From Paludibacter sp. 47-17 (GTDB taxonomy: Bacteria > Bacteroidota > Bacteroidia > Bacteroidales > Paludibacteraceae), in contig MKVT01000029.1 in the NCBI GenBank assembly GCA_001898935.1, positions 1 to 64,000 of the forward strand: 64,000 bases of DNA, read 5' to 3'. Positions 1 through 64,000 of this stretch are shown piece by piece. A program made the translations under genes and the position numbers. Below the pieces are notes generated by a model, which worked only from the letters and a program-made list of their open reading frames with translations, did no database searches and had not been told where the DNA came from. Numbering within the stretch: position 1 is the first letter of the stretch; every line of letters begins with the position of its first letter.

Positions 1-165
1 CTCTAATAATACTCTAACAATTTATGGGTTTTTGTGCTGGAGATTGTAAAACTCCGGACGGAAAGTTGCAAAGTTTAGTGTAGTTTATCGGGGGCTTACA
101 CTTCAACTGTCTAACCGAAAAAAAACAATGTACTGTGACCGCTTTGCCTATTATCAAAAAGCTAT

Positions 166-217
166 AAAAGCCACTGCAAGACAATTGAAAAATTCACTAA
201 CTTGCTGTGGCTTTTTT
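166..217. terminator. Intrinsic terminator downstream of the TonB receptor operon
   Basis: The arms at 166-180 (aaaagccactgcaag) and 201-215 (cttgctgtggctttt) pair over about 14 bp with one mismatch and are followed by a T-run. On the minus strand the stem is also followed by a few T residues, so it could end the minus-strand TonB receptor operon just upstream. The rest of 1-242 shows no gene. Confidence 0.7.
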
Positions 218-242
218 TGCTTTTTGGGCGATTAGGTCATGA

Positions 243-2630
243 TTAGAAGTATAACCATTTATTTTTCTTTTTACCTTTTTTCTCAATAGTATTAGTATTT
301 TTGCTATAATCAAAATAGACTTTATAAGCAATGCTAGGAATGAAAGTAAAAAGTCCGATTTTATAAAGCCCAAGCGGACGGTTATAGTAAATCAAATTTC
401 TTCTATTATTGTCGTTATCATAATAGTAGTCAAATGGATTTATACGATTGTAAACATTGTAAATCGAATATGACCAAATCGCCCTATTACCTTTTTTTGT
501 GGTTATTGTATGATTAAAACCAAGATCTAATCTATGGTAAGCTTGCATTCTTTCTGAATTTTTCTGTCCGTAAATCAACTCAATATTAGTTTTTCCAGTT
601 TCTGGATTAATAGTATATTGTTTACCTAAGGATGGGGTATAAGGTGTGCCGCTTTGCAAAATCCAGACAGCACTCATAGTCCAGCTATTACTAAGATCAC
701 GATTTACGTTCAACGTAAAACTGTGTGGACGGTTGTAGTCGAATTCATAGGTTTCACCATTATTAATATTCGCAAAAGTACGGTTAGCATAAGACCATGC
801 ATACGATAGCGAACCAGTCCATTTACCTGAGTTTTTCTTTAACATAAACTCTGCTCCGTAAGCAATTCCTTCTCCACTGGTTTCAATTTTATTTTCTATA
901 CCAGTAATGTTCAGCATATTTTCGTAACCTTCTTTAAGAGAAACTAAATTCTCCATTTTTTTGTAATAGATATTGGTTTCGGTAGTATATTTACAATCGG
1001 AGAAACTGCTATACCACGAGGCGGAAAACTGATTTGAAATTTCTGGAAGTAAATCCGATGTGGCTGGTAGCCATACTTCACGTTTTAATAATTCGGTTTG
1101 AGCAAAAACTAAGTGCGAATTCTGACTGACACGCATATAATTAATATTCAGACTTTGATTACTGTTTATTTTATAAGAAAGGTTTACACGTGGTTCAATT
1201 TCCAAGAAACTCTCACCGCTGTTCGAGAAATTATTAATACGCAATGATGGTCGAAGCAAAAGTCCAGAAAACAACTTTATTATATTATCAAGATAAATTG
1301 ACGATTCAACTGAATGATAAATATCGCCAATTGCCGGAATGCTGGAAGAAGAAAGATAATTATAGTTCGGTTCATAAACTATATATCCTACATGACCACC
1401 AAACTCCATGTTCCAATTTTTCAAAAAAGAATACTTCCAAGCAGTCCGGATCGAAAAATCGTTGACAGAAGATTGATTCATTATTTCGATTTCCTTATTT
1501 ATTTCCGCTTCTTTATAGCTATATTTTAACCCTGATTTATTGCGGTAACGACTGTAGGAAAGAATGCTCTCAGCATAAAGTTTTGAACTAAACACACGAT
1601 TCCAACGTCCCGACATTAACCAGTTTCCCCACTGTTGATTAATATGGCTTTTTTCGCCATTATGCATTTTCCAAGGCTTTGTCCAATAGTTGAGATAGTC
1701 ATCTCCCTGATACAGATTAAAACTTAAATTATTTTTTTCATCTGGCTTCCAACTGAGTTTAGCATTAATATCATGGAATCCATAAGCCACTATAACATTA
1801 TTTCCGTCTGATATCGTACTGAAACCAGCCAGTAAACCATCAATCAGGGTTTTACGAGCAGTAACAATATAACTCATTTTTTTATTAGCTAATGGACCTT
1901 CAAAAGTTAATGAAGCATCAGTCAAGCCTAAACTAAATGAGCCTTGATGTTTGGATATGTCACCTTCACGCTGAGTAATATCTACAATTGACGACAATTT
2001 TCCTCCATGTCGAGCAGGAAAGTTTCCTTTATAAAAATCCACAGAATTAATCATATCAGGATTAAATACTGACATTAAACCTCCTAAATGATTTACATAA
2101 ATTAAGGGTACATTATCCAGTAAATACTGATTTTGTCCAGGTGCTCCACCTCGCACCATCATTAGACTCATGCCTTCCGATTGCGTTTGAACTCCCGGAA
2201 GTAATTGCAAAGCTTTAATCACATCAGGTTTTCCTCCAATAGTTGGTATTAGTGATAACTCTTTAGCAGATAAACGGGTTACATCATAACTTTTTTCGTG
2301 AGAGGCCGTTACTATTACTTCTTGTAGATTGTTTTCAATTTTAAGTTTTACATTTATTAAACTATCTCTGATTGATTGAATACTTATGTTTTGAGTTTGA
2401 TAACCAATATAAGAAACAGTTAATACGCAGGAAGAATTCACTTTCAAGCTAAAATAACCACGATTGTCCGTGGTTGTTCCAGTATTATGATCTTTCACCC
2501 AAACATTTGCTCCAATTAACACTTCACCTGTTAGATCGTCTCGTACAAAACCTGAAAGTTGTATAGCTGAAATATTGGGTATAATTATTAAAACAAATAT
2601 TAGAGTGATAAATTTAGTTGGATCTTTCAT
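243..2630 (-). CDS. TonB-dependent outer-membrane receptor with CarboxypepD_reg-like domain
   Basis: About 795 residues. I start at the ATG at 2630 (MKDPTKF), which begins a typical signal peptide; the upstream ATG at 2648 would add six residues in front of it. The signal peptide is followed by a CarboxypepD_reg-like beta-sandwich (roughly 25-110, with GANVWVKD and TDNRGYFSL), a plug domain (roughly 120-230, with the MMVRGGAPGQNQYLLDNVP region) and a long beta-barrel. The protein is an outer-membrane transporter energised by TonB; the ligand is unknown. It is the last gene of a four-gene minus-strand run and lies 36 bp after the DUF4249 gene, a family that commonly accompanies this receptor class. 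The domain order and family are clear; the substrate is not. Confidence 0.9.
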   Translation of the reverse strand: MKDPTKFITLIFVLIIIPNISAIQLSGFVRDDLTGEVLIGANVWVKDHNTGTTTDNRGYFSLKVNSSCVLTVSYIGYQTQNISIQSIRDSLINVKLKIENNLQEVIVTASHEKSYDVTRLSAKELSLIPTIGGKPDVIKALQLLPGVQTQSEGMSLMMVRGGAPGQNQYLLDNVPLIYVNHLGGLMSVFNPDMINSVDFYKGNFPARHGGKLSSIVDITQREGDISKHQGSFSLGLTDASLTFEGPLANKKMSYIVTARKTLIDGLLAGFSTISDGNNVIVAYGFHDINAKLSWKPDEKNNLSFNLYQGDDYLNYWTKPWKMHNGEKSHINQQWGNWLMSGRWNRVFSSKLYAESILSYSRYRNKSGLKYSYKEAEINKEIEIMNQSSVNDFSIRTAWKYSFLKNWNMEFGGHVGYIVYEPNYNYLSSSSIPAIGDIYHSVESSIYLDNIIKLFSGLLLRPSLRINNFSNSGESFLEIEPRVNLSYKINSNQSLNINYMRVSQNSHLVFAQTELLKREVWLPATSDLLPEISNQFSASWYSSFSDCKYTTETNIYYKKMENLVSLKEGYENMLNITGIENKIETSGEGIAYGAEFMLKKNSGKWTGSLSYAWSYANRTFANINNGETYEFDYNRPHSFTLNVNRDLSNSWTMSAVWILQSGTPYTPSLGKQYTINPETGKTNIELIYGQKNSERMQAYHRLDLGFNHTITTKKGNRAIWSYSIYNVYNRINPFDYYYDNDNNRRNLIYYNRPLGLYKIGLFTFIPSIAYKVYFDYSKNTNTIEKKGKKKNKWLYF

Positions 2631-2666
2631 TTTTATTTGAAGTTGCACTAAAAATTCAAATTGTTT

Positions 2667-3581
2667 TTATGGATTTGCGGTATTTATTATGAGTTTTTTT
2701 TTCCTACTCGAATAACTATAAAATATACCAAGTCCATTGGTGACATTAGAGTATAACGGATATTTCTGTGGTGATTTTCCAATTTCAGTAAAACTTGCTG
2801 ATTCATAAATATAGTATTGTTTCAAATATTTATAATACGCTTCATCAACACTTCTTAGTTCGATATAATATGTTTGATCACTATAGAAACGAGTATAGCT
2901 TTCGTTAACGTAAAATTTTACTTTGTAACTGTTTTTATTTATCAATTTGTTAGAAAATAATGTCAAAGGATTTGCTTCGTTGAGCAGGGTTGTATCCTGA
3001 CCTGCAAGCATATAAATAGTTTCATTTTCAATACTATAATTTTGAACTAATTCATCTTTTTCATTATCATAATATGTTTTTAATCCTTCGGATATTAATA
3101 ATACATGCCAATATTGTTTTTTTAACAGGTTGTTTGCAATGAAGAATTCTAATGAAGAAATTTTTTCACCCTCTTCGCCTCTCTGTGCCAAATCAGTAAA
3201 ATAAACTGAATCAACTTCAGTTTGTTCAGGAACAGTTGTTTGTGCTAATAATGTAGGATAACCTGCAATATGTACTTTACAAGTGTATGTCTCACCTATT
3301 TGTACAATACGAGAACTAACGTAATACCCGTTTTCAGTGTGCTTTAGTGTATCTGGAGTTTTGGTAGTGCTTTCGATAATTACTTGTGCATTCTCAACAG
3401 GAGGCGGAATCGAGTCAGATACTTTAGTTGAAAAAGTAACATGCACTTTAAATGTTTTTCCTTGTTCTAAGTACCCGTTTATGACAGGGATTCTTTTGGT
3501 GTCAGGAAATTCATCTTCGACTAATGAATGACAAGAAAGGAAAGTAAATAATACAATACAAGTAAAAAAGACTTTATTCAT
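2667..3581 (-). CDS. DUF4249 family lipoprotein
   Basis: 304 residues with an N-terminal lipoprotein signal (hydrophobic stretch ending FLSC, Cys17) and the family's opening pattern (PVINGYLEQGKTFKVHV). DUF4249 proteins are surface or periplasmic lipoproteins of Bacteroidota encoded next to TonB receptors; their biochemical role is not established. Here the gene lies between a small beta-barrel protein gene and the TonB receptor on the minus strand, with gaps of 25 and 36 bp, which fits one operon. It probably assists ligand capture by the adjacent receptor, an inference from context only. Confidence 0.85.
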   Translation of the reverse strand: MNKVFFTCIVLFTFLSCHSLVEDEFPDTKRIPVINGYLEQGKTFKVHVTFSTKVSDSIPPPVENAQVIIESTTKTPDTLKHTENGYYVSSRIVQIGETYTCKVHIAGYPTLLAQTTVPEQTEVDSVYFTDLAQRGEEGEKISSLEFFIANNLLKKQYWHVLLISEGLKTYYDNEKDELVQNYSIENETIYMLAGQDTTLLNEANPLTLFSNKLINKNSYKVKFYVNESYTRFYSDQTYYIELRSVDEAYYKYLKQYYIYESASFTEIGKSPQKYPLYSNVTNGLGIFYSYSSRKKKLIINTANP

Positions 3582-3606
3582 TATAAATATAGATTGAATT
3601 ATCTTG

Positions 3607-4212
3607 TTAAAATTTAAAGCTTAAACCACTTCTCCAGTTTAAATTACTATAATAGAATTTCCCAATAAGAACTTCACTGAAAATCCCAAAATTCTGTGTA
3701 AAATAATATGAAGAACCCATCCCAATACCTATTTCAAAAACGTTGTCTGTATTTATTGATAGATTGTCATAGCCTTTCCACCTTTTCAGTACCATTCCAA
3801 TTTTGGCAGTACTATATATGTCAAAACGTATCGGTTGTTTTATGAATAGTGGCAATATATGATAATTTAATTCAGTGCCCAAAAAGTAGCCATTAGTTGT
3901 TATTGATGTATTATCATAAATATCATTTGGATTGACAGGAACGGTTAAGTTTGAAATACCTGCATAAAAACCAAAATCTATCTCATTATTTAGTGAGTAA
4001 CATGTTTCTAATCTAACATGTGGAATATTCTTTTTGTTAACCCAACTTCCTCCTATGTGTTGTTCATCAATATATGGATAGTTAAATTCTCTAGTGTCTG
4101 TAATCGCGCCCCCACTTATTTTGAGAATGAACTTAGTATCGTTTTGTGAGTATATAACATAAAAATCAGATACTATTAATACAATCAGAAATATTATACG
4201 TTTCATATACAA
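3607..4212 (-). CDS. Small outer-membrane beta-barrel-like protein, unrecognised family
   Basis: 201 residues. The N-terminus (MYMKRIIFLIVLIVSDFYVIYSQ) is a signal peptide; the likely start is either Met1 or Met3. The body alternates aromatic and polar residues in short strands and ends in a Phe (GLSFKF), a pattern typical of small outer-membrane barrels. I do not recognise a named family. It sits second in the four-gene minus-strand operon with the lipoprotein, DUF4249 and TonB genes, so an envelope function linked to that transporter is likely. A specific function cannot be given. Confidence 0.65.
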   Translation of the reverse strand: MYMKRIIFLIVLIVSDFYVIYSQNDTKFILKISGGAITDTREFNYPYIDEQHIGGSWVNKKNIPHVRLETCYSLNNEIDFGFYAGISNLTVPVNPNDIYDNTSITTNGYFLGTELNYHILPLFIKQPIRFDIYSTAKIGMVLKRWKGYDNLSINTDNVFEIGIGMGSSYYFTQNFGIFSEVLIGKFYYSNLNWRSGLSFKF

Positions 4213-4261
4213 TGGCGAAAGCTAAGTAACGTTTTATAAACGTTACTTAGCAATTAAATAG

Positions 4262-5290
4262 TTAGTACGGATATTTTAAATTAATTGTGATTGTGGTTGT
4301 ATTGTTATTTCTTGTAAATGTAGAGTAAACATAACCGTCAAATGTAACTATATATGGAAATGCTGTTGATTGCTGTGCTTCATGATATGGATAAGATCCA
4401 ATATAACCACTAATATCATCATCATTCACAGTAAATGATAACCCTCCCAAGAGACTGTTTTGTAAAGTCCCTGTAAAAACATCAGATCCATTAGAAATTT
4501 TATAATTGAAAGGCGCGTATGTAGTACTTGCATTTGTATCCCACCAAACGATGAATTGAGATTGATTTCTAATTCTGTACCACATAACATAGGAAATTGT
4601 ACCAGGCATTCCAAGTGAATTCCAAAATAAAGTAACAGCTTCTACACGTACAATTGTTCTGTAGTTTTTGCTTCCAATACTTTTCTTTTCTGTTCTTTCA
4701 AAATACTGATCATTGCTATTTGTAGAAGAACTAACTTTTGATCTTTCTGTTACTTCAAAGTTAGAGTATTGACTTTTACTGATTTCAGAAAAATCTTTAA
4801 TTTTAGCAAGTTCTGTTATGTTGGCAATATCACATGATACTTTTCTTTGTTCAGGAAAAACTCTATAAACCTTGCTTCCTACAATGTACATCCGATTCTC
4901 ATTCATAATGTATCGTTCTGGATTGTTGTACTCTTGAGTAACGCAAGAAATTTCTCCATTTTCATCTTCAACAAGTTGTATTTGCGAATTGTGAGTTTTA
5001 ACGAAAGATTTGATTTCATCAAGATTTGAGAAATTTTCATAGTTGATAGAACTGTAAAATTTGTCACAAATTGTTCCCAAAGACTTAAATCCTTTTGAAC
5101 TTTCCCAATCTGTACGTTCTTTAGGTGTCATTGAGTTTACTTTTTGAACAGTAGATGTTAGTTCTTCAATTGAAGAAAACGTCAATATCCCTTGTTTATT
5201 ACTCTCTGATAATGAAATAACGCTATCACTTTTATCACACGAAGTTAATGTAATTGCTAAAATAGCAAATAGACAACTAAATTTTTTCAT
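4262..5290 (-). CDS. Hypothetical lipoprotein
   Basis: 342 residues starting MKKFSCLFAILAITLTSC with a clear lipobox Cys18, so it is a predicted lipoprotein. The N-terminal half is Ser/Asn/Glu-rich and helical; the C-terminal half (from about residue 200) is rich in beta-strand, Thr and aromatic residues. No catalytic motif is visible and I do not recognise the family. It is the first gene of the minus-strand run ending in the TonB receptor. Its base composition is strongly A+T-rich, like the other three genes of this run, in contrast to the core genes beyond 8,580. Confidence 0.65.
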   Translation of the reverse strand: MKKFSCLFAILAITLTSCDKSDSVISLSESNKQGILTFSSIEELTSTVQKVNSMTPKERTDWESSKGFKSLGTICDKFYSSINYENFSNLDEIKSFVKTHNSQIQLVEDENGEISCVTQEYNNPERYIMNENRMYIVGSKVYRVFPEQRKVSCDIANITELAKIKDFSEISKSQYSNFEVTERSKVSSSTNSNDQYFERTEKKSIGSKNYRTIVRVEAVTLFWNSLGMPGTISYVMWYRIRNQSQFIVWWDTNASTTYAPFNYKISNGSDVFTGTLQNSLLGGLSFTVNDDDISGYIGSYPYHEAQQSTAFPYIVTFDGYVYSTFTRNNNTTTITINLKYPY

Positions 5291-5620
5291 TTTGAATTTG
5301 TGTTTTGTAAATACTTCGCTTTTTTTATTTCACGAAGCATTCAGATTCATATGTTTAAAGTTATTACAACCGTTTAAGGTTGTCGTTGGAAACATGCATT
5401 TCTTCAGGTTTAAGTTTGTAAAAGAAAAACAAACTTTAGGTTTCATTGATTACAAGGTTATTTTGCAATCCAAACATTTTTTCTATTTAGATAAATACGT
5501 ATCATAGTTTTTCGTATTCACGTATTCTGTCCGTTACTGTTGTTCACGTACAAGAATAATTTTTAGTTTTCTAACTTGTGTCCATATCGGTTGTTATTTT
5601 TTTTTCGGCTTGCTGCCAAC
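5291..5620. other. A+T-rich intergenic region without a recognisable gene
   Basis: About 330 bases between the lipoprotein start and the hairpin element. Short ORFs here have no initiation context or recognisable product. The minus-strand promoter of the envelope operon should lie at its left end, but no clear TAnnTTTG box was found. Confidence 0.5.
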
Positions 5621-5621
5621 G

Positions 5622-5740
5622 TTCCGCGTATATGATTAGGTGCGGATTGCGTGGCACTTTCCTGTCGAAAAGCACTGAGTTTGATGCGGGTGATAATGTT
5701 GATTATCAGCACCGAAACCGCACTTAGTTATATACGCTGT
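5622..5740. repeat. attC-like long-armed hairpin element (left part), interrupted by the intron
   Basis: The left arm at 5626-5645 (gcgtatatgattaggtgcgg) pairs imperfectly with the right arm at 5720-5739 (ccgcacttagttatatacgc), 16 of 20 positions, across about 75 bases. The outer sequence (ttgctgccaacg) finds its partner only beyond the intron, in the ttcggcaa at 6402-6409. The folding resembles integron attC sites and the interspersed hairpins common in Bacteroidota intergenic regions. The structure is seen; relation to attC is inference. Confidence 0.55.
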
Positions 5741-6396
5741 GTGCGCCCTGCATGGGCAGTGCGTACCTGCTGCAAAGTAAGTGAAAAAATGCAAAAATAC
5801 AAATATATATGTTTAAACAATGCTTGAGGCAGGTGTGTTTTTCCAGAGGGTGAAAGTCCCTTATGCGCGGGGTCGTGCCCGAAGCATCAGCAAGTGGTAA
5901 GCGAAAAGGGATGGAAGAACCTGAAACAGAAAATCAAAACCATTACCCGCAAAACCACGCCGGCTACATTCGATGAGCGAATTTATAAACTGAAAGAACT
6001 TCAGCAAGGATGGTTGCAATATCACCGCATTGCCAGTATTCAGGAAAAGCTCAAAGATGTGGATGGTTGGGTGCGCAATCGCTTGCGGTCTGTATCTGGA
6101 AACAATGGAAGAAGCCCGAACGAAGACGAAAAAATCTGCTTCGGTTAGGGGTTGACCAGGAACATGTTTACAGTTTCAGCCGTAGTCGCATGGGTACATG
6201 GGCAGTTGCCTGTAGCCCGATTTTGCGTACCACCATCACGGTGGAAAGACTACAAAAACGAGGTTGCCAAGCTTTGTTTGCTTATTACATCAATGTTGCG
6301 CCATTTCTTAACGAACCGCTGTATACGAGAACCGTACGTACAGTGGTGTGAGCGGCTCTCCCCGTCAGTTATAGCTGGCGGGGCGGTCTACTCGAT
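5741..6396 (+). mobile_element. Decayed group II intron (internal deletion, 5' and 3' ends retained)
   Basis: The 5' end begins gtgcgccctgcatgggc at 5741, the usual GUGYG-type start, followed by the domain I signature gagggtgaaagtccct near 5845-5861. The 3' end carries domain V/VI-type sequence (cgagaaccgtacgtacagtgg, about 6327-6347, then a ccccgtcagtt...ggcgggg hairpin) and ends ctcgat at 6396. Between them only the C-terminal maturase fragment survives, so most of the ribozyme and the whole reverse transcriptase domain are deleted. Joining the flanks gives CTGT/TAGCTGT, which matches in the opposite orientation an undisturbed copy at 7134-7158. The element should be unable to move by itself. 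Confidence 0.75.
5894..6350 (+). pseudogene. Group II intron maturase, C-terminal fragment with frameshift
   Basis: The first frame (5894-6148) reads the group II maturase-specific domain: KGWKNLKQKIKTITRKTTPA, then LQQGWLQYHR and DGWVRNRLR. Near 6090-6115 the homology moves to another frame (6010-6351): CIWKQWKKPERRRKNLLRLG, then SRSRMGTWAVACSPILRTTI, the typical C-terminus of these proteins. So a frameshift splits even this fragment. No reverse transcriptase domain (YADD motif) is present. It is non-functional debris inside the intron remnant. Confidence 0.8.
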
Positions 6397-6410
6397 TAGC
6401 TGTTCGGCAA

Positions 6411-6818
6411 TTATCTATTTAAATATTCCCTTGCTGTCAAAACAGGAAGTGTTGATGTTTTAAAATCTTTTTTATTCCTCGTTATAATGATATTTAATTT
6501 ATTTTCTAAAGCCGTATAATATTGAATACCATCTTCAAAGTCGTTAAAATCAGAAGATAAAGCTAATTCCAGTATTTTATCATCAAGTGGTAAAATACTA
6601 ACCAGAAGTTTAAACTTGATTAATACTTTCCGGGCTTCATTCGAATTCAACTCTTTTGAAAGTAAGTAGTGAGTGTTCGCAAATGTCAAAGAGGAAATAT
6701 AAAGTTTTACCTCTTGTTCATCTGCAAGCGTAAACAATTCTTGTGCTTCCTGATAAAAGTTTTTCCGCTTTGAAAGCAAATCAACTATGATATTCGTATC
6801 AATTAACAGATTCTCCAT
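6411..6818 (-). CDS. PIN-domain toxin (VapC-like)
   Basis: 135 residues, the normal length of a single PIN domain. PIN ribonucleases use acidic residues to bind Mg2+; seen here are Asp7 (LLIDTN), Asp93/Asp96 (SDFNDFEDGIQYYTA) and Asp118 (ITRNKKDF). The position of the usual mid-domain Glu reads SSLTFAN, with Asn instead, as in some Bacteroidota members. Its ATG overlaps the stop of the upstream antitoxin gene by one base (TAATG), so the two are translationally coupled. Expected role: cleavage of RNA when not held by the antitoxin. The pair lies between two group II intron 3' ends. Confidence 0.82.
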   Translation of the reverse strand: MENLLIDTNIIVDLLSKRKNFYQEAQELFTLADEQEVKLYISSLTFANTHYLLSKELNSNEARKVLIKFKLLVSILPLDDKILELALSSDFNDFEDGIQYYTALENKLNIIITRNKKDFKTSTLPVLTAREYLNR

Positions 6819-7060
6819 TATGAGTATTTTTCTGATAAATAATCACGATAACTTTTTCTTTCATCTATTTCAGATGATATAATTCCTGTTAAACTCTCGA
6901 CTAGAGGACTTATTTTCGTTGTTTTCTTATGACTTGTTCTAACTAGAGAGTGTAAATAGTTTTCAATGAGCTTAGATAGACTCACTTGATTCTTTTTTGC
7001 ATAGGATTTTGCCTCGTCAATGATATTTTTATCTAAATTTAATGTCAGTTTGGTGTTCAT
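6818..7060 (-). CDS. Ribbon-helix-helix-type antitoxin (DUF6364-like)
   Basis: 80 residues. I start at the ATG at 7060 (MNTKLTLNLDKNIIDEAKSY), which begins the ribbon-helix-helix domain exactly; the longer frame from 7201 adds sequence that runs through the noncoding hairpin-like motif. The N-terminal 45 residues form a beta-strand and two helices (DNA binding, expected autoregulation) and the charged C-terminal half should wrap the PIN toxin. It is coupled to the toxin through TAATG. Family assignment is from pattern memory; the antitoxin role follows from the pairing. Confidence 0.75.
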   Translation of the reverse strand: MNTKLTLNLDKNIIDEAKSYAKKNQVSLSKLIENYLHSLVRTSHKKTTKISPLVESLTGIISSEIDERKSYRDYLSEKYS

Positions 7061-7133
7061 ATTGCTCAATATAAAGTTTACGTGCAAATATAAATATATT
7101 ATACGTGAAATGCAAGTTTTCCCGTTTATTTCT

Positions 7134-7158
7134 TTGCTGACAGCTAACACGTTTATAT
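7134..7158 (-). repeat. Uninterrupted copy of the hairpin-end/intron insertion motif
   Basis: Read on the minus strand this is atataaacgtgttagctg followed by tcagcaa. It contains TGTTAGCTGT, identical to the predicted joined exons of the intron at 5740/6397 and flanked by similar bases (tatacgc on one side, cggcaa on the other). It lies between the antitoxin start and the second intron 3' end. Confidence 0.5.
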
Positions 7159-7207
7159 CTCCAACTCCTTTTTTTGTATCTACTGTGAGTCTTGTTTTCA
7201 TACAACT

Positions 7208-7260
7208 AAAGGCTCTCCCTGTTGATTAATTACTGGCAGGGCAGTCCACTCGATTAGCAA
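7208..7260 (+). mobile_element. Second, isolated group II intron 3' end
   Basis: ggctctccctgttgatt, then actggcagggcagtccact and cgattagc, parallels 6354-6400 of the first intron (ggctctccccgtcagtt, agctggcggggcggtctact, cgattagc). Only the last domain remains. Together the two copies bracket the toxin-antitoxin pair in the same orientation. Confidence 0.65.
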
Positions 7261-7263
7261 CTG

Positions 7264-7718
7264 TTATTCATCTTTTACTAATCCTTTTTGTCTACTATAA
7301 TAATTTATCGTTCTGTTTGTACCAGTGTATCCATTACTAAGTTCATAGATATCTTTTTCTTTATCATATGTGATAAAAACAATATTCTCACAGATACTTT
7401 TTATGCTGAATGTCAAGTTGTTTTCTTCACTTATGTAATCATGAGTACTGTCAAGATAGTAAAAAGAACTTTCTGAGTTAAAAATGAAGTGACTATCATT
7501 ATGTTGTCCTTTTATTATATAATGCAATCCCGAAATTTTCATAAGATTTTCATTCATTTCATTTACAACTACTATTGAATCATTATTCAGTATTATCTGT
7601 AATTCATAATCAACGAAATCCTTTAACAGAACTTTTTTAGAAAGATATTTATTTTCAATTTCCGTCTTTTTACTTTTAATCAAAGAATCAATTATCTCAA
7701 TGTTAATAGACTTTATAG
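7264..7718 (-). pseudogene. Hypothetical protein, 5'-truncated
   Basis: The frame encodes about 139 residues from a TTG at 7683 and stays open upstream to about 7718 without an ATG. Beyond that it enters sequence whose homology lies on the other strand (the FISUMP fragment). The protein is Asn/Ile/Lys-rich with beta-strand character and I do not recognise it. The absence of a start codon and the abrupt change of content at about 7715 suggest the true N-terminus was removed by a rearrangement. Confidence 0.5.
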
Positions 7719-7719
7719 C

Positions 7720-8493
7720 ATGTTGCCTAATCCAACGGTGAAGGATAGTGTCACTGTTGACGGATCAGGTTTGGGCGATTTTTATAGCTATCTGTCGGGG
7801 TTGCGTCCTGCAACAACTTATTATGTAAGAGCTTATGCTACCAATTCAATAGGCACTGCTTATGGTGATGAAATACAATTTACCACCTATGGTACCGTAA
7901 CGAATCCTGTGACGGGCCGAATTTGGATGGACAGAAATTTAGGTTCAAACCGAGTTGCAATCTCTTTGAGCGATCAAGAGGCCTATGGGGATCTCTATCA
8001 ATGGGGACGTGGAACCGACGGGCACGAAAAACGATACTCTTCATCTACGGACGTGTTGAGTACCGGCGATCATCCGGGCCATGGTAAATTTATTCTTAGT
8101 AATAATATATTCGAAGACTGGCGTAACCCTCAACGCGACTATTTATGGCAAGGAGTTAGAGGGATAAACAATCCGTGTCCGGACGGCTTCCGGCTCCCAA
8201 CTCGGGAAGAATGGGTGGAAGAGCTAGATACCTGGTCGCAAGGAGCATTTGAATCGGTACTTAAGCTGTCATCGGCAGGCTACCGAAGCTATCAGCAGGA
8301 TACAATTCGTTATGGATCAGGTACTAATTCCGAATACCGGGCCTATGGATTTTATTGGTCGAGCACTCTTAGTGTAGCCTATGCCTATGCACTTATATTT
8401 TATATCCGCGATACCTCCCGTGTAACTACTCACGCCTTCATGCGCAGCTACCCTAGAGCGTATGGATATAGCGTTCGATGTATTAAAGATTGA
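7720..8493 (+). pseudogene. FISUMP-domain protein, N-terminally truncated
   Basis: 257 residues read from an ATG at 7720 that is probably internal. The N-terminal part is the end of a fibronectin-III-like repeat (LRPATTYYVRAYATNSIGTA). The rest is a Fibrobacter succinogenes major paralogous domain (TIGR02145): RIWMDRNLG, YQWGRGTDGHE, NPCPDGFRLPTREEW, FYWSST and YSVRCIKD at the end. Such proteins normally carry a signal peptide and several upstream FN3/BACON-like repeats; none is present, and the preceding bases belong to the truncated minus-strand gene. The C-terminus is intact. Confidence 0.75.
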
Positions 8494-8578
8494 TTGCGGT
8501 GTTGCCTGGTCTAAAGCAGCGGGTGCTTCTTTTGCAGTTCGAATCCTCTCGCTGGTGTTCTCAGCAGGTAACCCCATT

Positions 8579-10513
8579 TTAATATTTCAGATCCATCTGT
8601 TCAAATCCCCAGTCGTATTGCAGGCCTGAACTCGCCTGGGCTTTGGTGAGCACGTAAATTCGTTTTCCTTCGGCATTGGCAAAAACGAATTTTCCTTCGG
8701 CATTATACAGTTTATTGTTCACCATGTATTGTTCAAGGGTGTATTTTCCCAGGAAGTTGAGGTACGAATTGTTGAAAATCTGCAGATCGCTGTCTCCTTG
8801 GGGCGTACTCCAGCTGTTGTTGCCGGTAAGGATATACAAACGGTCGGCTGTTTTGGAATGAAACAGTGACTGGATTTGGTTGGTGATTGCGATACTTCCA
8901 TTATAGGTCATGTCTTCGGCCGACACTTCGCTGGCTCTCAGAATGGTTTTCGAACGGGTGAAAATCCGGTCGCCATCTTCCGAAAACCATAAATTGCCAC
9001 CGAAGGGATAGTCGCCATGATAAGGGGAATCTTTCAAACTATAAGCCGCTCCCTTTTGGATGTCGAATTTTTCTATGTCGTCGGGCGATATACCATTGTC
9101 GGCTCCATAAATGTATTTTTCAGAGGGATGAAGCCTGCCCACCATTCCGGCGTAAATCATCCAGTTGTTGGAGTTTGCTTTTGTGCCCGTGAGTAAATTG
9201 ATTCCATAAATTGCTTGCCACTGATCGCGGCGTGGAAATATGTATCCCCAGCCGTTAGAGGTGAGTATCACGTCGAGCGCATCGCATTCGATCGGATATT
9301 CTTTTTCGATGGAAAGCTCCGCTACGTCGACATAGGTAACCATACCCGTATGACCAATCAATACCTTGGTTCCGGCAGCATTAACGGCCACCGATGTAGG
9401 AGTTTTGTTGATAGCAACTGTTTTCTTGACTTTCGTTTCCGGGTTAAATACCACCAATGCATTCGCAGGCGACGAGGTGACATAGAAAATAGTGTTGGTT
9501 GCACGCGAAAACTCCGCATCCACTACATTCGAATGAAGCATCAGTTTTTGTTCGGAGAAGTGATTCACAGTGACCGCCACCGAATCTTTCTTATTCGACT
9601 CGTTGCGGAAGTAAATCTTCGAATTGTACGTCCCGCTGGTTAACTTGCTGCGATCGAGTGTTACGCTAATCTGTACCGAGTCGCCCTTGGCCAATTCGCC
9701 GGCTGCATGGTTGGCCGATAAATAGGATGCCGGTTCCATGCTCCACGAGATACTGGCATTTCCCGTGTTTTTCAGGTAAAAACTTTTTTCGCTATCGGTG
9801 AAATTGTAGGTAAGCGAAGAGGTTGACAAAGCAAAATTCGAAATGCGCGGCACGGCCATCGTGATGCTCACGGGATTGTATTCGTTCTCGGCATTCGAAT
9901 TGATTTTCAATTCACTCGAGTAGGTGGCCATGTCCAGTTTGGCACGCGAGCAAATTATCGTCACCATGGCTTTTTGACCTTTCAATAAAGTGCCCTGGGC
10001 AGGCATTACCGTGAGCCAGTGTGCCGGCTTTTCGACCGACCAGGTGAGCATGCCTGTGCCCGTATTTTGTAAACTGATTATTTTAATAGTGGAGTCGGTT
10101 CCGAATCCGACCGTTTGATTCGAAATGCCTAGCTTGGGATGTCCGGCTACCGACATAATAACTTTCATCTCCAGTTTCCCGGCCAGATCGGAAATTATCG
10201 AAATATTCCCCGAATATACGCCTTCGCGTCCTTCTTTCAGGGGAGTGATGCGAATCGGATTAATTCCCTTTTCGATGGTTCCTTTCATCGCCGAGCTGTC
10301 AATCTTGAGCCAGTCGGGTAATTGTGTTACCTGGTAGCTGACTTTGTAATAGGGTTGTACCGCCAGAAAGAACTCTTTATAAACGTCGGTGTCGGCAATG
10401 TACAGGGTGTCGGGCGAAACATGCAGTTGAAGCGTCGAAGTGTCAAATTCAGATTCGTCGCAGCCGTAAACCAACAGCGTTACCAGCGCAATGAAAGGCA
10501 GAAGTTTTTTCAT
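8579..10513 (-). CDS. Lipoprotein with BACON-like repeats and a beta-propeller
   Basis: 644 residues with a lipoprotein signal (MKKLLPFIALVTLLVYGC, Cys18). Residues about 25-320 form three immunoglobulin-like repeats of BACON type (LPDWLKID; GMLTWSVEKPAHWLTVMPAQ; ASISWSMEPASYLS, each followed by LxKGxxxxV). Residues about 325-644 look like a YncE/NHL-type beta-propeller (NTIFYVTSSPANALVVFNPE; GTKVLIGHTGMVTYVDV; RLYILTGN). This arrangement is typical of exported Bacteroidota proteins that bind carbohydrate or protein; no catalytic residue is visible. It is convergent with the FISUMP fragment and seems monocistronic. Confidence 0.75.
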   Translation of the reverse strand: MKKLLPFIALVTLLVYGCDESEFDTSTLQLHVSPDTLYIADTDVYKEFFLAVQPYYKVSYQVTQLPDWLKIDSSAMKGTIEKGINPIRITPLKEGREGVYSGNISIISDLAGKLEMKVIMSVAGHPKLGISNQTVGFGTDSTIKIISLQNTGTGMLTWSVEKPAHWLTVMPAQGTLLKGQKAMVTIICSRAKLDMATYSSELKINSNAENEYNPVSITMAVPRISNFALSTSSLTYNFTDSEKSFYLKNTGNASISWSMEPASYLSANHAAGELAKGDSVQISVTLDRSKLTSGTYNSKIYFRNESNKKDSVAVTVNHFSEQKLMLHSNVVDAEFSRATNTIFYVTSSPANALVVFNPETKVKKTVAINKTPTSVAVNAAGTKVLIGHTGMVTYVDVAELSIEKEYPIECDALDVILTSNGWGYIFPRRDQWQAIYGINLLTGTKANSNNWMIYAGMVGRLHPSEKYIYGADNGISPDDIEKFDIQKGAAYSLKDSPYHGDYPFGGNLWFSEDGDRIFTRSKTILRASEVSAEDMTYNGSIAITNQIQSLFHSKTADRLYILTGNNSWSTPQGDSDLQIFNNSYLNFLGKYTLEQYMVNNKLYNAEGKFVFANAEGKRIYVLTKAQASSGLQYDWGFEQMDLKY

Positions 10514-10625
10514 TTTAGGACTTTTTGTTATTTTTTTAAATTAAAGTCCCAAAATTAATGTTTTACTCCATTCTATGAAAATAAATTACAGTTATTTTGC
10601 AATTAGAATCAAATCCTGTACAGTT

Positions 10626-11642
10626 TTACTTTACCTTGATCAGGATTTTCGACACGGTTCCCGGATTAGCGTCCCAGTACGCAAAGGCTTCGGGCGTTTC
10701 ATCGAAGGGGAATATTTTAGTAATCATCTCCAGAAACAAAGCTTCGTTTTGTTCGATCATACCAATAACGGCAGGAAACACGCGCAGGGCATTTCTCGAT
10801 CCGTATATATTCAGTTCCTTGCTGACAATAAGTTGGGTTTTGATTCCGGTTTCGTTTTTGGAATAACCGATGGTAACAATTCTGCCCGAGAAGCAAACCA
10901 GGTCGAGTGCCATATTGAAAGTAGCCGGGCTGCCGGCAGCTTCAATCACCACGCTCACCCCTTCGTTATTGGTGATGGCGTCGATGCGTTTGCGTACATT
11001 CTCGGAAGAAGAATTAATGGTATGGGCGGCGCCGAACCTACGTGCTTTTTCGAGTTTGGAATCGTCGATATCGAGGGCAATTACGTTTGCGCCTTTGCGT
11101 ACGGCAGCGCTTAACGCTCCCATTCCGATCGTGCCGCATCCAATCACCAGCACTGTGTCTGTTTCGCGTACTTCACCCCGGTTAGCGCCGTGGTAGCCGA
11201 CACTAAACGGTTCAACAAGCGCCAGTCCGGTAGGTGAAAGCTTCGTACTGGTAAACACTTTTTCGAAAGGAACCGCAATGCGCTCGGTGAGTGCGCCATC
11301 GCGCTGCACTCCCAGGGTTTGGTTGTATTGGCAGCAGTTGTCGCGCCCCGAGCGGCACGAAGGGCACACTCCGCAACGGGTGTAGGGCGATACGGTGACC
11401 CGGTCGCCAACGGTAAGCGTGTCGGGCACTGCGCTGCCTTTCTTTAGTATGACACCGCTGATCTCGTGACCCGGAACACGCGGGAGGGTGACAAAAGGCA
11501 TCAGGCCGCGGTACGAGCTAAGGTCGCTGCCGCAGAGTCCGATGTAGTGTATTTCGATGAGTACATCGGTAGCGCTCATTTGTGGTTCGGCCATCTCAAT
11601 GGCCTGTATGGTTTTTTCTTGTTGGATGGCAAATGCTTTCAT
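10626..11642 (-). CDS. Zinc-dependent medium-chain dehydrogenase of the fucose operon
   Basis: 338 residues from the ATG at 11642 (MKAFAIQQ); upstream sequence of the longer frame overlaps the lactonase gene and is not needed. It has the catalytic zinc ligands (GLCGSD Cys, GHE His-Glu), the four-Cys structural zinc loop (CGVCPSCRSGRDNC) and a Rossmann NAD-binding motif (VLVIGCGTIGMG). It is the last gene after an aldo/keto reductase and an amidohydrolase-fold lactonase, so it likely oxidises a late intermediate of L-fucose or a related sugar acid (for example a 2-keto-3-deoxy acid). The enzyme class is firm; the substrate is inferred. Confidence 0.85.
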   Translation of the reverse strand: MKAFAIQQEKTIQAIEMAEPQMSATDVLIEIHYIGLCGSDLSSYRGLMPFVTLPRVPGHEISGVILKKGSAVPDTLTVGDRVTVSPYTRCGVCPSCRSGRDNCCQYNQTLGVQRDGALTERIAVPFEKVFTSTKLSPTGLALVEPFSVGYHGANRGEVRETDTVLVIGCGTIGMGALSAAVRKGANVIALDIDDSKLEKARRFGAAHTINSSSENVRKRIDAITNNEGVSVVIEAAGSPATFNMALDLVCFSGRIVTIGYSKNETGIKTQLIVSKELNIYGSRNALRVFPAVIGMIEQNEALFLEMITKIFPFDETPEAFAYWDANPGTVSKILIKVK

Positions 11643-11650
11643 AAACGAAT

Positions 11651-12487
11651 TTATTTTAAATGATAGGCTTTCAGGGTGTTGAGTCCCATTATTTTTTCTT
11701 GTTCGGCAGGGCTGAATACCGAAATGACCTCGGTTACCGTTTCCAACCAGCTTGCATACTCCTCGGCTACCAGGCACACCGGCCAGTCGGAACCAAACAT
11801 CAGTCGTTCTGGACCGAATGCTTCAAAAACAACATCGAAATAGGGTTTGAAATCGTCGGGTTGCTGATGCGGCCAGTTGGCCTCGGTAACCATACCCGAT
11901 AACTTGCAGAAGACGTTGGGGTGGTGTGCAATCTCCTGCATATATTCCTTCCAGGGCGACAGCGTACCGGTTTTGATGAGGGGTTTTGCCACATGATCGA
12001 TCACGAATACCTGATCGTCGGAGAACCGACGGATAAACTGGAGTGTATTAGGTAAATGCTGCGGAAATACCAGAATGTCGTAAGTGAGATTGAAATCGCA
12101 GAGCAATCCGACTCCCCTTGTAAATTCCTCTTTCAACATAAAGTTACTGTCCGGCTCGTCGTGTATCACGTGTCTGACTCCCACGGCTTTGGGATGCCTG
12201 GCGAAGTCGCCGATAAGCTGGCCGGCATTCGCCGATCGCAGATCGACCCAGCCCACTACACCAAGGATGTGCGGGTGTTGGTCGGCAAGCTGAAGCAGCC
12301 ACTTGGTTTCTTCCTCTGTTTGCCGTGCCTGAACGGCTATGGAACCGTCGATGCCGTTTTGTTTCAGTACAGCAGCAAATTCGCCGGGCAGAAAACTACG
12401 TCGGATGGCCGACATGGAATCATCGATCCAACCGTAATCGTCGGTGTTGTAATGCCAGTAATGTTGGTGACTATCTATTCTCATCAT
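11651..12487 (-). CDS. Amidohydrolase-fold lactonase, L-fuconolactonase-like
   Basis: 278 residues, a complete COG3618-type TIM barrel. The N-terminal metal motif HQHYW (residues about 7-11), the GVRHVIHDEPD region, the FVIDHVAKP strand with its His, and MFGSDWPVC with the catalytic Asp all match L-fucono-1,5-lactonase and related sugar lactonases. Start is MMRIDSHQ; the first or second Met is possible. The reaction is opening of an aldonolactone to the acid. It lies 8 bp before the dehydrogenase gene and 9 bp after the aldo/keto reductase gene, a compact operon. Confidence 0.85.
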   Translation of the reverse strand: MMRIDSHQHYWHYNTDDYGWIDDSMSAIRRSFLPGEFAAVLKQNGIDGSIAVQARQTEEETKWLLQLADQHPHILGVVGWVDLRSANAGQLIGDFARHPKAVGVRHVIHDEPDSNFMLKEEFTRGVGLLCDFNLTYDILVFPQHLPNTLQFIRRFSDDQVFVIDHVAKPLIKTGTLSPWKEYMQEIAHHPNVFCKLSGMVTEANWPHQQPDDFKPYFDVVFEAFGPERLMFGSDWPVCLVAEEYASWLETVTEVISVFSPAEQEKIMGLNTLKAYHLK

Positions 12488-12496
12488 GTGTGCGTA

Positions 12497-13537
12497 TTAC
12501 AGCCAGTCGACGTGTGTTCCGATCAGGCCTTCGTTTTTCATGTCCATCCAGAATTCCGATGGTACGGGGGTTAGTACCGCATCGACATTTGCTTTGATAT
12601 TGGCAGGTTTGGATGTGTTGAGTGCAATACTGGAAACTCCGGGTGCCGCCAGTCCGAATTGTACGCAGGCAAGCGAGGGTTGTAAGTCGTAGCGCTGGCA
12701 AAGCTCGAAAAACCGTTGTCGCCAAGCGAATAAGCGGCGGTTTTCGTCGGAGTCGGGTTGTATCAGGCGGTAATCGAAATAATTGCCTCCAATAAGAAAG
12801 CCTGCGTGAAAAACGGCGGAATTGATACTGCTGATTCTGTCGCGTTTGAGTTGCAGCATGAAATCAATAAGTTCCTGAGGATGATGCAGGATGGTCATAC
12901 TGTTGGCAAACATCACCCAATCGAGTTCGACAAGCGGGTACAATTCCCGTATCACCTTCCAGTTTTTGGCTCCTACGCCTATTGCTTTTACTTTTCCCTG
13001 TGCTTTGAGCTCGCTCAAGGCCTGGTAGGCCGAAACGATGTTGGATAAGCGCAGTTCCCTGTCGGCCGGCGAGGAAGCTGCTCCGAGGTATTCGTCGGGA
13101 TCGTGAACCGAGACCAGTTGCGGGACATACGTATCGCCCAGCAGCCGGTTTCCCTGCTCGTAACACTTCAGAATACCTTCGTAGCTGATGTCCTGAGAGG
13201 CATCGTTGGTCAGTTCTTTCCATACCCCGGCCTCAAAAGTAGGTTCGGGCGTAGTCAGCGGGATGCGTTTCCAGCCCAGTTTATTGCTGATGATTACACG
13301 CCGGGGATCGATTTCGAGCCGGTGCAGGCATTCACCCAGTTTCTCGAGTGCCAGGCCTGCGCCGTACTTGCCTGCACTGTCGAACACCACATTGCCGGGT
13401 ATATGTTGAAACGCTTCACGCACGATCTCCAGTTTAGTCGCATCCGCAAGCGCGGTATACAGATTCCCCAGGGCGCTGGTGCCGAAAACAACCGGAGGTA
13501 GCAGTATTCCGGTGGAGCCAATTTCGTTGTAGACCAT
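12497..13537 (-). CDS. Aldo/keto reductase, probable L-fucose (D-threo-aldose) 1-dehydrogenase
   Basis: 346 residues. The AKR signature is present: GTSALGNLY near 19-27, the catalytic Asp-Tyr-Lys pattern (VFDSAGKYGAG, ISNKLGW) and the C-terminal cofactor-binding part. It resembles the D-threo-aldose 1-dehydrogenase subgroup, which oxidises L-fucose to its lactone with NAD(P)+. It is the first gene of the three-gene operon, so the order sugar dehydrogenase, lactonase, later dehydrogenase follows the non-phosphorylative L-fucose route. No fuconate dehydratase or aldolase gene is in the cluster. Confidence 0.83.
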   Translation of the reverse strand: MVYNEIGSTGILLPPVVFGTSALGNLYTALADATKLEIVREAFQHIPGNVVFDSAGKYGAGLALEKLGECLHRLEIDPRRVIISNKLGWKRIPLTTPEPTFEAGVWKELTNDASQDISYEGILKCYEQGNRLLGDTYVPQLVSVHDPDEYLGAASSPADRELRLSNIVSAYQALSELKAQGKVKAIGVGAKNWKVIRELYPLVELDWVMFANSMTILHHPQELIDFMLQLKRDRISSINSAVFHAGFLIGGNYFDYRLIQPDSDENRRLFAWRQRFFELCQRYDLQPSLACVQFGLAAPGVSSIALNTSKPANIKANVDAVLTPVPSEFWMDMKNEGLIGTHVDWL

Positions 13538-13647
13538 AAATTATTGATTAGACAGTATGACGAATGAAACACCCTGATGTACTAAGCTATTCCGGCAACC
13601 TCGCACGAGGTGCGGCATTCGCAAAGCGCAAAGCGGGCAGCCTTCGA

Positions 13648-14136
13648 TCAGCGTATTGCGGCCGATCGCCTCTCCACTTCCTCCCGCATTTCCTGCTTAT
13701 AGGCGATTATTTTTTCGCGTACCGAACTGTCGGCAGCCGAAATAACCTGTGCTGCGAGTATTCCCGCATTTTTTGCACCGTTCAATGCGACCGTTGCCAC
13801 CGGAACTCCCCCCGGCATTTGCAGTATCGACAGTACCGAATCCCATCCATCGATCGAATTACTCGATCTGACCGGAACTCCAATTACCGGCAGGGGTGAA
13901 ATAGCAGCTATCATGCCGGGTAGATGGGCAGCCCCTCCGGCACCGGCAATAATCACCAAAATGCCCCGTTCATGAGCCGTCGATGCAAAATGCATGAGTT
14001 TTTCCGGAGTCCGGTGAGCCGATACAATATCGATTTCGTATGCAATTCCGAATTTGTCGAGCATCTCGGCCGCCTGCTTCATCACCGGCAGGTCGGAATC
14101 GGATCCCATCACTATACTTACTATTTTTCTTTCCAT
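13648..14136 (-). CDS. purE: 5-(carboxyamino)imidazole ribonucleotide mutase PurE
   Basis: 162 residues, full length for class I PurE. Key motifs are GSDSDLPVM (residues 11-19), SAHRTPE (39-45), AGAGGAAHLPGM (about 64-75) and the GVPVRSSNSIDGWDSVLS segment. It converts N5-CAIR to CAIR in purine synthesis, in the cytoplasm. Its ATG lies 16 bases inside the end of purK in another frame, so the pair is translationally coupled. Confidence 0.97.
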   Translation of the reverse strand: MERKIVSIVMGSDSDLPVMKQAAEMLDKFGIAYEIDIVSAHRTPEKLMHFASTAHERGILVIIAGAGGAAHLPGMIAAISPLPVIGVPVRSSNSIDGWDSVLSILQMPGGVPVATVALNGAKNAGILAAQVISAADSSVREKIIAYKQEMREEVERRSAAIR

Positions 14137-15329
14137 GCTGTAACCTTGATAAGTTGATGTACTGAAGAAGCCTTTTTCAACGCTTCTTCCTGCGAACCGG
14201 ATAATACGGTGATATGTCCCATCTTCCGGAACGGCTTGGTGATTTTTTTGCCGTAAAGATGGATTTTCACGCCCTCAATGGCCATACTTTCGGTAAGTCC
14301 TTCGTATTTCACCGGACCTTCATGCCCTTCGGCTCCCAAAATATTAATCATTACCGACGGCAGTTTCAGACAGGTACTTCCCAGCGGCAACTCTAAAATG
14401 GCCCGCAGGTGCTGTTCGAACTGTGAGGTCACGATACTTTCGATCGTGTGATGGCCGCTGTTGTGAGGGCGGGGTGCAATTTCATTTACGATCACCCTGT
14501 TTTGCCGGTCGATGAAAAACTCTACAGCCAGCAGTCCTTCCATCTTCAGCGATTCAATAATCCGGGTAGCCAGTTGCTGTGCTTCCGCTGCTTGTTCGGC
14601 GGGTATGACTGCCGGACAAAGCAATTTGTCGACCAGGTTTGCCTGCGGGTCAAAAGTCATTTCTACTACCGGAAAGCATCGCACTTCTCCTTTTTTGTTC
14701 CGGGCTACTATCACCGAAATCTCTTTGGCTATATCCACCTTTTCTTCAATCACCGATGCTCCCTCGAGCAGTTTGCCCAGGTCGTCGCTGCTGTCGATCA
14801 CTGCAACTCCACGGCCGTCGTAGCCGCCCTTGCGCAATTTCTGAACAAAAGGAAACGAAAACGGAGCCGGTTGGCCGGGAGTGGTTGCCGGCGAGCGGTG
14901 TCCCGGGCCGGAGCTGTTGAGCTGATTCACAAGGGTCGCACTGTCGGTAAGCCGGAATGGAGAGGTGGGGATATGGTTGCGAAGGTAGAATTCTTTCTGT
15001 AGTCCCTTGTCCTGGATCAGCTCCAGAATGTCAGGGTCGGGCTTCACCACCACGCCTTCGGCTTTTAATCTTTTTAAAGCATCTATATTGATATTTTCGA
15101 TTTCAAACGTGAGCACATCCACCATTTTTCCAAACCGGTATACATCGTCGTAGTCCAGATTGCTCCCTTGTATAAAGTGGGAGGCAATGCTGCGGGCCGG
15201 GCATTCAACATCCTGATCGAGTATATAAGTGATTATATCCCACTTGCTTGCCTCTTGTATCAGCATTTTCCCCAATTGCCCGCCGGCAATGATTCCTAAT
15301 TTCAGATTGGAGGTAACCAGTCGTTCCAT
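14121..15329 (-). CDS. purK: 5-(carboxyamino)imidazole ribonucleotide synthase PurK
   Basis: 402 residues from the ATG at 15329 (MERLVTSNLKLG). The N-terminal PurK domain (IIAGGQLGKML) precedes an ATP-grasp domain (LRKGGYDGRGV, EISVIVAR, VNEIAPRPHNSGHHTIE). It makes N5-CAIR from AIR, ATP and bicarbonate and feeds PurE. An extra Pro/Ser/Gly-rich stretch (about 144-164, containing HRSPATTPGQPAP) sits just before the glycine loop, where most PurK proteins go directly to the PVVLK strand. The earlier ATG at 15344 would fall in the -7 box at 15342-15349, so the shorter start is preferred. Confidence 0.95.
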   Translation of the reverse strand: MERLVTSNLKLGIIAGGQLGKMLIQEASKWDIITYILDQDVECPARSIASHFIQGSNLDYDDVYRFGKMVDVLTFEIENINIDALKRLKAEGVVVKPDPDILELIQDKGLQKEFYLRNHIPTSPFRLTDSATLVNQLNSSGPGHRSPATTPGQPAPFSFPFVQKLRKGGYDGRGVAVIDSSDDLGKLLEGASVIEEKVDIAKEISVIVARNKKGEVRCFPVVEMTFDPQANLVDKLLCPAVIPAEQAAEAQQLATRIIESLKMEGLLAVEFFIDRQNRVIVNEIAPRPHNSGHHTIESIVTSQFEQHLRAILELPLGSTCLKLPSVMINILGAEGHEGPVKYEGLTESMAIEGVKIHLYGKKITKPFRKMGHITVLSGSQEEALKKASSVHQLIKVTAWKEK

Positions 15330-15341
15330 TGTTTTTTGCGG

Positions 15342-15349
15342 CAAAAATA
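15342..15349 (-). promoter_or_regulatory. -7 box (TATTTTTG) of purKE
   Basis: On the minus strand TATTTTTG fits the Bacteroidetes TAnnTTTG -7 element. It lies only about 12 bases before the purK ATG, implying a very short leader. No convincing -33 TTTG was found at proper spacing. Confidence 0.4.
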
Positions 15350-15360
15350 CGATATAATTT

Positions 15361-15403
15361 TAACTCTCGCATTGTTTTCATCCGGAAATCAACACGAGAG
15401 TTA
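15361..15403. promoter_or_regulatory. Inverted repeat upstream of purKE
   Basis: TAACTCTCG (15361-15369) and CGAGAGTTA (15395-15403) are perfect 9-base arms 25 bases apart. They lie directly upstream of the purK -7 box, between purKE and the end of the delta-60 gene. It could be an operator; terminator function is unlikely because there is no T-run. Confidence 0.4.
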
Positions 15404-15439
15404 GCAAAATTGTAAACATACAGTTGCGAGAGAGAGGGT

Positions 15440-16858
15440 TTACTTCAAGATCACTTTTTGCAATTTTTCGTTGTTAAGTCGAATGAAATACAATCCCTTG
15501 GGCAGATGACCAACCGCGATGGTCGGTTCAGGATGGCTGATGGTGCGATGCAGTACTGCTTTACCCGTCGCATCGTACATGCCGAGTACGGAGCCGGGCG
15601 TGAGACGGCGGAACTGCAGGTAGTCGGTTGCAGGATTAGGAAACATAGTGGCAAAAGCTTCGCAGGTGTTTTCAACCGATGAAATAAGTTCTCCGTTGAG
15701 GCGGGCCATGAATAAGCGTTGTATGCCATTGTAGTGCGAAAAATGTCCTCCGACCAGTATTTTACCGTCGGGTTGCAGTTTGAGTGCGGATACATTAGCA
15801 TTAAATATTGAATTTGTAAACCCCGTACCGGTATCAAAACCGGCATCCAACGCGCCATCGGGATTAATTCTGACCAGATGTTTCCGGTCCACATTATCGT
15901 AGGTTGCGAATATCCCCCCTACCAGCGTTTTTCCGTTCGGCAGCGGACAAATCGTAATTACTTTTGAGCCCCAGGTCAACTGCGGCCCCTGTGGGGGATC
16001 GAAGCTGGTGTCGACCGATCCGTCGTCGTTGAGTCTTGCAATATTCCGGCGGGTAATTCCGTTGACCGATCCAAAATGTCCGCCAATCAGTATTTTTCCA
16101 TCCGGTAATGTCGAAACAACATCGATAGTATTTATTCCTCCCATTCCTCCTGCTATGCGGGGAGGTGTAAAACTATCGTAGTAGCTTCCGTCGGGATTGA
16201 TGCGCACCGAAAAATTGGCAGGTTTCCCGTTATAGGTCGTGAAATATCCGTAGAGGTAAATCTTACCGTTAGTTTGTACATGCATACCATTAACCTGCCC
16301 CGTAATGCCGGTAATGCCTGTTCCTGGATCGAAACCAGTATCGAGCGAGCCGTCGGCGTTGAGACGGGCAATGCCTGCACGTGATACGTTGTTGAAGAGG
16401 GTAAACGCACCGGCAATCAATATTTTCCCATCGGGCAATACGGCAACTTCAGCTATGGTATTATTTGCTCCCGTACCTATGCCGAACGTTTCATCCACCT
16501 TGCCATCCGTGTTAAGCCGTACCAGGCGGTTGACCTTTGTATCGAGAAAAGTGGTAAACTCGCCCCCGACGATCAGTTTTTCGTCGGTTGTAAAGGCTGT
16601 CGAGTACAATATAGCTCCCCACAGTGACGGTCGGGTGAAGCCTTCGTCAACCGCACCGTCGGGATGTAACCGCACGATCCGGCTGTCGAAATGGCCGGTG
16701 ACGATGATCTTGCCGTCTTTTTGCAGGGCGATTGATTCGATGGTCGAATTGGTTGCAAAGCCGGTATCGAACGACTCGTCGAGCCCGGCAGCCGGCTGCG
16801 CAAAGCCTGCGGCGCATAGCCACAACGAAGCGCCGGCCAGGAAATGGTTAAATTTCAT
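15440..16858 (-). CDS. Delta-60 repeat protein with T9SS C-terminal sorting domain
   Basis: 472 residues from the ATG at 16858 (MKFNHFLAG), which starts a clear signal peptide ending AGFAQPAAG; the upstream frame has no role. Seven or more repeats of about 55 residues follow, each with a pattern such as GKILIAG, RLNADGSLDTGFDP (delta-60, TIGR02608), likely a beta-propeller. The last 75 residues are a type A T9SS tail (FPNPATDYLQF, VGHLPKGLYFIRL, KVILK). So it is exported by the type IX system and attached to or released from the cell surface. Function unknown. Confidence 0.88.
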   Translation of the reverse strand: MKFNHFLAGASLWLCAAGFAQPAAGLDESFDTGFATNSTIESIALQKDGKIIVTGHFDSRIVRLHPDGAVDEGFTRPSLWGAILYSTAFTTDEKLIVGGEFTTFLDTKVNRLVRLNTDGKVDETFGIGTGANNTIAEVAVLPDGKILIAGAFTLFNNVSRAGIARLNADGSLDTGFDPGTGITGITGQVNGMHVQTNGKIYLYGYFTTYNGKPANFSVRINPDGSYYDSFTPPRIAGGMGGINTIDVVSTLPDGKILIGGHFGSVNGITRRNIARLNDDGSVDTSFDPPQGPQLTWGSKVITICPLPNGKTLVGGIFATYDNVDRKHLVRINPDGALDAGFDTGTGFTNSIFNANVSALKLQPDGKILVGGHFSHYNGIQRLFMARLNGELISSVENTCEAFATMFPNPATDYLQFRRLTPGSVLGMYDATGKAVLHRTISHPEPTIAVGHLPKGLYFIRLNNEKLQKVILK

Positions 16859-16949
16859 AATACATCTTTTTTTAATGTAGAATGCAAAGATAGAGCCGGG
16901 CCTGATTCGGGTCAATACGCAGAAATTCGTATATTTGCCCCCTATTTTG

Positions 16950-17543
16950 ATGAATGTGAATTATCTAGCCCATATATTTTTATCGGGAAATCATCCGGAA
17001 ATACAACTTGGAAATTTTTTCGGCGATTTCGTAAAAGGAAACCAGTTTCACCATTTTCCAAAGCGGGTAAGGGAGGGAATAGTGCTTCACCGTAAAATTG
17101 ACGAATATACTGATAGTCATCCGGTGTTTCGTGAAACGGTGCACTTGTTGAAGCCCGATTTCGGCAGGTATGCGGGCATTATGGCCGATATGTACTACGA
17201 CCATTTGCTGGCGGTGTCGTTTCGCCGGTATTCGGAGGTGTCGTTGCGCTGTTTCGCCTATAATTTTTATTTTCATGCCCTCCTTCGTTATCCCATGCTG
17301 CCACCCCGCATCAAACGGTTTATCTTTCATTTTGTATCGACCAACCGGCTGCAGCAGTATGCTACCTACCGGGGCTTGCAAACTTCGCTCGAGATTATGC
17401 GCGATCGAAAAAGCAGCGCTTTTCAACCCGAATTGGCTATTCGTGTGCTCGACAGTAACTTCAACGAAATGAATCAGCAGTTTCACCGGTTTTTCCCCGA
17501 TATTGTTCATTATTCGGCGGAAGAGCTGAATAAGTTTTCGTAG
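16950..17543 (+). CDS. AcpH-like (DUF479) acyl carrier protein phosphodiesterase family
   Basis: 197 residues from ATG 16950 (MNVNYLAHIFLSG); the longer frame uses a TTG upstream. The family pattern is visible: NYLAHIFLS, GNFFGDFVKG, IVLHRKIDEYTDSHP and ADMYYDHLLA, with the His and Asp residues of an HD-like metal site. E. coli AcpH removes the 4'-phosphopantetheine arm of ACP; homologues in Bacteroidota are assigned by similarity and may act on other substrates. It is a single plus-strand gene between two minus-strand genes. Confidence 0.82.
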   Translation: MNVNYLAHIFLSGNHPEIQLGNFFGDFVKGNQFHHFPKRVREGIVLHRKIDEYTDSHPVFRETVHLLKPDFGRYAGIMADMYYDHLLAVSFRRYSEVSLRCFAYNFYFHALLRYPMLPPRIKRFIFHFVSTNRLQQYATYRGLQTSLEIMRDRKSSAFQPELAIRVLDSNFNEMNQQFHRFFPDIVHYSAEELNKFS

Positions 17544-17546
17544 GCC

Positions 17547-19751
17547 TTAAAAATCTGCTTTTACCGAAAAGATGAAATTGCGCCCGGCTGCGGTTAATCC
17601 CGAACTGTAGGGGCGGTAGCGTTGGTCGGTTATATTTTCCACGCCAGAGCTTAGGGTAACCTGCCGGACCGGTTGGTACGACGCTTTGAAGTTGAGGGTG
17701 TACCAGGCAGGAGAGTAAGGCATGCCGGTTTGGTCGCGCGCGTACAAAGCCGGTTTCTGGCGTTCTTCTTCGTTTAAACCGCGGTAGCTCACTTCGTCGC
17801 TCCAGGCGGCATACAGCTGAAGCTTTATTTTTTCACGGGCGTAGCTAAGTCGGGCTATGCCGAAGGCAGGCGCGGCATGGCGCGAAGGAGTCACCGTGCC
17901 ATTGTCCATCTCTTCTTTTCCTTTTTGGTAGTTGTAGCGTGCCGATATGCTCAGACCGGCCGGCAGTTTCAGTTCAAAGCCCGCATTAAATCCGGCTACG
18001 GTGCCGTAGGCCGCATTCTGAATGGCGAATACCTTACTCATTTTGCCATTGTATAAAATGCTGTCGCTGTTTCCCACCCGGAAGGCACGCCGAACCATCG
18101 CGTGGTCGAGATAGGTGTAAAAAGCCGTTGCGTCGATTTTCAGTCGATTCGCGAATATTTTTGAAATGCTGAGCTCGGTATTGTAAGCATATTCGGCTTG
18201 CAGGTTGGTGTTGGGCACAATCACTTCGCCGTCGGCGAAATCAAATATTTTGCCCATATCGTCGACATTCGGAGCTCGAAAGGCTGTAGCCGCGGTAAGG
18301 CTTATTTTCCAGCTGTTACCCGGGGTGTAAACCAAGCCCGCACTTCCTGTGGCAGCCGAATTTTTCACCGATGAAGTGGTGAAGTCGAAAGGATAAAACT
18401 GCAGGTGACGCGAAAAATCGGACGACAGCCCGAATCCGCTGTACCGGATTCCTCCTTCGATAAGTAAAGCCGGTGATGCGGTGTAGTGATAGTTCAGATA
18501 GCTGGCATAGCTGCTCCAGAGCGACTGCGGGTATCGGTCGGGGACTGCCATTGCGGTTTGATTGCGTATGTCGATGGCCGATCCGGTCGACTTTACCCGG
18601 TTGGCAATGTATTCGGCGCCATACACCCATTTGCCGGATCCGGTGCTTTTTTCGAAATCCAGGTTTGCCGAGTAAGCGTCGACTTGTTCGAGTTGTGTAC
18701 GCAACCGGTGGTGGTTCCATCGCCGGTCGATCCGGCTTTCCTCAAAATACTGCTGAGCCAGCCGTAAGGTGAAATGGTCGAACCATTTGCTTTCCGAATG
18801 ATGGGTGGCCGAGACATTATTCATCATCCAGATTTGTGGTCCATAGTTCCATACTGCCGATACCGGCAGCCCGTTGGTTTGTGTTTCGATCAGACGGTCG
18901 TAACGCGAATAACCGGTGGTTTCGGAGTAGTGAAAGCCGTACTGAAAATCCCATGCTGCCGAGGGTGCAAAGCGTATTTTTTGCATGAGGTTGCTTTGCG
19001 CATAGCCCGTGGGAGTCTGTACCAGCGGATCGGGATTGGCAATCATATGATCGCTGTTGTCGCTCCTTTCGGTGTAAAATGGTCGCAGGTAATCGTCGGG
19101 GCCGTGTTTTCCCATCCGTAAATCGCCGAAGCGTGAATGGGTCAGACTGGTTTTCAAAGCCCATTTTTTCCAACCCACACCGCCGTGGAAATGCAAAGTG
19201 GCTTCCTGGTTGGCCGATGAATAACGGGTCATGGCGCCTGCACGCACCTCCACCGCCTTGCCGGTCGAAAAGTGGGGAGTGAGGGTCTGGAAACTCATCA
19301 CGCCACCGATTGCATCGCTACCATATATGATGGAGCCGGGGCCGAATAAGATTTCGGTACGCTCTACCGAATTGGCGTCGATCGAAATCACATTTTGAAT
19401 ATTCCCCGCACGGAAAATGGCCGAATTCATTCTCACTCCGTCCACCGTGTAGAGCAGGCGGTTGGTTGCAAAGCCACGAATCATCGGGCTGCCGCCGCCC
19501 TGCTGACTTTTCTGGATAAACACTTCACCTGTTGAACCCAATAAATCGGCAGCAGTCTGAGGATTGGAAAGGCTCACATCGGCGGGCCGTATTACGCTGA
19601 TTTTCGACGGTGTTTTTCGTGCAGGCTGGATCCAGCGGGTGGCCGAAACAACCAGCTCGTCGAGTTCGAGCGAATCGGCTACGGCTTGAGCCTGTATCTG
19701 AACGATGCTCCCGACGGCTATAAAAAGACCAAGTAGTGAAATTTTAGACAT
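17547..19751 (-). CDS. TonB-dependent receptor, heme/siderophore-type
   Basis: 734 residues with signal peptide (ending IVQIQAQA), a TonB box-like segment (LDELVVSATRW) and plug domain (ISVIRPADV, GGGSPMIRGFATNRLLYTVDGVRMN, YGSDAIGGVMSFQT), then a 22-strand-type barrel ending in ...FIFSVKADF. The RGFATNRLLYTVDGVRMN segment is typical of the hemoglobin/heme/transferrin receptor group. No CarboxypepD domain precedes it. It is monocistronic and convergent with the AcpH-like gene; no Fur box could be recognised. The ligand is inferred only. Confidence 0.85.
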   Translation of the reverse strand: MSKISLLGLFIAVGSIVQIQAQAVADSLELDELVVSATRWIQPARKTPSKISVIRPADVSLSNPQTAADLLGSTGEVFIQKSQQGGGSPMIRGFATNRLLYTVDGVRMNSAIFRAGNIQNVISIDANSVERTEILFGPGSIIYGSDAIGGVMSFQTLTPHFSTGKAVEVRAGAMTRYSSANQEATLHFHGGVGWKKWALKTSLTHSRFGDLRMGKHGPDDYLRPFYTERSDNSDHMIANPDPLVQTPTGYAQSNLMQKIRFAPSAAWDFQYGFHYSETTGYSRYDRLIETQTNGLPVSAVWNYGPQIWMMNNVSATHHSESKWFDHFTLRLAQQYFEESRIDRRWNHHRLRTQLEQVDAYSANLDFEKSTGSGKWVYGAEYIANRVKSTGSAIDIRNQTAMAVPDRYPQSLWSSYASYLNYHYTASPALLIEGGIRYSGFGLSSDFSRHLQFYPFDFTTSSVKNSAATGSAGLVYTPGNSWKISLTAATAFRAPNVDDMGKIFDFADGEVIVPNTNLQAEYAYNTELSISKIFANRLKIDATAFYTYLDHAMVRRAFRVGNSDSILYNGKMSKVFAIQNAAYGTVAGFNAGFELKLPAGLSISARYNYQKGKEEMDNGTVTPSRHAAPAFGIARLSYAREKIKLQLYAAWSDEVSYRGLNEEERQKPALYARDQTGMPYSPAWYTLNFKASYQPVRQVTLSSGVENITDQRYRPYSSGLTAAGRNFIFSVKADF

Positions 19752-19808
19752 TTACAAGTAGGTTGTTGAAAAAAGAGACAGGTATTTTGATTTTTAGTGT
19801 AATTAGCG

Positions 19809-19816
19809 CAAATATA
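19809..19816 (-). promoter_or_regulatory. -7 box (TATATTTG) of the heme-type TonB receptor
   Basis: The minus strand reads TATATTTG, a perfect Bacteroidetes TAnnTTTG element, 58 bases before the receptor ATG. Confidence 0.5.
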
Positions 19817-20051
19817 CTAAAATATTTTATTAACAGGCTGGTTTTTGATTGTGAATTTGGTCTGGTTTCGTGTTTTTAACTCTTTTATACCGGTGTTGAA
19901 TGGTCGTTTTTGAACTATGTTTCCGCCTTGCCCGTGTGCCTACACGGAATTTGCAAACCTGTATTGGCAACTCACTTTGAAGAGGAGCGAAATATGTCAA
20001 AAATAACACATTTTTAGTCAATTTTTACACTCATTTCCTGGGAACATCGTC

Positions 20052-20059
20052 TAATTTTG
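20052..20059 (+). promoter_or_regulatory. -7 box (TAATTTTG) of the susC-like gene
   Basis: TAATTTTG fits TAnnTTTG, 79 bases upstream of the SusC-like ATG. A -33 TTTG is not obvious. Confidence 0.45.
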
Positions 20060-20138
20060 CCGTGTTATTTATTGTTTTTTTGCAGATTTCAGTAAAAATT
20101 CAGTTAATGACAAAAACAAACCTTTAAATTTAATATTT

Positions 20139-23100
20139 ATGCAGAGAAACACGTTGTCAAGTAAACGCGTTACCTTGCTATTGTTCGCTATTTTACTGTT
20201 TTCGGTAGGATGGGCGCAACGAATAGCGGTAAGCGGAGTTGTAAAAGATGTGGCTGGAGAGCCGGTCATCGGTGCTTCGGTAGTTGTCACAGGTAGCAGT
20301 ACGGGAACGGTGACCGATCTCGATGGGAAATTCAGGCTCGAAGTTCCGGCAGGTTCGCGAACCCTCGACATTACTTATGTCGGGATGAAGAAACAAGTTG
20401 TTCAGATTACCGGTGCGCCTCTTTCGGTCGTGCTCGAAACCGAAACCCGCGGGCTCGATGAGTTGGTAGTAGTGGGTTATGGCGTTGTCAAAAAGCGCGA
20501 CCTTACCGGTGCGGTAAGTTCCGTAAAATCGATCGACATATTAAAAACCACCGGCAGTAACGCGATGCAGGCTATGCAGGCCCGGGTGCCGGGGCTGGAT
20601 ATTCAGCAATCGAACGGTCAGGCCGGAGCGGGTTTGAATATCCGTTTGCGTGGCAGCCGTTCCATCAATGCTTCCAACGATCCGCTTATTCTGGTCGATG
20701 GTGTCGACTATGGTTTCACACTCGACCTGAATCCCTCGGATATCGAATCGATGGAAGTACTTAAGGATGCTTCTTCTACCGCAATTTACGGTTCGCGCGG
20801 GTCGAACGGTGTAATTCTTATTACCACCAAACGCGGTCAGGCCGGAACCTCGAAAGTTAACGTGAACACTTACGTGTCGAGCAACCGCCCGGCCAATGTT
20901 CCGCAGGTGATGTATGGCGATCGCGAAGTTCAACGCCTCGTCGATAAGGCTAATTATCAGGCCGATGCAAATACGGGTAACTGGGGTTCCAGCAATCTCA
21001 CTCCCGAGCAGATACTGACCGAAACTCTCGAGGATTTTACCGAAATTGGGATTTATAACGATAAATCGTATACCAATTGGTTGGACATGATTCTGAAGAA
21101 CGGGACGACGAAAAATGTAGAGGTATCGGTGTTGGGAGGTAGCGATAAAACCAATTTTGTACTTGCTCTGGGAGGCATGTTCGAAGAAGGTTTGATGAAA
21201 AACGATCTTCAGGACCGGTATAATATTAAAACGGCTGTCGACCATTCCATCAATAAGTACCTGAAAGCGGGCGCTAACCTGATGTTTACTTACAAAGACC
21301 GGGATGCACGCAATTCGGGAGTGTTCGGTCAGTCGATGAAAATGACCACCATTACGCATCCGTACCGGCTGGATAACGGAGCGATGATTAAAACCCCAAA
21401 CCCCCGCTACCAAGCTCACAGCAATCCTTTGCTCGACGAAATACCCGGTGCGTTTGCCAACGAAATTGAAAGTACCCGTTTGTTCGGAAACGGATATGTT
21501 CAACTAAGTCCGGTAAAGGAACTGGTGTTTAAATCGGTCTTTGGATTCGATCGCCAGACTCAGCGTAATGGTACGTATCAGGATTACGAAAGCGTCAGTC
21601 GTTTTCAGTCGCCTGCTACCAGTTATATGTCGTCGACCTTCGAAAACCGGACAGGCTATACCTGGGATAATACGCTGACTTACACGAAAGTGTCGGATGC
21701 GCACGAAATCGGAGGTTTACTCGGGCATAGTATGAGTCAGAATGTATTCGAATCGACCAATACCTTCGGAGATGCTGGTAAAGAGCATTTCTACAACAGT
21801 AAATTTTACGATCTGACAAAGATTACTACACCCAAAACAATAACCAAATACGTGAAAACGAATTTGTTGTCGTATTTTGGCCGGTTGAATTATAAACTCC
21901 TTGATAAATATTTAATAACTGCTTCCGTGCGCGCCGACGGTTCGTCGACCTTAGCCCCCGGAAACAAATGGGGTTATTTCCCGTCGGCTGCTGTTGCGTG
22001 GCGTGTCAACGAGGAATCGTTTCTCGATCAGGCCGATTGGCTCGATAACCTGAAAATACGTGCCTCGTGGGGTATTTCGGGTAATGCTGCCATTCCTGCC
22101 TATGGAACCATGACCGCCCTGAGTGTATGGCCAGTATATTACTACCTTAACGGAGCCAATATTCCCGGTTCTCTGCCGAGCCAGCTGGGGAATGCGCGGT
22201 TGAAATGGGAGAAAACAACATCCACCAACCTGGGGCTCGATTTCGGAATTGTGAATAATCGCATTTCGGGTAGCGTCGATGTTTATTTCAATTATACCGA
22301 CGATTTACTGTATGCCAAAAGTGCCCCCGCTTCTTCGGTGTATACCAGCGTATTGTCCAATATCGGCGAAACCAAAGGCCATGGTGTTGAAGTTGCATTG
22401 AATACCCTGGTGGCACAGTCCAAAAAATTCAGCTGGGACATCAACTGGACGTATTCGATCTCGACCGACGAAATTGTAAGTCTTTCGGGCGGCATAATCC
22501 GTAATATCAGCGGTAATGTAGGACAGATTGTTGGTCAGCCCATCAAGATTTATTACGATTACGAAGATGCCGGTATCTGGAATGTTGGCGAATTCGAAGC
22601 CTACAAAACCGAATGGCAGGCTCGGCATCCTGATAAAACATTGGCTTTTCCTTCGGGATACGGTACGCCGGGTACGCTTAAGATTGCCGATAAAGACGAT
22701 AACGGTTTGCTCAATGATGAGGATAAAGTCGTCTATAATACCGCTCCAAAGCATATCTTCGGGATGAATAACACGGTTACGATGGGCGACTTTTCGTTGT
22801 CGGTGCTGGTTTATGCCCGGTTGGGAGGTTATCTCGACTATGAAATGAATACCCAGCTGAATTACGAATCGGCCAACTGGGGCAATCTGGATTACTGGAC
22901 CCTTTCAAATACGGGAGCTAAATTCCCGAGTCCGGGAGCTCCCAGCTCCATTTTTGCAAGCTATGGTTCGTCGCTTCGTTACGAACGGGCCGATTATATT
23001 AAAATTAAAGATGTCAGTTTGAGTTATTCGGTACCGGCCAAAGTGCTTAAACCCATCGGAATCAGCAATGTGAAGATCTACGGTTCGCTCAAGAACTTCT

Positions 23101-23201
23101 TTACGTTCAGCAGTATCGATAATTACGACTCCGAGCGGGGCGGCGATATTTCCTTCCCGCTGGCCAAACAAATGGTGGTGGGTCTCAATCTTGAATTATA
23201 A
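20139..23201 (+). CDS. SusC-like TonB-linked outer-membrane transporter
   Basis: 1,020 residues, normal for SusC. The signal peptide (ending VGWAQ) is followed by a CarboxypepD_reg-like domain (VSGVVKDVAGEPVIGASVVV, about 30-110), the TonB box region LDELVVVGYGVVKKRDLTG, the plug (ARVPGLDIQQ, IRLRGSRSINASNDPLILVD, YGSRGSNGVILITTKRG) and the barrel. It imports an oligosaccharide or similar ligand bound by the SusD partner encoded next. A downstream Gfo/Idh/MocA oxidoreductase and DUF1080 enzyme suggest a glycoside substrate processed by oxidation. Confidence 0.95.
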   Translation: MQRNTLSSKRVTLLLFAILLFSVGWAQRIAVSGVVKDVAGEPVIGASVVVTGSSTGTVTDLDGKFRLEVPAGSRTLDITYVGMKKQVVQITGAPLSVVLETETRGLDELVVVGYGVVKKRDLTGAVSSVKSIDILKTTGSNAMQAMQARVPGLDIQQSNGQAGAGLNIRLRGSRSINASNDPLILVDGVDYGFTLDLNPSDIESMEVLKDASSTAIYGSRGSNGVILITTKRGQAGTSKVNVNTYVSSNRPANVPQVMYGDREVQRLVDKANYQADANTGNWGSSNLTPEQILTETLEDFTEIGIYNDKSYTNWLDMILKNGTTKNVEVSVLGGSDKTNFVLALGGMFEEGLMKNDLQDRYNIKTAVDHSINKYLKAGANLMFTYKDRDARNSGVFGQSMKMTTITHPYRLDNGAMIKTPNPRYQAHSNPLLDEIPGAFANEIESTRLFGNGYVQLSPVKELVFKSVFGFDRQTQRNGTYQDYESVSRFQSPATSYMSSTFENRTGYTWDNTLTYTKVSDAHEIGGLLGHSMSQNVFESTNTFGDAGKEHFYNSKFYDLTKITTPKTITKYVKTNLLSYFGRLNYKLLDKYLITASVRADGSSTLAPGNKWGYFPSAAVAWRVNEESFLDQADWLDNLKIRASWGISGNAAIPAYGTMTALSVWPVYYYLNGANIPGSLPSQLGNARLKWEKTTSTNLGLDFGIVNNRISGSVDVYFNYTDDLLYAKSAPASSVYTSVLSNIGETKGHGVEVALNTLVAQSKKFSWDINWTYSISTDEIVSLSGGIIRNISGNVGQIVGQPIKIYYDYEDAGIWNVGEFEAYKTEWQARHPDKTLAFPSGYGTPGTLKIADKDDNGLLNDEDKVVYNTAPKHIFGMNNTVTMGDFSLSVLVYARLGGYLDYEMNTQLNYESANWGNLDYWTLSNTGAKFPSPGAPSSIFASYGSSLRYERADYIKIKDVSLSYSVPAKVLKPIGISNVKIYGSLKNFFTFSSIDNYDSERGGDISFPLAKQMVVGLNLEL

Positions 23202-23214
23202 AAAACAAACGTTT

Positions 23215-25212
23215 ATGAAAAAAAATAAATTTGCTCTGATAATCGCTCTGGTCTCCTTGCTGAGTTTAAGCTCTTGCGAAGGATACCTGGAAGAAGATAA
23301 CAAGGTAGGACAGACCGCCGACCTGGTGTATAATACTTCCTCGGGGATGCAGGGATTGGTGGCTTCGTGTTACAGCTTCGCCCGCGGATGGTACGGAAAA
23401 GAAGCGGCGCTCGGACTTTCGGAAACAGGTACCGACCTGTTTTACTACGGATACGATAACAAACAGAAATCGCTGAATTCGTATAATATTACAGCGGTGA
23501 GTCTGGATAATAATGTGGCCGATAATGCCTCTCTCGATCATTACTGGGAGTTATTCTATGCCGCAGTGGATGCCTGTAATGCGGCTATCAAATACCTGCC
23601 GGGCCATCCGCTGATTTCCGAAAGCCTGCGCAGCCAGTTCCAGGGTGAGGTGCATTTTCTTCGTGCTTTTTACTACTGGCATATGGTGAATATCTGGGGT
23701 CCGATTCCTTACAATTCGGAATCATTTACCGAAGTGGTCACTACAGCCAAAAGGGTGCCCGAAGAAGTTATTTACAGCAATATTCTTTCCGATCTGGATA
23801 AGTCGATCGTCTATTTTGCCAACTACAAAACCAAAGCCGACGGACGAGCCAACTACTGGTCGTCGAGAGCGCTGAAAGCCCGTGTATTGCTGTATGCTGC
23901 TTCGTGGTTGGGTAAGACCAGTATCAGTTCCAATGCCGACTATGCCGGAAAAGATCTGTATGCGCTCGCAAAGGCCGAAGCCGACGCGGTGATTGGTAGC
24001 GGACAGTTTAGTTTTTACGATAACTATTCCGATACCTGGTCGATGAACAATGAAGATATTACAAAAAACAGGGAAACGATTTGGGGAGTTACCTACTCGT
24101 ACGATCTTAAAACAAATGTAAATGTGATCCCGAAACGTTATCGCACCAATGTTAACAACGATCAGTTGGATTACAACAGCCTGATTACCCGTACCGGATA
24201 CAGCCGCGGTGGTAATGCCATGTTGCTGATGTTCGTGTCGATGTGGAACAATGGTGCCAGCGACCTGGGTGGTGATGGTAAAGAAGTGTTCCGTCGTGTG
24301 CTGGGCGAGTCGACCTCCTATGTGGAGCATTCGGTAACGAAACAGAATGTGTATGTCGCTCCTTATTATTCGCAGTACGGACGCGGGTTCACGCGGTACC
24401 TTCCTTCGGTTTACTTGTGGAAGTTGATGGAAAAGAACCGTGCCACCGATCAGCGTACCGACGCCACGTTGCTCACAGCCTACAAAATAGCTCCCGGATT
24501 GGAGGGCAGTGCTACCAAATATAGACTGATGGCCGATACTGCGATTTATTATAGTCCGCTCGATGGCAATTCGCCCGAAGGTCAGGCCTTGCAGGCCTGG
24601 GCCAAAGGTCGCTACCGTGTGCAGTTTATGAGTGGCGGCGATATCCCGGTCTATACTTCGTCCGATCCTGCTACAGCACTTCCTACCGAAGCAGCCGTTG
24701 CTAAATCGGCAGTATATGGCGATAATCGCTATAACTCCTATAAAATCGGCGGTTGGTGCTCGTATCCGGGAATTAAAAAATTCCTCGACGATGTGTACGA
24801 TCCTACCTATCCTACCCACGATATTTCGTCGCGCGATGCTGTGGTGCTGCGTCTGGCCGAAATGTACCTCATCAAAGCCGAGTGCGAACTGGCATTGGGT
24901 AGTGCAGGTAATGCCCTGACAACCATCAACGAACTTCGGGCGAAACGGGCCATTCCCGGTAAAAACAACGCAATCGCCGGTCCCGTAACTATCGAGACGA
25001 TCCTCGACGAACGTGCCCTCGAATTGTGTGGTGAGCAGCAACGCTGGTTCGATCTTAAACGTACCCGCACCCTGGTCAACAGAGTGAAAGCGTATAATGC
25101 TCAGGGGCAGGCCAACGTACGCGATATACACTATTACCGCCCCATTCCGCAGGCGCAGCTCGATGCGATTACCAACCGCGACGAGTTTTTGCAAAACGAA
25201 GGTTACAACTAA
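23215..25212 (+). CDS. SusD-like nutrient-binding lipoprotein
   Basis: 665 residues from ATG 23215 (MKKNKFALII) with lipobox Cys21 (SLSSC). The longer frame begins with a TTG overlapping the susC stop. It has the SusD N-terminal TPR-like region (LDHYWELFYAAVDACNAAI, GEVHFLRAFYYWHMVNIWGP) and the C-terminal RagB/SusD domain (RLAEMYLIKAECELALG, LDERALELCGEQQRWFDLKR). It sits on the cell surface as the lid of the SusC channel. It is 13 bp downstream of susC and followed by a strong terminator. Confidence 0.95.
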   Translation: MKKNKFALIIALVSLLSLSSCEGYLEEDNKVGQTADLVYNTSSGMQGLVASCYSFARGWYGKEAALGLSETGTDLFYYGYDNKQKSLNSYNITAVSLDNNVADNASLDHYWELFYAAVDACNAAIKYLPGHPLISESLRSQFQGEVHFLRAFYYWHMVNIWGPIPYNSESFTEVVTTAKRVPEEVIYSNILSDLDKSIVYFANYKTKADGRANYWSSRALKARVLLYAASWLGKTSISSNADYAGKDLYALAKAEADAVIGSGQFSFYDNYSDTWSMNNEDITKNRETIWGVTYSYDLKTNVNVIPKRYRTNVNNDQLDYNSLITRTGYSRGGNAMLLMFVSMWNNGASDLGGDGKEVFRRVLGESTSYVEHSVTKQNVYVAPYYSQYGRGFTRYLPSVYLWKLMEKNRATDQRTDATLLTAYKIAPGLEGSATKYRLMADTAIYYSPLDGNSPEGQALQAWAKGRYRVQFMSGGDIPVYTSSDPATALPTEAAVAKSAVYGDNRYNSYKIGGWCSYPGIKKFLDDVYDPTYPTHDISSRDAVVLRLAEMYLIKAECELALGSAGNALTTINELRAKRAIPGKNNAIAGPVTIETILDERALELCGEQQRWFDLKRTRTLVNRVKAYNAQGQANVRDIHYYRPIPQAQLDAITNRDEFLQNEGYN

Positions 25213-25235
25213 TCCGATCCCCTTGGGATTTAATA

Positions 25236-25269
25236 AAAAAGACTGCTCCTCCGGGGCGGTCTTTTTGTT
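25236..25269 (+). terminator. Intrinsic terminator after the susCD pair
   Basis: Arms 25236-25249 and 25253-25266 pair over 14 bp with two G-U pairs (aaaaagactgctcc / ggggcggtcttttt) followed by T-rich sequence. It separates the transporter pair from the oxidoreductase transcription unit. Confidence 0.85.
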
Positions 25270-25277
25270 TTTTTTAC

Positions 25278-25285
25278 TACATTTG
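25278..25285 (+). promoter_or_regulatory. -7 box (TACATTTG) of the oxidoreductase/DUF1080 unit
   Basis: TACATTTG matches TAnnTTTG, 30 bases before the ATG at 25315 and just after the terminator, supporting independent transcription of the next two genes. Confidence 0.5.
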
Positions 25286-25314
25286 CGAATCGAACTATTT
25301 TATATTGCAATAAC

Positions 25315-26754
25315 ATGAAACACAACCCATCGTCCCGCAGAGATTTCTTGCGGAATTTATCGTTACTTACCGCCACTGCAGCCTTGTCGGGCGCACGGTT
25401 ACCGTTGCAGGCCACACCACGTTCGAAGCCCCGCAAAATAGCTCCTTCCGAAAAAGTGAATCTGGCTTGTGTGGGAATTGGATTCCGGGGAGGAGAAATA
25501 ATACGGGAACTTTACAAGACGGGCTTGTGCAATCTGGTTGCCTTTTGCGATACCGATATGGGAGCTCCTCATACCGAAGCGCTCCTGAACGATTTTCCCG
25601 AAGTTCCCCGTTTTAACGATTTTCGTCGGATGTTCGATAAAATGGCCGGCTCTATTGATGCCGTTTCGGTCGGAACTCCCGATTTTAGTCATTTCCCCGT
25701 AACCATGCTGGCCATGTCGCTGGGTAAACATGTTTACGTCGAAAAACCCCTGAGTCATACGTTCGAAGAATCCGAATTGCTGATGAAGGCGGCCCGCAAA
25801 TATGGTGTGGTTACTCAAATGGGTAATCAGGGACATTCCGAAGCCAATTATTTCCAGTTTAAAGCGTGGAAAGAGGCTGGCATTATAAAGGATGTGACGG
25901 CTATTACCGCTCATATGAATAATCCGCGCCGCTGGCATGTGTACGATTCGAATATCAAGGCCTTGCCGGCTCCTCAGCCGGTGCCCCCTACGCTCGATTG
26001 GGATACCTGGCTGAGCGCCAAGCCTTTTGTGGGATACAACAAAGAGTTTGTCAACGGTCAATGGCGGAGTTGGTACAATTTCGGAATGGGAGCCTTGGGC
26101 GATTGGGGAGCGCATATTCTCGATACGGCACACGAGTTTCTGGAATTGGGATTGCCTACCGAAATTGAGATGAAATATGCTAAGGGGCATAATCCGTTTT
26201 TCTTCCCTTATTCGTCGACCATCCGTTTTCACTTTCCTGAACGAAAAACGATGCCCGCCTGTGAACTCACCTGGTACGACGGCATCGATAACCTGCCGCC
26301 GGTTCCCGATGGCTATGGAAACGTGGAGCTGGATCCGAATATCCCGGCGCCGGGCGCCGGTCAGATTGTACCGTCGAAACTGAATCCGGGCAAAATTATC
26401 TATTCAAAAGAATTGACTTTCAAAGGGGGGTCGCATGGAAGTACCTTATCGATCATACCGGAAGATAAAGCCCGCGAAATGGCTTCCTCGCTTCCGGAAG
26501 TACCGGCAGCTAGCTCCAACCATTTTGCCAATTTCCTGCTGGCTTGTAAGGGGCAGGAACAATCGCGGTCTCCGTTTTCGGTAGCCGGCCCGCTCAGTCA
26601 GGTTTTTTGCCTGGGAGTCATAGCTCAGCGGCTCAATACCAGGCTTAAATTTGATCCGGAGAAAAAGAAATTCATCGGCAATAAGGAGGCCGACGAATTG
26701 CTGCGAGGGCCCGAACCTCGCCGCGACTGGCGCCAGTTCTATCGTTTAGCCTGA
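25315..26754 (+). CDS. Tat-exported Gfo/Idh/MocA family oxidoreductase
   Basis: 479 residues with a twin-arginine signal ([18 protein letters not shown], residues 7-24). The mature protein has a Rossmann domain ([10 protein letters not shown], 51-60; [12 protein letters not shown] with the EKP motif at 143-145) and the C-terminal Gfo/Idh/MocA alpha/beta domain ([19 protein letters not shown]). Such enzymes carry tightly bound NAD and oxidise or reduce sugar hydroxyls; Tat export fits folding with cofactor before transport. The downstream DUF1080 enzyme and upstream SusCD suggest a role in 3-keto-glycoside formation or turnover in the periplasm. The exact substrate is unknown. Confidence 0.88.
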
Positions 26755-26786
26755 TTTATACTCTTCAATTTATACTCAAAATAGAT

Positions 26787-28139
26787 ATGCGAAACAAAAT
26801 TTCAACACTGGTACTACTGTTCTCCCTTGTTTTCAGCGCGTCGGCACAACAACAATGGGAAAGTTTGTTTAACGGGAAAAACCTGAAAGGATGGAAAAAA
26901 ATAATCGGTGAAGCCGGTTATACGGTAAAAGACGGTGCGATTGTGGGTACCACCGTACATCACCCGGCCAATACCTTTCTGGCAACCACCCGTCATTACA
27001 GCGATTTTATACTCGAACTGGAATATAAAATCGACGAAGGCCTGAATTCGGGTGTGCAGTTCCGGAGTCAAAGCCTCCCCGGATATAAAAACGGAATCGT
27101 TCACGGTTACCAATTCGAATTCGATCCGTCGGCAAGAGCCTGGTCAGGAGGTATTTATGACGAAGCTCGCCGCGGATGGCTGTATCCGCTCGATAAAAAT
27201 CCGGCTGCGAAAAAAGCCTTCAGGGCCGGTGAGTGGAACAAGGTGCGTATCGAAGCTGTGGGTGGACGATTGCGCACCTGGCTCAACGATATTCCTTGCG
27301 CCGATGTGCTCGATACCTTAAGCCGCAGCGGTTTTATCGCCTTGCAGGTGCACGGTACCAATAATGCCGCACTGGCAGGCCGGACGATCTCGTGGCGCGA
27401 TATCCGCATTTGTACCCGGCAGCCCGGTAATTGGCTGCGTCCCGAGAATCCCGCGGTGCCCCAGGCCAATACGATCGATAATTCGATCTCGGAACGCGAA
27501 GCCCGCGATGGATGGAAATTGTTGTGGGACGGCACAACGACACAAGGCTGGCGGGGAGCCAAACTGAAATCGTTTCCGGCCAAAGGGTGGGAAATGGATA
27601 GAGGCGTATTGAAAGTGCTGAAATCGGGAGGAGGCGAATCGACCAATGGCGGCGATATCGTTACCGAGAAGAAATACCGTAATTTCGAATTGTCGGTCGA
27701 TTTTATGATTACTCCCGGTGCCAACAGCGGAATAAAGTACTTTGTGGATACCGAATTGAATAAGGGTGAAGGCTCATCGATCGGTTGTGAATTTCAAATT
27801 CTCGACGATAAACTGCATCCCGATGCCAAACTTGGCGTATTGGGCAATCGTACCCTTGGCTCGCTCTACGACCTCATTCCTGCGCCGGCCAATAAACCCT
27901 TTCGCCCCGGATTTTTCAATACCGCACGTATTCGTGTGGATGGCAACCGGGTGGAGCATTTCCTCAACGATGTGAAAATTATTGAGTACGAACGCGGTAC
28001 CCAGCAATGGCAGGCGCTTGTGAATTATAGTAAATACCAGCAGTGGCCGGGATTTGGTACCGCTGCCGAAGGACATATCCTGTTGCAGGATCATGGCGAT
28101 GAGGTGTGGTTTAAAAATATAAAGATCAGGGAATTTTGA
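26787..28139 (+). CDS. Double-domain DUF1080 protein (3-keto-glycoside hydrolase family)
   Basis: 450 residues with signal peptide (ending VFSASAQ). Two tandem DUF1080 beta-sandwich domains are visible: about 23-210 ([24 protein letters not shown]) and about 240-449 ([37 protein letters not shown]). DUF1080 enzymes cleave glycosides oxidised at C3 by elimination. The gene follows the Gfo/Idh/MocA gene by 32 bp and is the last of the unit before a terminator. It should act in the periplasm together with that oxidoreductase. Confidence 0.88.
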
Positions 28140-28167
28140 AGTGAGACCTTGAATCGATAGGATCAGC

Positions 28168-28200
28168 AAGCCCGGAACTGCCAGTCCCGGGCTTTTTTTG
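28168..28200 (+). terminator. Intrinsic terminator after the DUF1080 gene
   Basis: Arms agcccggaactg (28169-28180) and cagtcccgggct (28182-28193) with one mismatch, followed by TTTTTTT. It ends the oxidoreductase/DUF1080 unit. Confidence 0.88.
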
Positions 28201-28327
28201 AACCAAGCAATACCTGTAGTAATATTTAACATATGTATAAATGTCAGTGTATCAGTGTTATATGGCTTATTAAAGAAATAATTCGCTAATTAATAAAGAA
28301 ATATTTCTTTAATTAAAAGAAATGCAT

Positions 28328-28335
28328 TATCTTTG
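28328..28335 (+). promoter_or_regulatory. -7 box (TATCTTTG) of the carboxylase gene
   Basis: TATCTTTG fits TAnnTTTG, 47 bases upstream of the ATG at 28382. Directly upstream lies an A+T-rich palindromic stretch (taaagaaatatttcttta, about 28284-28311). Confidence 0.55.
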
Positions 28336-28381
28336 TACCGTGAATTCAACCATACACAATACGAAAAATCGTTTTAAAGAA

Positions 28382-30157
28382 ATGAAAGAAATTAAATTCA
28401 GTCTCGTTTATCGCGACATGTGGCAGTCATCGGGTAAATATGTACCTAAGAAAGAAATGTTGGAAAAAATAGCTCCTCTTATTATCGAGATGGGTTGTTT
28501 CAGCCGCGTGGAAACCAATGGAGGCGCATCGGAACAGGTAAACCTTCTGTTTGGAGAAAACCCCAACGAATCGGTGCGTGCTTTCACAAAACCATTCAAC
28601 GAGGTTGGAATTAAAACGCATATGCTCGACCGCGGTTTGAACGGTTTGCGCATGAATCCCGTACCGGCTGATGTACGCCGGCTGATGTACAAGGTAAAAC
28701 ATGCCCAGGGGGTCGATATTACGCGTATCTTTTGTGGATTGAACGATGTTCGGAATATTATACCTTCCATCAAATGGGCAAAGGAAGCGGGGATGATTCC
28801 TCAGGCTACCATGTGTATTACCAGTTCGGAAGTACATACGGCCGAATACTATATCAATATGTCGGAAGAGCTTATCGCGGCCGGCGCCGAAGAAATCTGT
28901 CTGAAGGACATGGCCGGTGTAGGACGTCCGGTGTTGCTGGGTAATATTGTTCGCGCAATTAAAACCAATCACCCTGAAATCATCGTTCAGTATCATGGTC
29001 ACTCGGGTCCGGGTTTCTCGATGGCTTCGATGCTTGAAGTTGCCAAGGCCGGTGCCGATATTCTGGATGTGGCCATGGAGCCGCTGTCGTGGGGTATGGT
29101 TCATCCCGATGTGATTTCGGTGCAGGCGATGTTGAAGGATGCCGGTTTCAAGGTTCCTGAAATCAACATGAACGCTTACATGAAAGCGCGCAAGATGACT
29201 CAAAGCTTTATTGACGATTATCTGGGATATTTCATCGACGATCGCAACAAGCTTATGACGTCGTTACTTGTGGGTTGCGGACTTCCCGGTGGTATGATGG
29301 GTTCGCTCATGGCCGACCTGAAGGGCGTTCATGCTGCTATTAATTCGTTCCTCAAATCGAAAGCTCAGTCTGAGATTTCGGAGGATGAACTGCTGGTTCA
29401 GTTGTTTGAGGAGGTGAAATATATCTGGCCGAAGCTGGGATTCCCCCCGTTGGTAACTCCATTCAGCCAGTATGTTAAAAATATTGCCTTGATGAATGTG
29501 ATGAACATGACCATGGGTAAAGGCCGTTGGCAGGCTATCGACCGTAATAGCTGGGATATGATTCTGGGTAAAGCTGGTAAGTTGCCGGGAGCATTGGATC
29601 CGGAAATTATCGAGTTGGCAAAGAAAAATAATTACGAATTCTTCGAAGGTAATCCTCAGGATAATTATCCCGACGAGTTGCCGAAATATATCGAGGAAAT
29701 GAAGAAAAACGGCTGGAGCCGGGGTAAGGACGACGAAGAATTGTTTGAGTTTGCGATGCATGATAAGCAATACCGCGATTTCAAATCGGGCGAAGCAAAA
29801 CGCAGGTTCGAACAGGAGCTCGAAACCGCCATCCGTACGAAATATGCGAAACACAATCTGAGCTTACCCGAGATCCGTAAAATCATGTATCCCGATGCCG
29901 AACCGGTTACTGCAACCGCTACCGGTAAGATTTTGTGGGAACTTGATTTCCTCGACCGTTCAATCGAACCTACGTATGGTACATTGATCAACGAAAACGA
30001 TATGTTGTATGCTATCCAGACTCGTTATGGTGTCGAAGCTGTAAAAGGAATTGGTAATGCCCGTATTATTTCGGTAGCGAAAAAACAGGGCGATATTGTA
30101 AACAAAGGCGATACGATCTGCTACATTGAACGGGTGAAAACACCGTCGGTCAACTGA
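28382..30157 (+). CDS. Oxaloacetate decarboxylase/pyruvate carboxylase subunit B-like protein
   Basis: 591 residues from ATG 28382 (MKEIKFSLVYRDMWQSSGK). The carboxyltransferase TIM barrel (METNGG-type segment VETNGGASEQ, LKDMAGVG, YHGHSGPG, ILDVAMEPLSWG) is followed by the PYC_OADA helical domain (GCGLPGGMMGSLMADLKG, PPLVTPFSQYVKN) and a C-terminal biotinyl-like hairpin. The last domain has QTRYGVEAVKGIGNARIISV where a biotin acceptor would show MKM, so biotinylation is doubtful. Expected role: carboxyl transfer between pyruvate and oxaloacetate in the C4 branch that ends in fumarate reduction. A separate promoter and hairpin flank the gene. Confidence 0.88.
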   Translation: MKEIKFSLVYRDMWQSSGKYVPKKEMLEKIAPLIIEMGCFSRVETNGGASEQVNLLFGENPNESVRAFTKPFNEVGIKTHMLDRGLNGLRMNPVPADVRRLMYKVKHAQGVDITRIFCGLNDVRNIIPSIKWAKEAGMIPQATMCITSSEVHTAEYYINMSEELIAAGAEEICLKDMAGVGRPVLLGNIVRAIKTNHPEIIVQYHGHSGPGFSMASMLEVAKAGADILDVAMEPLSWGMVHPDVISVQAMLKDAGFKVPEINMNAYMKARKMTQSFIDDYLGYFIDDRNKLMTSLLVGCGLPGGMMGSLMADLKGVHAAINSFLKSKAQSEISEDELLVQLFEEVKYIWPKLGFPPLVTPFSQYVKNIALMNVMNMTMGKGRWQAIDRNSWDMILGKAGKLPGALDPEIIELAKKNNYEFFEGNPQDNYPDELPKYIEEMKKNGWSRGKDDEELFEFAMHDKQYRDFKSGEAKRRFEQELETAIRTKYAKHNLSLPEIRKIMYPDAEPVTATATGKILWELDFLDRSIEPTYGTLINENDMLYAIQTRYGVEAVKGIGNARIISVAKKQGDIVNKGDTICYIERVKTPSVN

Positions 30158-30177
30158 TTGTTGGAATGCTAACTATA

Positions 30178-30221
30178 ACGTGGGGTTGAAAATGCTGATA
30201 CAGCATCTTTCAACCCCACGT
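30178..30221. terminator. Long hairpin between convergent carboxylase and purA genes
   Basis: Perfect 14-base arms ACGTGGGGTTGAAA (30178-30191) and TTTCAACCCCACGT (30208-30221), with a nested ATGCTG/CAGCAT stem inside. The T-run is weak, but the position between convergent genes suggests bidirectional termination. Confidence 0.8.
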
Positions 30222-30247
30222 CGTTTATAAGGGATGATAATGAATAA

Positions 30248-31513
30248 TTATCGTTGAATTGTCTGTGCTCTGTCGGGGCCTACCGATACGATCGTGATGG
30301 GTACTTCCAGTTCTGCTTCGAGGAAATTGAGGTAGGCGTTAAATTCTTCAGGAAATTCGTTTTCAGAGCGCATCCCCGACATGTCGGTCTGCCATCCGGG
30401 CAATTCGATATATACCGGTTCGATATCTCCTTCTATCGAATAGGGGAATTGTTCGGTTTCCACTCCGTCGATTTTATAAGCAACACAAGCTTTGATGGTT
30501 TCAAATGCATCCATTACGTCGCTTTTCATCATGATCAGACGGGTAACCCCGTTGATCATCACGGCGTACTTCAGCGCCACCAGGTCGATCCATCCGCAGC
30601 GGCGGGGGCGTCCGGTCACCGAACCGAATTCGTGTCCTTTATTGCGCATTTCATCGCCCGTTGCATCGAATAATTCGGTGGGGAAGGGGCCGCTTCCCAC
30701 GCGGGTGCAATAGGCCTTGAAAATACCATATACATCGCCGATGGTACGGGGAGCTACTCCGAGTCCGGTGCAAGCACCGGCGCAAATGGTATTGGACGAG
30801 GTAACAAAGGGGTACGATCCGAAGTCGATATCGAGCATAGTACCCTGTGCGCCTTCGGCGAGCACTTTCTTGCCTTCCTTTAAAGCATCGTTAATGACAT
30901 GTTCGCTGTCGATCAACTCAAATTTACGGATGGTTTCAATTCCCTCCATCCATTCTTTTTCCAGTGCTGCGAGTTCGTAGCTGAAGTTGTATTGTTCCAG
31001 TATTTCTTTGTGTCGCTGGATGGCAATGGCATATTTTTGATCGAAATTATGCAGAATGTCGCCGACACGCAGCCCGTTGCGGCTTATTTTATCGGAATAA
31101 GCCGGCCCTATACCTTTGCCGGTAGTGCCGATTTTGCTTTCTCCTTTTGCACTCTCGTAGGCCTGGTCGAGCAAACGGTGAGTAGGAAGTATCAAATGTG
31201 CTTTTTTTGATATTTTAAGTCGTTTGGTAAGCGGGTGCCCGGTTTTTTCGAGCGCTTCCACTTCAGCTTTGAACAGGGCAGGGTCGAGCACTACGCCGTT
31301 GCCGATAATATTGATTTTATCGCCCTGGAAAATACCCGACGGAATAGAACGAAGTACATATTTTTCGCCGTTAAATTCCAGGGTGTGACCAGCGTTGGGT
31401 CCGCCCTGAAAACGGGTTACCATGTCGTAACGGGGTGTAAGCACATCCACAACCTTTCCTTTGCCTTCGTCGCCCCACTGGAGGCCCAGCAGCACATCTA
31501 CTTTCTTGCTCAT
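30248..31513 (-). CDS. purA: Adenylosuccinate synthetase PurA
   Basis: 421 residues from the ATG at 31513 (MSKKVDVLLG); the longer frame is the tail of fur. The GTP-binding GDEGKGK loop is at 14-20, with GGPNAGHT, GTTGKGIGPAYSDK and the C-terminal TGRPRRCGWIDLV motif all present. It converts IMP and aspartate to adenylosuccinate using GTP, in the cytoplasm. The start overlaps the fur stop by ATGA, so the two genes are cotranslated. Confidence 0.97.
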   Translation of the reverse strand: MSKKVDVLLGLQWGDEGKGKVVDVLTPRYDMVTRFQGGPNAGHTLEFNGEKYVLRSIPSGIFQGDKINIIGNGVVLDPALFKAEVEALEKTGHPLTKRLKISKKAHLILPTHRLLDQAYESAKGESKIGTTGKGIGPAYSDKISRNGLRVGDILHNFDQKYAIAIQRHKEILEQYNFSYELAALEKEWMEGIETIRKFELIDSEHVINDALKEGKKVLAEGAQGTMLDIDFGSYPFVTSSNTICAGACTGLGVAPRTIGDVYGIFKAYCTRVGSGPFPTELFDATGDEMRNKGHEFGSVTGRPRRCGWIDLVALKYAVMINGVTRLIMMKSDVMDAFETIKACVAYKIDGVETEQFPYSIEGDIEPVYIELPGWQTDMSGMRSENEFPEEFNAYLNFLEAELEVPITIVSVGPDRAQTIQR

Positions 31514-31977
31514 ATACTCTTTTTTATCTGTTTTTTCTTTTTCTGACACTTTTTGCATACCCCATAAATGTAAAGCGAATAATGGGTGCTTTCAAAATTA
31601 GCGAATTCTTTGGCCTTGATGGCCATCAGGATTTTTTTATCGGTAAATTCCTTGATGCGGCCACACACCGTGCACACCGAATGATTGTGCATCGACGAAC
31701 CGAGGGCTTTCTCATATTGGGCAGGCTGCCCATCGAATTGGTGCTTCACGATCAAGGCAGCATCGTGAAGTAAATCCAGGGTGTTGTACACTGTTGCCAG
31801 ACTTACGCGATATTCATGCTGCATTTGCTCGTAGAGTTCTTCGGCATTGAAGTGTCCATCGATGCCATATATCTTTTCAAGTATCGCGAAACGTTCCGGA
31901 GTTTTCCGGTGTTTGTGGCGAATAAGATATTCGGTGAATAACTCGATAGGTGACGGCTGTACTGGTTCTTCTTTCAT
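31510..31977 (-). CDS. Fur/PerR-family metalloregulator
   Basis: 155 residues. The winged-helix DNA-binding half (HRKTPERFAILEKIY, FNAEELYEQM, VSLATVYNTLDLL) is followed by the metal-binding half with HNHSVCTVCG and GVCKKCQ, the two CxxC pairs of the structural zinc site. Which metal or peroxide signal it senses cannot be told. It overlaps purA by four bases. No binding site was recognised in the window. Confidence 0.9.
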   Translation of the reverse strand: MKEEPVQPSPIELFTEYLIRHKHRKTPERFAILEKIYGIDGHFNAEELYEQMQHEYRVSLATVYNTLDLLHDAALIVKHQFDGQPAQYEKALGSSMHNHSVCTVCGRIKEFTDKKILMAIKAKEFANFESTHYSLYIYGVCKKCQKKKKQIKKSI

Positions 31978-32012
31978 GTATGTTTCAAAAAACTCACAAA
32001 GGTAATTATTTT

Positions 32013-32717
32013 TCAGCTATTATCCTGCTCATATCCTAAAAAAATGAGCTCGTTGGAGACGAACTTCCGGATGACAAGTAAACCTTTCCATTCATTTTCA
32101 GAGGCTTCCGGGATTTGTTGTCGAATGGCGAGAGCGGTGTCCCGGTCGATACGTGTGAAACGTGCCAGGCAGGTTGCTATGGTCTTAATCAGGTAGCTAT
32201 CGGTGGAGCAGGCCAGCTCCAGTCCGCGTCGGGTGACTTCGGCCACTTGCGCTTTCGTCATCGTGGTGCTTACCCTAAGGGCCAATGTGAAACCAACAGA
32301 TTGCACATGGGCTTTCTCGGCATGGATGCATTCCAATGCGAACGCAGCTGCATAAGGCAGGTGCTGGAATAAATTCATGGTGGTCTGCTCGATTAGTTCC
32401 AGATTGGTGCATTCGGCGCTCCATGTACGGGCTTTTCCCTCGGGAAAGGAAGAAGCGGGAGCCAGCATCGAGGCCAGAATCATGGTTTCACGTATTCCCA
32501 GCAGCCACAGGCGGTCGGCCAGGGCCTGCCCCGGCTCGAAGTCGCGGGCGATCTCCTTCAACCGGAGGGTGGTCACTCCGTAATTTTTCTTGTAACCGAT
32601 GCCGCGGTCTTTCATCGAGTCGGCAACCACACCGTTCATCGATAACCGGACGGCTTTCTGTATACGCGCCAGTTGCTCGTCGAGTTCTGGGGTAGTAAAT
32701 AAAAAAACAGGTTTCAT
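32013..32717 (-). CDS. HEAT-like repeat protein, DNA alkylation repair (AlkD) superfamily
   Basis: 234 residues, all helical, arranged as paired helices (MKDRGIGYKKNYGVTTLRLK; LADRLWLLGIRETMILASML; YLIKTIATCLARF). This matches the Bacteroidota branch of the AlkD/DNA alkylation repair HEAT-repeat superfamily. AlkD proteins excise bulky or alkylated bases by backbone capture; this branch is poorly studied, so repair is only likely. It precedes the tRNA-His gene divergently. Confidence 0.65.
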   Translation of the reverse strand: MKPVFLFTTPELDEQLARIQKAVRLSMNGVVADSMKDRGIGYKKNYGVTTLRLKEIARDFEPGQALADRLWLLGIRETMILASMLAPASSFPEGKARTWSAECTNLELIEQTTMNLFQHLPYAAAFALECIHAEKAHVQSVGFTLALRVSTTMTKAQVAEVTRRGLELACSTDSYLIKTIATCLARFTRIDRDTALAIRQQIPEASENEWKGLLVIRKFVSNELIFLGYEQDNS

Positions 32718-32807
32718 TATTTTGTTATCTGTTTGAAATTCTGGTAGTTAAAAAAATATTTCTTTTTTTGTCGAAATCGCTTGTAAAATTCTGCTGGCTG
32801 TATTATC

Positions 32808-32815
32808 TTTGCAGC
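32808..32815 (+). promoter_or_regulatory. -7 box (TATCTTTG) of tRNA-His
   Basis: tattaTCTTTGcagc supplies TATCTTTG-type sequence about 10-16 bases before the tRNA, and a TTTG-like element lies in the T-rich stretch around 32762-32770. Confidence 0.5.
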
Positions 32816-32823
32816 TCGAAAAT

Positions 32824-32899
<76 letters not shown>

Positions 32900-32904
32900 C
32901 TGAG

Positions 32905-32956
32905 TAGCGACGGATTTCATAAGAGGCACAGCCTGAGAAATCTGTCGCTATTTTTA
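32905..32956 (+). terminator. Terminator after tRNA-His
   Basis: Arms TAGCGACGGATTTC (32905-32918) and GAAATCTGTCGCTA (32937-32950), one G-U pair, followed by TTTTT. Confidence 0.85.
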
Positions 32957-33064
32957 TGCCCTTTTCTTTCATTTTGTAAGTGTTCCGAATCATAAAGTTT
33001 TCAGTTGACAAAAATAACCAAAAGCCTTTGATACACAAATAGTGCAATATTACGGAAAAAGTAT

Positions 33065-33072
33065 TAATTTTG
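33065..33072 (+). promoter_or_regulatory. -7 box (TAATTTTG) of lysC-lysA
   Basis: TAATTTTG fits TAnnTTTG and lies 37 bases before the lysC ATG at 33109. Confidence 0.45.
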
Positions 33073-33108
33073 CAGACTGAACATTTTATAATTAAACAAT
33101 ATACAGAG

Positions 33109-34419
33109 ATGAAAGTACTCAAATTTGGCGGAACATCCGTAGGTTCTGCCGCCCGTATCAAGGAAGTTGCAAAGCTGATTTGCGATGGTGAACACAAAAT
33201 TGTCGTATTGTCGGCCATGTCGGGTACTACCAACAGCCTGGTTGAGATTGCCGATTATTATTATAAAAACAATGCTTCGGGTGCTATCGAACGGGTAAAC
33301 GCGTTGGAGCAGAAGTATTATGACGTGATTGACGAATTGTATGCCGAGGAAACCTATAAGTCGGCAGCTGCTGCGTTGATTTCCAAGCATTTTGAGTACC
33401 TGCGTACTTTTGCTAATTCGGTGTTTACCATTTTCGAAGAAAAAGCTATTCTGGCTCAGGGAGAGCTCATCTCTACAGGAATGTTCCAGATTTACCTGGA
33501 AGAAAAAGGCGAGAATTCGGTGCTGTTGCCGGCGTTGGATTTTATGCGCATCGATAAAAATTCGGAACCCGATACTGCTTTTATTGCCGAAAACATGGCC
33601 AAGCAGCTGGAAATGAATCCGGGTAAAACGTATTATATTACGCAGGGGTATATTTGTCGTAATTTTTACGGCGAAATCGATAACCTCCAGCGCGGTGGAA
33701 GCGATTATACTGCATCGCTGATCGGTGCAGCCATCAAAGCAAAGGAAATCCAGATATGGACCGATATCGACGGGATGCATAACAACGATCCCCGGTTCGT
33801 GGAAGGGACCCGTCCGGTACCCTATCTCAATTTTGAAGAAGCAGCCGAGTTGGCATATTTTGGCGCTAAAATTCTTCATCCTACCTGTATTTTACCTGCC
33901 AAACTCAATAATATCCCGGTTCGTTTGCTGAACACGATGGAGCCTTCTGCTCCCGGCACTTTAATTTCGCTCAAAAGCAACAAGCAGGCTATTCAGGCGG
34001 TGGCGGCCAAAGAGGGGATTACGGCTATCAAAATCAAATCGGGCCGTATGCTGCTGGCCTATGGTTTCCTGCGTAAGGTATTCGAGATTTTTGAATCGTA
34101 CCAGACTCCGATCGACATGGTTACAACGTCCGAGGTGGGAGTGTCGGTTACCATCGACAATACTAAAAACCTCGACGAGATTGTCGATAACCTGAAAAAG
34201 CTGGGGACTGTTACGGTGGATCGCGATCAGGTAATTATTTGTGTGGTGGGCGATCTTCAGCCCGAAAATATTGGTTTCCAGTCGAGAGCGGTGAATGCCA
34301 TGCGCAACATCCCGGTTCGTATGATCTCGTTTGGCGGCAGTAATTATAATGTGTCGTTCCTGATTCGTGCCGAGGACAAAAAGGCTGCCTTGCAGGCCCT
34401 TAGCACCGAACTTTTCTGA
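33109..34419 (+). CDS. lysC: Aspartate kinase (monofunctional)
   Basis: 436 residues from ATG 33109 (MKVLKFGGTSVG); the KFGGTSVG phosphate loop follows directly. The kinase domain (LQRGGSDYTASLIGAA, IWTDIDGMHNNDPR, ELAYFGAKILHPT) spans about 1-285, and two ACT domains follow (ITAIKIKSGRM, VEVSVTID-type VGVSVTIDNT). It phosphorylates aspartate as the first step to lysine, methionine and threonine. lysA follows by 15 bp, so this copy is likely devoted to lysine/diaminopimelate. Confidence 0.95.
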   Translation: MKVLKFGGTSVGSAARIKEVAKLICDGEHKIVVLSAMSGTTNSLVEIADYYYKNNASGAIERVNALEQKYYDVIDELYAEETYKSAAAALISKHFEYLRTFANSVFTIFEEKAILAQGELISTGMFQIYLEEKGENSVLLPALDFMRIDKNSEPDTAFIAENMAKQLEMNPGKTYYITQGYICRNFYGEIDNLQRGGSDYTASLIGAAIKAKEIQIWTDIDGMHNNDPRFVEGTRPVPYLNFEEAAELAYFGAKILHPTCILPAKLNNIPVRLLNTMEPSAPGTLISLKSNKQAIQAVAAKEGITAIKIKSGRMLLAYGFLRKVFEIFESYQTPIDMVTTSEVGVSVTIDNTKNLDEIVDNLKKLGTVTVDRDQVIICVVGDLQPENIGFQSRAVNAMRNIPVRMISFGGSNYNVSFLIRAEDKKAALQALSTELF

Positions 34420-34434
34420 TTTATAGAATACAAG

Positions 34435-35595
34435 ATGATAAAAGCGAACTATCCTGTCGATCAATTTGCGGAGCTGCGTACTCCGTTTTATTACTACGAT
34501 CTCGAAGTATTGCGGGCTACCCTGCAGGAAATTATTAAACAAACCAGCGGCGATCCGTTCGAAGTGCATTATGCGCTGAAAGCCAATGTTAATCCGCAGG
34601 TGCTTGCTGCTGTTCGTGAGGCTGGCCTCGGCGCCGACTGTGTAAGCGGCGGAGAAGTGCAGGCTGCTCTGGATGCGGGTATTCCGGCCTCAAAAGTGGT
34701 GTTTGCCGGAGTAGGGAAGGCCGATTGGGAAATTAACCTGGGGCTCGATAATGATATTTTCTGCTTCAATGTGGAGTCGATTCCCGAATTGGAGGTAATC
34801 AATGAGCTGGCCGATGCTAAAGGTAAAACAGCCAGCGTGGCTCTGCGTATCAATCCGAATGTGAGTGCCAATACCCATCATTATATTACCACCGGATTGA
34901 ACGAGAATAAGTTTGGAATCAATCTGTCGGAACTCGATAAAGTGACTACCATCGTGAAAGGCTTTTCGAATATCCGTCTGGTGGGTGTACATTTTCATAT
35001 CGGCTCTCAAATTACCGACCTGGCGCCCTTTCAGGATTTATGTGTGCGGGTAAACGAGATTCAGGATTATTTTGAATCGCAGGGTATAAAGCTCGAAAAT
35101 GTAAATGTGGGAGGAGGATTAGGGATTAACTACGAGCATCCCAATCATTTCCCGATTCCCGAATTCGAAGCTTATTTCAAGATCTTCCGTGAGCATCTCA
35201 CGCTCCGTCCGGGTCAGAAATTACATTTTGAACTGGGGCGTGCAGTGGTTGCCCAGTGTGGCAGCCTGATTTCGCGGGTGCTTTATGTAAAGGAGGGCAC
35301 TTCGAAAAATTTTGCGATTCTCGATGCGGGTTTTACCGAACTGATCCGTCCGGCCCTTTACCAGGCGTATCACCGGATCGAAAATCTGAGTTCCGATCGT
35401 GTCGAAGAAGAGTACGACGTGGTGGGGCCGATCTGCGAATCGTCGGATGTGTTTGCAAAGGGTTACAGTATGAACGCGACGAAACGGGGCGATCTTATAG
35501 CTCTTCGATCGGCCGGCGCTTATGGCGAAATTATGGCATCGCAGTATAATTTAAGGGCATTGCCTAAAGCCTATACATCGGATGAGTTAAGATAA
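34435..35595 (+). CDS. lysA: Diaminopimelate decarboxylase
   Basis: 386 residues, a fold III PLP enzyme. Seen are the PLP-lysine strand (VHYALKANVNP, Lys at about 45), HIGSQI, the glycine loop NVGGGLGINY, the ExGR-type FELGRAVVA, and CESSDVFAKG with the active-site Cys. It turns meso-diaminopimelate into lysine in the cytoplasm. It is the second gene after lysC. Confidence 0.95.
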   Translation: MIKANYPVDQFAELRTPFYYYDLEVLRATLQEIIKQTSGDPFEVHYALKANVNPQVLAAVREAGLGADCVSGGEVQAALDAGIPASKVVFAGVGKADWEINLGLDNDIFCFNVESIPELEVINELADAKGKTASVALRINPNVSANTHHYITTGLNENKFGINLSELDKVTTIVKGFSNIRLVGVHFHIGSQITDLAPFQDLCVRVNEIQDYFESQGIKLENVNVGGGLGINYEHPNHFPIPEFEAYFKIFREHLTLRPGQKLHFELGRAVVAQCGSLISRVLYVKEGTSKNFAILDAGFTELIRPALYQAYHRIENLSSDRVEEEYDVVGPICESSDVFAKGYSMNATKRGDLIALRSAGAYGEIMASQYNLRALPKAYTSDELR

Positions 35596-35991
35596 AATAA
35601 AATACTGCCCGTCGTCGGGTATATAAAAAGTGAAACCGGTTTAGACATGCTTGTCTAAGCCGGTTTCGTTGTTCTGCAACAAATAAAAAAATTCATAGAT
35701 TAAGAAATATCGTGTCGCATTGGATGTAAATTACAGAAAATGGAATGATTTCGGTCGATTTACGGATCCGTCGCGGTAGAAAGCAGGCATTTGGTCGATT
35801 ATTGTATCATTTTTTTGCAAAGATAGATATTTTCTTTGATAAACAATGCATTTGATTTATAATTAATAATTATAAAATTATAATATTCTGTAGCTTAGTT
35901 GTTTATGAAACTATAAGAAAGGAGGGTTATATATAAAAATACTGTCGGAACGATGGGGGAGGGTAAGGCCGGTGGGGAGAGGAAGGGTGTG
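35596..35991. other. Intergenic region after lysA
   Basis: 396 bases between lysA and the TetR gene. It contains the lysA hairpin and then A+T-rich sequence with no gene I can support. Confidence 0.6.
35632..35667 (+). terminator. Hairpin terminator after lysA
   Basis: Arms gaaaccggtttagaca (35632-35647) and tgtctaagccggtttc (35652-35667) pair over 16 bp with one G-U pair. The T-run after it is weak. Confidence 0.75.
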
Positions 35992-36702
35992 TTATTTTTG
36001 AAACACGCACGAGGCGATGATTTCCTCGCTCACGCCTTGGGCGCGTAAGCGATCGGCTATCCGTTGATTTTCGACTTGCTGGCTGGTGTAATTAAACAAG
36101 AGCGTTGCCAGTTGTTCAATGCCGGTTTTCAGCCGTTCTTTGCCATCGCGGGTATTGAAGTCGACCCGGCAAAACAACGAACGTTTGCGATGAAGAACCA
36201 GATAGTAGATCCCCGAAATTATCGTAGCTGCTATCGGGTTGATGTCGAGATTGCTTTCTTTGAACTTCTGTTCGAGCAGTTGAATCAACGAGTCGTTGAT
36301 CATTTCGCGCAATCCGGCCGTACGACGGGTAATGGGGTTGTCGTCGGAAAGTTCCCAGATCAGTAATTGCTGCATCCCTTTGTTGTTCCACAATGCCTGG
36401 ATCAGGTTTTGCAGCACCCACTTCAAGGTATCTTCCTCGTTCAGATTCTTAGGCATTTGTTCGGCCAGGTTGGCGAGCCAGTAATCGTACTTATGGGTAT
36501 AATGGTCGAAAAGTTCATCCAGGTTGGCATAGCGGCGATAAAAAACGGCCGGTTCGATTCGAGCACGTTCAGCAACGCCGGTTAATGTTACGTTCCTGAA
36601 TCCTACTTCCTCGATCAACTCTTCAACTGCTTTCAGCACGTCACGTTCGATAGCTATTTGCGTACGTCTGGTTCTTCTTTTCTTTTCGTTTTCCTCGGAC
36701 AT
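35992..36702 (-). CDS. TetR/AcrR-family regulator
   Basis: 236 residues. The N-terminal 60 residues are a TetR HTH (VEELIEEVGFRNVTLTGVAERARIEP split over the helix-turn-helix, then AVFYRRYANLDELFDHY). The C-terminal helical part is a ligand-binding domain of unknown specificity. It is a lone minus-strand gene; the sdh operon terminator lies upstream of it, so its transcription is separate. No target genes are evident. Confidence 0.88.
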   Translation of the reverse strand: MSEENEKKRRTRRTQIAIERDVLKAVEELIEEVGFRNVTLTGVAERARIEPAVFYRRYANLDELFDHYTHKYDYWLANLAEQMPKNLNEEDTLKWVLQNLIQALWNNKGMQQLLIWELSDDNPITRRTAGLREMINDSLIQLLEQKFKESNLDINPIAATIISGIYYLVLHRKRSLFCRVDFNTRDGKERLKTGIEQLATLLFNYTSQQVENQRIADRLRAQGVSEEIIASCVFQK

Positions 36703-36786
36703 TTCACAAGTACTTAATACTTTTCAAAATAGAATCGCAAAGATAAGATTTTTTTTTAAAAATGTCCCTTATAACTATAAAAAAAG

Positions 36787-36820
36787 GGCAGGAGATAGTT
36801 TTTGCAATCTATCTCCTGCC
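36787..36820 (-). terminator. Terminator of the fumarate reductase/succinate dehydrogenase operon
   Basis: Perfect 12-base arms ggcaggagatag (36787-36798) and ctatctcctgcc (36809-36820). On the minus strand the stem is followed by CTTTTTTTAT, so it ends the sdhCAB operon. Confidence 0.9.
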
Positions 36821-36846
36821 TCTGAATAAATAAAATTAGTTAATTT

Positions 36847-37602
36847 TCAGTCCTTGATTTTGGCTGAGAGGAACTCACGGTTCAAGCGGGCGATATGCGA
36901 AATGGAAACCGATTTCGGACATTCTACCTCGCAGGCGCCTGTGTTCGAGCAGTTTCCAAATCCGAGTTCGTCCATTTTCGATACCATCGCTTTAGCCCTG
37001 CGGGCACCTTCGACGCGGCCCTGTGGCAGTAATGCCAGCTGGCTGACCTTGGCGGCTACGAAAAGCATCGCCGAGCCGTTTTTACAAGCGGCTACACAAG
37101 CTCCGCAGCCGATACACGAAGCAGCATCCATGGCTTCATCGGCATCCTCTTTCGGGATGGGGATCGCATTGGCGTCGGGAATGCCGCCCGTATTCACCGA
37201 AACGTATCCTCCCGCCTGAATAATTTTATCAAATGCGCTCCGGTCGACCATCAAATCCTTGATTACCGGGAAGCCGGCCGAACGCCAGGGTTCGATGGTA
37301 ATGGTGTCGCCATCCTTGAACCGTCGCATGTGCAACTGGCAGGTGGTTGTGTTGGCGTCGACTCCGTGAGGATGCCCGTTGATGTACAGGCTGCACATAC
37401 CGCAGATACCTTCGCGGCAGTCGTGATCGAATACTACGGGCTCTTTCCGCTCGCTCAACAGTTTCTCGTTCAGGATGTCCATCATTTCGAGGAACGAACT
37501 GTCGGTGGAAACTTTATCTAATTTGTAGGTCTCAAACTTGCCTTTTACGTTCGGACCTGCCTGACGCCATACTTTCAGCGTTATATTGATTGTTTTTTCC
37601 AT
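36847..37602 (-). CDS. sdhB: Fumarate reductase/succinate dehydrogenase iron-sulfur subunit
   Basis: 251 residues. The N-terminal 2Fe-2S ferredoxin domain has [19 protein letters not shown] and a later Cys (TTCQLHM). The C-terminal domain has [16 protein letters not shown] and [15 protein letters not shown] for the 4Fe-4S and 3Fe-4S clusters. It passes electrons between the flavoprotein and the membrane cytochrome b. It is the third gene of the operon, 7 bp after sdhA. In anaerobic Bacteroidales the complex usually works as a fumarate reductase. Confidence 0.95.
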
Positions 37603-37609
37603 TTTGTGA

Positions 37610-39583
37610 TTAAGCTTTGTAGTTACGTTGTTGACGTTTAACGAACTCGTATTCGAGCATCTCCTTCAGCAATTCAGGAACCTGGCCTTCGCCGTTGAAT
37701 TTCCAGAGCGATGCAAAAGCGAAGTTTTCGTCGTCACGCAGGGCTTCACCTTCTTCGGTCTGGTATTCTTCGCGGAAATGGCCTCCGCACGACTCTTCGC
37801 GCATCAATGCATCGCGGGCCATCAGTTCTCCGATTTCAATAAAGTCGGCCACACGAAGGGCTTTTTCCAATTCCGGATTCATATCTTCCGATTTACCCGG
37901 AATAAATACATTGGACCAGAATTCCTTGCGGATTTCCTGAATGCGTTCGAGTGCATGTTCCAGTCCGGCTTTGTTACGGCCCATTCCCACAAAATCCCAC
38001 ATAACTAATCCCAGTTCGCGGTGCAACGAATCGACAGTGCGCTTGCCCTGAATCGACATCAGTTTTTTGATTTTATCACCGATTGCTTTTTCGGCTTCGG
38101 CAAACTCAGGAAGATCGGTAGAGATGCGCGGAACCTGAATCTGGTCGGCCAGGTAGTTCTGTATCGTGTAAGGCAATACAAAATAGCCGTCGGCCAATCC
38201 CTGCATCAATGCCGAAGCGCCCAACCGGTTGGCCCCGTGGTCGGAGAAGTTAGCTTCGCCGATACAGAACAGACCCTTGATGGAAGTCTGGAGCTCGTAA
38301 TCGACCCAGATGCCCCCCATGGTATAGTGGATAGCCGGGTAAATCATCATCGGTGTCTTGTACGGATTGTCGTCAACGATTTTTTCGTACATTTCGAACA
38401 GGTTTCCATAGCGTGCTTTTACTACGTTTTCGCCCAGTCGTTTAATCGAAGCTTCAAAGTCGAGGTATACAGCCAGTCCGGTTGCTCCAACACCGTATCC
38501 GGCGTCGCATCGTTCTTTGGCAGCGCGCGAAGCCACGTCGCGCGGAACGAGGTTCCCGAAGGCAGGGTAACGCCGTTCGAGGAAATAATCACGTTCCTCT
38601 TCTTTCAGATCGGTAGGTTTTTTCTTGCCGGAACGGATTGCTTCGGCATCTTCTTTTTTCTTGGGAACCCAGATGCGTCCGTCGTTGCGTAACGATTCCG
38701 ACATCAACGTCAGTTTCGACTGGAATTCGCCGTGAACAGGGATACAGGTGGGGTGAATCTGAGCAAACGCGGGATTTGCAAAATAAGCGCCTTTCTTATA
38801 AATCTGAATAGCAGCCGATCCGTTGGAAGTCATGGCGTTGGTCGACAGGAAAAAGGCATTTCCATAACCGCCGGTAGCAACTACCACGGCATGAGCCGAG
38901 AAACGCTCAACCTTTCCGGTTACTAAATTACGGGCCAGAATACCACGTGCACGTCCATCCACCAATACTACATCGAGCATTTCGTAGCGGGCATACAATT
39001 TAACGCTGCCTTTGCCCACCTGGCGGCTCAGGGCCGAGTAAGCGCCCAGTAACAGCTGCTGTCCGGTTTGACCACGTGCGTAAAAGGTACGCGATACCTG
39101 TGCGCCGCCAAACGAGCGGTTGTCGAGCAGTCCGCCGTATTCGCGCGCAAAAGGAACCCCTTGGGCCACGCACTGGTCGATGATGCTGTTCGATACCTCG
39201 GCCAACCGGTATACATTCGCTTCCCGGGCGCGATAGTCGCCCCCTTTCAGCGTGTCGTAAAACAACCGGTACACCGAGTCGCCGTCGTTCTGGTAGTTCT
39301 TGGCTGCGTTGATACCACCCTGAGCGGCAATCGAGTGCGCACGGCGGGGCGAATCCTGAATACAAAAGTTCAATACATTGAAACCCAGTTCGGCGAGCGA
39401 TGCTGCTGCAGAAGCCCCTGCAAGTCCGGTACCCACCACGATAATATCCAAACGGCGTTTGTTGGCCGGATTCACCAGTTTCTGAGTTGCTTTATAATGC
39501 GTCCACTTTTCGGCTAAAGGTCCTGTAGGAATTTTAGCGTCGATAAGGGGAGCTTCAGAAGAAGTTGCTTTGTTTTGTGCCAT
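37610..39583 (-). CDS. sdhA: Fumarate reductase/succinate dehydrogenase flavoprotein subunit
   Basis: 657 residues. FAD-binding [11 protein letters not shown] (51-61), the covalent-FAD histidine His83 in [11 protein letters not shown], active-site regions HPTCIP and [12 protein letters not shown], and the C-terminal capping parts are all present. It interconverts fumarate and succinate on the inner face of the membrane. The length and domain order are of the Bacteroidetes/Wolinella-like type with a single cytochrome b subunit. Confidence 0.96.
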
Positions 39584-39586
39584 AAT

Positions 39587-40318
39587 TTAAAGTGTTGGAA
39601 GTGAGTGATAGGTTGAAGTTGCGCTGAACAGCGGACCGGCTTCTAACAGTCCGAAAACGGGAACGGCAATGAATAACAATACAATAATAGTAGCTACCAC
39701 GTTTGAAATTTTCTTAACGCGGGGATACCAGGTTTTGTTGTTCAGTCCCAGCGATTGCAGGGAGCTCCATACGCCGTGGGTGAGGTGGTACCACAATGCT
39801 ACCAGCCAAACGATATACAGTACTGCATAAACGGGCTGGCTGAAATAATGTTTAACCCAATGTGCTCCTTTGGTTGCCAGTAAAAGGTCTTCCTCCGGAG
39901 TATGAACGCCCGCCATGTGAAGAACTTCAACCAATTGCATTTTGCTCCAGAACTGGTACAGGTGTAATGCCAGAAAGCCCAGGATGATGATACCCAGCAC
40001 AAGCATGTTCTGCGAAGCCCAGCTTACTCCCTCGGGAGTTGAGGTAACGGCATAACGGTCGTTGCCGCGGGCGATACGGTTGCGCACCGTCAGATAAAAT
40101 GCGTACACAATGTGAACGATGAAGCCAAGGCCCAGTCCCATGGTGGCGATAAGCGCATACCAGTTGGCCCCTAAAAAGGCGCTGATCGCGTCGTACGCTT
40201 CAGGATTGATAATGGCAACAAAATTCATAATACTGTGAAACAGGAGGAAAACGACCAGCATTACACCGGTAATCCCCATGATCAGCTTTCTCCCGATGGA
40301 GGAATCAATTAACCACAT
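39587..40318 (-). CDS. sdhC: Succinate dehydrogenase/fumarate reductase cytochrome b subunit
   Basis: 243 residues with five predicted membrane helices (about 10-35, 55-80, 105-130, 160-185, 205-230) and several His residues suitable for two b hemes (LLFHSIMNF, GFIVHIVYAF, LALHLYQFW, WYHLTHGVW). It anchors SdhAB in the inner membrane and handles menaquinone. It is the first gene, only 3 bp from sdhA. A well-formed promoter precedes it. Confidence 0.93.
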   Translation of the reverse strand: MWLIDSSIGRKLIMGITGVMLVVFLLFHSIMNFVAIINPEAYDAISAFLGANWYALIATMGLGLGFIVHIVYAFYLTVRNRIARGNDRYAVTSTPEGVSWASQNMLVLGIIILGFLALHLYQFWSKMQLVEVLHMAGVHTPEEDLLLATKGAHWVKHYFSQPVYAVLYIVWLVALWYHLTHGVWSSLQSLGLNNKTWYPRVKKISNVVATIIVLLFIAVPVFGLLEAGPLFSATSTYHSLPTL

Positions 40319-40405
40319 AGATTTTTGTTTTAATTTATAATTATTTGATATTCAATTTATTATTTTTACAATCCCAGCCGGTGAGGGGCTTTTTTCAAAA
40401 GTCCA

Positions 40406-40436
40406 CAAAAGTACTCATTTTACCTGAAAGAAACAA
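40406..40436 (-). promoter_or_regulatory. Promoter of sdhCAB
   Basis: On the minus strand TTG (40434-40436) is followed after 20 bases by TACTTTTG (40406-40413), close to the Bacteroidetes -33/-7 consensus. The leader before the sdhC ATG is about 80 bases. Confidence 0.65.
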
Positions 40437-40456
40437 TGCATTAAAGAAAAAATTCT

Positions 40457-41827
40457 TTAATTAATAACATCTCCAAATAAGGTGGCCGACGAAGCCGAGG
40501 TGATGCGCACGCGGATCAATTCGCCTATATGTCGTCCTTCGCGGGGGAAAATCACCACCTTGTTTTGTGAAGTACGTCCAAATAGCTGTTCCTTAGATCG
40601 TTTCGAAAAACCTTCGACCAATACTTCGTACTCCTGACCGATGTCGCGTTGGTTGCTGGCAGCCGAGCATTCGTTTTGAACGGCAATAATATCGTTCAAC
40701 CGGCGAACCTTCACCTCTTCCGGTACATCGTCGGCCATGCGTTTGGCGGCCAGGGTTCCCGGGCGTTCGGAGTATTTGAACATGAAGGCCTGGTCGAATT
40801 GTACCTGTCGCATCAACTCGAGCGATAGTTGATGATCTTCTTCGGTTTCGCCGCAGAATCCGCTGAAAATATCGGTTCCGATGGCACATCCCGGGATAAT
40901 GCGGCGGATGGCTTCGACGCGGTCGAGGTACCACTCGCGGGTATATTTGCGGTTCATTCGTTTGAGTACTTCGTTGCTTCCCGACTGCACGGGGAGGTGT
41001 ATGAATTTGCAGATATTGGGATACTTGGCGATCACCTCCAGGGTGGCATCGTCCATGTCTTTCGGGTGGGGCGAAGTAAAACGGAAACGCATGTCGGGAG
41101 CCGATTCGGCAACGATGCTCAGCAGCTCGGGAAATAAAACCGTATGGCCGTCTTTTTCAAATTTGTACGAATTGACGGTTTGTCCGAGTAAGGTCACCTC
41201 TTTGTAGTTTTTAGCCCGTAAATCCTGAATTTCCCTGAGAATACTTTCCACATCGCGGCTGCGTTCGCGGCCCCGGGTGTAAGGAACGATGCAGTAGGTG
41301 CAAAACTTATCGCAACCCCGCATAATGGAAACAAATCCCGAAATGGAAGCACCGATCCGTGTCGGCATCACATCCTTGTAGGTTTCGGTTTTCGATAGCT
41401 CCACGTTAATGGCCTTTTCGCCCTGTTCCACCGAGTTGATCAAGTTGGGAATGTCGAGATAGGCATCGGGGCCTACCACCAGGTTTACTCCATGATTGTC
41501 GATCAGATCGTCCTTGACCCGTTCGGCCATGCATCCGACCACTCCTACGATCATGTTTTTCTTCTTCCGTTTCAGCGAATTGTAGTACTGAAGCCGGTTG
41601 TAAATTTTTTGTTCAGCATTGTCACGAACCGAGCAGGTGTTGACGAAAATCGCGTCGGCCTCGGTGATTTGCTCCGTTAATTCGAAACCATCCATCTCCA
41701 TGATCGAGGCCACGACTTCGCTGTCGGCCACGTTCATTTGACATCCGTAGGTTTCAATAAATAATTTCTTGTCGTTCAGCGCGGATTTTGAGTCCGGTGA
41801 AGCAACAACGCTTACTTTTGAATCCAT
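40457..41827 (-). CDS. miaB: tRNA-2-methylthio-N6-dimethylallyladenosine synthase MiaB
   Basis: 456 residues from the ATG at 41827 (MDSKVSVV). The N-terminal methylthiotransferase domain has IETYGCQMNVADSE and the later Cys residues, the radical SAM domain has CDKFCTYCIVPYTRG, and a C-terminal TRAM domain ends the protein. It adds a methylthio group to i6A37 in tRNAs, using two iron-sulfur clusters. It is monocistronic. Confidence 0.95.
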   Translation of the reverse strand: MDSKVSVVASPDSKSALNDKKLFIETYGCQMNVADSEVVASIMEMDGFELTEQITEADAIFVNTCSVRDNAEQKIYNRLQYYNSLKRKKKNMIVGVVGCMAERVKDDLIDNHGVNLVVGPDAYLDIPNLINSVEQGEKAINVELSKTETYKDVMPTRIGASISGFVSIMRGCDKFCTYCIVPYTRGRERSRDVESILREIQDLRAKNYKEVTLLGQTVNSYKFEKDGHTVLFPELLSIVAESAPDMRFRFTSPHPKDMDDATLEVIAKYPNICKFIHLPVQSGSNEVLKRMNRKYTREWYLDRVEAIRRIIPGCAIGTDIFSGFCGETEEDHQLSLELMRQVQFDQAFMFKYSERPGTLAAKRMADDVPEEVKVRRLNDIIAVQNECSAASNQRDIGQEYEVLVEGFSKRSKEQLFGRTSQNKVVIFPREGRHIGELIRVRITSASSATLFGDVIN

Positions 41828-41860
41828 AAAATTAGTAGTATGTATAATATTGTTACTTTG

Positions 41861-41868
41861 CAAAGGTA
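41861..41868 (-). promoter_or_regulatory. -7 box (TACCTTTG) of miaB
   Basis: The minus strand reads TACCTTTG, 33 bases before the miaB ATG at 41827; this also argues against the longer start at 41890. Confidence 0.5.
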
Positions 41869-42040
41869 ATTCATTCTCTTCATATATCAAATAATGTCGC
41901 TTTGTCGGATTGGATTGAATGCATTAACTAAAATGTCTCAAAGTGGAATTTGCAAGGTATTGATAATCAATGTTATTCAAATTGTAAAAAGTTTATTAAT
42001 GTTAAATGTTTACGATTTGACAAAAAATCTCTTCAAAATG

Positions 42041-42072
42041 TTTGGTGGGTAATAATACTTGCCTTATCTTTG
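42041..42072 (+). promoter_or_regulatory. Strong consensus promoter before a short transcript
   Basis: TTTG (42041-42044), 20 bases, then TATCTTTG (42065-42072): an almost perfect Bacteroidetes promoter. No ORF with a plausible start follows before the terminator at 42126-42160. Confidence 0.75.
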
Positions 42073-42078
42073 CAACGT

Positions 42079-42160
42079 AAACAAACAGATAAATTTTTCA
42101 TAGTTAAGGTTTAGGTTAAAATGTGCAATGGGTGGCTGTGAAGTTACCCATTGTTTTTTT
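42079..42160 (+). ncRNA. Candidate small RNA of about 80 nucleotides
   Basis: Bounded by the promoter at 42041-42072 and a terminator made of caatgggt (42126-42133) and acccattg (42146-42153) followed by seven or more T. The body is A+T-rich (aacgtaaacaaacagataaa). It is not a leader of the next gene, which has its own promoter. I do not recognise an Rfam family. Confidence 0.55.
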
Positions 42161-42197
42161 TATATGATTTTTAGTTGGGCAATTCGATAGCAATGCT

Positions 42198-42205
42198 TAT
42201 ATTTG
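42198..42205 (+). promoter_or_regulatory. -7 box (TATATTTG) of the 153-residue gene
   Basis: TATATTTG with a TTG 20 bases upstream (42175-42177), 27 bases before the ATG at 42233. Confidence 0.6.
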
Positions 42206-42232
42206 CGGAGTAAACCACTTCAAACAACGTCC

Positions 42233-42694
42233 ATGGAAGATTTCGGTGATTATATTTATTTAATTGCGATAGTGATAGCGGGACTGAGTAGTCTTCTGAA
42301 GAAAAAGAAGCCTGCGGCAAACCGGCAGGAGCCGGCCATGCCCGATCTGGACGATGTGCTTCCTGAGCTTGAAGAGGAGTATATTCCCCGAAGGGATGCC
42401 ACGACCCGTCCCGAGCCGGTGTACGAGGAAGCGTCGGACTACTGGTATCCGGCTCAGACTGTTGTTCCGGCGCCGGCAGTTCAGCAGGTAGAGCGGGTCC
42501 CGGTGAGCTACGAAACTGTTGCCGATTTCATGAAATTGAGAGCTAAAAAGACGGTTCAGAAAAAAAATCAGGTGTCGGAAGAGATGAAACCGGTGGAAGT
42601 GGCCGATAGTCCTGAGATGCAGATTGAGCTCGATTCGGCAGAGGATGTGAAAAGGGCATTTGTGTATTCTGAAATATTTAACAGAAAGTACTAA
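42233..42694 (+). CDS. Small membrane-anchored hypothetical protein
   Basis: 153 residues from ATG 42233 (MEDFGDYIYLIAIVIAGLSS). One N-terminal membrane helix (about 8-24) is followed by KKKK and a long acidic, Pro-rich, disordered tail, then a C-terminal segment (SAEDVKRAFVYSEIFNRKY) that looks conserved. The layout suggests a single-pass inner-membrane protein with its tail in the cytoplasm. I do not know its function; similar small proteins occur in Bacteroidales. It lies just before greA. Confidence 0.7.
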   Translation: MEDFGDYIYLIAIVIAGLSSLLKKKKPAANRQEPAMPDLDDVLPELEEEYIPRRDATTRPEPVYEEASDYWYPAQTVVPAPAVQQVERVPVSYETVADFMKLRAKKTVQKKNQVSEEMKPVEVADSPEMQIELDSAEDVKRAFVYSEIFNRKY

Positions 42695-42756
42695 AACACT
42701 GTTGCAAAACATATTAAATCAAGGTTGAAAAATTTTTTTCTTCGAAAAAGAAGCTG

Positions 42757-42764
42757 TATATTTG
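42757..42764 (+). promoter_or_regulatory. -7 box (TATATTTG) of greA
   Basis: TATATTTG, followed about 28 bases later by the leader hairpin. The greA leader would be about 90 bases long. Confidence 0.55.
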
Positions 42765-42791
42765 CAATTCCAATACAATAATGAAAGTACA

Positions 42792-42824
42792 AGAGTTCCG
42801 GCAATGTGTCGGAATTCTTTTTTG
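42792..42824 (+). terminator. Intrinsic terminator (attenuator) inside the greA leader
   Basis: agagttccggca (42792-42803) and tgtcggaattct (42807-42818) pair over 12 bp with two G-U pairs, followed by TTTTTTG. It lies between the greA promoter and the greA ATG, so it should end part of the transcripts early. Confidence 0.72.
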
Positions 42825-42859
42825 TTTTACCAATTTAAATGAACTAAAGGAGGATTATC

Positions 42860-43330
42860 ATGGCAGTAACTTACATGACAGCGGATGGTTATAAAAAACT
42901 AGTGGAGGAGCTTAATGAGCTGGAGAGAGTGCAACGTCCCGCTATTTCGAAGCAAATTGCTGAGGCTCGCGACAAAGGCGATCTGTCGGAAAATGCGGAG
43001 TATGATGCTGCAAAGGAGGCTCAGGGATTGCTGGAGATGAAAATTTCGCAGCTGAAGGAAACCATTGCCTCTGCACGAATGATCGACGAATCGAAAATAA
43101 GCACCGATGAAGTACAGATTTTGAATAAAGTAAAGATCAAAAATGTCAAAACCGGTCAGGTAATGAGCTACATGATCGTGTCGGAGAGCGAAGCCAACCT
43201 GAAAGAAGGTAAGCTTTCGGTTACGACCCCCATTGCTAAAGGTTTGCTGGGTAAAAAGGTGGGCGATAAAACCGAAGTGCAGGTTCCATCGGGGCTGATG
43301 ATATTTGAAGTAATGGATATTTCACTTTAA
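42860..43330 (+). CDS. greA: Transcription elongation factor GreA
   Basis: 156 residues. The N-terminal coiled coil (ELNELERVQRPAISKQIAEA, then ARDKGDLSENAEYDAAKEAQ) carries the acidic tip DLSENAEYD, and the C-terminal FKBP-like domain ends the protein. It inserts into the RNA polymerase channel and cleaves backtracked RNA. An unusually good Shine-Dalgarno (aaaggagga, 42846-42854) precedes the ATG, rare for Bacteroidota. HIT protein gene follows by 12 bp. Confidence 0.96.
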   Translation: MAVTYMTADGYKKLVEELNELERVQRPAISKQIAEARDKGDLSENAEYDAAKEAQGLLEMKISQLKETIASARMIDESKISTDEVQILNKVKIKNVKTGQVMSYMIVSESEANLKEGKLSVTTPIAKGLLGKKVGDKTEVQVPSGLMIFEVMDISL

Positions 43331-43342
43331 CAAGATAGAGCG

Positions 43343-43732
43343 ATGACCATTTTTTCTAAAATTATAAACGGCGAAATTCCTTGTTACAAGGTGGCGGAAA
43401 ACGATCGTTTTTTGGCGTTTCTCGATATTCGTCCGATGACCCAAGGGCATACCCTGGTAGTTCCCAAGGTGGAGACCGATTATATTTTCGATCTGCCCGA
43501 CGATGTGTTGGCCGAAATGATGGTGTTTGCAAAGCAGGTGGCCGTGGCAATCAAAGCGGCGGTGCCTTGTAAGCGGGTGGGTGTGGCAGTACTGGGCATG
43601 GAGGTTCCTCATGCGCACATTCACCTGGTGCCGCTCAACAAAGAGTCGGATTTGAGTTTCCAAAAAGCTCCTGTTGAACTGAGCCGGGAGGAAATGGCTG
43701 CATTAGCCCGACTGATAGCCGGAGCCATGTGA
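43343..43732 (+). CDS. HIT-family protein (Hint-like nucleotide hydrolase)
   Basis: 129 residues. N-terminal TIFSKIINGEIPCYKVAEND is the typical opening of HIT/HinT proteins, and HAHIHLVPL (about 91-99) is the histidine triad. Members hydrolyse nucleoside phosphoramidates or adenylates. It forms an operon with greA (12 bp gap). Confidence 0.94.
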   Translation: MTIFSKIINGEIPCYKVAENDRFLAFLDIRPMTQGHTLVVPKVETDYIFDLPDDVLAEMMVFAKQVAVAIKAAVPCKRVGVAVLGMEVPHAHIHLVPLNKESDLSFQKAPVELSREEMAALARLIAGAM

Positions 43733-43752
43733 TTTTATACAACCGGATAAGC

Positions 43753-43844
43753 CCTGAAATAGCGTTGAAGTAATAGCAAATGGCGTGGTATACCCTGAGC
43801 CGGGTATGACGAAACCTTTACTATTACTTCAACGCTATTTCGGG
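43753..43844. repeat. 24-bp inverted repeat between HIT and glgB genes
   Basis: Arms at 43753-43776 (cctgaaatagcgttgaagta, then atag) and 43821-43844 are complementary at 23 of 24 positions. The 44-base loop contains its own small hairpin (ataccc...gggtat). There is no T-run on either strand. It sits between convergent genes and may act as a two-way terminator or transcript end. Confidence 0.8.
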
Positions 43845-43876
43845 ACAGGCCTATCTGGTGGGCGGGACCGACTATC

Positions 43877-45880
43877 TTAATGCTTACGTTTCAATACCAC
43901 TGCAGTACGTGCCGGTAAATACAGCATCAGCCATTCCTTGCCACTTTCGTGTACGGGCTGGCGCACGGTGAAGTGAACGATGCTTTCGTCGATGCGGTTG
44001 AAGCCTCCGTATAAACTGTTGTCGGTAGTCAGAACGGTTTCGTAAGCTCCCTGATCGGCTAAAATACCATAATCGGTAAACGATTTCTCGCCGTTGAAGT
44101 TGAAGGCAAACACGAAATCGCCGCGTTGGTAGGCTACCACCTGATCGCCTTCTTTATCCCACAATTTTTGAACAGGCAATGTGTTGAAGTCGTGCCCGTT
44201 TTTTATCATCGCTATCATATCGCGATCGAAACGACCCAGGTCGTGATACAGAAATTGTGGATTGTCGGCCAGTTCCCACTGTCTGCGGGCATATTTATAC
44301 GACCATCCGTTACCTTCCCGGGGAAAGTCGATCCATTCGGGATGTCCGAATTCGTTGCCCATGAAATTGAGGTAACCTCCGTTGATGGTAGTAGCCGTAA
44401 TAAGGCGAATCATTTTGTGAAGCGCCACCCCCCTGTCGACCGTCAGCGTGTTGTCGCCTTTTTGCATATGCCAGTACATTTCGGCATCGATAAGCCGGAA
44501 GATGATTGTTTTATCGCCTACCAGCGCCTGGTCGTGACTTTCAGCATAACTGATGGTTTTTTCATCGGCCCGGCGGTTGGTAAGTTCCCAGAAAATATGA
44601 CCAGCCTTCCAGTCCTCATCCCGCACTTCCTTGATGTATTTAATCCAGAAATCGGGTATGCCCATGGCCATGCGGTAGTCGAAACCAATGCCTCCATCGT
44701 CGATACGTGCAGCCAATCCCGGCATGCCGCTTACTTCTTCGGCAATGGTGATGGCATTCGGATTGACTTCATGGATCAGTTTATTGGCCAATGTCAGATA
44801 ACAGATGGCATCGCCGTCCTGATTCAGATTGTAGTACGAGCCGTAATTGCCGAAATCTTCTCCCAGTCCGTGACTGCGATATAGCATGGAAGTTACGCCG
44901 TCAAATCTGAACCCGTCGAATTTATATTCTTCGAGCCAGAACTTACAATTAGAAAGCAAGAAATGGACTACTGCAGGTTTAGCATAGTCGAAGCACAGCG
45001 AATCCCATGCCGGATGTTCGCGCCGGGCTCCTCCATGAAAATACTGATAAGGAGTGCCGTCGAAACGTCCCAAACCTTCGACCTCATTTTTTACAGCATG
45101 CGAATGCACTATGTCCATGATAACGGCGATACCGTTTTCGTGCGCTTCGTCGATCAGCTGTTTTAATTCCTCCGGAGTTCCAAAACGCGATGAGGCTGCA
45201 AAAAAGTTGGAGACATGATATCCGAACGATCCGTAATACGGATGTTCCTGTATGGCCATGATTTGAATACAATTGTATCCGGCCTTTATAATACGGGGCA
45301 GCACATTGATTCGGAATTCGGTGTAGCCCGACACTTTTTCTTCGCTGCCCGACATTCCGATATGGCATTCGTAGATGAGCAGCGGGTCGGTAGTGGGTTT
45401 AAACACCTTATGTTTAAAGGAATAAGGGCGGATGGGGTTCCAGACCTGCGCACTGAAGATTTTGGTATGCTCATCCTGAACCACCCGTCGGGCCCAGGCT
45501 GGTATGCGTTCGCCGCTACCGCCTTCCCATTCGACCAGCAGTTTAAAGAGCTGAGTGTGGGTAAGTGCGTATTCAGGAAGTTTCAGTTCCCAGCTGCCAT
45601 TCTGGAGCTTTTTAAGCTGGTAGTCGGGGTGTTTGTCCCAGTTGTTGAAATCGCCGATCATGTAGATGGCGGTAGCATTGGGCGCCCATTCTCTGAATAC
45701 CCAGCCATCGGTAAGTCGATGTAGCCCGAAATACAGATAGCCGGTTGCAAATTCAGAAAGGGAACGGCTTTCTTTCAGTAACTTACGCTCCGTATCTCTG
45801 AAATACTCATACCTTCCGTAGATAGCTGCTGCATAGGGCTCCAGGTACGGATCGGATTTAATGATTGGTAGTATTTCCAT
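43877..45880 (-). CDS. glgB: 1,4-alpha-glucan branching enzyme
   Basis: 667 residues, with N-terminal CBM48 (about 45-150, LTDGWVFREWAPNATAIYMI) and a GH13 barrel. Catalytic residues: nucleophile Asp327 in FDGFRFDGVT, acid/base Glu381 in TIAEEVSG, and Asp450 in SYAESHDQAL. It makes alpha-1,6 branches in glycogen; the eukaryote-like GlgB subtype is common in Bacteroidales. The small YhcH gene starts 14 bp upstream. Confidence 0.93.
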   Translation of the reverse strand: MEILPIIKSDPYLEPYAAAIYGRYEYFRDTERKLLKESRSLSEFATGYLYFGLHRLTDGWVFREWAPNATAIYMIGDFNNWDKHPDYQLKKLQNGSWELKLPEYALTHTQLFKLLVEWEGGSGERIPAWARRVVQDEHTKIFSAQVWNPIRPYSFKHKVFKPTTDPLLIYECHIGMSGSEEKVSGYTEFRINVLPRIIKAGYNCIQIMAIQEHPYYGSFGYHVSNFFAASSRFGTPEELKQLIDEAHENGIAVIMDIVHSHAVKNEVEGLGRFDGTPYQYFHGGARREHPAWDSLCFDYAKPAVVHFLLSNCKFWLEEYKFDGFRFDGVTSMLYRSHGLGEDFGNYGSYYNLNQDGDAICYLTLANKLIHEVNPNAITIAEEVSGMPGLAARIDDGGIGFDYRMAMGIPDFWIKYIKEVRDEDWKAGHIFWELTNRRADEKTISYAESHDQALVGDKTIIFRLIDAEMYWHMQKGDNTLTVDRGVALHKMIRLITATTINGGYLNFMGNEFGHPEWIDFPREGNGWSYKYARRQWELADNPQFLYHDLGRFDRDMIAMIKNGHDFNTLPVQKLWDKEGDQVVAYQRGDFVFAFNFNGEKSFTDYGILADQGAYETVLTTDNSLYGGFNRIDESIVHFTVRQPVHESGKEWLMLYLPARTAVVLKRKH

Positions 45881-45894
45881 AGTAGTTGAATTGA

Positions 45895-46341
45895 CTACAC
45901 GCGAACCTTGATAATAATTTTTCTGTGCGGTCCTTCCACAATGCCGGGCTGATGTCCGTCGAGGGGAAAGAAGATTGCAAATTCAAGGGGTTTAAGATCG
46001 AGGTAAGTTGTGGCTTTATCGGCAAAAAGTTCGCATTCTTTTTCTTCGGAATAGGGGTCGGTGAGTTCGCTCAACGCAGCATAGGCTTTCCACCCGATAC
46101 GTTCGGTTTTGCTAACGGGTACTTGTATGTCGATAAACTGACGGTGTACTTCCATCTTGATGTTATCTGCAGTGTTTCCTTTTATCTCAACCACGTTTGC
46201 CCACATATCATCACCATCGAGAACCACCTTTCCCAACGGAAGCGCCGCAAGGTCGTTGTTCATCAGAAATTCAAATGCCTTTGCAAATCGAGGATTCAGT
46301 GAGGCATACATCATTCCGTTTTTTACTTCATCTACTATCAT
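45895..46341 (-). CDS. YhcH/YjgK/YiaL family protein
   Basis: 148 residues, DUF386 cupin-like fold (MIVDEVKNGMMYASLNPRF, HRQFIDIQVPVSKTERIGW, FAIFFPLDGHQPGIVEGPHRK). His and Glu residues around these motifs bind a metal. Homologues are linked with sialic acid or other sugar metabolism, but the reaction is unclear. It is probably cotranscribed with glgB. Confidence 0.88.
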   Translation of the reverse strand: MIVDEVKNGMMYASLNPRFAKAFEFLMNNDLAALPLGKVVLDGDDMWANVVEIKGNTADNIKMEVHRQFIDIQVPVSKTERIGWKAYAALSELTDPYSEEKECELFADKATTYLDLKPLEFAIFFPLDGHQPGIVEGPHRKIIIKVRV

Positions 46342-46374
46342 ACTCGGTGTTATTTAGGATTATTAAATACGTAA

Positions 46375-47049
46375 TTATAGTTTCACTTCATCAACCGTGT
46401 AGTTGAGGAATTTATTCAACGGCCATGCCGCCTTGAAAATTGCGGCCACTTCCTGTACGAAATTGTCGCTGTTCAGGATCGATTCGGGGAGGGTATATTC
46501 TACCATATAATGCTTCAGTTTCAGCAGTTCGGCTTGTTCAAAGTCGGCCGGGAATCCTCGCGGGACCGATTTCAACTTGTCGTCGTCGTAAAATCCGTCG
46601 AACCATTTTGTAAATCCGGGATCCTGAATGATGGTCGTTAATTCGTCGATATTTTCGTACACTGTTTCGCGTAATGCTTTCAAGAGCGGTGGCGGCGGGC
46701 ACCATACGCCTGTGGCAACGAAGCTTTTCGAAGGTTCGAGGTGCAGGTAATACCCTCCGCGTACGCTTTTTCGTCCACCTGCTGCTGCAATAAAAACGCC
46801 ATAATGATTTTTATAAGGCGTTTTGTCGTGCGAAAAGCGAATATCGCGGTAAATTCTGAAAATACAGTCTTTTGCGTCCACATGGGCTATATCGTCGTCG
46901 AATTTCATGATTTCGCGGATCAACTCCGAGCTGATCGTTTCAAAATAGGCGCGGGTCGCTTCGTAGCGGTCCTTATTTTCGGCGAACCACTCACGGTTGT
47001 TGTGCTGTATCAGTTCGTCTATAAACTGGAGTACTGTAGGTATGTTCAT
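46375..47049 (-). CDS. DUF2461 (TIGR02453) family protein
   Basis: 224 residues starting MNIPTVLQFIDELIQHNNREWF, the family's usual opening, with FRIYRDIRFSHDKTPYKNHYG and GGYYLHLEPSKSFVATGVW. The function of DUF2461 is unknown. It is divergent from pheS and may be cotranscribed with the YhcH and glgB genes. Confidence 0.9.
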   Translation of the reverse strand: MNIPTVLQFIDELIQHNNREWFAENKDRYEATRAYFETISSELIREIMKFDDDIAHVDAKDCIFRIYRDIRFSHDKTPYKNHYGVFIAAAGGRKSVRGGYYLHLEPSKSFVATGVWCPPPPLLKALRETVYENIDELTTIIQDPGFTKWFDGFYDDDKLKSVPRGFPADFEQAELLKLKHYMVEYTLPESILNSDNFVQEVAAIFKAAWPLNKFLNYTVDEVKL

Positions 47050-47126
47050 GTGCAGTTTAGTGTATCAGTACTACAAAAATAGGCTTTTTATTTTGATATT
47101 TTAGTTTATGGAGCTAAAAAAAAGTA

Positions 47127-47161
47127 TTTGGTCGTTTTTTGCGAAAAAAATCGTAATTTTG
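47127..47161 (+). promoter_or_regulatory. Promoter of pheS
   Basis: TTTG (47127-47130) and TAATTTTG (47154-47161), 23 bases apart; the pheS ATG follows at 47234. Confidence 0.55.
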
Positions 47162-47233
47162 CGTGCTTAATTTGAATATACAGGTGTGGAATGCGATTGC
47201 TTTTATCGTGGCTCCTGAAAAATTGTTGTTAGT

Positions 47234-48253
47234 ATGAGAGAAAAGATACAGGCTTTAATGGCTGAGGTGGATGCCTTCAAAGCATCGAATGCGGCCGAGT
47301 TGGAAGCACTACGGGTGAAATACCTGAGTAAAAAAGGCGATATTTCGCTATTGTTCAACGACTTTCGTGAAGTTCCGAATGAACTGAAACGGGAAGTGGG
47401 CCAGTTGCTCAACGATTTGAAAACCAAGGCTCAGGACAGGATTGCTGCGCTGAAAGAAGAAATCGGTGCCGCTGGCGCCTCGAGCGAACAGCTCGACCTC
47501 ACCCGTACAGCCGAACCGGTAGCACTGGGTACCCGCCATCCCTTAACCCTTGTCAAAAACGAGATCATTGATATTTTTGCTCGTATTGGGTTTACTATTG
47601 CCGAAGGTCCGGAAATCGAGGACGACTGGCATGTGTTTGGCGCATTAAATTTTGCTCCCGAACATCCGGCGCGCGATATGCAGGATACGTTCTTCATTGA
47701 ACAAAATCCCGATGTGGTGCTTCGTACGCATACTTCGTCGGTTCAGTCGCGCATCATGTCGGTTCAGAAACCTCCGATCCGCATGCTTTTTCCCGGGCGT
47801 GTATACCGCAACGAAGCCATTTCGTACCGGGCGCACTGCTTTTTTCATCAGGTGGAAGGACTTTATATCGACAAAGATGTTTCGTTTGCCGATCTGAAAC
47901 AGGCGCTTATGTATTTTGCCAAAGAAATGTTTGGCCCCTCCACACAAATCCGGCTTCGTCCGTCGTATTTTCCCTTTACCGAGCCCAGTGCCGAAATGGA
48001 TATTTCGTGTAATTTGTGCGGCGGCAAAGGGTGCCCTTTCTGCAAACATACGGGTTGGGTCGAAATCCTTGGTTGCGGGATGGTGGATCCCAATGTACTC
48101 GAAAATTGTGGCATCGATTCCAATGTATACAGTGGTTATGCTTTCGGAATGGGAGTCGAGCGTATTACCAACCTGAAGTACCAGGTAAAGGATTTACGGT
48201 TATTTTCCGAAAATGACGTTCGGTTCCTGCGTCAGTTCGAATCGGCTTATTAA
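47234..48253 (+). CDS. pheS: Phenylalanine-tRNA ligase alpha subunit
   Basis: 339 residues: N-terminal coiled coil (about 1-85) then the class II catalytic core (EGPEIEDDWHVFGALNF, RTHTSSVQSR, FHQVEGLYID, AEMDISCNLCGGKGCPFCKH, GCGMVDPNVL, GVERI). Two CxxC pairs (CNLCGGKGCPFC) suggest a zinc knuckle, seen in many bacterial PheS. It pairs with PheT, which is not in the window. Confidence 0.96.
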   Translation: MREKIQALMAEVDAFKASNAAELEALRVKYLSKKGDISLLFNDFREVPNELKREVGQLLNDLKTKAQDRIAALKEEIGAAGASSEQLDLTRTAEPVALGTRHPLTLVKNEIIDIFARIGFTIAEGPEIEDDWHVFGALNFAPEHPARDMQDTFFIEQNPDVVLRTHTSSVQSRIMSVQKPPIRMLFPGRVYRNEAISYRAHCFFHQVEGLYIDKDVSFADLKQALMYFAKEMFGPSTQIRLRPSYFPFTEPSAEMDISCNLCGGKGCPFCKHTGWVEILGCGMVDPNVLENCGIDSNVYSGYAFGMGVERITNLKYQVKDLRLFSENDVRFLRQFESAY

Positions 48254-48270
48254 TAGTCGACAAGCTTTAT

Positions 48271-48318
48271 AACCCGATGGCCCCGGATGCGTTCAAGTAT
48301 CCGGGGCCATCGGGTTTA
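48271..48318. terminator. Bidirectional terminator between pheS and pdxA
   Basis: Perfect 18-base arms aacccgatggccccggat (48271-48288) and atccggggccatcgggtt (48299-48316). The convergent position suggests it serves both pheS and the pdxA operon. Confidence 0.85.
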
Positions 48319-48335
48319 AAAACAGCAATCAGGTG

Positions 48336-49397
48336 TCAGGCAATTTTCGAGCCTCTTTTTTCTTCCACTTTAAGCGGATTGGCCGCAATTTCGGCATTTT
48401 GCTTCCGATGCCGCAGTATATCGAACGCCATGAACACGGCCTGACGGAACGATTCTTCCGAAGCTTCGTTTTTGCCCGCTAAGTCGTAGGCGGTTCCATG
48501 GGCAGGCGATGTGCGGATTACCGGTAGTCCGGCTGTAAAATTGACGCCCTGATCCATGGAAGCGGTTTTGAACGGAATTAATCCCTGGTCGTGATACATG
48601 GCTAAGATTCCATCGAAGCGATTAAAGCTGCCGGAGCCAAAGAATCCGTCGGCGGGATAGGGGCCAAAACACAGGATTCCTTCTTTTTCGGCTTCTTTCA
48701 ACGCGGCGCGTATCATTTCCTCTTCGGTGCCGATTAGTCCTTCATCGCCGGCATGAGGGTTGAGCCCCAGCACTGCAATACGGGGACGGATGATGGTGAA
48801 ATCCCGTTTTAAAGAAGCATTCAGGATCTTTATTTTTTCGATGATCAGCTCTTTAGTAAGGGTAGCTGCTATATCCTTCACCGGGATATGCCCGGTAACT
48901 ACGGCTACCCGCATTACATCATTTACCAGCAGCATCAGCGATTTCTGACCTTCGCCCAGGTGTTCTTCAAAGAATTCGGTATGGCCCGGAAAATGAAATT
49001 GCTCCGACTGGATGTTTTTTTTATTGATCGGTCCTGTCACCACAGCATCGATAAGTCCCGATTTCATATCTTCCACCACTTTTTCGAGGGCTGCAAAAGC
49101 GGCTTTCCCTGCTTCGGGAGTCGATCGGCCCAGGTCTACTTTTATATCGTCGTCGGTACAGTTGATAAGGTTGATTTTCTTGGGACCGGCTTCCTGAACT
49201 GAGTTGATGATGTTGAGATTTACGCCCTGGATATCCAGCTGTTTACGGTGGTAGGCCGCGGCCTTTGAGGAGCCGTAGATGACCGGAATGAAATCTTCGT
49301 ACACACGTGGTTCGGCAAAGGTTTTCAGGATTACTTCATACGAGATCCCGTTCATATCGCCGTGAGTTATTGCAATTACAGGCTTGTTGGCAATCAT
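48336..49397 (-). CDS. pdxA: 4-hydroxythreonine-4-phosphate dehydrogenase PdxA
   Basis: 353 residues with ITHGDMNGISYEV, the metal-binding GHTEFFEEHL, AVVTGHIPVK, GLNPHAGDEGLIGTEE and MYHDQGLIPFK. It oxidises 4-phosphohydroxy-L-threonine in vitamin B6 synthesis. It is the last gene of the six-gene minus-strand run, 14 bp after the DUF4837 gene. Confidence 0.95.
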   Translation of the reverse strand: MIANKPVIAITHGDMNGISYEVILKTFAEPRVYEDFIPVIYGSSKAAAYHRKQLDIQGVNLNIINSVQEAGPKKINLINCTDDDIKVDLGRSTPEAGKAAFAALEKVVEDMKSGLIDAVVTGPINKKNIQSEQFHFPGHTEFFEEHLGEGQKSLMLLVNDVMRVAVVTGHIPVKDIAATLTKELIIEKIKILNASLKRDFTIIRPRIAVLGLNPHAGDEGLIGTEEEMIRAALKEAEKEGILCFGPYPADGFFGSGSFNRFDGILAMYHDQGLIPFKTASMDQGVNFTAGLPVIRTSPAHGTAYDLAGKNEASEESFRQAVFMAFDILRHRKQNAEIAANPLKVEEKRGSKIA

Positions 49398-49411
49398 AAC
49401 TGTTTTTTCGT

Positions 49412-50446
49412 TTATTGTTTTTTACCGGCAACTACCGATACTTCTTTCAATGCATTTCGTTCCTGTGGAAGGCGGGTAGTGTAAATAACGGCCTCCAGCT
49501 GGCGGATATGGTTTCTTTTTTTAGATCCCGGGGCAAATACGAAACCTTCGACGGTGATCACCCTGTGATTCACTTCATCGACCCGTGTATGGCTGAAAAA
49601 AGGTCCTCCCATCGATCCCCCGTTGAACATCCTCCACAATCCGGTTAGCTCGGCACAATAGGTATCGTTGACGTTGATGGCGCGAAACCGCGGATCGTCG
49701 TGTTTGAGTTCGGTACCCATGTACGAACCTTCGAATTCGCCGGGAATATTAGCTTTCATAACCGAATCGCGGCTGGCGATAAGGAATTCTTTTGTCAGCA
49801 TTCGTTTGTCGGTATAGGGATAAGAATAAATGACCAGATCCTTGCGAATGCGGGCATGGTCGTTGGTAAGCCAATAGAAGTCGGTTGCTTTTTGCGATTT
49901 TGAAAGTTCGGTAGGCAGATCGATCTGGATGCCAAACATTTTTTCAACTTCATCCATTGTTTTTTTATTCAAATAGGATTTTCCCATGACGATACTTCGT
50001 TCCCGTTCGGTATCGAGAAAATAGTTGAGTATGCGTTGCCCGTCGGTTTTAAAAATCTGTTCCATCACGGAGTCGTTGGCAGCCTGGACGCGCACCACCG
50101 ACTGGGGAGTCGACCATGTGTTCTTTCCGAAAGCAATTTTGGGCTGTTCGAAACGGGGATTCACTTCGACCAGCAAAATATTGCGCGAAGGTTTAAACAG
50201 ATCGCTGAACTCCGAGAACTTAATTTGAGAGATGTCCATCAGAGGCTCCGATTGCGGCAGCGCAGGCATATCCTGATTGAAAAGCGCCACAACCGCACGA
50301 CCCGAAGGCGCTTTCCAGTCGTTGTCGTTCATAACGATTAAAATCTCAAAGCGCGTGCCGGTAGCCGAAGGCAGTACCACACCTCCCTGTCCGCACGATA
50401 GGAGTAGCGGAACGAGAAAAAGAGGAAAAAAAATCTTTTTAGCCAT
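49412..50446 (-). CDS. DUF4837 family lipoprotein
   Basis: 344 residues with lipobox (MAKKIFFPLFLVPLLLSCG, Cys18). The body, containing ILIVMNDNDWKAPSGRAVVA and RPNILL-like PSRNILLVEVNPRF, fits DUF4837, a Bacteroidales family of unknown function. It is in tight synteny with pdxA, 7 bp after the amidase-like gene. Confidence 0.85.
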   Translation of the reverse strand: MAKKIFFPLFLVPLLLSCGQGGVVLPSATGTRFEILIVMNDNDWKAPSGRAVVALFNQDMPALPQSEPLMDISQIKFSEFSDLFKPSRNILLVEVNPRFEQPKIAFGKNTWSTPQSVVRVQAANDSVMEQIFKTDGQRILNYFLDTERERSIVMGKSYLNKKTMDEVEKMFGIQIDLPTELSKSQKATDFYWLTNDHARIRKDLVIYSYPYTDKRMLTKEFLIASRDSVMKANIPGEFEGSYMGTELKHDDPRFRAINVNDTYCAELTGLWRMFNGGSMGGPFFSHTRVDEVNHRVITVEGFVFAPGSKKRNHIRQLEAVIYTTRLPQERNALKEVSVVAGKKQ

Positions 50447-50453
50447 GGTATAC

Positions 50454-53402
50454 TTATTTTTTAAACATGTATTGTAAAAACCGTTGCATCAGTTTATCGC
50501 GCTGTTCGGTATCGGTTATCGTTTCAAAAGGAAAACCCATGACAATAATTTTACCACCCGTATGCGAAACAATAATCGCAGCCTGTTCGCCACCGTTGTA
50601 CCATCCTGCTTCCCAGGCTTTCCGATCGGCAGGTTCGAGCACATCCACTTCTTCGGCAAAATAACTGCTTTCGTTGGCACTGATATGATATTCGAGCCGT
50701 CCTTGCAGCTTTAGTCCTGTATGAGCAGCGCTTTCGTAACGAACCGTGCCGAATTTCCGGTGTTCCGAACCGGCTGGTTTTGCATGCAGCACTTCTTCCA
50801 GAAACAACTTGCCTCCCGGGTCGTCGTACATATCGCTAACTATATATGCACCGCTTACCAGCAGGTTTCCGCCGCGTTGGGTATACTCCCTCAGCTTGGA
50901 TTGCAAATCTAATGGAAAAGTTTGAAAGTCCGGCGATTTTTTTACATTTCCTAATAATGTTTGTTTTTGTTTGCCGCCAATAAAATCCACTGCTTTATAG
51001 CTGAGTAACGAAATATCGCCTGCTCCAACCGCATCGGCACCGGTCGACACGAAGGAATATCCGGCTTCGCGAACCGACTGTCCGTGCAAAGCCGGATAAT
51101 CGAAGGTGTTTCCTTTTACGACTCTGCCGTCGTGGGTGCGTTCGCTGGCTCCGAAACCAGGATTGTTCTGGGTTTTATACACCGAATTGATCGAAAAATT
51201 ATGCTGACGGCCGGTAAAACTCAAATCGTACTGATAAGGCACGCCGGCATCCCGATCGTTGAGAAATCCGGCCATAGTGCCCAACCGGAAATTTTCGGGA
51301 CCGCTTACACGGGTGAACCCATTTACGATAAGCACCTCTCCTTTTTCGAAATGCTCCCGGTAGACCGATAAAATCTCGGAAGGAAAGCTTTCGCCTCCGC
51401 TGTTGATGGCCGTAACTTTAAAACTGTATAAGGTGCCCGGTTGAACAGGCACAATAATACTATCGGCCTGCACCAGAACGCCATTGTTGAATCCTCCGTT
51501 TTCGGTGCGTGTATATACTTTGTAGGCAACCGGCTGAGCAGTTTCTTCGAGCGGATCGACAGTGGCTTTCCATTTCAGCAGCACTTTGTTCCGGCCGACA
51601 AACCGGGAGCTGAAGCGTTGCACCGGCAGTGGCTGTACCACATAGGGCTGGTTGTACGTAGCCGAGAAATGTTTCAGCATGCCTTTGTAGATGGCCCGGC
51701 TCACCGTGAATCGAAAGCGGGGGTCGAGGGCGTATTTCATGTCCTCGAAATTCTGGTGCGAAAGCAATTCGAGCAACATGGTGGGTACGTCGGGGACGCG
51801 GGATTCGCTGTACGAACGGTTCCAGATGCCACGCCGCGTCCAGTCGCTCCGGAACGTTTGCTGTATGTCGGTTACAATTTCAGTCTGAATCAGATCGACC
51901 ATGTCGCGGGCCGCCCATCGCGAAATGCCGTTCCGGTACAGGGTATCGCCCTGGTTGTTGTTAACGGTACAAATACCCAGGGTTCCCAGGATGGAATCGT
52001 TGGGACGGATGCCGGCATCGGTATGGAATGCAAAAGCAAGATCGACAGGCACTCCGAGCCCTTCGCGCAGGTAATTGACCCAATAGCCCCGCGATTGAAA
52101 ATCGTCGGAATAGTGATTGGTGTTCCGGGTGCGGCTGTACACCGAGTCGGGAGCTCCCGACCACTGAAGCCAGTACCGGGCGCCTTCGGCAAAACGCGGA
52201 TACCCGCTCACGGCAGGAACCTGTTTGCCTTCCGAAAACCGGAAAGGCCTGATACCCGTAATGCTACCCATTCCGCCTCCAATTTTCACAGCATCGGCCG
52301 TTACCAGTCGACCCGCTTTCGTACTATAATTGGTGAGCACCACTTTACCCTGTGTTTTGCGGCCTTTGTGAAACCGGAAATGCCCCAGGTACAGCCAGGT
52401 TTTGCCATTTACTCTTTGATTTACCGAGAAACGGGTGCTCCCTCCGGCATGGTGAATGGTATAGCGGGCATCTTCGGTACTGTTGGGCAGCGAACGATAC
52501 GAAATATATACCGCATATTCGCCGTCTTCGGGAATATCCGGCGTCCATTCCACCCGGCTTGTTTCGTACGGATCGGAAAGCGTGGTGTTTACGACATACG
52601 TACCCGAATCGAAGGGATTCTCGGCAAAGGCATACCACGACTTATAGTTCGAAAATCCCGGAGTAGCCTGCTTCCACGAATACCGGTCGTTGTATTCACG
52701 GTATCGCGAACTTCCGGGCACATCGTTGTCGATAATCACTTCCCGGGGGTTGATGTCGCGCTCTCTGGGGATATATACCTGAGCCCCGGCATTTTCGAGC
52801 ATCGGAGCCAGATAGGGAAGTACAAACGAGCTTGTCAGTAAATCCTCGACGGTTTGAAACAGATTGGGACGTTGCCAGCCCCACACCGTATCGTTGTTCA
52901 GGTTGTGTAAACCATGACTGTTCCAGATGGCAATATTCCGGTTGTGCAGTCCGTGTTGAATGGCGAACTGCCGGTCGAGCGGCGTTACTACGGGCACCGG
53001 CAACGAAGGCTGTGCATAGAACCGCATACTGTCCGGGCGGGAACGTAAATAATTGGGAATTAAACTCCGGATGTCTCTGTCGTAGGCCGTGGCAACGATT
53101 TCGTAGCCGGGATACGAGGCTGCCAGATGGCGATTCAGCAGTGCATAAATTTGCCGCACATTTTCGGGTCGGAACGGGATATGCCCGAAATCGTCGTTGG
53201 CGGTAACCACTACTTTTTTAGCGAGCTTGTCGGGTAGGATCCGTACGCGCCGTATGGTGTCTGAAAACATGTATCGACGTGCAATGACGGTAATCGAATC
53301 GCCGAGCCTTTTTTCGAGCGAAGGTGTTTTGGAACGCTGTGCCGAAGCGGGCGCCTGAAGTACGATGAGTACAATGAATACTACTATGTTAGCTGCTTTC
53401 AT
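50454..53402 (-). CDS. Large amidase_3-like protein with inserted golvesin-type domain and FN3
   Basis: 982 residues from the ATG at 53402 (MKAANIVVFIVL) with a signal peptide to about 21. Zinc-amidase motifs are split: WNSHGLHN (His163) lies before, and LAFAFHTDAG (His460) with LLELLSHQN (Glu545) after, a golvesin/Xly CBD-like beta-sandwich at about 245-380 (YAVYISYRSLPNSTEDARYT). A fibronectin-III domain (about 615-700) and a long C-terminal ThuA/GATase-like alpha/beta region follow. Often labelled xanthan lyase in databases, but the residues point to an N-acetylmuramoyl-L-alanine amidase. It acts in the periplasm or at the surface. Confidence 0.75.
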   Translation of the reverse strand: MKAANIVVFIVLIVLQAPASAQRSKTPSLEKRLGDSITVIARRYMFSDTIRRVRILPDKLAKKVVVTANDDFGHIPFRPENVRQIYALLNRHLAASYPGYEIVATAYDRDIRSLIPNYLRSRPDSMRFYAQPSLPVPVVTPLDRQFAIQHGLHNRNIAIWNSHGLHNLNNDTVWGWQRPNLFQTVEDLLTSSFVLPYLAPMLENAGAQVYIPRERDINPREVIIDNDVPGSSRYREYNDRYSWKQATPGFSNYKSWYAFAENPFDSGTYVVNTTLSDPYETSRVEWTPDIPEDGEYAVYISYRSLPNSTEDARYTIHHAGGSTRFSVNQRVNGKTWLYLGHFRFHKGRKTQGKVVLTNYSTKAGRLVTADAVKIGGGMGSITGIRPFRFSEGKQVPAVSGYPRFAEGARYWLQWSGAPDSVYSRTRNTNHYSDDFQSRGYWVNYLREGLGVPVDLAFAFHTDAGIRPNDSILGTLGICTVNNNQGDTLYRNGISRWAARDMVDLIQTEIVTDIQQTFRSDWTRRGIWNRSYSESRVPDVPTMLLELLSHQNFEDMKYALDPRFRFTVSRAIYKGMLKHFSATYNQPYVVQPLPVQRFSSRFVGRNKVLLKWKATVDPLEETAQPVAYKVYTRTENGGFNNGVLVQADSIIVPVQPGTLYSFKVTAINSGGESFPSEILSVYREHFEKGEVLIVNGFTRVSGPENFRLGTMAGFLNDRDAGVPYQYDLSFTGRQHNFSINSVYKTQNNPGFGASERTHDGRVVKGNTFDYPALHGQSVREAGYSFVSTGADAVGAGDISLLSYKAVDFIGGKQKQTLLGNVKKSPDFQTFPLDLQSKLREYTQRGGNLLVSGAYIVSDMYDDPGGKLFLEEVLHAKPAGSEHRKFGTVRYESAAHTGLKLQGRLEYHISANESSYFAEEVDVLEPADRKAWEAGWYNGGEQAAIIVSHTGGKIIVMGFPFETITDTEQRDKLMQRFLQYMFKK

Positions 53403-53412
53403 AGGGCCGGCA

Positions 53413-53967
53413 TTAAAAAGTAAGACCATAGGGAATCAGCCGCTTCCGGATACCTTCCCAATCGGTGTTCCAGGGATCGGTTTTGCGATGGGGTGCAATA
53501 TCGCTATGCCTCACCAGGTGACGGATGGGATAGCGCGCCGAAAGGCCGGCGATAAGCTCGGTGAGCGCTTGGTACTGCAGTTCGGTGGGTTGATCGGTCG
53601 TGTCGTTCATCAGTTCAATCCCGATCGACCGGGAATTGATATTGCCGGTGCCATCGGGGAGGGCGCTTCGCCCTGCATGTTTGGCGATGTCGGAGTCGCG
53701 CACCAGTTGGAAAATGGTGCCCTGCCGGTCGATGAGGTAGTGGGCCGCAACGCGGTAACGTTGGAATTGTTTCAGAATTGCACTCAGGTGGTACTTGTCG
53801 CCCCCCGAAGCATTGTAAGTCGAATGAATCACCAGCACATCGATGGTTCGCTTGCCGGACGCGTAGAACCCCGACTGAACCCATTTCGGCACAATATTCT
53901 GTGCTTCCGGATCCGCTCCTAAGCCACTCACCATCAATACACCCAACAACAAAAATACCTTCTTCAT
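53413..53967 (-). CDS. N-acetylmuramoyl-L-alanine amidase, amidase_2 type
   Basis: 184 residues from the ATG at 53967 (MKKVFLLLGVLMV) with a signal peptide. The T7-lysozyme/PGRP fold is seen in VLVIHSTYN (zinc His48), AHYLIDRQGTIFQLV, HAGRSALPD, and RHSDIAPHRKTDPW (His154, Asp164). It cuts the amide between MurNAc and the peptide in the periplasm. It lies 11 bp before the large amidase gene, so two amidases of different folds are adjacent. Confidence 0.92.
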   Translation of the reverse strand: MKKVFLLLGVLMVSGLGADPEAQNIVPKWVQSGFYASGKRTIDVLVIHSTYNASGGDKYHLSAILKQFQRYRVAAHYLIDRQGTIFQLVRDSDIAKHAGRSALPDGTGNINSRSIGIELMNDTTDQPTELQYQALTELIAGLSARYPIRHLVRHSDIAPHRKTDPWNTDWEGIRKRLIPYGLTF

Positions 53968-53981
53968 CCGCCTTTCCACCA

Positions 53982-54422
53982 TCAAAAAATCATACCGTGA
54001 ACATACATCCATACTATATAGCGGACAAATTTACCTAAAAGCATCGAAATAGCAACTATCCAGAGACGACATCTGAAAAAACCCGAGGCCACTGCAATGG
54101 CATCGCCCACCCCGGGTAAAAAAGAGAAAAAGGCAAACCAATCGCCGTACTTATGTAAGATAGCTGTGAATTTATCGAGCTTCTCGCGGCTGACTTTTAA
54201 GTATTTCTCGATCCATTCGAGTTTACCCAGTAAGCCGATGTAGTAACAGGTCATTCCTCCCAACCAGTTTCCCAACGTAGCTACCGCCACCAATTTCCAG
54301 GGATCGAGGCCTCCCATCATCATTCCCGAGAATACGACTTCGGAACTAAACGGCACTACCGTAGCCGCCAGGAACGAGGCGATGAATAATCCGAGGTAAC
54401 CTAATCCTGCTAAACCGCTCAT
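53982..54422 (-). CDS. YqaA/DedA-family (VTT domain) membrane protein
   Basis: 146 residues with membrane helices and the VTT pattern (VPFSSEVVFSGMM, GNWLGGMTCYYIG, FFSFLPGVGDAIAVASGFF). The family relates to DedA/YqaA proteins that affect membrane lipid homeostasis. Its ATG comes directly after the stop of the DUF6427 gene (stop 54423-54425, start 54422), so they are cotranslated. Confidence 0.9.
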   Translation of the reverse strand: MSGLAGLGYLGLFIASFLAATVVPFSSEVVFSGMMMGGLDPWKLVAVATLGNWLGGMTCYYIGLLGKLEWIEKYLKVSREKLDKFTAILHKYGDWFAFFSFLPGVGDAIAVASGFFRCRLWIVAISMLLGKFVRYIVWMYVHGMIF

Positions 54423-55403
54423 TTATTGTAATATTTGAATGTATTGGACGATTAAAAAAACGATGTTCAGGAGAAAGAAGAGTATAAAAATCACGGAGTA
54501 TACCATGGACCGGCGTAAACTCAACGGATGGGCAATAAGCACCGCCATCAGAAAGGCGAGTATGGGAAGAAACAGATGGGCCGATGTACCATAAATAACA
54601 GCTGCAATCAGTGTATAAAAGGTGGTGACTACCAGTACATGGATGTATTTCCGGGTTTGAATCGAATCTTCCAATAGCCGGCTGTAAAGACCGATGAGAG
54701 CGACGATTCCCATGGCAGCCATTGCAGCGGCATATACCAAAAAAGTCCAGTGAAGCTGTGGAATACCGGTGACGAAGATGGTTTTTTCAATAAACAGAGC
54801 CGAGAATTCTGTTTCCACTCCCCGGAACCAATACCAGGCATTATAAAAAATCCAGGGGGTTGCGATGCCTGTGATGCCGGCCAGCCATACCCTGAGCGAA
54901 AGAGCGTTCGTTATGATCATTCCGATCCATACCATGGGGATAAGGAGAAGAAACAAGGGATTGAAAAGCGATACCGCCGCTATAACAAGGCTGCTCAGGA
55001 AAGCGGCCTCCACAGCCTTCCGGTTGCGGTACATTCCGAAAAGCAATTCGAGGCTGAGCAAGAATACGGTTAGAAAGAAATGCGGGAGGACGTCGGTACG
55101 CAGGCCCGTCCATACTACCGTAAAAGTAAGGTAAAACAATACGGGCAAAAAGCTTTTTATCCGAATAATAGCGAAATGCAGAACAAACCGCCGGAGTAAA
55201 ACGGAGTTGGTGGCTATCAAAGCAAGCAGTGCGGAAATATGATAGGCGATTGGCCATTGGGTATCGCGCAGGTTGGTGAATGACTCGTCGAATTCGGGTA
55301 GCAAAACCACATTCGAGGTCCAAATGCCCAGGTACCCCACGAGCATCAGGAGCAAGGTGGCAATTCCGGGTTTGATAAACGGAGATAGCGAAAACGCTTT
55401 CAT
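54423..55403 (-). CDS. DUF6427-like multi-spanning membrane protein
   Basis: 326 residues with eight or more hydrophobic helices (about 14-32, 50-70, 85-110, 115-135, 140-165, 170-190, 215-245, 260-325). It fits the DUF6427 group known from Bacteroidota, whose function is unknown. It is the first gene of the six-gene run leading to pdxA. Confidence 0.8.
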   Translation of the reverse strand: MKAFSLSPFIKPGIATLLLMLVGYLGIWTSNVVLLPEFDESFTNLRDTQWPIAYHISALLALIATNSVLLRRFVLHFAIIRIKSFLPVLFYLTFTVVWTGLRTDVLPHFFLTVFLLSLELLFGMYRNRKAVEAAFLSSLVIAAVSLFNPLFLLLIPMVWIGMIITNALSLRVWLAGITGIATPWIFYNAWYWFRGVETEFSALFIEKTIFVTGIPQLHWTFLVYAAAMAAMGIVALIGLYSRLLEDSIQTRKYIHVLVVTTFYTLIAAVIYGTSAHLFLPILAFLMAVLIAHPLSLRRSMVYSVIFILFFLLNIVFLIVQYIQILQ

Positions 55404-55423
55404 ACGATACTAAAAATAAAAAA

Positions 55424-55460
55424 AGAAGTGCGGATGGGCGTATCCGCACTTCTGGAAGCT
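55424..55460 (-). terminator. Terminator after the M3 peptidase gene
   Basis: Perfect 12-base arms agaagtgcggat (55424-55435) and atccgcacttct (55442-55453); the minus strand then has a T-run (CTTCTTTTTTTATTTT). Confidence 0.92.
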
Positions 55461-55464
55461 GTTG

Positions 55465-57561
55465 TTAGTTAGTTGCGAAACCTCGTTTTACCAAAAGTGC
55501 CTGAGGATTGGGTTCTTTGCCGCGGAACTTCAGGTACAGTTGCATGGCCTCTTCCGAATCGCCTTTCTCCAGTACGTTTTGACGGAAGGCCTTTGCTACA
55601 GCCTGATTGTAGATATCGCCCGTTTCGACGAAGGCCTGGTAAGCATCGGCATCGAGCACCTCGGCCCAGGTGTAACTGTAGTAACCGGCAGCATATCCAC
55701 CGGCAAAAATATGGTTGAAGTTGGTGCTGCGGTAACGAACGATGATTTCAGGGATCATTCCCATACGTTCCATCGAAGCCTTTTCGAAGGCTTCGGCGTT
55801 GAGATCGTCGGCATTCGTCAGCATGTGGTAATTCATATCCAGGATGGCAGCCGAAAGCAGTTCAACCATTACAAAACCCTGGTTGAAAGTACCGGCTTTC
55901 TGAATCTTTTCGATCAGTTCGTCGGGCATCACCTCACCTGTTTCGTAATGTTTAGCATAGGTTTTAATCACCTGAGGCTCGAAGCACCAGTTCTCCATGA
56001 TTTGCGACGGCAATTCGACGAAGTCGCGTACCACATTGGTTCCCGAAAGACCGGTATAGGTGGTTTGCGACAGTAAACCGTGCAAGCCGTGTCCAAACTC
56101 GTGGAAAAGCGTTTCCACTTCGTCCATGTTCATCAGCGAAGGTTTATCGGCGGTCGGTTTGGTAAAATTACCTACGTTCACGATCACCGGACGCTGGTTT
56201 TTACCATTTTTAATAAACTGTTCCGTATAGTTGTTCATCCAGGCTCCGGCACGTTTGCCCGGACGAGGGAAATAGTCGGTAATAAGCACGCCTACGAGCG
56301 AACCGTCGGCATTGGTAACTTCAAAAGCTTCCATGTCGGCATGGTATTGAGGCGTTTTGTCCAGTTTCTTAAACTGAAGTCCCCACAGTTTACCGGCAAG
56401 GTCGAAGGCCCCCTGGCGTACGTTTTCCATTTTGAAATACGGACGAAGAGCCTCTTCATCCAGATCATATTTTGCTTTGCGCAGTTTTTCGGCATAATAC
56501 CACCAGTCCCAGGCTTCGAGTTTCTCGCCCTTGCCTTCGAGATTCATCAGTCCCTGAAGTTCGGCACGTTCGATTTTTGCCTGATTCAATGCCGGTTGCC
56601 ATACCGATTGCAGAAACTCCATCACCTTGGCCGATGTCTTGGCCATGGTATTGTCGAGAATAAAATCGGCCGGAGTGGCATAACCCATCAGCTTGGCACG
56701 CTGAATGCGCAGCTCCATGATTTTTTTGATAATGGCGTTGTTATCGTTGGCATCGCCGTTGTTGCCACGGTTGGCATAAGCCAGCAACAACTCCTTGCGA
56801 AGTTCACGGTTGTCGCCATACTGAAGCACAGGGATAAAACTGGCTTTCGAAGTGGTAAACAGCCATTGACCATCTTTCCCGGCTTCCTTGGCAGCAGCGG
56901 CGGCAGCTTGTTTCACACTTTCGGGCAGGCCGGCCAGCTGCGACTCGTCGGTCACGAATTTCTGGAACGCGTTGTTGTCGTTCAGCAGGTTCTGGCCGAA
57001 AGTAAGCTGAGCCATACTCAGTTCCTTGTTGATTTCACGCAGTTTTGCTTTGGCCTCTTCGCTCAGGTCGGCTCCGCTACGAACAAAGTTTTTGTAATAT
57101 TTTTCGAGAATACGGGTCTGTTCGGCATTCAGTCCCAGTCCGGCGCGCTGGTTGTACAAGGTTTTCACCCGTTGGAAAATTTTATCGTTCAGGTAAAGAT
57201 TATCGCCGTGTTCCGAGAGGAGGGGTGAAACCTGATTGGCAATCGAGGAAAGCGAATCGTTGGTTTCGGCCGAGTAAAGATTGAAGAAAACCGACGACAC
57301 GCGATTCAGCAATTCGCCGCTGAACTCGAGAGCCTCGATGGTGTTGGCAAAGGTGGGCGCTTCGGTAGTGTTGGCAATAGCATCGTATTCGGCCTGCTGT
57401 TGTTTGATACCTTCTTTAAAAGCCGGCATATAATGCTCGGTTTTGATGTCCTCGAAGGGCGGAATGCCATATTCGTTGGGAAATTCCGAATAAAACGGAT
57501 TCTTTTCGCTACAACTGACGAGGGTCGCTATCGTCATCATAAGTACAAAAATTTTCTTCAT
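55465..57561 (-). CDS. M3-family peptidyl-dipeptidase (Dcp-like) lipoprotein
   Basis: 698 residues from the ATG at 57561 (MKKIFVLMMTIATLVSC), with lipobox Cys17, so it is exported and membrane-anchored. The zinc site is HEFGH (His487, Glu488, His491), with the third ligand in the following helix. The length and layout fit oligopeptidase A/Dcp (M3), which trims dipeptides from peptide C-termini. It is a single gene, ended by a strong terminator. Confidence 0.95.
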   Translation of the reverse strand: MKKIFVLMMTIATLVSCSEKNPFYSEFPNEYGIPPFEDIKTEHYMPAFKEGIKQQQAEYDAIANTTEAPTFANTIEALEFSGELLNRVSSVFFNLYSAETNDSLSSIANQVSPLLSEHGDNLYLNDKIFQRVKTLYNQRAGLGLNAEQTRILEKYYKNFVRSGADLSEEAKAKLREINKELSMAQLTFGQNLLNDNNAFQKFVTDESQLAGLPESVKQAAAAAAKEAGKDGQWLFTTSKASFIPVLQYGDNRELRKELLLAYANRGNNGDANDNNAIIKKIMELRIQRAKLMGYATPADFILDNTMAKTSAKVMEFLQSVWQPALNQAKIERAELQGLMNLEGKGEKLEAWDWWYYAEKLRKAKYDLDEEALRPYFKMENVRQGAFDLAGKLWGLQFKKLDKTPQYHADMEAFEVTNADGSLVGVLITDYFPRPGKRAGAWMNNYTEQFIKNGKNQRPVIVNVGNFTKPTADKPSLMNMDEVETLFHEFGHGLHGLLSQTTYTGLSGTNVVRDFVELPSQIMENWCFEPQVIKTYAKHYETGEVMPDELIEKIQKAGTFNQGFVMVELLSAAILDMNYHMLTNADDLNAEAFEKASMERMGMIPEIIVRYRSTNFNHIFAGGYAAGYYSYTWAEVLDADAYQAFVETGDIYNQAVAKAFRQNVLEKGDSEEAMQLYLKFRGKEPNPQALLVKRGFATN

Positions 57562-58165
57562 ATTATTTACGTGTAAAAAATTATACATGGGCACAAAGAT
57601 ACATTTTTTTGAATAATTATTAATCGAACTCAGGTGATTAATTCTAAATACCTAACGCTGTTTTAAGCATCGAACTCAGATTGAAAGGTTTGTTTCAATC
57701 TGAAGAAACGAAACAAGCAGATGATGATAAGCAGTTGGAATTGAATCTTGAGTCTTATTAATACAGGTTGAGCGACACCGGTGTCGCATTTTCTGATTAG
57801 GTAAATGCGTCACGGGGAGATTTGCGGTAAAACAATTCGCAAGCGGATGTTTTTGCTCTTGATTAATTGTAGTTGGCTGGTTTTTAGTTAATTAGTTTAT
57901 TAAGTAGGGTTGGGTGAAAATATTTTTATATTTTGTTGTTTTTTATAAAGGTATATTTGTATATTTGCGCTGTGATGGACTATGAAATGATGATTGATGA
58001 TAGCAAATACCACTCCCTGTTTTTCTAGTATAACTATATGTGCTAAAATCTATTGTTTGTTGTAGCTGCTGGTTGACTAGTTTTACAGACATGGATTTGT
58101 AGTTAATGTAATTATAGAAAACATTCATATGTTTGGCTATATTCATGTAGGTTAAATGTTAAGAT
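57562..58165. other. A+T-rich intergenic region with two palindromes
   Basis: About 600 bases without a supported gene. It has an 11-bp hairpin TCAGATTGAAA/TTTCAATCTGA (57676-57703) and a perfect 16-base palindrome GCGACACCGGTGTCGC (57772-57787). The core-like composition ends here and the accessory right flank begins. Confidence 0.6.
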
Positions 58166-58506
58166 ATGAAGTATTTATATATTTTTCTTTATTTGTTTTC
58201 AATAATATTGTTTGTTACTTCTAAAATATATGACAACACCTATTTGTTTTCATTATCAATAGGTATACCTTTTGTTACAACAGGTTTAGTTATTGCAAAT
58301 TATTTTAGAAATAAAGGGGAAATTGAAAGCAGAAAAAAAATCTATTGAAATATGCAATCACTTTTCTAATTTGTTATATTTCGTCTTTCATAATTTATTT
58401 TCTAGTTCCAATTTCTGTAAAATTATATTCATTTACAATCATAATAATAGTAAATCTAATAGGAGCAACTTATGTACTTATTGATTCATTAAAATACAGA
58501 AAATGA
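58166..58506 (+). pseudogene. Small membrane protein gene with a one-base frameshift in a poly-A tract
   Basis: The first frame gives 60 residues (MKYLYIFLYLFSIILFV, two membrane helices) and stops at 58348. Adding one A to the eight-A run at 58333-58340 restores a frame that continues LLKYAITFLICYISS through further membrane helices to a TGA at 58504-58506, about 111 residues with four helices. That TGA overlaps the ATG of the next gene (ATGA), which supports the restored frame. It could be a real mutation, phase variation, slippage or a sequencing error. No known family. Confidence 0.6.
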
Positions 58507-59929
58507 CTAATTATAATTTAAACACAAACATTCGTTCGCCAGTTGCAGCAACTACGACGCTTCCGTATTATGAATATGTAATTATAACGGACGCCTCTCT
58601 TGTAAACGGATTTACCGATTTTGTAAACTGGAAAAAACAGAAAGGTATTGATATCGGTATTGTTACTACCAATGACATATACAGTAATTATACAGGAGAT
58701 AACATAAGTAACCCTGTCATAAATGATAATCCGGGCAAGGTAAGACAATATTTAAAAGATGCCCATACGAATGGCTCGACAACATGGACGTTGATAGCTG
58801 GGGACTATAATACGAATGTGCCGGTTCAATTTAAGAATTATGCTAATACTAACTTCCCAACAGATGCATACTTCTCAGATTTACATGCAAATTGGTCAAA
58901 TAATAATAATCCCAAAGTGATACCTGATATTTTTATGTATGACGACTTATCTGCTCGGATACTACGGACATAATAAACTGGTCGCGAAAGGTATTGCTTT
59001 ATGAGCAAAATCCCGGAAATGGAGATTGTAGCTATTTCTTAAAAGCTTTTTCTATCCAGTCAGACCAATTGCAAATCGGGCAAGAGGCTGGAAAAGTAAA
59101 AACAAATTTTCCCGGTTTTAGCACTAATTATGTAATATGGAATGAAATGCCTTCGGCAAGTCCAACTTACGATACAAATGGTTATTCCGGTTCAACGCCA
59201 GGGACTACCAAGGGAGCTGATGTTATAAATGAAATGAATAACCTTTATGGGTTGTTCGGGTGGTTTTGCCATGGCGGTACAGGTGGAAAGAGGAGTGGAA
59301 TAGCAACTATGGCCAGTGGGCTAAACGACAAACCTTACTGGAAACTTGATGCGGAAGATGCAAATGGTTTCCATGATGTACAACCGGAAAGTAATAATGG
59401 ACTTGATAATCTGACAAATCATGATTCTCCGTCAATATTGTATTCCAATAGTTGCACTGTAACTCCTTTTGATATTACAAGTAATATTGGAAACAGTGGA
59501 GCACGCAATTGTGGTGAAGTTTTTACCATTTTGCCACAAACGGGAGGAGTCGCTTTTTTAGGAAATACCAGATATGGTTTAGTTGGTTTGTTATATCTTA
59601 TGCATAAACAATTTGGAACTCTTATTTATACCGATGATTTTCATTCGCATATTGGAGTTGCAGAATGTATATCCAGGTATAATCAGAGTTATGTAGATTT
59701 GTACTATTCCCACAATTTAATTGGTTGTCCCGAAATACAAATGTGGACAGCAACGCCTCAACGATTTACAAGCGCTACAGTCTCAAAAAATGGGAACGTA
59801 ACTGACGATAAAGCATCGGGACCGGTAACTATCCAATCAGGAGCAAATGTAATAATCGATGCCGATGGTGAAACTACTATTAACGGTAGTTTTGAAGTTC
59901 AGGCAGGAGCGCAATTTGAAATCAAATAA
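58503..59929 (+). pseudogene. C25 (gingipain-type) cysteine peptidase, frameshifted and lacking a signal peptide
   Basis: Two frames make one peptidase: 58503-58973 (YYEYVIITDASLVNGF, VRQYLKDAHTNGSTTW, LIAGDYNTNVPVQ) and 58950-59929 (SDTTDIINWSRKVLLYEQNP, before its first ATG at 58994). One missing base near 58953, between tct and gctcgg, explains the switch. The catalytic pair appears as His in WFCHGGTGG and Cys in YSNSCTVTPFD. Typical C25 proteins have a signal peptide and propeptide; here the coding starts directly with the catalytic domain. The end (NGSFEVQAGAQFEIK) is common on exported Bacteroidota proteins. Confidence 0.75.
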
Positions 59930-59946
59930 TCTAAAAAAAAACTGAA

Positions 59947-60903
59947 ATGAAAAAAATAATCTTATATTGGATACTGACAGTTGCTGTCAGCCTTGCAGCT
60001 CAGAAATATGTCCCCTTCCCTACGGAAAACGCCCAATGGAATGTGTTTTATGCTTCACGATGGAACTTTTCGCCGATGGATACCTCATTGCTGCAATATT
60101 CATTACAGGGGGATACTATAATCAATGAGACGATATACTGTAAAGTTGTACGGAATACAGGTACTCTATCTAACCCAATTTATAATGGAATAGGAGGAAT
60201 TCGTGAGCAAGACAAAAAAATTTATTATGTAGGTTACTCGTATATTGAAAAAATGGGAATTTTACATAATTACGATAACAGAGAGATTCTATTGTATGAT
60301 TTCAATAAAGAGGTTGGAGATACTGTTTGGATAAGCGAGCATTTAAAATATGTTATAACCGGAATGGATTCAGTAAAGGTAGGTAACGAATACAGGAAAA
60401 GATATCAAATCCCAGGTCCTTTTATGACTGTGACAGATAGTTTTGACTACATCATTGAAGGTATTGGTAGTGTGAAAGAAGGTTTATTCGGATCCATTAC
60501 TCCTATCCCCACTTGTATAGGATGCAATCAGGAATGGCGTTTTGTGTGTTTTAGCCTGGATGGTGAAACTGTGTATAAAAATCCGGAATTCAACGATTGT
60601 AATTCGACGGATAAATCTGATCCTGTAATCGACGGAGTAAATAATCCTATAAAAGGACCTTCTATTACAGTGTCTCCAAATCCGATTGCCGGATCTGGCA
60701 GTATTAGATGGGAAACTTCCGACTATGATGTGCATTCTACCATAATGATAACTGATATGCTCGGAAAATGCGTTAAGACAATTAATCTGCAAGGAAAAAC
60801 GGAAGAAGTAATTAACAACACTGATATAAAGCCAGGCATCTATTTTATTCATCTGCTTACAACCAACAATCAAAATTATACTGTTAAAATGATTCTTCAA
60901 TAA
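59947..60903 (+). CDS. Secreted protein with T9SS type A sorting domain
   Basis: 318 residues with a signal peptide (MKKIILYWILTVAVSLAAQ). Residues about 20-215 form an unrecognised beta-rich region (YVPFPTENAQWNVFYAS, CIGCNQEWRFVCFSLDGE). The last 85 residues are a T9SS type A tail (VSPNPIAGSGSIRWE, MLGKCVKTINLQG, IKPGIYFIHLL, VKMILQ). It is exported by the type IX system. It follows the C25 peptidase gene by 17 bp and may belong to the same unit. Confidence 0.78.
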   Translation: MKKIILYWILTVAVSLAAQKYVPFPTENAQWNVFYASRWNFSPMDTSLLQYSLQGDTIINETIYCKVVRNTGTLSNPIYNGIGGIREQDKKIYYVGYSYIEKMGILHNYDNREILLYDFNKEVGDTVWISEHLKYVITGMDSVKVGNEYRKRYQIPGPFMTVTDSFDYIIEGIGSVKEGLFGSITPIPTCIGCNQEWRFVCFSLDGETVYKNPEFNDCNSTDKSDPVIDGVNNPIKGPSITVSPNPIAGSGSIRWETSDYDVHSTIMITDMLGKCVKTINLQGKTEEVINNTDIKPGIYFIHLLTTNNQNYTVKMILQ

Positions 60904-60914
60904 ATATAAGCGTC

Positions 60915-60988
60915 AATGCACGTTTGGTAACACGCACTATGTGCACCCTGTCGGGTGTCACATAGCGCTCCCCGTTACCTGCAATGCT
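60915..60988. repeat. Hairpin repeat element (attC-like) after the T9SS protein gene
   Basis: Nested arms: ggtaac (60926-60931) with gttacc (60974-60979), and ctatgtg...caccc with gggtg...cacatag around a tgtc loop; outer aatgca and tgcaatgct extend it. There is no T-run, so it is not a normal terminator. Its architecture resembles the element at 5622-5740. The sequence that follows to about 61140 looks like the repetitive intergenic DNA often found with such elements. Confidence 0.6.
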
Positions 60989-61225
60989 AATGGGACAGCA
61001 AAAACTTGAAAATGAAGTAATAAAATAGAAATGGCAATTACGGACAAGACACGAAAAACACTTTGGGCGCGTTCTGGCAACATCGGCAACCCCCAACATT
61101 GATAATTTTCCTGTAAAAAGCGCAGCACGTCACACCGTGGTTGGCAAATGGAGAGTTGCATTATTTGGTGAAGATAAATGGCACTATGAAACAATTAAAA
61201 GCAGGCGTAGATTAGGTGCAAAACT

Positions 61226-61860
61226 ATATGATTTTGATTATATCGTTTACAAAAAATCTGGTTTTTCTTCAAAAGTCCAACATAATGAAACTTGATTCAA
61301 AACGTGGGTACAGGTTAAATCATGGGATAATGGAATGACAATTGGTTGGAAAGACATGATTTTTAAAGTTAAAATGCCAGGTCTGGAGAAATGGCAGAAA
61401 CCAACAAATCTTAGTACTGTTAAAAGCGCAAAATACACTGAATATGTTACAAGTGTTGATTTCTCTAAAACACCTTTAGCTGTTGGTAATGATGCGCTAA
61501 CAATTGTGATTCCATTCAGTGGTGAAAAAGGTTTCTCATATGCTGACCTGCAAAAAATGATATAAAAATTTGCAGCTAAGAAATTAGTATCTACTCTTAA
61601 TAGTGCTCGCACAAAAGCAAATGGCTTTATGGTAGATGTTCCATCACAAGAAACCAGATACATTTATAGTGCATCAACAGAAAAATGGGAAAAGGTCCTG
61701 AATTAAACCAGGTTTTTCCGAGTGATGGTGTTAGTGTTAAAATTTTTGCTGGAAATGCTGGAAATTTTTTGTATTACATGCAAAAGCAATGACGGCATCA
61801 ATGAACATGAAAAATTTCAAATTTATTTCAGGAATGACTAATGCCTACACCGACAATGAC
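61226..61860 (+). pseudogene. Degenerate gene of unknown family
   Basis: One frame is interrupted by stops at about 61291 and 61563: KSGFSSKVQHNET, then FKTWVQVKSWDNGMTIGWKD, MPGLEKWQKPTNLSTVKSAK, and after the second stop KFAAKKLVSTLNSARTKANG and YIYSASTEKWEKVLN to 61707. A further frame near 61800-61900 (FKFISGMTNAYTDNDNEGYI) looks like a continuation. The residue pattern is clearly protein-like, but I do not recognise it. The gene is dead. Confidence 0.5.
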
Positions 61861-62232
61861 AATGAGGGATATATTGTGTATGCCGAGAAGCTTTTGTAAA
61901 ATCCGCACTTCGGATTTATGTCCATGTGTAATCGAAAGTCACAACTTGATTTATGTTTTTCACTAATTCAAACTTCTACCAGTTTATCGGGGGCTTACTC
62001 TTTCCCCAGGCAATCGGTTCCGTTCAACATGTTTTATTCTCAATTGTCGTTAATAGATGAAATGGTAGTAAATGTGTTTGAAATTTACGATTTTTTCAAT
62101 AACTTTGGCATTTGAAATTATAAGCTAGGATGTTATATGTCATATTAAGAAAGGACAAAGAGCCTTTTGCGCCATTCATTACAACTATACCGAGAGTCAA
62201 AAAATAAAAACACTAAAAAAGAACCTGAAATT
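61707..62232. other. Spacer before the peptide cassette, with a cassette-linked repeat
   Basis: It holds the tail of the degenerate gene, the 18-base sequence agtttatcgggggcttac (61981-61998, also at 82-99) and, from about 62008, the start of the duplicated cassette unit, which matches 63562 onward. No complete gene is present. Confidence 0.5.
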
Positions 62233-62580
62233 ATGACGTTTACCAGAACAATTAAATTATTACAACTCCTACATGAACTTATATCAGAGGAGAGAACAGA
62301 CACGCCGGAAAGACTAGCCAAGAAACTTAGTATTAGCCGAGCAAGTTTGTATTTGCTACTTGACGATTTGAAGAAAAATAATCTGCCAATTACTTATTCG
62401 AGAAAAAAGAAAAGTTTCATTTATACTAAAAAAGTGAACATGAAACTTGACTTTGAACTTGAAATTATAGAAAGTGAACATGATTTAAGTAAGATTGATG
62501 GTGGTTTTGTGGCTTACAAGCTTCCGTCTAAACATATGAACGGAAGGAGTTTTATATTTGCGCCATATTTGCAAATATAA
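62233..62580 (+). CDS. Small HTH regulator of the peptide cassette
   Basis: 115 residues from ATG 62233 (MTFTRTIKLLQLLHELISEE); the frame from 62167 lacks a reason for the extra 22 residues. A DeoR/HTH_11-like domain is seen at about 20-55 (TPERLAKKLSISRASLYLLL), followed by a beta-rich tail ending GRSFIFAPYLQI. It resembles small HTH proteins of Bacteroidota that neighbour short peptides. Its 3' end contains the inverted repeat and promoter-like box that precede the peptide gene, so it probably controls that gene. Function is inferred from context. Confidence 0.68.
   Translation: MTFTRTIKLLQLLHELISEERTDTPERLAKKLSISRASLYLLLDDLKKNNLPITYSRKKKSFIYTKKVNMKLDFELEIIESEHDLSKIDGGFVAYKLPSKHMNGRSFIFAPYLQI
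62521..62579 (+). promoter_or_regulatory. Putative peptide promoter/operator with two inverted repeats
   Basis: Hairpin CTTCCGT/ACGGAAG (62521-62527, 62540-62546) and inverted repeat TATATTTGC/GCAAATATA (62553-62561, 62571-62579). TATATTTG is a Bacteroidetes -7 box. The whole segment is kept unchanged in copy 2 at 63864-63922 although the gene around it is broken there, which argues that it is regulatory. Confidence 0.6.
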
Positions 62581-62641
62581 GAGTCAGTTCACAGGCTTTA
62601 AGTTGTGGCAAAAATAGATTTACATTTTACTAAAAAAGAAA

Positions 62642-62848
62642 ATGAAAAACTTTGATGTTAACAAATATGGCGTTCAGGAAATGAATGGAGAAGAGAAAAA
62701 GGAAACTAATGGAGGAAATGGTATTTGGAAGTGGGTTGTGGACTATGTTGTTGGAAAGTTAGTTGATAATATTCCAGAAGCTATAGAAGCTAGCAACCAA
62801 GTCAAGCGAGAAGGTGGAAAACTTTGCACTGATATGCCATTCAAATAA
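62642..62848 (+). CDS. Double-glycine leader peptide (bacteriocin/RiPP-like precursor)
   Basis: 68 residues. The N-terminal MKNFDVNKYGVQEMNGEEKK, then ETNGG, is a double-glycine leader with Gly-Gly at 25-26 (after ET-N). Cleavage there would leave about 42 residues that start NGIWKWVVDYVVGKLVDNIP, an amphipathic, partly hydrophobic helix, and end with a single Cys (KLCTDMPFK). This is the pattern of class II bacteriocin or signal peptides exported by C39-peptidase transporters. No such transporter is in the window. A terminator follows, then the CPBP gene. Confidence 0.62.
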   Translation: MKNFDVNKYGVQEMNGEEKKETNGGNGIWKWVVDYVVGKLVDNIPEAIEASNQVKREGGKLCTDMPFK

Positions 62849-62868
62849 TTCCCAATTTTTTTGTAACG

Positions 62869-62906
62869 AAAGAGATGCTTGTATACTTATCTTGTGTCTC
62901 TTTTTT
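62869..62906 (+). terminator. Terminator between the peptide and CPBP genes
   Basis: aaagaga (62869-62875) and tctcttt (62897-62903) with a T-run; loop of 21 bases. It should limit read-through from the peptide into the CPBP gene. Confidence 0.55.
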
Positions 62907-62916
62907 ATGATTATTT

Positions 62917-63393
62917 ATGCTGAGTGATTTTTTTCGAAAACAGAATGTAGTAATTTTTATAGCCATTTTCTATTGTTTGATTCTTTTTATTAATGCTCTG
63001 TTTTTTGCTTTTACAGAGATTTTCAATATTGGTGACTTTGTGTTTTCAGAACCTCCTTCATTGACTAATCGAGGAATTCTTGGAATGATAGTTAAGGGAT
63101 TAATAATCGCACCTTTATTGGAAACTTTGATATATCAACAATTTATTTATTATATTTTATCAAAATTATCATTTTTGAAAAATCAGACGTTATTAATCTG
63201 TATTGTGTCAGGGATAGTTTTTGGTTTAGCTCATACTTATAGTCTTATTTATATGATCCAAACAAGCCTTATTGGTTTTGTTTTTATGTATGCCTTTCTA
63301 ATTCATATTAAGAATTTGAATAAAAGTTTTTGGCTGGTTACATTTATCCATTTTATGGTAAACTTGTCTGTGTTTTTGGAACAATTACTTTAG
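62917..63393 (+). CDS. CPBP-family intramembrane protein, possible immunity factor
   Basis: 158 residues with four to five membrane helices. The CPBP motifs are present in order: APLLETLIYQQF (Glu of motif 1), FGLAHTY (His of motif 2) and HFMVNLS (His/Asn of motif 3). CPBP proteins are Rce1-like metalloproteases; in lactic bacteria they act as bacteriocin immunity or self-processing proteins. Lying directly after the double-glycine peptide gene, an immunity or maturation role is plausible. Confidence 0.7.
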   Translation: MLSDFFRKQNVVIFIAIFYCLILFINALFFAFTEIFNIGDFVFSEPPSLTNRGILGMIVKGLIIAPLLETLIYQQFIYYILSKLSFLKNQTLLICIVSGIVFGLAHTYSLIYMIQTSLIGFVFMYAFLIHIKNLNKSFWLVTFIHFMVNLSVFLEQLL

Positions 63394-63984
63394 TTTATGT
63401 GTTTGGTAATCTCCTGGACAGTTTTGTTTTCTTGAAGTAGCTCTAAAACTACTTTCGTTTTAAACCTGCACCGTAAGTTTTCCTTTTCTTTATGACAACA
63501 AAATCAGTACTATGTTTTAATGCGACTTGTTGTCTAAGATTAGGAAGGAATTATCCCCGAGGCAGGCGGTTCTGTTCACTATGTTTTATCTTCAATTTTC
63601 ATTAATAGATTAAACAGTTGTAAATGTTTGAATTGTACGATCTTTTCAATAACTTTGGTATTCGGAGATTTGGAATTAAAATCTAAGATGTTATTTACTA
63701 TATTAAAAAAGGATAAGGAGCTTTTGGCGCCATTCATGAAAATTATACCGAGAATCACAAAATAAAAATACTAACAAAGAACTTGAAACTTGACGTTGAA
63801 TTTTAAGTTGCTGAAAGTAAATATAATTTAGGTAAAATTAATGATAGTTTTGTAGCTTGCATGCTTCCGTCTAAACATATGAACGGAAGGAGTTTTATAT
63901 TTGCGCCATATTTGCAAATATAAGAGTCAGCTCACAGGCTTTAAGTTGTGGCAAAAATAGATTTACATTTTACTAAAAAAGAAA
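63394..63984. other. Spacer and degenerate second copy of the cassette upstream region
   Basis: The first part (to about 63561) shows no gene. From 63562 it is copy 2 of the direct repeat, with the regulator gene reduced to fragments. Confidence 0.6.
63735..63923 (+). pseudogene. HTH regulator remnant in copy 2, HTH domain deleted
   Basis: The sequence jumps from the region before the regulator ATG (aaagaacttgaaa) straight to its later part (gacgttgaattttaagttgc), deleting the HTH codons, and carries stops. The C-terminal coding bases with the hairpin and promoter box are retained. The breakpoint lies at similar short sequences (gaac.tgaaa.t..gac), which suggests deletion by microhomology. 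Confidence 0.6.
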
Positions 63985-64000
63985 ATGAAAAACTTTGATG
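63985..64000 (+). CDS. Second double-glycine peptide gene, start only
   Basis: atgaaaaactttgatg equals the start of the copy 1 peptide (MKNFD). The rest lies outside the window, so it cannot be told whether this is the same or a diverged peptide. Confidence 0.55.

What the first reader, a model, noticed from the sequence alone, without database searches (positions are those of the whole stretch)
62008..64000. Tandemly duplicated regulator/double-glycine peptide/CPBP cassette
A small HTH gene, a peptide with a Gly-Gly leader and a CPBP membrane protein are followed by a second copy of the same upstream region and a second peptide start. Tandem arrays of such units suggest a peptide family under diversification, as in bacteriocin or pheromone loci, and this is not a well described arrangement in Bacteroidota.
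Basis: partly seen in the sequence, partly recalled or inferred. Interest (0 to 1): 0.75.

Follow-up and report, generated by a model that had tools for sequence, protein, structure and literature searches.

The report
Bacteriocin cassette array with double-glycine-tailed regulator
A Paludibacter genome carries a modular peptide-toxin-type locus whose small DNA-binding regulator ends in what looks like the same cut-here signal as the peptides themselves, hinting that the exporter may also process its own regulator.

Summary
The contig (68,787 bases) runs past 64000 with a second and third double-glycine peptide, a second CPBP gene, an HlyD adaptor and a C39-peptidase ABC exporter. It is an accessory class-II-bacteriocin-type locus of Paludibacter, built from modules: conserved operator, promoter and leader, a variable core and, in some, a CPBP gene (candidate immunity). 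Related arrays carry relics of the 5' end of hlyD. The "second HTH" is a dead remnant, but its operator-to-ATG DNA is 99% identical to the first copy.

The unexpected part is the HTH regulator: after the winged helix it carries a leader-like ..DLSKIDGG tail. A GG in the tail occurs in 59 of 136 relatives collected across Bacteroidota; 48 of these 59 score as leader-like (above the 95th percentile of background GG sites), and leader-like tails associate with C39 exporters. On plasmid pAT7 a tailed HTH directly precedes a TolC-HlyD-C39 operon. I propose that C39 cleaves or engages the regulator, coupling toxin expression to export. That step is inferred: nothing was tested at the bench, and structure prediction never ran.

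The parts
61892..62117 (+). Sequence matching DNA in and just downstream of an IS91-like transposase gene elsewhere in the genome (C14); upstream edge of unit 1
   Evidence: blastn 88% and 77% to L016 5638-5736 and 6051-6180; the IS91 label is recalled from the look of the protein, not from a family search
62003..62240 (+). Unit 1 upstream repeat (copy 2 at 63554-63797)
   Evidence: 80% over 248 nt; 82.8% by global alignment
62233..62580 (+). HTH regulator, 115 aa: winged helix plus C-terminal tail with double glycine
   Evidence: HTH_11 E 2.7e-5, 24.4 bits against cut-off 25; only intact copy found in the genome at E up to 1
62470..62505 (+). Leader-like tail segment of the HTH protein, residues 80-91 (ESEHDLSKIDGG), Gly-Gly codons 62500-62505
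   Evidence: Leader matrix score 4.7, above the 99th percentile (-1.07) of 1419 background GG windows
62522..62545 (+). Operator-like inverted repeat TTCCGT-N12-ACGGAA inside the HTH 3' end
   Evidence: 3 places in the 4.18 Mb genome, 2 of them in this locus; reversed control pattern 1 place; conserved in front of Paludibacter cassettes
62553..62560 (+). -7 box TATATTTG (TAnnTTTG) of the presumed peptide promoter
   Evidence: TAnnTTTG in 13 of 13 aligned cassette starts; the Bacteroidota consensus itself is recalled
62565..62598 (+). 5' UTR with two short stem-loops in the consensus
   Evidence: RNAalifold on 12 sequences: 11 pairs, 1 with changes on both sides; weak evidence for RNA structure
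62642..62848 (+). Peptide 1, 68 aa; leader codons 62642-62716; Lys at -7, where 46 of 53 leaders have Met/Leu/Ile/Val
   Evidence: no Pfam or NCBIfam match at E up to 1
62917..63393 (+). CPBP1, 158 aa membrane protein, candidate immunity; motif E-T-x3-Q instead of E-E-x3-R
   Evidence: PF02517 40.7 bits against cut-off 22.4; motif
63409..63554 (.). Repeat shared with the starts of contigs C33 and C13 and with C1; separates the two units
   Evidence: 79-82% identity
63744..63920 (+). Remnant of a second HTH gene: winged-helix part missing, internal TAA, GG codons lost
   Evidence: 61-63% to HTH residues 55-115
63865..63888 (+). Second, identical operator-like inverted repeat
   Evidence: operator-to-ATG DNA 99.2% identical between units
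63985..64000 (+). Start of peptide 2 (65 aa). Continues on the contig: peptide 2 to 64182, peptide 3 64207-64419, CPBP2 64514-64996, HlyD 65013-66164, C39-ABC exporter 66161-68332
   Evidence: L006 = contig 63900-68787; exporter TIGR01193 522.4 bits against cut-off 523.85; Peptidase_C39 119.8 bits

Best explanation
This is an accessory double-glycine (class II bacteriocin-type) peptide locus. One HTH regulator binds an inverted repeat that sits in its own 3' end and again in front of unit 2, and switches on each cassette (inferred). The peptides are cut after Gly-Gly and exported by the C39-ABC/HlyD pair (inferred from family membership and leaders). The CPBP proteins protect the producer (inferred from position and relatives). 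New cores with their immunity genes enter by recombination between conserved flanks: operator-promoter-leader on the left and the 5' end of hlyD on the right (supported by relics and identity patterns). The regulator itself ends in a C39-type recognition sequence and Gly-Gly. The exporter's peptidase therefore probably engages or cleaves it, so that regulator activity reads out exporter capacity or load, much as some secretion systems regulate genes by secreting a regulator (inferred). Shown by computation: anatomy, operator conservation, leader-like tail, its enrichment near C39. Not shown: cleavage, DNA binding, killing, immunity.
For: Exporter, adaptor, further peptides and second CPBP downstream. 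The leader profile finds GG peptides in 31 of 57 loci screened; 9 have adjacent peptide pairs and 9 a CPBP within 1.5 kb, 6 both (Fisher p 0.0068; the own pair counts peptide 3, added by hand because the profile missed it). Two of the four CPBP genes found in the genome lie in this locus. Peptide 2 core matches a core in L068 (score 78, 0 of 300 shuffles), and among 25 loci compared CPBP2's best match outside itself is the CPBP beside that core. N-terminal HlyD fragments (from residues 1-75) occur in 5 of 14 loci, in three of them beside an intact hlyD; 4 other HlyD segments and 6 C39 segments of the same query give none. Operator/UTR identity within a locus is 87-100% in 4 of 4 two-cassette Paludibacter loci, against a maximum of 85% in 74 between-locus pairs, while cores are no more alike within than between. 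HTH tails: GG in 58 of 85 tails of at least 20 aa against a shuffled mean of 13.6, maximum 23; 48 of 59 score above the 95th and 38 above the 99th percentile of background. Leader-like GG against C39 within 5 kb: 32/7 versus 23/40, p 6.4e-6; census loci L179-L278 only, 18/6 versus 18/34, p 0.0013. The pre-GG segment is constrained as protein (pN/pS 0.30). pAT7: tailed HTH 5 bp before TolC-HlyD-C39, with four GG peptides on the same plasmid.
Against: No experiment. The C39 association counts rows related by descent, so the p-values are optimistic; 34 of 136 rows were dropped for incomplete flanks. Seven leader-like tails have no C39 within 5 kb in complete flanks. Of 23 HTHs near C39 without a leader-like GG, 5 have a lower-scoring GG, 4 have Ala-Gly, 3 are broken or cut by a contig end and 11 simply lack it. 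The search profile was built from HTHs of peptide loci, 16 of 17 with GG. Position -7 of the tails is Leu/Met/Phe in only 27 of 59. The post-GG tail is not much conserved as protein (pN/pS 0.72) and its synonymous rate is depressed, so its apparent motif is the operator DNA. Own peptides 2 and 3 miss the NCBIfam cut-offs and peptide 1 has no match. Peptide 1 has Lys at -7. CPBP1 and CPBP2 lack the EExxxR motif. With one region definition the inverted repeat plus -7 box is found in 9 of 48 leader-like-tailed and 11 of 77 tail-less HTHs, so it is not special to tailed ones. An outer-membrane partner was not searched for.
Confidence: 0.6

Rival explanations
1. Pheromone reading: the HTH domain is the leader of a precursor, and the tail after Gly-Gly (11-39 residues in most leader-like cases) is exported as a signal, the HTH stub staying behind as regulator.
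For: Tail positions resemble C39 substrates: Leu/Ile/Met/Val at -12 in 44 of 59, Glu/Asp/Gln at -8 in 50, Ile/Leu/Val/Phe at -4 in 44. LahT150 removes long Nif11 and nitrile-hydratase-type leaders and cuts MBP-tagged peptides (PMC6363468, passages). Short tails of varied sequence resemble peptide cores.
Against: The tail after GG evolves with pN/pS 0.72 and shares its DNA with the operator; one leader-like tail (L243) ends at GG. No receptor gene was looked for.
Confidence: 0.2
2. The Gly-Gly tail is not a processing site. It is part of the regulator's own fold, or a relic of fusion with a peptide leader, and the locus is an ordinary regulated bacteriocin cluster.
For: No structure could be predicted; C39 recognition was not tested; 7 leader-like-tailed HTHs with complete flanks lack C39 nearby; -7 is hydrophobic in only about half; arrays recombine at this place.
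Against: More of the leader code than GG is present; tailed HTHs reach beyond the own class; the pre-GG segment is under purifying selection; untailed relatives of the same family exist.
Confidence: 0.25
3. Simple tandem duplication followed by drift, now decaying: unit 1 holds the regulator, unit 2 the working peptides, with no module exchange.
For: HTH remnant in unit 2; mobile-element-like repeats at the unit edges; degenerate -7 position in peptide 1.
Against: Operator to ATG 99.2% identical but core DNA 60% and CPBP proteins 28% identical; in L068 three hlyD relics are 91-94% identical to the intact N-terminus while the cores show at most weak similarity.
Confidence: 0.2

Closest known systems
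Class IIb (two-peptide) bacteriocins, lactobin A/cerein 7B and lactococcin G types
   Same: Double-glycine leaders, adjacent peptide genes, CPBP (Abi) candidate immunity, C39-ABC exporter with accessory protein; 29 of 51 related peptides match TIGR03949 at E up to 0.1
   Different: Bacteroidota host; own peptides below cut-off; tandem cassettes with a shared operator; HTH regulator with GG tail; small CPBPs with ETxxxQ
Bacteroidetocins (Coyne 2019, PMC6671954, passages read)
   Same: Bacteroidales double-glycine peptide with an ABC exporter that has a double-glycine peptidase domain
   Different: Those have 15-16 aa leaders, four cysteines, a thiol oxidoreductase gene and no obvious immunity protein; here leaders of 23-25 aa, at most one cysteine per own peptide, CPBP partners
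Nif11/nitrile-hydratase leader peptides and other C39 substrates with long leaders (PMC6363468, passages)
   Same: A long N-terminal part followed by a double-glycine site
   Different: Here the N-terminal part is a winged-helix DNA-binding domain beside a presumed operator
Secretion-coupled regulators such as FlgM (recalled, not tested here)
   Same: Regulator carries a signal for the export system whose genes it controls (proposed)
   Different: C39 type I exporter rather than a flagellar or type III system; proposal untested

Membership tests
Class IIb bacteriocin (TIGR03949) | Precursor scores above the curated cut-off | tested here: not met
   Peptide 2: 13.3 bits against 21.5; peptide 3 no family at E up to 0.1; peptide 1 none at E up to 1
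Class IIb bacteriocin (TIGR03949) | Two adjacent leader peptides needed together | tested here: inconclusive
   Peptides 2 and 3 are adjacent; joint activity not testable
Double-glycine peptide exported by C39-ABC | Leader with hydrophobic -12, acidic -8, hydrophobic -7, Gly-Gly | tested here: met
   Peptides 2 and 3 fit; peptide 1 has Lys at -7
Double-glycine peptide exported by C39-ABC | Cognate C39-ABC exporter in the locus | tested here: met
   Peptidase_C39 119.8 bits over cut-off; TIGR01193 522.4 against 523.85, just under its cut-off
CPBP/Abi immunity protein | PF02517 domain | tested here: met
   CPBP1 40.7 bits, cut-off 22.4; CPBP2 over cut-off
CPBP/Abi immunity protein | EExxxR motif (recalled as typical; used as a search word) | tested here: not met
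   ETLIYQ and ETFIFQ; 7 of 7 CPBPs of 172 aa or less in these loci have ETxxxQ, 8 of 9 larger ones EExxxR
CPBP/Abi immunity protein | Protects the producer | not testable with these tools
   Needs knock-out and overlay assay
Bacteroidetocin | 15-16 aa leader, four cysteines, thiol oxidoreductase gene | tested here: not met
   Own leaders are 23-25 aa with at most one cysteine per peptide; no thiol oxidoreductase noted among the downstream frames, no family search made for one
HTH_11 regulator | PF08279 domain above cut-off | tested here: inconclusive
   Own protein 24.4 bits against 25; 29 of 44 tailed relatives match at E up to 0.01

The most novel reading that the evidence does not exclude
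A widespread Bacteroidota family of winged-helix regulators carries a C-terminal C39-peptidase recognition sequence and Gly-Gly, making the transcription factor a substrate of the toxin exporter it sits beside. Regulator processing by a type I exporter would couple peptide-toxin expression to export.
Probability: 0.55. Interest if true: 0.85.

Novelty: new variant of a known kind. Interest (0 to 1): 0.62.

Why it matters
If true, a protein exporter's peptidase would act directly on a transcription factor, a direct way for a cell to match toxin production to secretion capacity. It also gives a bait for finding unannotated peptide toxins in Bacteroidota: look beside GG-tailed HTH genes and their inverted repeat. 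The modular arrays, with hlyD relics at module edges, offer a readable record of how toxin and immunity pairs are exchanged.

Tried and rejected
Not favoured: a radical SAM-modified peptide cluster (none noted by eye among the downstream frames; no family search for one). Rejected: the post-GG tail motif (PSxxxDGxN) as a conserved pheromone; it is encoded by the operator repeat, and synonymous change is depressed there. Weak: RNA structure in the 5' UTR (1 of 11 pairs with changes on both sides). The inverted repeat 27-34 nt upstream of a -7 box was found in 14 of 48 leader-like-tailed HTHs measured from GG (shuffled mean 0.3, maximum 2 of 200 shuffles). But with one region definition for both it is 9 of 48 against 11 of 77 without GG, 3 of these 11 being broken tailed genes (L060, L062, L089), and no shuffles were run for the latter: not specific to tailed HTHs. 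No family covering the tail among the 25 listed of 60 NCBIfam and 25 listed of 33 Pfam families; no solved structure below E 0.013, the best rows being mostly antibody chains; no defence-system match at E 0.01 for the HTH or CPBP proteins. Literature: searches for a double-glycine site on a regulator (6, 11 and 15 papers listed, all of those found) and for Paludibacter with bacteriocin (20 of 36 listed) showed nothing that describes it in title or abstract start; the library lacks most subscription papers. Structure prediction of the HTH was asked for 11 times and never ran.

Dropped before counts: duplicate loci L040, L041, L043, L046 (same contigs as L061, L064, L060, L062), which with two identical proteins takes 140 HTH rows to 136; 34 of 136 HTH rows with incomplete flanks and no C39 in the association test. 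Of the 85 non-own HTH rows the stretches fetched cover 81 (not G580:C96, G668:C14, G345:C702, G370:C31); of the 36 non-own rows (not G736, G819, G694, G744, G794, G691, G716, the weakest).
Full report
Check of the observation. The HTH gene, GG peptide, CPBP gene and the repeated upstream region are all there. The repeat is far from chance: 269 nt at 90% and 248 nt at 80%. The window ends inside the second peptide; the contig continues to 68787 and carries peptide 2, peptide 3, CPBP2, an HlyD adaptor and a C39-ABC exporter. The genome has three C39 matches, and only this intact HTH of its kind was found.

Anatomy of the two units. Copy 2 lacks about 215 bp of the HTH gene (roughly its first 68 codons), has a stop and no GG codons, so only copy 1 can make the regulator. 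Identity between units is 83% upstream, 80% in the HTH remnant, 99% from the inverted repeat to the ATG, 84% in the leader and 60% in the core (DNA, global alignment), and 28% between the CPBP proteins. Both units begin with sequence also found beside an IS91-like gene on C14, and a repeat shared with contigs C33, C13 and C1 separates them.

Relatives. HlyD relatives were found in 40 loci, the nearest named Paludibacter sp., which is why I place the genome in that genus. A leader profile found GG peptides in 31 of 57 loci screened, this one included. In the genus, 8 of 48 genomes carry the leader: an accessory trait. Locus L068 (Bacteroidia bacterium MS495-25) has five peptides, two CPBPs and three relics of hlyD's 5' end. 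Across 14 loci, fragments of HlyD residues 1-75 apart from an intact hlyD appear in five: beside an intact hlyD in L060, L062 and L068, and without one in the stretch in L042 and L044. L058 also shows only the N-terminal part and was not counted. Four other HlyD segments and six C39 segments of the same query give none (a second query from L068's own HlyD gave three weak hits for one inner segment, E 0.003-0.008, far from the cassettes). In L068 the relics are 91-94% identical to the intact N-terminus, while the cores show at most weak similarity (two pairs at 1-2 of 300 shuffles). This favours insertion of modules over drift after duplication.

Shared operator. Across 13 Paludibacter cassette starts the right arm ACGGA and a TAnnTTTG -7 box are present in all, and the left arm TCCGTC in 12. 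The exact repeat occurs at three places in this genome, two of them here; the reversed control pattern occurs once. In the four loci with two cassettes, operator/UTR identity within the locus (87-100%) exceeds all 74 between-locus pairs (maximum 85%). I read this as one regulator serving all cassettes of its locus. A similar repeat and -7 box also follow some tail-less HTHs.

Immunity. Nine of 31 loci have a CPBP within 1.5 kb of a peptide; the own genome has four PF02517 matches, two here. Adjacent peptide pairs and CPBPs go together (6 of 9; Fisher p 0.0068; the own pair includes peptide 3, which the profile missed and I added by hand). CPBP2 and peptide 2 have matching counterparts side by side in L068. 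CPBPs of 172 aa or less carry ETxxxQ (7 of 7), larger ones EExxxR (8 of 9). Protection itself is inference.

The regulator's tail. HTHs from peptide loci end in ..ELxKINGG-like sequence plus a short tail; many relatives away from such loci stop after the wing. A search with HTHs of peptide loci found the family in 53 of 393 genomes of the order and 36 of 395 of the phylum. Of 136 non-identical proteins, 59 have GG in the tail, 20-23 residues past the modelled HTH domain in 46. The rule read in passages of PMC6363468 is Leu -12, Glu -8, Leu -7 and a hydrophobic -4. The tails have Leu/Ile/Met/Val at -12 in 44 of 59, Glu/Asp/Gln at -8 in 50, Ile/Leu/Val/Phe at -4 in 44, but Leu/Met/Phe at -7 in only 27. 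A position matrix from 53 peptide leaders, without HTHs, ranks 48 of 59 tails above the 95th percentile and 38 above the 99th percentile of 1419 GG sites in long frames. Leader-like tails have C39 within 5 kb in 32 of 39 usable rows, against 23 of 63 for the rest. In 30 of 32 such rows another leader candidate (GG or GA) lies in the same stretch. On pAT7 of Aureibacter tunicatorum the HTH ends ..KEMSATDMYHINGG plus 17 residues and precedes TolC-HlyD-C39 by 5 bp; four peptides there have leaders such as MKDLNNNELNDINGG. An untailed relative sits beside conjugation genes in Bacteroides uniformis pBUN1.

What the tail is not. In eight pairs of relatives the pre-GG segment has pN/pS 0.30 and the post-GG tail 0.72, with synonymous change 0.32 against 0.68 in the HTH body (p 1.8e-11, sites pooled over pairs). 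The tail after GG is therefore shaped mainly by the DNA it encodes, which in Paludibacter is the operator; the GG segment is kept as protein. This argues for a processing site more than for a conserved pheromone.

Limits. No structure prediction ran. Rows are related by descent, so p-values are optimistic. Seven leader-like-tailed HTHs with complete flanks lack C39, and 11 HTHs near C39 simply lack the tail motif. The profile favours tailed members. Own peptides miss curated cut-offs. Literature coverage is partial; papers cited were seen as passages (PMC6671954; PMC10352776; PMC6363468; PMC10986499). PMC10986499 itself suggests, for the cyanobacterial C39 exporter HetC, that a cleaved substrate's N-terminal part might stay behind and interact with a transcriptional regulator; that is the nearest printed idea I saw.

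Noticed in passing
window 61079-61900: Several short same-strand frames that read like one decayed gene upstream of the locus.
   Followed up: no
L006 4790-4888 (contig 68689-68787): The contig ends in a short repeat that looks like an insertion-sequence end (recalled as IS21-like), so the assembly may hide further cassettes.
   Followed up: no
L012 (C6:110000-127000): A second C39 locus with glycosyltransferase-like and LanC-like proteins and a GGG-containing precursor-like protein; labels are from reading the sequence, not from a family search.
   Followed up: no
L199 5071-7193: Two tailed HTH genes in tandem with nearly identical tails, in another family of the order.
   Followed up: no
L062 4383-4714, L060 5207-5545, L089 6318-6554: HTH genes with a break between the wing and the expected GG tail; they may be decaying.
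   Followed up: partly
L250, L253, L257, L080: HTH tails with Ala-Gly in place of Gly-Gly near C39 exporters.
   Followed up: no
L284/L282 (pAT7, NZ_AP025312.1): A 15.4 kb plasmid carrying a compact system: tailed HTH, TolC, HlyD, C39-ABC and four GG peptides; a possible model.
   Followed up: partly
L285 (Persicobacter sp. JZB09 plasmid, CP012854.1): HTH match just after a C39-like frame, followed by two short GG-leader frames; the HTH tail was not read.
   Followed up: no
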